A stretch of DNA of 13,720 bases from Ignavibacteriales bacterium (GTDB lineage: Bacteria; Bacteroidota; Ignavibacteria; UBA10030). Each line of letters opens with the position of its first letter. Within the stretch, counting starts at the first letter, position 1. Made by a program: the position numbers and the translations under genes. A model generated the notes under the pieces. That model saw only the letters and a list, made by a program, of their open reading frames with translations. It did not search any database and was not told the origin of the DNA. Positions 1 through 13,720 of this stretch are shown here, piece by piece. The stretch covers positions 1-13,720 of the forward strand of contig JACRFF010000111.1 in assembly GCA_016218005.1 (NCBI GenBank). The letters run 5' to 3'.

Positions 1-2
1 GA

Positions 3-818
3 TGCGAGCAGGCCTCATCACCCGATAACTCAGCCGTTAAGCAACAATATGCTCACGTGCGCCCAAGCTGGTCGCCGGATGGCATGTCGGTAGCTTTTAC
101 CGCTACGGTCAACACCGTGTTAGGAATCTATCTGGTTGATACATCGGGCGCGAACACGCGGCTTGTGCACGCTGGCGATGCGATCGGTATAACGTGGTCG
201 CCCGATTCAAAGTGGATTGCGTTTTCGCAAGGACGGAATTTGTTCAGGCGAAAAGCATCGGGCGATTCGTTGGTGCAGATCACCAGCACAGCCGACGATA
301 TTCGACCGGCGTGGTCAAGGGATGGGAAAAGCATTGCGTATGTGCACTCGACCGGAGTATGGCTGTTGGATGCGGCTACGCTTGCCGCGCGCCAGTTGGT
401 CAACGCAGGGGATTGTCCCTCGTGGCATCCCAACGGGAAAGAGGTTGTGTATTTGAAAGTAGTTTTTTCTTCTGCCTCGAATGCCGCAGATTACCGCATC
501 GATGCCGTGCAGAGCGACTCGCTTACGGCGCGAACCCTCACAACGATTGTTTCCTCTTACGCCTGTTCATTCGTTTCCATCAACCCCGTTGGCGGTGATC
601 TTCTGTTTGCTCGCACGTCCGATAATGCGTACGCGCAAGTGGCGAAGGCATCGGTTACCAACGGAGTTCCCGTTGTGTTGGTGGATGATGGAGGAGATTA
701 TCCGGCGTGGAGTCCGGATGGAAAGAAAATCGTCTATACGCGAACCCAGCAGGGAGACGGTGCGCTCTGGATCATGAACGCCGATGGCACCGGCAAGCGG
801 CGGTTAACATCGCCGTAG
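3..818 (+). CDS. TolB/WD40-like beta-propeller protein, 3' part (5' end outside window)
   Basis: The reading frame is open from the first bases of the window to the TAG stop, so only the C-terminal ~271 residues are visible. The GTG at 57 falls in the middle of the frame and has no ribosome binding site, so it is not taken as the start. The protein is built of PD40/TolB-type blades. Repeated W-S-P-D-G-like motifs are visible: RPSWSPDG just after the window edge, then ITWSPDS, RPAWSRDG, CPSWHPNG and YPAWSPDG. Each is followed by a hydrophobic strand such as IAFS or IVYT. The last blade ends in the typical LWIMNADGTG...RRLTSP signature. Such propellers are usually periplasmic or secreted and mediate protein contacts (TolB in the Tol-Pal system) or form the N-terminal part of S9 peptidases. 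No peptidase domain follows here. It is convergent with the neighbouring peptidase gene. The family call is firm, but the specific role is unknown. Confidence 0.85.
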   Translation, partial: CEQASSPDNSAVKQQYAHVRPSWSPDGMSVAFTATVNTVLGIYLVDTSGANTRLVHAGDAIGITWSPDSKWIAFSQGRNLFRRKASGDSLVQITSTADDIRPAWSRDGKSIAYVHSTGVWLLDAATLAARQLVNAGDCPSWHPNGKEVVYLKVVFSSASNAADYRIDAVQSDSLTARTLTTIVSSYACSFVSINPVGGDLLFARTSDNAYAQVAKASVTNGVPVVLVDDGGDYPAWSPDGKKIVYTRTQQGDGALWIMNADGTGKRRLTSP

Positions 819-824
819 TGTGGT

Positions 825-853
825 AAGAAAAACGGTAAACCGCTTTCACGGTT
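825..853 (-). terminator. candidate Rho-independent terminator of the peptidase operon
   Basis: Read on the minus strand, 15 nt beyond the stop of the S58 peptidase gene, AACCG and CGGTT (5 bp) enclose a 6-nt loop. About 5 nt later comes TTTTT (828-832 on the plus strand). The stem is short and the T-run is not directly adjacent, so this is a weak candidate lying between two convergent genes. Confidence 0.3.
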
Positions 854-867
854 CGCAGTCCATTCTT

Positions 868-1998
868 CTATCGACTCCTGCCGTACTTGTTCAGGAGTTC
901 CTTCACGCGACCGAGCGGCAATGCTTTCGACTCGTGTTGATGATATCCCTTGGTGTCGGTTGCCTTCAACAGAGAATTGTAGATTGCCTCTTCCGTCGCT
1001 TCCACGATTGCTTGGAAGAGAGGAGAGAGGTCGTCTTCCCTGAATCGGAGAGAAGGTTCGGTGCGGTTCGCCGTCGATTTGATGCGGCACTCTGCTGCGG
1101 TAGAGAAGGCAATCACGTAGTCGCCGCTGCCGTGGCTCATAGCAGAGCCGGTTTTTCCTAACGCCAGCAGCGCGCGCCGCGCGAGCCGCTTGAGTTGCGC
1201 TGAATTCAGCGGAGCGTCGGTTGCGGCAACGATCATACACGAGCCGTCGCCATAGTTTAACTGCTCTTTGAACGAGTACTGCCCGAGTTCCTTGCCGATG
1301 GGAACGCCCGCGAGTTCCAACACGCCGCCGTAGTTTGTTTGCACCAACACGCCAACGGTGTATCCCAGCCCGACTGACCCGCCAGACCCGCCCGCCAAAG
1401 CGGTTCGGGCGGGCAGCTGTCGGGCTGGTGGCTGGCTGGCGCCCAATATCGGCGGCAACAATCGTGAGCTTGTGCCGATGCCTCCCTTCCAACCGAAGCA
1501 CACCGTTCCGGCGCCCGCGCCGACGGCTCCTTCCGGCACGGGACCGCGCTGCGCCGACCGAATTGCTTCCACCGCATGAGCGCGCGTAACGTGCCTGCCG
1601 CGAATATCGTTCAACCAGCCGTCGTTGGTTTCTCCTACTACCGGGTTGATGGACCGAACAGTTTCATTTCCCGGCAGTGCGAGCATATAATCGACAACGC
1701 CATTCGCAACTTCCCACACGCTCAAGGTGTTCGTCAGGAGAATCGGCGTTTCGACCTGCCCCAACTCTTCCACCTGCGTGGAACCGATCAGTTTCCCAAA
1801 GCCGTTTCCTACGACAATTGCCGCAGGAACTTTCTCTTGAAAAAGATTGCCGCCGTGCGGAAGAATGGCTGTTACGCCGGTGCGGAAGATGCCGACTTCA
1901 ACGCCAAGATCGCGCAGACGTGGACGCGAACTCTCCTGTCCTAAGCCCGCCGCTGCCGCAAGCAACACCAAACAAGCCGTGTGCGCAATTCGCTTCAC
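868..1998 (-). CDS. Exported P1-family (S58, DmpA-like) aminopeptidase
   Basis: This 376-residue protein belongs to peptidase family S58, whose member DmpA is an L-aminopeptidase/D-amidase-esterase that self-cleaves at a Gly-Ser bond to make alpha and beta chains. The signature is clear. YGDGSCMIVAATDAPL contains the expected cleavage site and nucleophile at G252-S253. Also present are GGIGTSSR (172-179), VGVLVQTNYGG with N222, and HGSGDYVIAFST (289-300). Residues 1-20 form a Sec signal peptide ending ...GLGQ, so the enzyme is probably exported. The start is a GTG whose first bases overlap the TGA stop of the upstream M55 gene (GTGA, 4-nt overlap), suggesting translational coupling; an upstream SD is poor. 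Residues ~186-212, between the GTSSR segment and GYTVGVLVQ, are a low-complexity Pro/Ala/Gly/Arg stretch encoded by a palindromic DNA element (1365-1428), where relatives as I recall have only a few residues. The reading frame is intact. It is probably the last gene of a four-gene operon. Confidence 0.92.
   Translation of the reverse strand: MKRIAHTACLVLLAAAAGLGQESSRPRLRDLGVEVGIFRTGVTAILPHGGNLFQEKVPAAIVVGNGFGKLIGSTQVEELGQVETPILLTNTLSVWEVANGVVDYMLALPGNETVRSINPVVGETNDGWLNDIRGRHVTRAHAVEAIRSAQRGPVPEGAVGAGAGTVCFGWKGGIGTSSRLLPPILGASQPPARQLPARTALAGGSGGSVGLGYTVGVLVQTNYGGVLELAGVPIGKELGQYSFKEQLNYGDGSCMIVAATDAPLNSAQLKRLARRALLALGKTGSAMSHGSGDYVIAFSTAAECRIKSTANRTEPSLRFREDDLSPLFQAIVEATEEAIYNSLLKATDTKGYHQHESKALPLGRVKELLNKYGRSR
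1365..1428. repeat. 64-bp palindromic element inserted in frame in the S58 peptidase gene
   Basis: A perfect 10-bp inverted repeat, CCAGCCCGAC (1365-1374) and GTCGGGCTGG (1419-1428), encloses a second perfect 8-bp repeat, CCCGCCCG (1387-1394) and CGGGCGGG (1406-1413). The region is markedly more GC-rich than its surroundings. On the minus strand it encodes about codons 191-212 of the peptidase, a Pro/Ala/Arg/Gly-rich stretch at a point where the family normally runs almost directly from GTSSR into YTVGVLVQ. Nested palindromes of this kind are typical of REP-like or Rickettsia-palindrome-like elements. No convincing target-site duplication is visible. The palindromes are directly observed; mobility is inferred. 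Confidence 0.75.
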
Positions 1999-2891
1999 GG
2001 TTCAAGGCCGACGTTATAGTTCAAGAGGAAAACCAGAAAATCGGTGACGTCAATTATGTCTTTTCCCATCCAACGAATCGAACGCGAATCGATTCTCTCC
2101 ACCCCCTTGAGGTAGGATAAGACCTCCACAACACGATAGTGCTTGAAGCTCATATCGAGCGCAACCGGAGATTTCACGACATACGGCTTGAAGTCTTTCA
2201 GCCGGCCAAGCGCGGCCTTGACCTTCTGCGCGATCAACGCTTGCGAAGCTTCCGGAGTAAGCGTGTTGGCGGAATGAAAGCCGAGCGACTTTTTGACTTC
2301 TGCCGTCTCAATGTTGCCGAGAGCCGCTTTCACCTCGGCGCACGCAGCGTCGTCTCCGGACATCATCACCACCGGTACGCCGAAATATCCGGCGATGGCT
2401 GCGTTCCACGCCGCTTCGGTTACGACAGTTCCGTTGAGTGCAACACGAGTCAATCGCGCGCTGGAAAAGGTGTGTGCGCGAACGCCCTGCGTGTTGTTGG
2501 TGGATGAATGATAGCCGATGAACATCACTGCATCGAACGTTTGGTCGATGCCCGCCATCATCTCTAATCGTCGCGGCCAGGCGCGAACGACGCGAACGTC
2601 CGGCGGGAACTGGTCGATCAGCAAGCTCTCGCCATTCCCGTGCGAATCGCTGACGAGAATTTCGGCGGCGCCGGATTCTTGTGCCGCACGGATTGCGGCC
2701 AACACTTCCTTCGTCATGAATTGCCGGAAGCGTTCATACTCGAACCCGCCGGGTCCCAATTGATCGTCGCTCACCACGCCGGCGATGCCCTCCATGTCGG
2801 CGGAGATATACACCTTCAACTTTTTCGGCTGGCAAAACACAACCGAAAGAGAAAGAGCCAGACTCATGGCAAAAAGCACGAGACGTTTCAT
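1995..2891 (-). CDS. Exported M55 family D-aminopeptidase (DppA-like)
   Basis: This 298-residue protein is a member of metallopeptidase family M55 (DppA of Bacillus subtilis), zinc enzymes that release N-terminal D-amino acids, classically from D-Ala-D-Ala-type peptides. The zinc and catalytic residues are in place: D32 and E34 in ISADMEGIAGV, H84 in SDSHGNG, H128 in IGYHSS, H140 in GVRAHTF and E159 in NGTVVTEAAWNA. D32, E34, H84 and H128 match the spacing of DppA D8, E10, H60 and H104 exactly after a 24-residue shift. The extra N-terminal residues form a hydrophobic signal peptide (1-20), so unlike cytoplasmic DppA this one is probably periplasmic. The Cys at the end of that segment (VVFC) lacks a good lipobox. 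The start is an ATG preceded by GAGGA at good spacing. The gene lies 18 nt after the histidine kinase gene and overlaps the following S58 gene by 4 nt, so co-transcription is likely. Confidence 0.92.
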   Translation of the reverse strand: MKRLVLFAMSLALSLSVVFCQPKKLKVYISADMEGIAGVVSDDQLGPGGFEYERFRQFMTKEVLAAIRAAQESGAAEILVSDSHGNGESLLIDQFPPDVRVVRAWPRRLEMMAGIDQTFDAVMFIGYHSSTNNTQGVRAHTFSSARLTRVALNGTVVTEAAWNAAIAGYFGVPVVMMSGDDAACAEVKAALGNIETAEVKKSLGFHSANTLTPEASQALIAQKVKAALGRLKDFKPYVVKSPVALDMSFKHYRVVEVLSYLKGVERIDSRSIRWMGKDIIDVTDFLVFLLNYNVGLEP

Positions 2892-2909
2892 CGCATCCTC
2901 AAATCTGTT

Positions 2910-4358
2910 TTAGAATGAAATGGATTTTGGCACCGTGAAGTGAAATGTCGTTCCGCCGTCGGCATCCGACGTAGCCCAAATTTTTCCGCCGTGGGAATCG
3001 ATAACGCGCTTGGCGATGGCGAGGTCAATCCCCGTTCCTTCGTACTTGATGCTATCCGCCAAACGCTTGAACGGCAAGAAGATCGTCTCGAAATGACTCT
3101 CGTCGATGCCGATGCCGTTATCTCGCAGAAAGAATTGGAAATGCGATCGGTCTTTGGCTATCTCCGTTCCGATTTCGACGCGGGGCTCCGGATTGTTGTT
3201 GTACTTGATAGCGTTGGAAATCAAGTTCCTCCACATTTGCGAGAATCGAACCGGATCGCAAGTAACTGCCGGAAGATTGGATTCGATGGCAACGGTTGCG
3301 TTTTGCTCCTTCGCGTAGGTGGCGAGATCCAGCTTGATATCTTCAAGCAGCATCTGCATGGAGACCGGTTCATGGTAGAACTCGATCTTTCCTGCGTGAG
3401 CGAAGTCGAGCATCTCTTGGATCAATTCCGTCATCTGCGTGCAGGTAGAACCGATACGCCGAAGATTTTCACTCGCCTCCGGTTTCAGCTGGCGGCCGTA
3501 GTCGTCAAGAAGCGTCTTGCTGAATTCTTTGATGCTGGTAATGGGGTTTCGCAAGTCGTTTGCAATGATGTTGGCGAAGTTTTCCAGTTCTTCGTAGCGG
3601 CGCTGGATTTCTTCCTTCATGAAATTGAACGCTGCTTCCAGCAAACTGATTTCATCTTCCGCTTCCGATTTGAGATACGAAGAAAAATCTCGCGCGGCGA
3701 CGCGCTCCGCAACGGCCACCAGACTAAGAAGGGGTCCAGAAATTCTGCGCGTCGTCAGCAAGACCGTCGCGATGCTGATGCCCAGCACGATGAATGCCGG
3801 AATCACCGCCATCCAAATTTGGTGCGGCGCAGTTCCTTGAACCGCGGCAATGGCCGGCGCCACGCGGGCATAGCTTTCGTCGATCATGTGGCCGGTTTGG
3901 CCATACATCGCGCTCCCGAAACGATGATGCAACTCTTGCATCAAGCGCAAAGCGTACGGGTCGTTTTTGGCATTGCGCAAGGCAAACACCTGCTTTGCTA
4001 ATTCGTCCAGCCCGAAAAGTGCAGTTTGGATCGAAAGCAACCGCACGCGCTCGGAAGGGTCGATTACGCGCTCTCCGAATTCGGAAAGGTCTGCTTGTGT
4101 CTTCGATAGGAGAGCACGGTAGGAGGTTCTGTAGCTCGTATCGGATGTCAGAACGAAGTCATTGATTGCCATCAGCATCGAACCAAGGTCGCGTTGAAGC
4201 TGGCTGGCTATTTGCAGATGCTGTGCCTGGCGGTCCAAATCTTCGAGGCCGCGCTTATCGATGGTTTGAGAGATGTACGTATCAAGCGCCATGCCTCCCA
4301 TCAAGAACAGAATGATGGCAAACGGAAGCGTAATCTTTTTTGTGATGGAGAATTTCAT
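2910..4358 (-). CDS. Membrane sensor histidine kinase with degenerate H-box and G2-box
   Basis: The protein has 482 residues. TM1 (~10-28) is followed by a mostly helical extracytoplasmic sensor (~30-178, CHASE3/four-helix-bundle-like), TM2 (~181-203), a HAMP linker (~204-258), a HisKA-like dimerisation helix pair (~259-325) and a HATPase_c domain (~365-478). The N-box NLISNAIKYN (N382), G1 box DNGIGI (413-418) and an F-box-like FLPF are intact. At the phospho-accepting position the family reads S-H-D-L-R-x-P, but here it is A-N-D-L-R-N-P: residue 267 is Asn (codon AAC, 3558-3560). The G2 box, normally GTGIGLAI, reads GTGIDLAI, with Asp445 (codon GAC, 3024-3026). Both changes were checked at base level. 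The protein may therefore lack autophosphorylation and act as an allosteric sensor, or a sequencing error is involved. The ATG start has GAGGA upstream. No response regulator lies in the window. It sits between the M19 and M55 peptidase genes, in the same direction. Confidence 0.93.
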   Translation of the reverse strand: MKFSITKKITLPFAIILFLMGGMALDTYISQTIDKRGLEDLDRQAQHLQIASQLQRDLGSMLMAINDFVLTSDTSYRTSYRALLSKTQADLSEFGERVIDPSERVRLLSIQTALFGLDELAKQVFALRNAKNDPYALRLMQELHHRFGSAMYGQTGHMIDESYARVAPAIAAVQGTAPHQIWMAVIPAFIVLGISIATVLLTTRRISGPLLSLVAVAERVAARDFSSYLKSEAEDEISLLEAAFNFMKEEIQRRYEELENFANIIANDLRNPITSIKEFSKTLLDDYGRQLKPEASENLRRIGSTCTQMTELIQEMLDFAHAGKIEFYHEPVSMQMLLEDIKLDLATYAKEQNATVAIESNLPAVTCDPVRFSQMWRNLISNAIKYNNNPEPRVEIGTEIAKDRSHFQFFLRDNGIGIDESHFETIFLPFKRLADSIKYEGTGIDLAIAKRVIDSHGGKIWATSDADGGTTFHFTVPKSISF

Positions 4359-4436
4359 ATGAATCCTCGTTCGACGATAAACAACGTGCGGTGCATTGAC
4401 TTAGCCGACCTTGCCCAGTCCCAACACGACGTACAG

Positions 4437-5669
4437 CTATTGCCGTTGAAGCTGATGCGCCACTTCCTCAACCGTTGACCAGACACGCAGCAGATTCTTG
4501 CCGCAGACCTTTTCAATGTTGGCATCCGAGTAGCCGAGCGCGAGAAGTTCGTAGATGAGATTCGGATACATCGAAACGTCCTTCAATCCGGTCGGCAATG
4601 AATCGCCGACTCCGTCGAAATCCGAGCCAAGCCCTACGTGGTCGATGCCGGCAATCTTCGCAACGTGGTCGATGTGGGCGGCGACATCCTTCACATCGAC
4701 GACGGCGAGCGGATGATGCATCTCATACTCGTGCGCAACGACGCGCCCTGCGGAATCCCGCATGGTCAGATTGCGCGGCCGCAGTTGGGCGTTGATCGAA
4801 TCGCGGCGGTCGCGGTCTTTTTTCTGGTATTCATCGCTGATAAAATCGGAGCCGAAATTTATTTGGATGACGCCCCCCTTTGCCGCCATCGCCTTGATCA
4901 TCTCATCCGACATGTTGCGTTGAAACGTGGGCGTGTATGCGCGGCACGAAGAATGCGACGCGATCAGGGGAGCTTTGCTGAGCGCGAGGACTTGCCAAAA
5001 GGTGTCGTCGGAGACGTGCGAAATATCCACCATGATGCCGAGTCGATTCATCTCAACGACGACTTCCTTGCCAAAGGGACTCAATCCTTTCCACGTATGT
5101 GTTGTATCGTAGGAAGAGTCGCCGATATGGTTATCCTTGCCGTGCGTCAGCGTGATATACCGGATGCCGCGGTCGTAAAAATACTTCAAGTTCTTCAGGT
5201 CGCCTTCAATGGGCGAGCCGTTCTCCATGCCATACGCGAAGCTGATAAGCCCCTTTCCAAACTGTGCCGTAACGTCTGCGGGGGAGCCGGCACGCGCAAA
5301 CTTTTCCGGATGTGCCGTGATGATCGAATCCATCATGCGCATCAGGTCGTCCGCCGTACTCTTGGCGATCTTCTGGGTTTCGTGCTCGGCCGGAACGTAG
5401 ATGGACATAAAAGGAACGTTCAGCCCGCCCTGTTTGGCGCGGGGATAATCAAACTCTCCGGAGAATTTATCTCCATTCTTCGTGTATTGCGTGATGTCTT
5501 CCATTTTATTCCTCAGCCGGTACGGCACGTCGATATGCGTATCAACAATAATGGCTGATTGGGAAAGTTGTTCTGCTTTGTGAAGGATTTGCTCGTTGCG
5601 CTCCACTTGTTTGGTGGCGGCGCATCCCGCAAGAATGAGTAACAGTGTGCCTAGTACGATACGTCTCAT
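4437..5669 (-). CDS. Membrane dipeptidase (M19, renal dipeptidase-like), lipoprotein
   Basis: This 410-residue zinc dipeptidase is of family M19, whose members hydrolyse dipeptides, including those with a C-terminal D-residue. The N-terminus is a lipoprotein signal with lipobox LAGC (Cys16), so the enzyme is membrane anchored outside the cytoplasm. Family motifs are visible: DTHIDVPYRL (zinc ligands H45, D47), the YGMENG segment (E149, bridging ligand), DISHVSD (H218), ASHSSCRAY (H239) and DHVGLGSDFDG (345-353). Length is typical for the bacterial enzymes. The ATG is preceded by GAGGAG six bases upstream. It is the first gene of the minus-strand peptidase block. The 78 nt between it and the kinase gene contain no clear terminator, so read-through is likely. 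The M1 aminopeptidase gene is divergent, across 211 nt. Confidence 0.94.
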   Translation of the reverse strand: MRRIVLGTLLLILAGCAATKQVERNEQILHKAEQLSQSAIIVDTHIDVPYRLRNKMEDITQYTKNGDKFSGEFDYPRAKQGGLNVPFMSIYVPAEHETQKIAKSTADDLMRMMDSIITAHPEKFARAGSPADVTAQFGKGLISFAYGMENGSPIEGDLKNLKYFYDRGIRYITLTHGKDNHIGDSSYDTTHTWKGLSPFGKEVVVEMNRLGIMVDISHVSDDTFWQVLALSKAPLIASHSSCRAYTPTFQRNMSDEMIKAMAAKGGVIQINFGSDFISDEYQKKDRDRRDSINAQLRPRNLTMRDSAGRVVAHEYEMHHPLAVVDVKDVAAHIDHVAKIAGIDHVGLGSDFDGVGDSLPTGLKDVSMYPNLIYELLALGYSDANIEKVCGKNLLRVWSTVEEVAHQLQRQ

Positions 5670-5732
5670 CAGCTTCTCCTCGGTAGGAATTTGTGAAACG
5701 TTAGAGGAAAGGGTTCAGAAAAGCAAGTAGAG

Positions 5733-5762
5733 TTGACATTGCCGGGTACATTCCCCCACAAT
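5733..5762 (+). promoter_or_regulatory. candidate sigma-70-like promoter of the M1 aminopeptidase gene
   Basis: A perfect TTGACA (5733-5738) is followed after 18 nt by CACAAT (5757-5762; 4 of 6 bases match TATAAT). It would give a leader of roughly 110 nt before the ATG at 5881. The -10 is weak, and Bacteroidota-type organisms often use other promoter consensuses, so confidence is modest. Confidence 0.3.
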
Positions 5763-5768
5763 TACAAA

Positions 5769-5782
5769 CAATTCAAGAATTG
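5769..5782. promoter_or_regulatory. candidate operator palindrome in the divergent intergenic region
   Basis: The 14-bp inverted repeat CAATTC-AA-GAATTG begins 7 nt after the candidate -10 box. Its position between divergent peptidase genes and near the expected transcription start would suit a repressor site. Only the palindrome is observed; regulator and function are unknown. Confidence 0.3.
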
Positions 5783-5812
5783 CGAACGCACCAAACCTTG
5801 CTTCTTCCGCCA

Positions 5813-5835
5813 GTGCTGGTTAGATTCCACAGCAC
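5813..5835 (+). other. leader hairpin upstream of the M1 aminopeptidase gene
   Basis: GTGCTG (5813-5818) pairs perfectly with CAGCAC (5830-5835) across an 11-nt loop. An alternative outer pairing, CCAGT (5810-5814) with ACTGG (5841-5845), overlaps it. This is a possible RNA structure 45 nt before the start codon. It resembles no riboswitch class I recognise. Confidence 0.25.
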
Positions 5836-5880
5836 AATGTACTGGTAGTGAACACATCATTTCTATCTGAAGGAACCCCC

Positions 5881-8331
5881 ATGAAATTTCTAACTTATTC
5901 TGCCATCCTCTTGTTGTTCGTCTCGACTCTCTTCGGTCAAGAGATCTTTTCCCCGCGCGATGCCGGCGAGACGCCGAACCGAACATACGATGTTCTTCAC
6001 TACAAAATTGAAGCGACATTGTTCGAACAAACGAAATCAGTTGAAGGAAACGCGACAATCACGCTCGTGCCGCTGATGCCGGCGCTCACAACGGCGCGAT
6101 TCAACGCGGGAGAAATGACGATCAAAAAGGTTTCGGTTGGAGGAACGCCGGCGCAATTCCACGCGACATCTTCCGAAGTCTCCGTTGAGCTTGGCAAGAA
6201 ATATTCCCAACGCGACACCGTTCTGGTCTCTATTGCGTATTCGTGCACGCCCAGACTCGGCCTAACCTTCAATGGTCCTGATTCTGCCTATCCGTCGAAG
6301 CGCCTTCAGATCTGGTCGCAAGGCGAAGACACGACAAATCATTTTTGGTTCCCCTGTTACGATTATCCCAACGACAAGGCAACCTCAGAAGTGATCGGGA
6401 CGGTGAACTCCAAGTTTGTGTTTCTCTCCAACGGTAAACTGGTCAACGTAAAGGAAGACAAGAAGAAGGGAACGAAGACGTTTCACTGGAAAGAAGAGAA
6501 GCCACATTCGTCCTACCTTATCATGATCGCGGCAGGTGAGTTTGCAGTATTGAAGGATCGTGTCGGAAAACTTCCGCTCGAATACTATGTTTATCCGAAC
6601 GACACCGCCAACGCGCGCGAAACGTTCCGCCATACGCCGTCGATGATCTCGTTCTTCAATCAAACCATCGGCTTCGACTATCCGTGGGAAAAATATGGAC
6701 AGATCATTTTGCAGGACCATTTTGGCGGAATGGAAAATTCTTCCGCAACAACTCTCTCGGATAACTGGGCGGTGCCGGAAAAACGAGCGCGACTCGACGT
6801 TGACCCGCGAAGCCTGATCGCGCACGAGCTTGCCCACCAGTGGTGGGGCGACGTTGTGACGTGCAAGGATTTTCGCCACGTGTGGCTGAATGAAAGCTTT
6901 GCGAGCTACTACGATCCGCTGTACTTCGAATACGTTTCCGGACGCGACGAATTTGACCTGATGATGTACCAAGGTCAGCAAGCGGGCATTGTGGTGGATA
7001 CCACCAAAGGCAGAAAACCGATCGTGAGTGTCGAGTCGTACGGCGAGAACGTGTATCCGCGAGGCGCTTCGGTGCTGCACATGCTTCGATTCTTGCTCGG
7101 CGACGATCTCTATCACCGCGCCATTAAGCATTATATCACCAAGCATCAGTTTCAGCCGGTTGAAACGAACGATCTGAAAGTTGCCATCGAGGAAGCCACG
7201 GGCCAAAACCTTCAATGGTTCTTCGACCAATGGGTGTATAAAGCGGGGCATCCGAACTTCGAGCTTTCGTATGCGTGGAATGAAACGGCGAAGAATCTTG
7301 CCCTGCGCGTCAAACAGGTTCAGCGGCAAGACAGCCTGACCGGAATCTTCCGCATGCCCGTGGAGATCGAGGCGACCACGGCGACGGGAAGCGAAACGCA
7401 CCGCGTCGGTGTGGTTACGGCCGATACAACGTTCACGCTGCCGTGTTCTCAGAAGCCGATGCTCGTCATTTTCGACAAGGGCAATTGGCTGCTCAAAGAA
7501 TTGAAGTGGGAAAAGCCGGCGGAAGAATGGAGATACCAAGCCGCGTCGGCGAAGAATCCGATCGACAGAATCCGCGCATTGCAGGCGCTTGCGCCGTCGC
7601 TGGAAAACGCATCGGTGATCGCAGACCGATTGCTGCACGATCCGTTTTGGGGAGTGCGTCGTGAAGCGGCAGCTCGCTCCGGTTCGCTCGCTGCGGTCTC
7701 GGACACTATGAAGCCCGCGCTTCGCGCCGCTCTTCTGCAAGCTTCCCATGCTGACACGAAGCCGTCGGTACGCGATGCGGCTGTTTCCGCGCTGCGCTTC
7801 TTCAAAGGCAAAGATGTTGCCGAGTCGCTTCATCGATCGCTGGAAGATTCCAGTTACAATGTCATGTCGAGCGCGCTCCGGTCGCTTGTGCGCGTAGATT
7901 CCGCGAACGCAGCCGCAATATTGCGTGCATATCTCGATTATCCGTCGCGGCTGAACGGTGTCTCCAATACGGCGCTCAGTTCGCTCGCTTCGTTGGATTC
8001 TTCATTTGCGTTGAGCGTTGCCGTGCAGCGAACTGCGTATGGGCAAATAAACTCCACGCGTTATACGTCGTTGGGCATCATCCGCAGGTATGGGCGGGGG
8101 AACGCGCTGGCAATTCAGACGCTTGTGCATCTCCTGACGGACAAGAACGACGCTGTTAAGACCAACGCCGCGCAAATTCTCGGCGATATCGGAGATGCGT
8201 CGGTTATTCCGGCGCTCGAAGCGGTACCGAGCGATGCCGGCGGTGGATTTTATCTTCTCTCCTCGTCAACGGCGAAAGCTGCAAAAGCGAGCATTGAAAA
8301 GATCAAGAAGCGTTCTGAACAGAAGAAATAG
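5881..8331 (+). CDS. Exported M1 family aminopeptidase with C-terminal HEAT-like repeats
   Basis: This is a zinc metallo-aminopeptidase of 816 residues. The ATG at 5881 is chosen over an in-frame ATG at 5848 because GAAGGAA stands just upstream and a signal peptide starts exactly there (MKFLTYSAILLLFVSTLFGQ). The order is an M1 N-terminal beta domain (~30-220), the exopeptidase motif GGMEN (282-286), the zinc site HELAH (315-319) with distal ligand E338 in WLNESF, and the transition-state tyrosine Y392 in VYPRGASVLHML. A beta-sandwich follows (~460-540), then from ~555 to 816 an alpha-helical region of HEAT-like repeats (for example GVRREAAARSGSLA, SVRDAAVSALRFFKG, AVKTNAAQILGDIGDASVIPALE). 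It removes N-terminal residues from peptides, probably in the periplasm or outside the cell. It is divergent from the M19-kinase-M55-S58 block, so a shared role in peptide use is plausible. No catalytic residue is missing. Confidence 0.95.
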   Translation: MKFLTYSAILLLFVSTLFGQEIFSPRDAGETPNRTYDVLHYKIEATLFEQTKSVEGNATITLVPLMPALTTARFNAGEMTIKKVSVGGTPAQFHATSSEVSVELGKKYSQRDTVLVSIAYSCTPRLGLTFNGPDSAYPSKRLQIWSQGEDTTNHFWFPCYDYPNDKATSEVIGTVNSKFVFLSNGKLVNVKEDKKKGTKTFHWKEEKPHSSYLIMIAAGEFAVLKDRVGKLPLEYYVYPNDTANARETFRHTPSMISFFNQTIGFDYPWEKYGQIILQDHFGGMENSSATTLSDNWAVPEKRARLDVDPRSLIAHELAHQWWGDVVTCKDFRHVWLNESFASYYDPLYFEYVSGRDEFDLMMYQGQQAGIVVDTTKGRKPIVSVESYGENVYPRGASVLHMLRFLLGDDLYHRAIKHYITKHQFQPVETNDLKVAIEEATGQNLQWFFDQWVYKAGHPNFELSYAWNETAKNLALRVKQVQRQDSLTGIFRMPVEIEATTATGSETHRVGVVTADTTFTLPCSQKPMLVIFDKGNWLLKELKWEKPAEEWRYQAASAKNPIDRIRALQALAPSLENASVIADRLLHDPFWGVRREAAARSGSLAAVSDTMKPALRAALLQASHADTKPSVRDAAVSALRFFKGKDVAESLHRSLEDSSYNVMSSALRSLVRVDSANAAAILRAYLDYPSRLNGVSNTALSSLASLDSSFALSVAVQRTAYGQINSTRYTSLGIIRRYGRGNALAIQTLVHLLTDKNDAVKTNAAQILGDIGDASVIPALEAVPSDAGGGFYLLSSSTAKAAKASIEKIKKRSEQKK

Positions 8332-8401
8332 GAATGTTCCCCATTGTGCGTCAGGAGGGAGCGCCTGGCGCCGCTTGCCAGTTCTACCTTTCTGAATATC
8401 T

Positions 8402-8500
8402 CATTCCCAACGTCTCGTTGGGAATGTTGCGGTTGAAGCTCTGCTTCAGGGGTTGTCAGCAGAGCAGACGGGTTACGCTCCCAAGCGGAGCTTGGGAGCG
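8402..8500. repeat. triple-hairpin palindromic repeat element
   Basis: Three perfect inverted repeats stand in a row. The first is CATTCCCAACG-tct-CGTTGGGAATG (arms 8402-8412 and 8416-8426, 11 bp, 3-nt loop). The second is GCTCTGCT (8438-8445) pairing with AGCAGAGC (8458-8465). The third is CGCTCCCAAGC-gga-GCTTGGGAGCG (arms 8476-8486 and 8490-8500, 11 bp, 3-nt loop). The outer two have the same architecture and similar cores (TTCCCAA and CTCCCAA). The arms and tight loops suggest a dispersed REP/MITE-like composite element rather than ordinary intergenic DNA. No T-run follows, so a terminator role is less likely. Dispersal elsewhere in the genome cannot be judged from this window. Confidence 0.65.
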
Positions 8501-8514
8501 AGGGAAAGAGACCT

Positions 8515-8570
8515 ATTGAATAGCAACGCCGATACCCTTTCGGCCATCGGCGTTGGTTCAATCTTTTCTT
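8515..8570 (+). terminator. long palindrome, probable terminator between convergent genes
   Basis: ATTGAA (8515-8520) and CAACGCCGAT (8524-8533) pair with ATCGGCGTTG (8546-8555) and TTCAAT (8557-8562), giving a 10-bp perfect core and a 6-bp outer stem separated by small bulges. On the plus strand the stem is followed at once by CTTTTCTT, which fits termination of M1 aminopeptidase transcripts. On the minus strand, 44 nt after the nrdJ stop, it could also halt nrdJ transcripts, although no T-run follows there. It could alternatively be another dispersed palindromic repeat. Confidence 0.5.
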
Positions 8571-8605
8571 GCCGCCCGTCATGAAGATCGGCGGACTCCA
8601 GTACA

Positions 8606-11362
8606 TCAGGAACAACCCGATGTACTTCCGCAATCCAGACACTTGTAACACGAGCCGCTGCGAATCATAATGCTGCCGCAGTTGTGGCACGGGGGAGCGT
8701 CGGCTTGCTGCTCGAAGACCACCTTCTCGTTCTTCTCCATCACGCTTGCCGCCTTGATTGCCGCAACGGTGAGCGTTTCTTTCGGCGTTGCGACGGCCTG
8801 CGTACTCAATGCCGGGGCAATCGGCGTCTCGCCATCTTCCTGCAAGAATTTCCTGCCGAGCCACCGGAAAATATAATCGCTGACTGACTTTGCAATCGGG
8901 ATTTCCGGATTGTTCGTAAATCCGCTCGGCTCATAGCGCGCGTGGCTGAACTTATCCACCAGCACTTTGAGCGGCACGCCGTACTGCAATGCAATCGAAA
9001 CTGACGTGGCAAGCGAGTCCATCAAGCCGGAGATGGTGGAACCCTCCTTGCTCATGGTGATGAAGAGTTCGCCCGGCATGCTGTCTTCAAACATCCCGAC
9101 GGTGATGTAACCCTCGTGGCCGGCGATGCTGAATTTGTGCGTGATCGAAGCGCGCTCATCCGGCAAGCGACGACGCGCGGGTCTCGGCGTGGCGGCGCCG
9201 GCCTTCTCTTCTTTCTTGGCGTCAAGCGACGTGCTGAGCGGCTGTGTGCGCTTGCAGCCATCGCGGTAGACGGCAACGGCTTTCAGTCCAAGCTTCCACG
9301 CCTCGATGTATGCGTTCTCGATGTCTTCGATGGTAACGTCGGTCGGCATGTTGACGGTCTTGGAAATGGCGCCGGAAAGGAACGGCTGCACCGCGCTCAT
9401 CATGCGGATGTGCCCCATATACTGGATAGACCGCTTGCCTTTGGCCGGCTTGAATGCGCAGTCGAAAACGGAAAGGTGTTCTTCTTTAAGATGGGGAGCG
9501 CCTTCAATCGTGTCGTTCTTGTCGATGTACGCAATAATGTGCTCGACTTGTTCTTGATCGTAGCCGAGCTTGACCAGCGCTTCCGGCACGGTGTTGTTGA
9601 CGATCTTCAACAGTCCGCCGCCGACGAGCTTCTTGTACTTCACCAGCGCAATATCCGGCTCGACTCCGGTCGTATCGCAGTCCATCATAAAGCCGATGGT
9701 GCCGGTGGGGGCAAGCACGGTCGTTTGCGAATTCTTGATGCCGTATTCGCTGCCGAGTTGTACGACGTCGTTCCACACGTTGGTTTGCGCTTCCCAGAGG
9801 TCGTCTTGCACGTGCGTCTTATCGATCTTCTCCGCGTAGATGCCGTGCTTCGCCATCACTTTCATGAACGGCTCTTTGTTGGCGTTAAAATACTTGAACG
9901 GCCCGACTTCTTTTGCGATGAGCGCCGATTGCTTGTACGCTTCACCGCACATAAGGGAGGTAATAGCGGCGGCGAGGTCGCGGCCTTCAGGCGAATCATA
10001 CGCAATGCCTCGCGACATCAGCAAAGCGCCGAGGTTGGCGTATCCAAGACCGAGCGGGCGGAAATCGAACGAGTTCTGCGTAATGGCTGGAGTCGGGTAG
10101 CTGGAATTATCGACCGAAATCTCCATGGCCGTGATCGTGAACTGCACGGCCTTCTGAAAAGCCTCGACGTCGAATGTGCCGTCCTCGCGGCGGAACTTCA
10201 TCAGGTTGAGCGACGCAAGATTGCACGCCGTGTCGTCAAGGAACATATATTCGCTGCACGGGTTGGAAGAGTTGATGCGAGCCGTGGTCGAGCACGTGTG
10301 CCAGTTGTTGATCGTGGTGTCGTACTGTATGCCGGGGTCGCCGCAGACCCACGCCGCATCGGCCATTCGGCGCATCAAGTCACGCGCTCTGAACTTCTCC
10401 AACGGTTTGCCTGTCGTGACGGCGGTGGTCCACCATTCTTTGTCTTCCAGCACAGCGCGCATAAATTCGTCCGTAACGCGCACCGAGTGGTTGGCGTTTT
10501 GATAGGAGATCGAATCGTATGCGCCGCCGGGCACATTGAATCCGCCGTCGTATCCGGCGTCGATGAGCGCCCACGCTTTCTTTTCTTCATCCGACTTACA
10601 ATTGATGAACTCCGGAACATCCGGATGGTCAATGTTGAGGATCACCATCTTTGCTGCGCGCCGCGTTTTGCCTCCGGACTTGATGACGCCGGCGAACGCA
10701 TCGAATCCTTTCATGAACGACACCGGGCCCGACGCCGTACCACCGCCGGAAAGCCGCTCTTTCGATGAACGAAGCGTCGAGAGATTCGAGCCGGTTCCCG
10801 ACCCGTAATTGAAGAGCATACCTTCGGTCTTGGCGAGATCAAGAATGGCGCCCATAGAATCTTTCACCGAGTTGATAAAACACGCCGAGCATTGCGGTCG
10901 TTCTTCCACGCCCACGTTGAACCACACCGGACTGTTAAAGGCCGTGTATTGATTCACAAATAGAAAACAAAGTTCATTGTAGAAAATCTCCGCGTCGTCT
11001 TGCGACGTAAAATATCCGCCCTTCAATCCCCACAAATAATACGTGCGTGCAACACGCTCGATGAGTTGCTTCACGCTTGTTTCGCGGTCCGGCATGCCGA
11101 TCTGTCCGTGAAAGTACTTTGAGACAACGACGTTCGTTGCGGTCATCGACCACGATTTTGGAATTTCGACGTCCTTCTGTTCAAACACCTTCTCGCCCTT
11201 CTCATTTGAGATCACGGCAGTCCGGAGTTCCCATTCGACTTCGTCGAACGGATGAACGCCTGGTGTGGAGAAGCAGCGTTGGAATGTTAACCCGTGCTGC
11301 TCGTGCGTGTGAAGACGAGCCGCGGACTCGGTTGAGGTGGTGGCAACCCGAGTTTCAGCCAT
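8606..11362 (-). CDS. nrdJ: Vitamin B12-dependent (class II) ribonucleoside-diphosphate reductase
   Basis: The 918-residue adenosylcobalamin-dependent enzyme reduces ribonucleotides to deoxyribonucleotides in the cytoplasm, with or without oxygen. The catalytic core is recognisable: SACFIN with redox Cys161; FNYGSGTGSNLSTLRSS (184-200); NPCSE (367-371) carrying N367, thiyl Cys369 and E371; and DTACNLASLNL with the second redox Cys380, 11 residues after Cys369 as in other class II enzymes. APTGTIGFMMDCDTTGVEPD (551-570) is also typical. Residues ~735-840 form the TSCPD domain characteristic of this NrdJ type. The C-terminus is a Cys-rich tail (C892, C895, C905, C908, C911, C917) combining a zinc-ribbon-like motif and probable swinging cysteines. 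The ATG has CAGGAGG five bases upstream. It is monocistronic in this window, with its own near-consensus promoter and a leader of about 200 nt. No class I or III reductase gene is present in the window. The identification is very secure. Confidence 0.97.
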   Translation of the reverse strand: MAETRVATTSTESAARLHTHEQHGLTFQRCFSTPGVHPFDEVEWELRTAVISNEKGEKVFEQKDVEIPKSWSMTATNVVVSKYFHGQIGMPDRETSVKQLIERVARTYYLWGLKGGYFTSQDDAEIFYNELCFLFVNQYTAFNSPVWFNVGVEERPQCSACFINSVKDSMGAILDLAKTEGMLFNYGSGTGSNLSTLRSSKERLSGGGTASGPVSFMKGFDAFAGVIKSGGKTRRAAKMVILNIDHPDVPEFINCKSDEEKKAWALIDAGYDGGFNVPGGAYDSISYQNANHSVRVTDEFMRAVLEDKEWWTTAVTTGKPLEKFRARDLMRRMADAAWVCGDPGIQYDTTINNWHTCSTTARINSSNPCSEYMFLDDTACNLASLNLMKFRREDGTFDVEAFQKAVQFTITAMEISVDNSSYPTPAITQNSFDFRPLGLGYANLGALLMSRGIAYDSPEGRDLAAAITSLMCGEAYKQSALIAKEVGPFKYFNANKEPFMKVMAKHGIYAEKIDKTHVQDDLWEAQTNVWNDVVQLGSEYGIKNSQTTVLAPTGTIGFMMDCDTTGVEPDIALVKYKKLVGGGLLKIVNNTVPEALVKLGYDQEQVEHIIAYIDKNDTIEGAPHLKEEHLSVFDCAFKPAKGKRSIQYMGHIRMMSAVQPFLSGAISKTVNMPTDVTIEDIENAYIEAWKLGLKAVAVYRDGCKRTQPLSTSLDAKKEEKAGAATPRPARRRLPDERASITHKFSIAGHEGYITVGMFEDSMPGELFITMSKEGSTISGLMDSLATSVSIALQYGVPLKVLVDKFSHARYEPSGFTNNPEIPIAKSVSDYIFRWLGRKFLQEDGETPIAPALSTQAVATPKETLTVAAIKAASVMEKNEKVVFEQQADAPPCHNCGSIMIRSGSCYKCLDCGSTSGCS

Positions 11363-11570
11363 GAAGGCCTCCTGAGTTTAGAGGTGTTTGAGAGTTGTAG
11401 ATAGTTGTCATCAAAGAAAACAACGCCATCAAACGAATGCATCTGCATCGGATGACGGTAGTCTGGAATTCAGTGTTTAAGAATGAACGGCTGGTCGCTG
11501 CGCCGGACCTGACTCTTTTTCACATCGGGCGGGGGCTTTCGCGCTCGCCAGGTTTTTCGATGCGCAACTG
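11363..11570 (-). other. long leader of nrdJ with candidate RNA structure
   Basis: If the promoter at 11577-11605 is used, about 205 nt precede the nrdJ start. On the minus strand the 5' part can fold. CACATC and GATGTG (plus-strand positions 11571-11576 and 11521-11526) close a domain; the first arm overlaps the expected start site. Inside it GGCG/CGCC leads via two mismatches to GC-GAAA-GC, a GNRA-type tetraloop hairpin (about 11528-11550). Closer to the gene lies ATGCA-GA-TGCAT (near 11434-11445). No cobalamin B12-box (GCCACTG-like) and no NrdR-box pair was found, so it is not a recognised cobalamin riboswitch. Confidence 0.3.
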
Positions 11571-11576
11571 GATGTG

Positions 11577-11605
11577 AATATAAGTGCTTAGGGAGGTCTT
11601 GTCAA
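11577..11605 (-). promoter_or_regulatory. sigma-70-like promoter of nrdJ
   Basis: On the minus strand a perfect TTGACA (11600-11605) and TATATT (11577-11582, 5 of 6 to consensus) are separated by exactly 17 nt. This is the strongest promoter-like match I found in the window. It points toward nrdJ and predicts a start near 11570. Confidence 0.6.
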
Positions 11606-11879
11606 GTTAAAATTCAAATGTTGATAACAGATTTTACTTGCGAACAAGATAACTTTGACTTGTCTCGGAAACTTGGGGAGGTGCCATCACATTTCCCCTT
11701 GAGAAGCAGTAAACAGCACTGTTTGCTTAAATTCTTGTTGCGGAACGGAGTTATCCCCTTTCTTGGTCAAGCATTGGCCTTTTGAGTTCGATCAGGCTGA
11801 TTCTACCGAGGGGCTTGCTTCTGTGGGATCGTTGCGCTACTATTTCAACCAATTCAACTACTTCGAAAGGACCAATCCC
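11606..11879 (+). other. upstream region of the acyl-CoA synthetase gene
   Basis: This 274-nt stretch has no gene that can be supported. The frame of the synthetase stays open back to a TTG at 11763, but that segment lacks a ribosome binding site and family similarity. The region is AT-richer at 11606-11660. It holds one clear inverted repeat (11711-11724, listed separately) and a GGGGA...TCCCC pair near 11675-11699. No convincing -35/-10 pair for the plus strand was found. Confidence 0.5.
11711..11724. promoter_or_regulatory. candidate operator palindrome upstream of acyl-CoA synthetase
   Basis: AAACAG-CA-CTGTTT is a 14-bp inverted repeat. AAGC (11705-11708) and GCTT (11725-11728) extend it imperfectly on either side. 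Size and symmetry suit a dimeric repressor. Fatty-acid genes are often controlled by TetR- or GntR-type repressors, but no regulator gene is present here and the motif matches no site I can name. Confidence 0.35.
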
Positions 11880-13697
11880 ATGTCTGTCGCCATTCCTTTT
11901 ACGACGATCAGCGAGATGTTTGAACGCATTACGAAGAAGTTTGGCTCTGACACTCGGCCATTACTGATGCACAAGGTTGATGGGATGTATCGAGGAATCT
12001 CGTACAACGAATACCGGCGGAATGTCGAACTTTTCGCTTGCGGGCTTGCATCGTTGGGATTGAAAAAGGGCGACAAGGTCGGCATCATTTCGGAGAACCG
12101 TCCTGAATGGGTGATTGCGGATATGGCAATCGTTTGTCTCGGTGCAGTAAATGTTCCCGTGTATCCAACCCTCACGCCCAAGCAATTGGAATTCATCTTC
12201 AGTGATTCCGGCGTCAAGGTGGTTATCGCCTCGAATAGTTTTCAATTGAACAAGGTTCTCAAGATTCAATCGAAGATCAAAACGCTCAAGCGTGTGATCT
12301 TGATAACGGAAAAAGGAGCGGTAGAGGATTCGCGGGTGATCGGGTTTTCGAAAGTATACGACCTCGGTCAAGAGTATGAGCGGCAGCATCCGAATTTCTT
12401 TTCGGAGACTATGACCAAGCCGAAGCCCGAAGATCTTTTGACGATTATCTATACCTCCGGCACCACCGGCAATCCTAAAGGCGTGATGCTGACACACAAC
12501 AATTTGGTTACGAATATTATAGCTTCCGCGCAGGTAATTCCATTTGGCCCGGAAGACACGCTCTTGTCATTCCTGCCGCTGTGCCATTCGTTTGAACGCA
12601 TGGCAGGCTACTACACTGCTATGGCGTGCGGCGCTACTGTGGCGTATGCTGAAAGTATTGAGAGCGTGCGCGATAATCTGTTGGAGGTACATCCCACCGT
12701 CGTGACGACCGTGCCGCGATTATTCGAGCGGATTCATAGCCGCATCACCAAACAGATTGACAATTCGCCGGCGGCGCGACAGAAGGTATTCCATTGGGCC
12801 GTGGCCGTTGGACGCGCATTCGCTCGCGCCAAACGACGAGGAAGTATTTCACCGATTCTGAAAGCGCAACACGCGCTGGCAAGTAAGATCGTTTATTCCA
12901 AACTGAAAGAACGCACGGGCGGCCGTATCAGATTTTTTGTTTCGGGGGGCGCAGCATTACCGCGTGAACTCGGAGAATTCTTCGAAGCCATCGGCATTAC
13001 GATCATCGAAGGCTATGGCCTGACCGAAACCTCGCCGGTGCTCACGGTCAATCGGCTCGACGATTTCAAGTTCGGAGCCGTCGGCAAAGCAATTCCGGGA
13101 ATTGAAATCAAGATAGCCGAAGATGGAGAGATTCTTGCCAAAGGCCCAAACATTATGAGCGGCTACTTTAATAACAAGAAGGCGACCGACGAGGTCATCG
13201 ACCGGCAAGGTTGGTTTCATACCGGCGATATCGGCATGTTCGATTCTGAGGGACATCTCGTCATCACTGACCGCAAGAAGCACCTCTTTGTCAGTTCCGG
13301 CGGCAAGAACATTGCGCCGCAACCGATCGAAAACTTATTCCTGCAAAGCAAGTACATCGACCAGTTCATTCTCATTGGCGACGGCAGAATGTTTTGCTCG
13401 GCGATCATCATTCCGGAGTTTGATATCCTGAAGGATTATGCCCAAAGCGCCGGCGTGAAATTCCACGATGAAGCAGACCTTGTGCAGCTTGAGGAGATAC
13501 GCAACCTCTTTGGTTCCGAAATCGAACGGCTCCAGAAAGACTTAGCGAACTACGAGCGCGTTCGGCGGTTTGAATTGCTGCCTCAAGCGTTGACGGTGGA
13601 AGGTGGAGAAATCACTCCGACACAAAAGGTCAAACGGAAGGTGGTCGAGCAAAAATACGCCGGCCTTATCGAGAGGATGTACGAAAACATAGTCTAA
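11880..13697 (+). CDS. Long-chain acyl-CoA synthetase (AMP-forming, FAA1/FadD15-type)
   Basis: The 605-residue protein belongs to the ANL adenylating superfamily. It activates fatty acids with ATP and CoA to acyl-CoA plus AMP and pyrophosphate, feeding beta-oxidation or lipid synthesis. Motifs: the phosphate loop YTSGTTGNPKG (191-201), GYGLTETSP (378-386), WFHTGD (445-450) with the ribose-binding Asp450, DRKKHLFVSSGGKNIAP (464-480) with hinge Arg465, and the C-terminal catalytic Lys in ITPTQKVKRK (about K583). The long insert between 280 and 350 is typical of the COG1022 group. The ATG at 11880 is preferred because GAAAGGA lies 8 nt upstream and the family N-terminus (TTISEMFERITKKFG...) starts there. 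The frame is open further upstream to a TTG at 11763, without support. There is no signal peptide, so the enzyme is cytoplasmic or peripherally membrane bound. It is divergent from nrdJ, and no downstream gene is visible before the window ends. Confidence 0.93.
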   Translation: MSVAIPFTTISEMFERITKKFGSDTRPLLMHKVDGMYRGISYNEYRRNVELFACGLASLGLKKGDKVGIISENRPEWVIADMAIVCLGAVNVPVYPTLTPKQLEFIFSDSGVKVVIASNSFQLNKVLKIQSKIKTLKRVILITEKGAVEDSRVIGFSKVYDLGQEYERQHPNFFSETMTKPKPEDLLTIIYTSGTTGNPKGVMLTHNNLVTNIIASAQVIPFGPEDTLLSFLPLCHSFERMAGYYTAMACGATVAYAESIESVRDNLLEVHPTVVTTVPRLFERIHSRITKQIDNSPAARQKVFHWAVAVGRAFARAKRRGSISPILKAQHALASKIVYSKLKERTGGRIRFFVSGGAALPRELGEFFEAIGITIIEGYGLTETSPVLTVNRLDDFKFGAVGKAIPGIEIKIAEDGEILAKGPNIMSGYFNNKKATDEVIDRQGWFHTGDIGMFDSEGHLVITDRKKHLFVSSGGKNIAPQPIENLFLQSKYIDQFILIGDGRMFCSAIIIPEFDILKDYAQSAGVKFHDEADLVQLEEIRNLFGSEIERLQKDLANYERVRRFELLPQALTVEGGEITPTQKVKRKVVEQKYAGLIERMYENIV

Positions 13698-13720
13698 CTA
13701 TTGCCATTCCAAATAAATAA

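Follow-up and report, generated by a model that had tools for sequence, protein, structure and literature searches.

A sensor histidine kinase lacking its phospho-acceptor histidine between peptidase genes of a single Ignavibacteriales genome

A sensor kinase gene without a codon for the phospho-acceptor histidine, lying among peptidase genes, raises the question of whether it encodes a working pseudokinase, is in decay, or owes its appearance to sequence error. We examined such a gene in a 13,720-nucleotide stretch of Ignavibacteriales DNA (contig JACRFF010000111.1, assembly GCA_016218005.1), referred to here as the window. An earlier note on this DNA had raised the idea of a peptidase operon under pseudokinase control and had stated that the gene is not decaying. 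The observation itself is right, while the function of the kinase and the operon logic are unproven and decay is a serious rival, indeed the main one.

The reading frame is free of stops and frameshifts over its 482 codons, and codon-position GC is normal along the entire gene (Table 1). Hydropathy and the predicted model place a helical sensor between two flanking hydrophobic segments; for this protein, Pfam gave matches to 4HB_MCP_1 and CHASE3 below cut-off. The F-box residues are intact. The predicted structure (12 sequences) is a modest one, with a mean pLDDT of 75.9 and a pTM of 0.40; it resembles solved HisKA kinases including HK853, DivL (4q20), and RetS. Beside the G2 box, at residues 432-441, pLDDT fell below 50, so the model says nothing on the geometry at Asp445. 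The earlier description of an intact N-box, G1 box, HAMP domain, frame, and pair of membrane segments was borne out.

Table 1. Positions of the kinase gene, its domains and key codons, and the adjoining peptidase genes in the window.
Feature	Coordinates	Strand	Residues	Details
Sensor histidine kinase ORF, very likely kinase-dead	2910..4358	(-)		482 aa; Pfam
First membrane segment	4278..4340	(-)	~7-27	Hydropathy (near 7-29); helix in predicted model
Second membrane segment	3747..3827	(-)	~178-204	Hydropathy (near 178-206)
HAMP domain	3603..3755	(-)	202-252	Pfam PF00672 above cut-off
DHp (HisKA) domain	3384..3590	(-)	257-325	Pfam PF00512 above cut-off at 258-321
HATPase_c (CA) domain	2925..3257	(-)	368-478	Pfam PF02518 above cut-off
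N-box	3198..3227	(-)	378-387	N378/N382; intact
G1 box	3108..3122	(-)	413-417	DNGIG; intact
Codon 267	3558..3560	(-)	267	AAC; Asn in place of the phospho-acceptor His
Codon 271	3546..3548	(-)	271	Asn at H+4, the phosphatase position in HisKA kinases (PMC3510030)
Codon 278	3525..3527	(-)	278	GAA; Glu at H+11, Gly in 12/12 family members
Codon 445	3024..3026	(-)	445	GAC; Asp in G2 box GTGIDLAI, Gly in 125/125 relatives
Upstream neighbor, peptidase M19 (membrane dipeptidase family)	4437..5669	(-)		Pfam PF01244
Downstream neighbor, peptidase M55 (D-aminopeptidase)	1995..2891	(-)		Pfam PF04951; NCBIfam DppA below cut-off
Second downstream neighbor, peptidase S58	868..1998	(-)		Pfam PF03576; overlaps M55 at 1998/1995

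Both substitutions reported earlier, Asn267 in the H-box and Asp445 in the G2 box, were confirmed in residue and position. Asp445 replaces the third Gly of the GxGxG motif (GTGID), leaving G2 incomplete. All 125 relatives examined (119 listed of 1573, P0121 and P0122 from genome loci, and four added by further search) carry His and Gly at these columns, and the window protein alone has neither. Among close protein-family members, His and Gly were present in 12 of 12, the paralogue from the same genome included. One stretch of P0026 shows Thr at the His column, yet its kinase stretch has His. DHp helix 1 of the window protein holds no alternative His, and the acidic residue at H+1 is kept as Asp268. 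Measured against an active HisKA kinase, the protein has lost the phospho-acceptor His and the complete G2 box and retains the H+1 acid, the N-box, the G1 box, and the DHp-CA fold. A kinase-like fold with essential catalytic residues lost is the general description of a pseudokinase, and the protein answers to it. Judged from these residues, it is very likely unable to autophosphorylate, that is, kinase-dead.

Orthologues sharing the Asn and Asp were not found in 32 genomes of the taxonomic family, with up to 50 candidates scored per genome, nor in a phylum search of 395 genomes, a weak negative with only four candidates scored in each. At 1e-50, a relative turned up in just one of the other 31 genomes of the family, and it has His. 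A scan of genome contigs gave only an unrelated kinase (L018), and there was no near plasmid match. The alignment with homologues shows Asn and Asp as departures from all relatives examined; the search for their conservation in orthologues beside peptidases, asked for in the earlier note, met no close orthologue.

The kinase belongs to a small protein family. A search of 5.8 billion proteins yielded nine same-family relatives, or ten after a profile search (P0002-P0010 and P0123), and P0121 from genome G016 and P0122, the own-genome paralogue on contig C200, bring the other members to 12. P0122 and P0121 share the domain order of the window kinase at 39% and 42% full-length identity, respectively, and both are intact, with His and GTGIGLAI. 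A maximum-likelihood tree groups the window protein with P0122, P0121, and P0005 (support 99/99), on a tip no longer than that of P0005 (0.95 vs 0.96). Given this tree position and the presence of His and Gly in all relatives examined, both losses fall most simply on the window protein's own branch. Per-domain identities were compared over the 11 full-length members, leaving out P0009 and P0010 as incomplete. The mean DHp identity of the window protein was 41.2%, the lowest of all (48.8-57.5% in the other ten). Its CA (51.8%; others 51.3-56.4%), HAMP (54.0%; others 49.5-63.0%), and sensor (23.9%; others 20.6-32.6%) values lay within the range of the others. By these identities, DHp is the domain most diverged from the family, and the divergence of HAMP and CA is ordinary. 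The unusual divergence thus lies in the domain of phospho-acceptance and docking, as would fit a protein that has taken on work without phosphotransfer as well as one freed from constraint.

The gene neighborhood was then compared across genomes. In the window, 78 nt separate the kinase gene from the M19 stop and 18 nt from the M55 start; M19, kinase, M55, and S58 share the minus strand, and the N-termini of the three peptidases resemble export signals by eye. Of the 32 taxonomic-family genomes, 15 carry an M55 match at 1e-40 and 12, own genome included, carry one at 67% identity or more. M19 sits directly beside M55, at 16-168 nt by match ends, in 10 of the 11 other genomes with an M55 orthologue, and these 10 loci have neither room for a kinase between the two genes nor a match to one. 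The eleventh genome, G023, is uninformative, with M19 and M55 at the ends of different contigs. Judged from these loci, the M19-M55 pair is old and the kinase gene was inserted into it, an arrangement met in a single genome. Conserved control of a peptidase operon by a pseudokinase was rejected as a candidate, and the earlier reading of such an operon is unsupported, since the arrangement occurs in one genome and the pair is kinase-free in 10 of 11 relatives. A repeat search of 2600-4700 for insertion scars gave short or diverged repeats, none of them direct repeats flanking the kinase. Foreign composition was not seen either; GC is 0.51-0.56 across the kinase gene, near that of its neighbors. 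The two intact relatives lie elsewhere: P0121, the closest kinase relative in the whole-genome search, is on a different contig from the M19-M55 pair of G016, and P0122 is not on the contig of the own-genome pair. By eye, the G016 kinase has beside it what resembles a PAS-domain gene and a gene for a large secreted protein with repeats, and the C200 paralogue adjoins other genes, so there was no fixed neighbor in the two cases seen.

The spacing between M55 and S58 varies among the 10 loci. By match ends, S58 starts within 90 nt of M55 at three loci (L024-L026), some 360 nt away at L022, and at a distance of roughly 1 kb at five (L020, L021, L027-L029); L023, the tenth, is cut off too early to show it. 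The 1-kb stretch in those five loci holds an opposite-strand ORF of 315-447 codons. More widely, an opposite-strand ORF of 303-447 codons lies in a stretch of some 1 kb ahead of S58 at seven loci (L020, L021, L027-L030, L055), and at seven loci without an M55 orthologue (L038-L042, L044, L051), S58 comes next after M19, no more than 170 nt away. An M1 aminopeptidase gene with C-terminal HEAT repeats, at 5848-8331 of the window, is divergent from the M19 cluster. Downstream of the C200 paralogue, an ORF (L002, 3783-4418) encodes a CFRCH motif, which resembles a heme c site in a sensor.

The partners that the earlier note had proposed to look for have candidates elsewhere in the genome, namely an intact kinase paralogue (C200) and 27 receiver-domain places, 25 of them over cut-off; no response-regulator gene was found in the window by ORF list or Pfam. 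The explanation that we favor, tentatively and with confidence a little short of even, is a kinase-dead sensor that acts on an unlinked response regulator as a phosphatase or a sequestering partner. A sensor kinase of the small HAMP-HisKA-HATPase family would have come to lie between M19 and M55 in the window lineage and would then have lost its kinase chemistry through the changes of His267 to Asn and of Gly445 in G2 to Asp. The kinase-dead protein would go on sensing and dimerizing, and, with Asp268 at H+1 and Asn271 at H+4 retained, it could dephosphorylate or sequester a response regulator encoded elsewhere. From the spacing only, the kinase gene and the three peptidase genes would be transcribed together. 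The gene comes from one metagenome-assembled genome (MAG), in which a conserved dead state is at most a candidate reading; this, the lack of a regulator gene in the window, and Asp445, which may block nucleotide, count against the explanation.

The retained residues bear on a phosphatase role. Of the two positions, H+1 takes part in the kinase reaction of HisKA kinases and H+4 in their phosphatase reaction (PMC3510030). Phosphatase-competent HisKA proteins carry Thr or Asn at H+4, and the window kinase has Asn271; in its family, the position is N, S, T, or A, with Asn in P0121, P0005, and P0007 and Ala in the paralogue P0122. The Asn at H+4 is shared with CrdS, in which it is needed exclusively for phosphatase activity (PMC3510030). 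According to the same source, phospho-His enhances phosphatase activity without being required (said of EnvZ), CrdS H371A merely lowers the activity, and the DHp domain of NtrB or EnvZ alone is a phosphatase. DrBphP is a natural kinase-less phosphatase whose phosphatase activity requires ATP; unlike the window kinase, it keeps its phospho-His and has Glu at H+4, and Asn placed there abolished the activity (PMC8292422). The phospho-acceptor His enhances phosphatase activity (PMC7005713), and HK853 H260A showed diminished activity (PMC5727384). Because the His aids the reaction and DrBphP needs ATP, any phosphatase activity here would probably be weak. In DrBphP, the NtrB and EnvZ DHp domains, and the kinase-dead CrdS mutants, phosphatase occurs without kinase activity, and by analogy the window protein is a putative phosphatase. 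An engineered His-to-Asn allele of NtrB, H139N, is said to keep phosphatase activity; the term H139N had no occurrence among the listed matches of open-license papers.

The docking face is altered. Glu278 at H+11 aligns with HK853 A271, which is among the residues changed in a rewired HK853, according to the title of structure 4jas. With G278E at a regulator-docking position and DHp as the most diverged domain, the protein may touch a response regulator differently or no longer at all. These residues would allow a role as phosphatase only, though with an altered docking face.

Early decay is the rival to which we give the most weight, a substantial possibility. The partner and selection would have been lost, with catalytic missense changes preceding stops and no function left. 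Of 71 positions that do not vary among the other 12 members, 12 are changed in the window protein (G72S, V198T, I220V, G238S, H267N, K270R, G278E, D315E, L316M, A433L, G445D, V449A), the highest count of all 13 members. The runner-up is P0007 (8/67), and the remaining members break between 0 and 5 (P0005, 5/64). Against the pooled others (30/735), the excess gives a Fisher p of about 1e-4, phylogeny ignored, but it is not significant against the equally long-branched P0005 (p 0.13) or against P0007 (p 0.47). The low DHp identity and the standing of the gene as an orphan in a single genome, with no linked regulator, also fit decay. The undamaged frame with normal codon-position GC, the kept N-box, G1 box, HAMP, and membrane segments, and the ordinary divergence of CA and HAMP speak against it. 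The earlier statement that this is not a decaying gene is thus unproven, given the broken invariants and the lowest DHp identity of the 11 full-length members.

A second alternative, which we regard as unlikely, is an allosteric partner that forms a heterodimer with an active kinase, most simply the C200 paralogue P0122, like RocA-CovS or the proposed DivL-CckA. P0122 is intact, and the Ala at its H+4 predicts a weak phosphatase, which would make the two proteins complementary. The ChrS pseudokinase, a laboratory-evolved kinase-dead partner, raises signaling through its paralogue HrrS (PMC9491836). However, DHp identity to P0122 is only 43%, helix-1 docking residues differ, and the two genes, on different contigs, have no physical or genetic link. 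A division of labor between the paralogues, with the C200 protein kinase-only, the window protein phosphatase-only, and peptide turnover setting the "off" arm through the peptidase operon, is a decidedly doubtful idea.

Sequencing or assembly error at both codons, or a contig chimeric at the kinase gene, is very unlikely. The Asn267 and Asp445 codons are each one base from a His or Gly codon, the source is one MAG of 1.72 Mb, 81% complete in 383 contigs, the gene is known from a single sequence (cluster of 1, 1 contig), and none of the relatives examined shares the insertion. Two errors precisely at two hallmark sites would nevertheless be improbable, all the more since other radical changes stand at family-invariant positions (G278E, A433L, G238S) and some of them, such as A433L, require two bases. 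On either side of the kinase gene, M19 and M55 are whole, the genes are oriented and spaced as in an operon, and GC shows no break. The own genome has 14 HisKA places, with His at 11, Asn in the window kinase, and Tyr in a protein on contig C237, one place being unscorable; this does not point to a generally error-ridden MAG. Continued signaling as a kinase, in which the phosphoryl group would go to some other residue or, in trans, to a partner protein, is scarcely credible: the N-box and G1 box are intact, and plant CSK binds ATP despite a lost His and the loss of much of G2, but here both the acceptor and the G2 Gly have gone, DHp helix 1 has no other His, and any substitution of a G1 or G2 Gly inactivates cyanobacterial CSK (PMC5054060).

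The kinase-dead sensor that we favor was next compared with known systems. DivL of Caulobacter crescentus, fairly cited in the earlier note as a His-less precedent, has Tyr550 at the phospho-site (Ala in the Magnetospirillum homologue) and weak ATP binding (PMC4211667). Like DivL, the window kinase is a HisKA-HATPase protein without a phospho-acceptor His, and 4q20 is among both its sequence and its fold matches. DivL has PAS domains, an intact G2 box, conserved homologues, and two known partners, DivK, a regulator bound in its phosphorylated form, and CckA, on which it acts; unlike it, the window kinase has a HAMP domain, a helical sensor flanked by two membrane segments, an Asn at the site, and a broken G2, and it is known from one genome. 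With Asn in place of Tyr and no PAS match in Pfam before DHp, it is classed as a pseudokinase and not as a DivL. Chloroplast CSK of algae and plants likewise combines loss of the His with a modified G2, but its loss is common to green algae and land plants, its ATP binding has been measured, and it is a plastid protein (PMC5054060). RocA of group A Streptococcus, too, is a kinase-like pseudokinase of the membrane, and its output passes through a partner kinase; unlike the window kinase, it keeps a dispensable His and has six putative membrane segments (PMC7028121). Among the listed open-license matches, judged by titles and abstract openings, there was no natural kinase with Asn at the phospho-site, none combining this Asn with Asp in G2, and no paper on Ignavibacteria pseudokinases. 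His-less kinases are already known (DivL, CSK), and the window protein adds an example that is so far one of a kind.

Natural kinase-dead histidine kinases with described roles are few in the open-license literature searched. Here, acceptor and G2 Gly were lost on what is most simply one branch, with an intact paralogue in the same genome, which makes each change testable against a family control. If the dead state is selected, a transmitter, once inserted into an enzyme cluster, would have become a phosphatase or decoy; otherwise, the gene would illustrate the first steps of kinase decay.

Through the window kinase, a second His-less kinase came to light in this bacterial group, with far better conservation. 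On contig C237 of the own genome, the gene at 376-1485 (L111) encodes a REC-HisKA-HATPase protein without a phospho-acceptor His, with the H-box LLYDLHNP. In the best 120 of 382 relatives, own copy included, the His site is Tyr in 101 and Phe in 19; in all 120, the G1 Asp is replaced by Asn, and the receiver Asp and the H+4 Asn are kept. Where relatives of a protein of this genome other than the window kinase bear an organism name, it is Ignavibacteriales, Ignavibacteriae, or Bacteroidota. The protein occurs in 31 of the 32 taxonomic-family genomes, own included, at 67% identity or more, and a gene for an NtrC-like regulator follows directly in 31 of 31 loci, two of them cut by contig ends. 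As judged from this conservation, the C237 type is a conserved pseudokinase-NtrC pair of Ignavibacteriales and, as a selected pseudokinase, far better supported than the window kinase. No paper on it appeared among the open-license matches listed (titles and abstract openings). Should the division between the window protein and P0122 also hold, this Ignavibacteriales lineage would repeatedly build signaling from acceptor-less kinases. At the loci of two genomes from another family of the order, no NtrC-like regulator above 45% identity was seen; the C237-type proteins there, at 42-44% identity, carry Leu at the His site.
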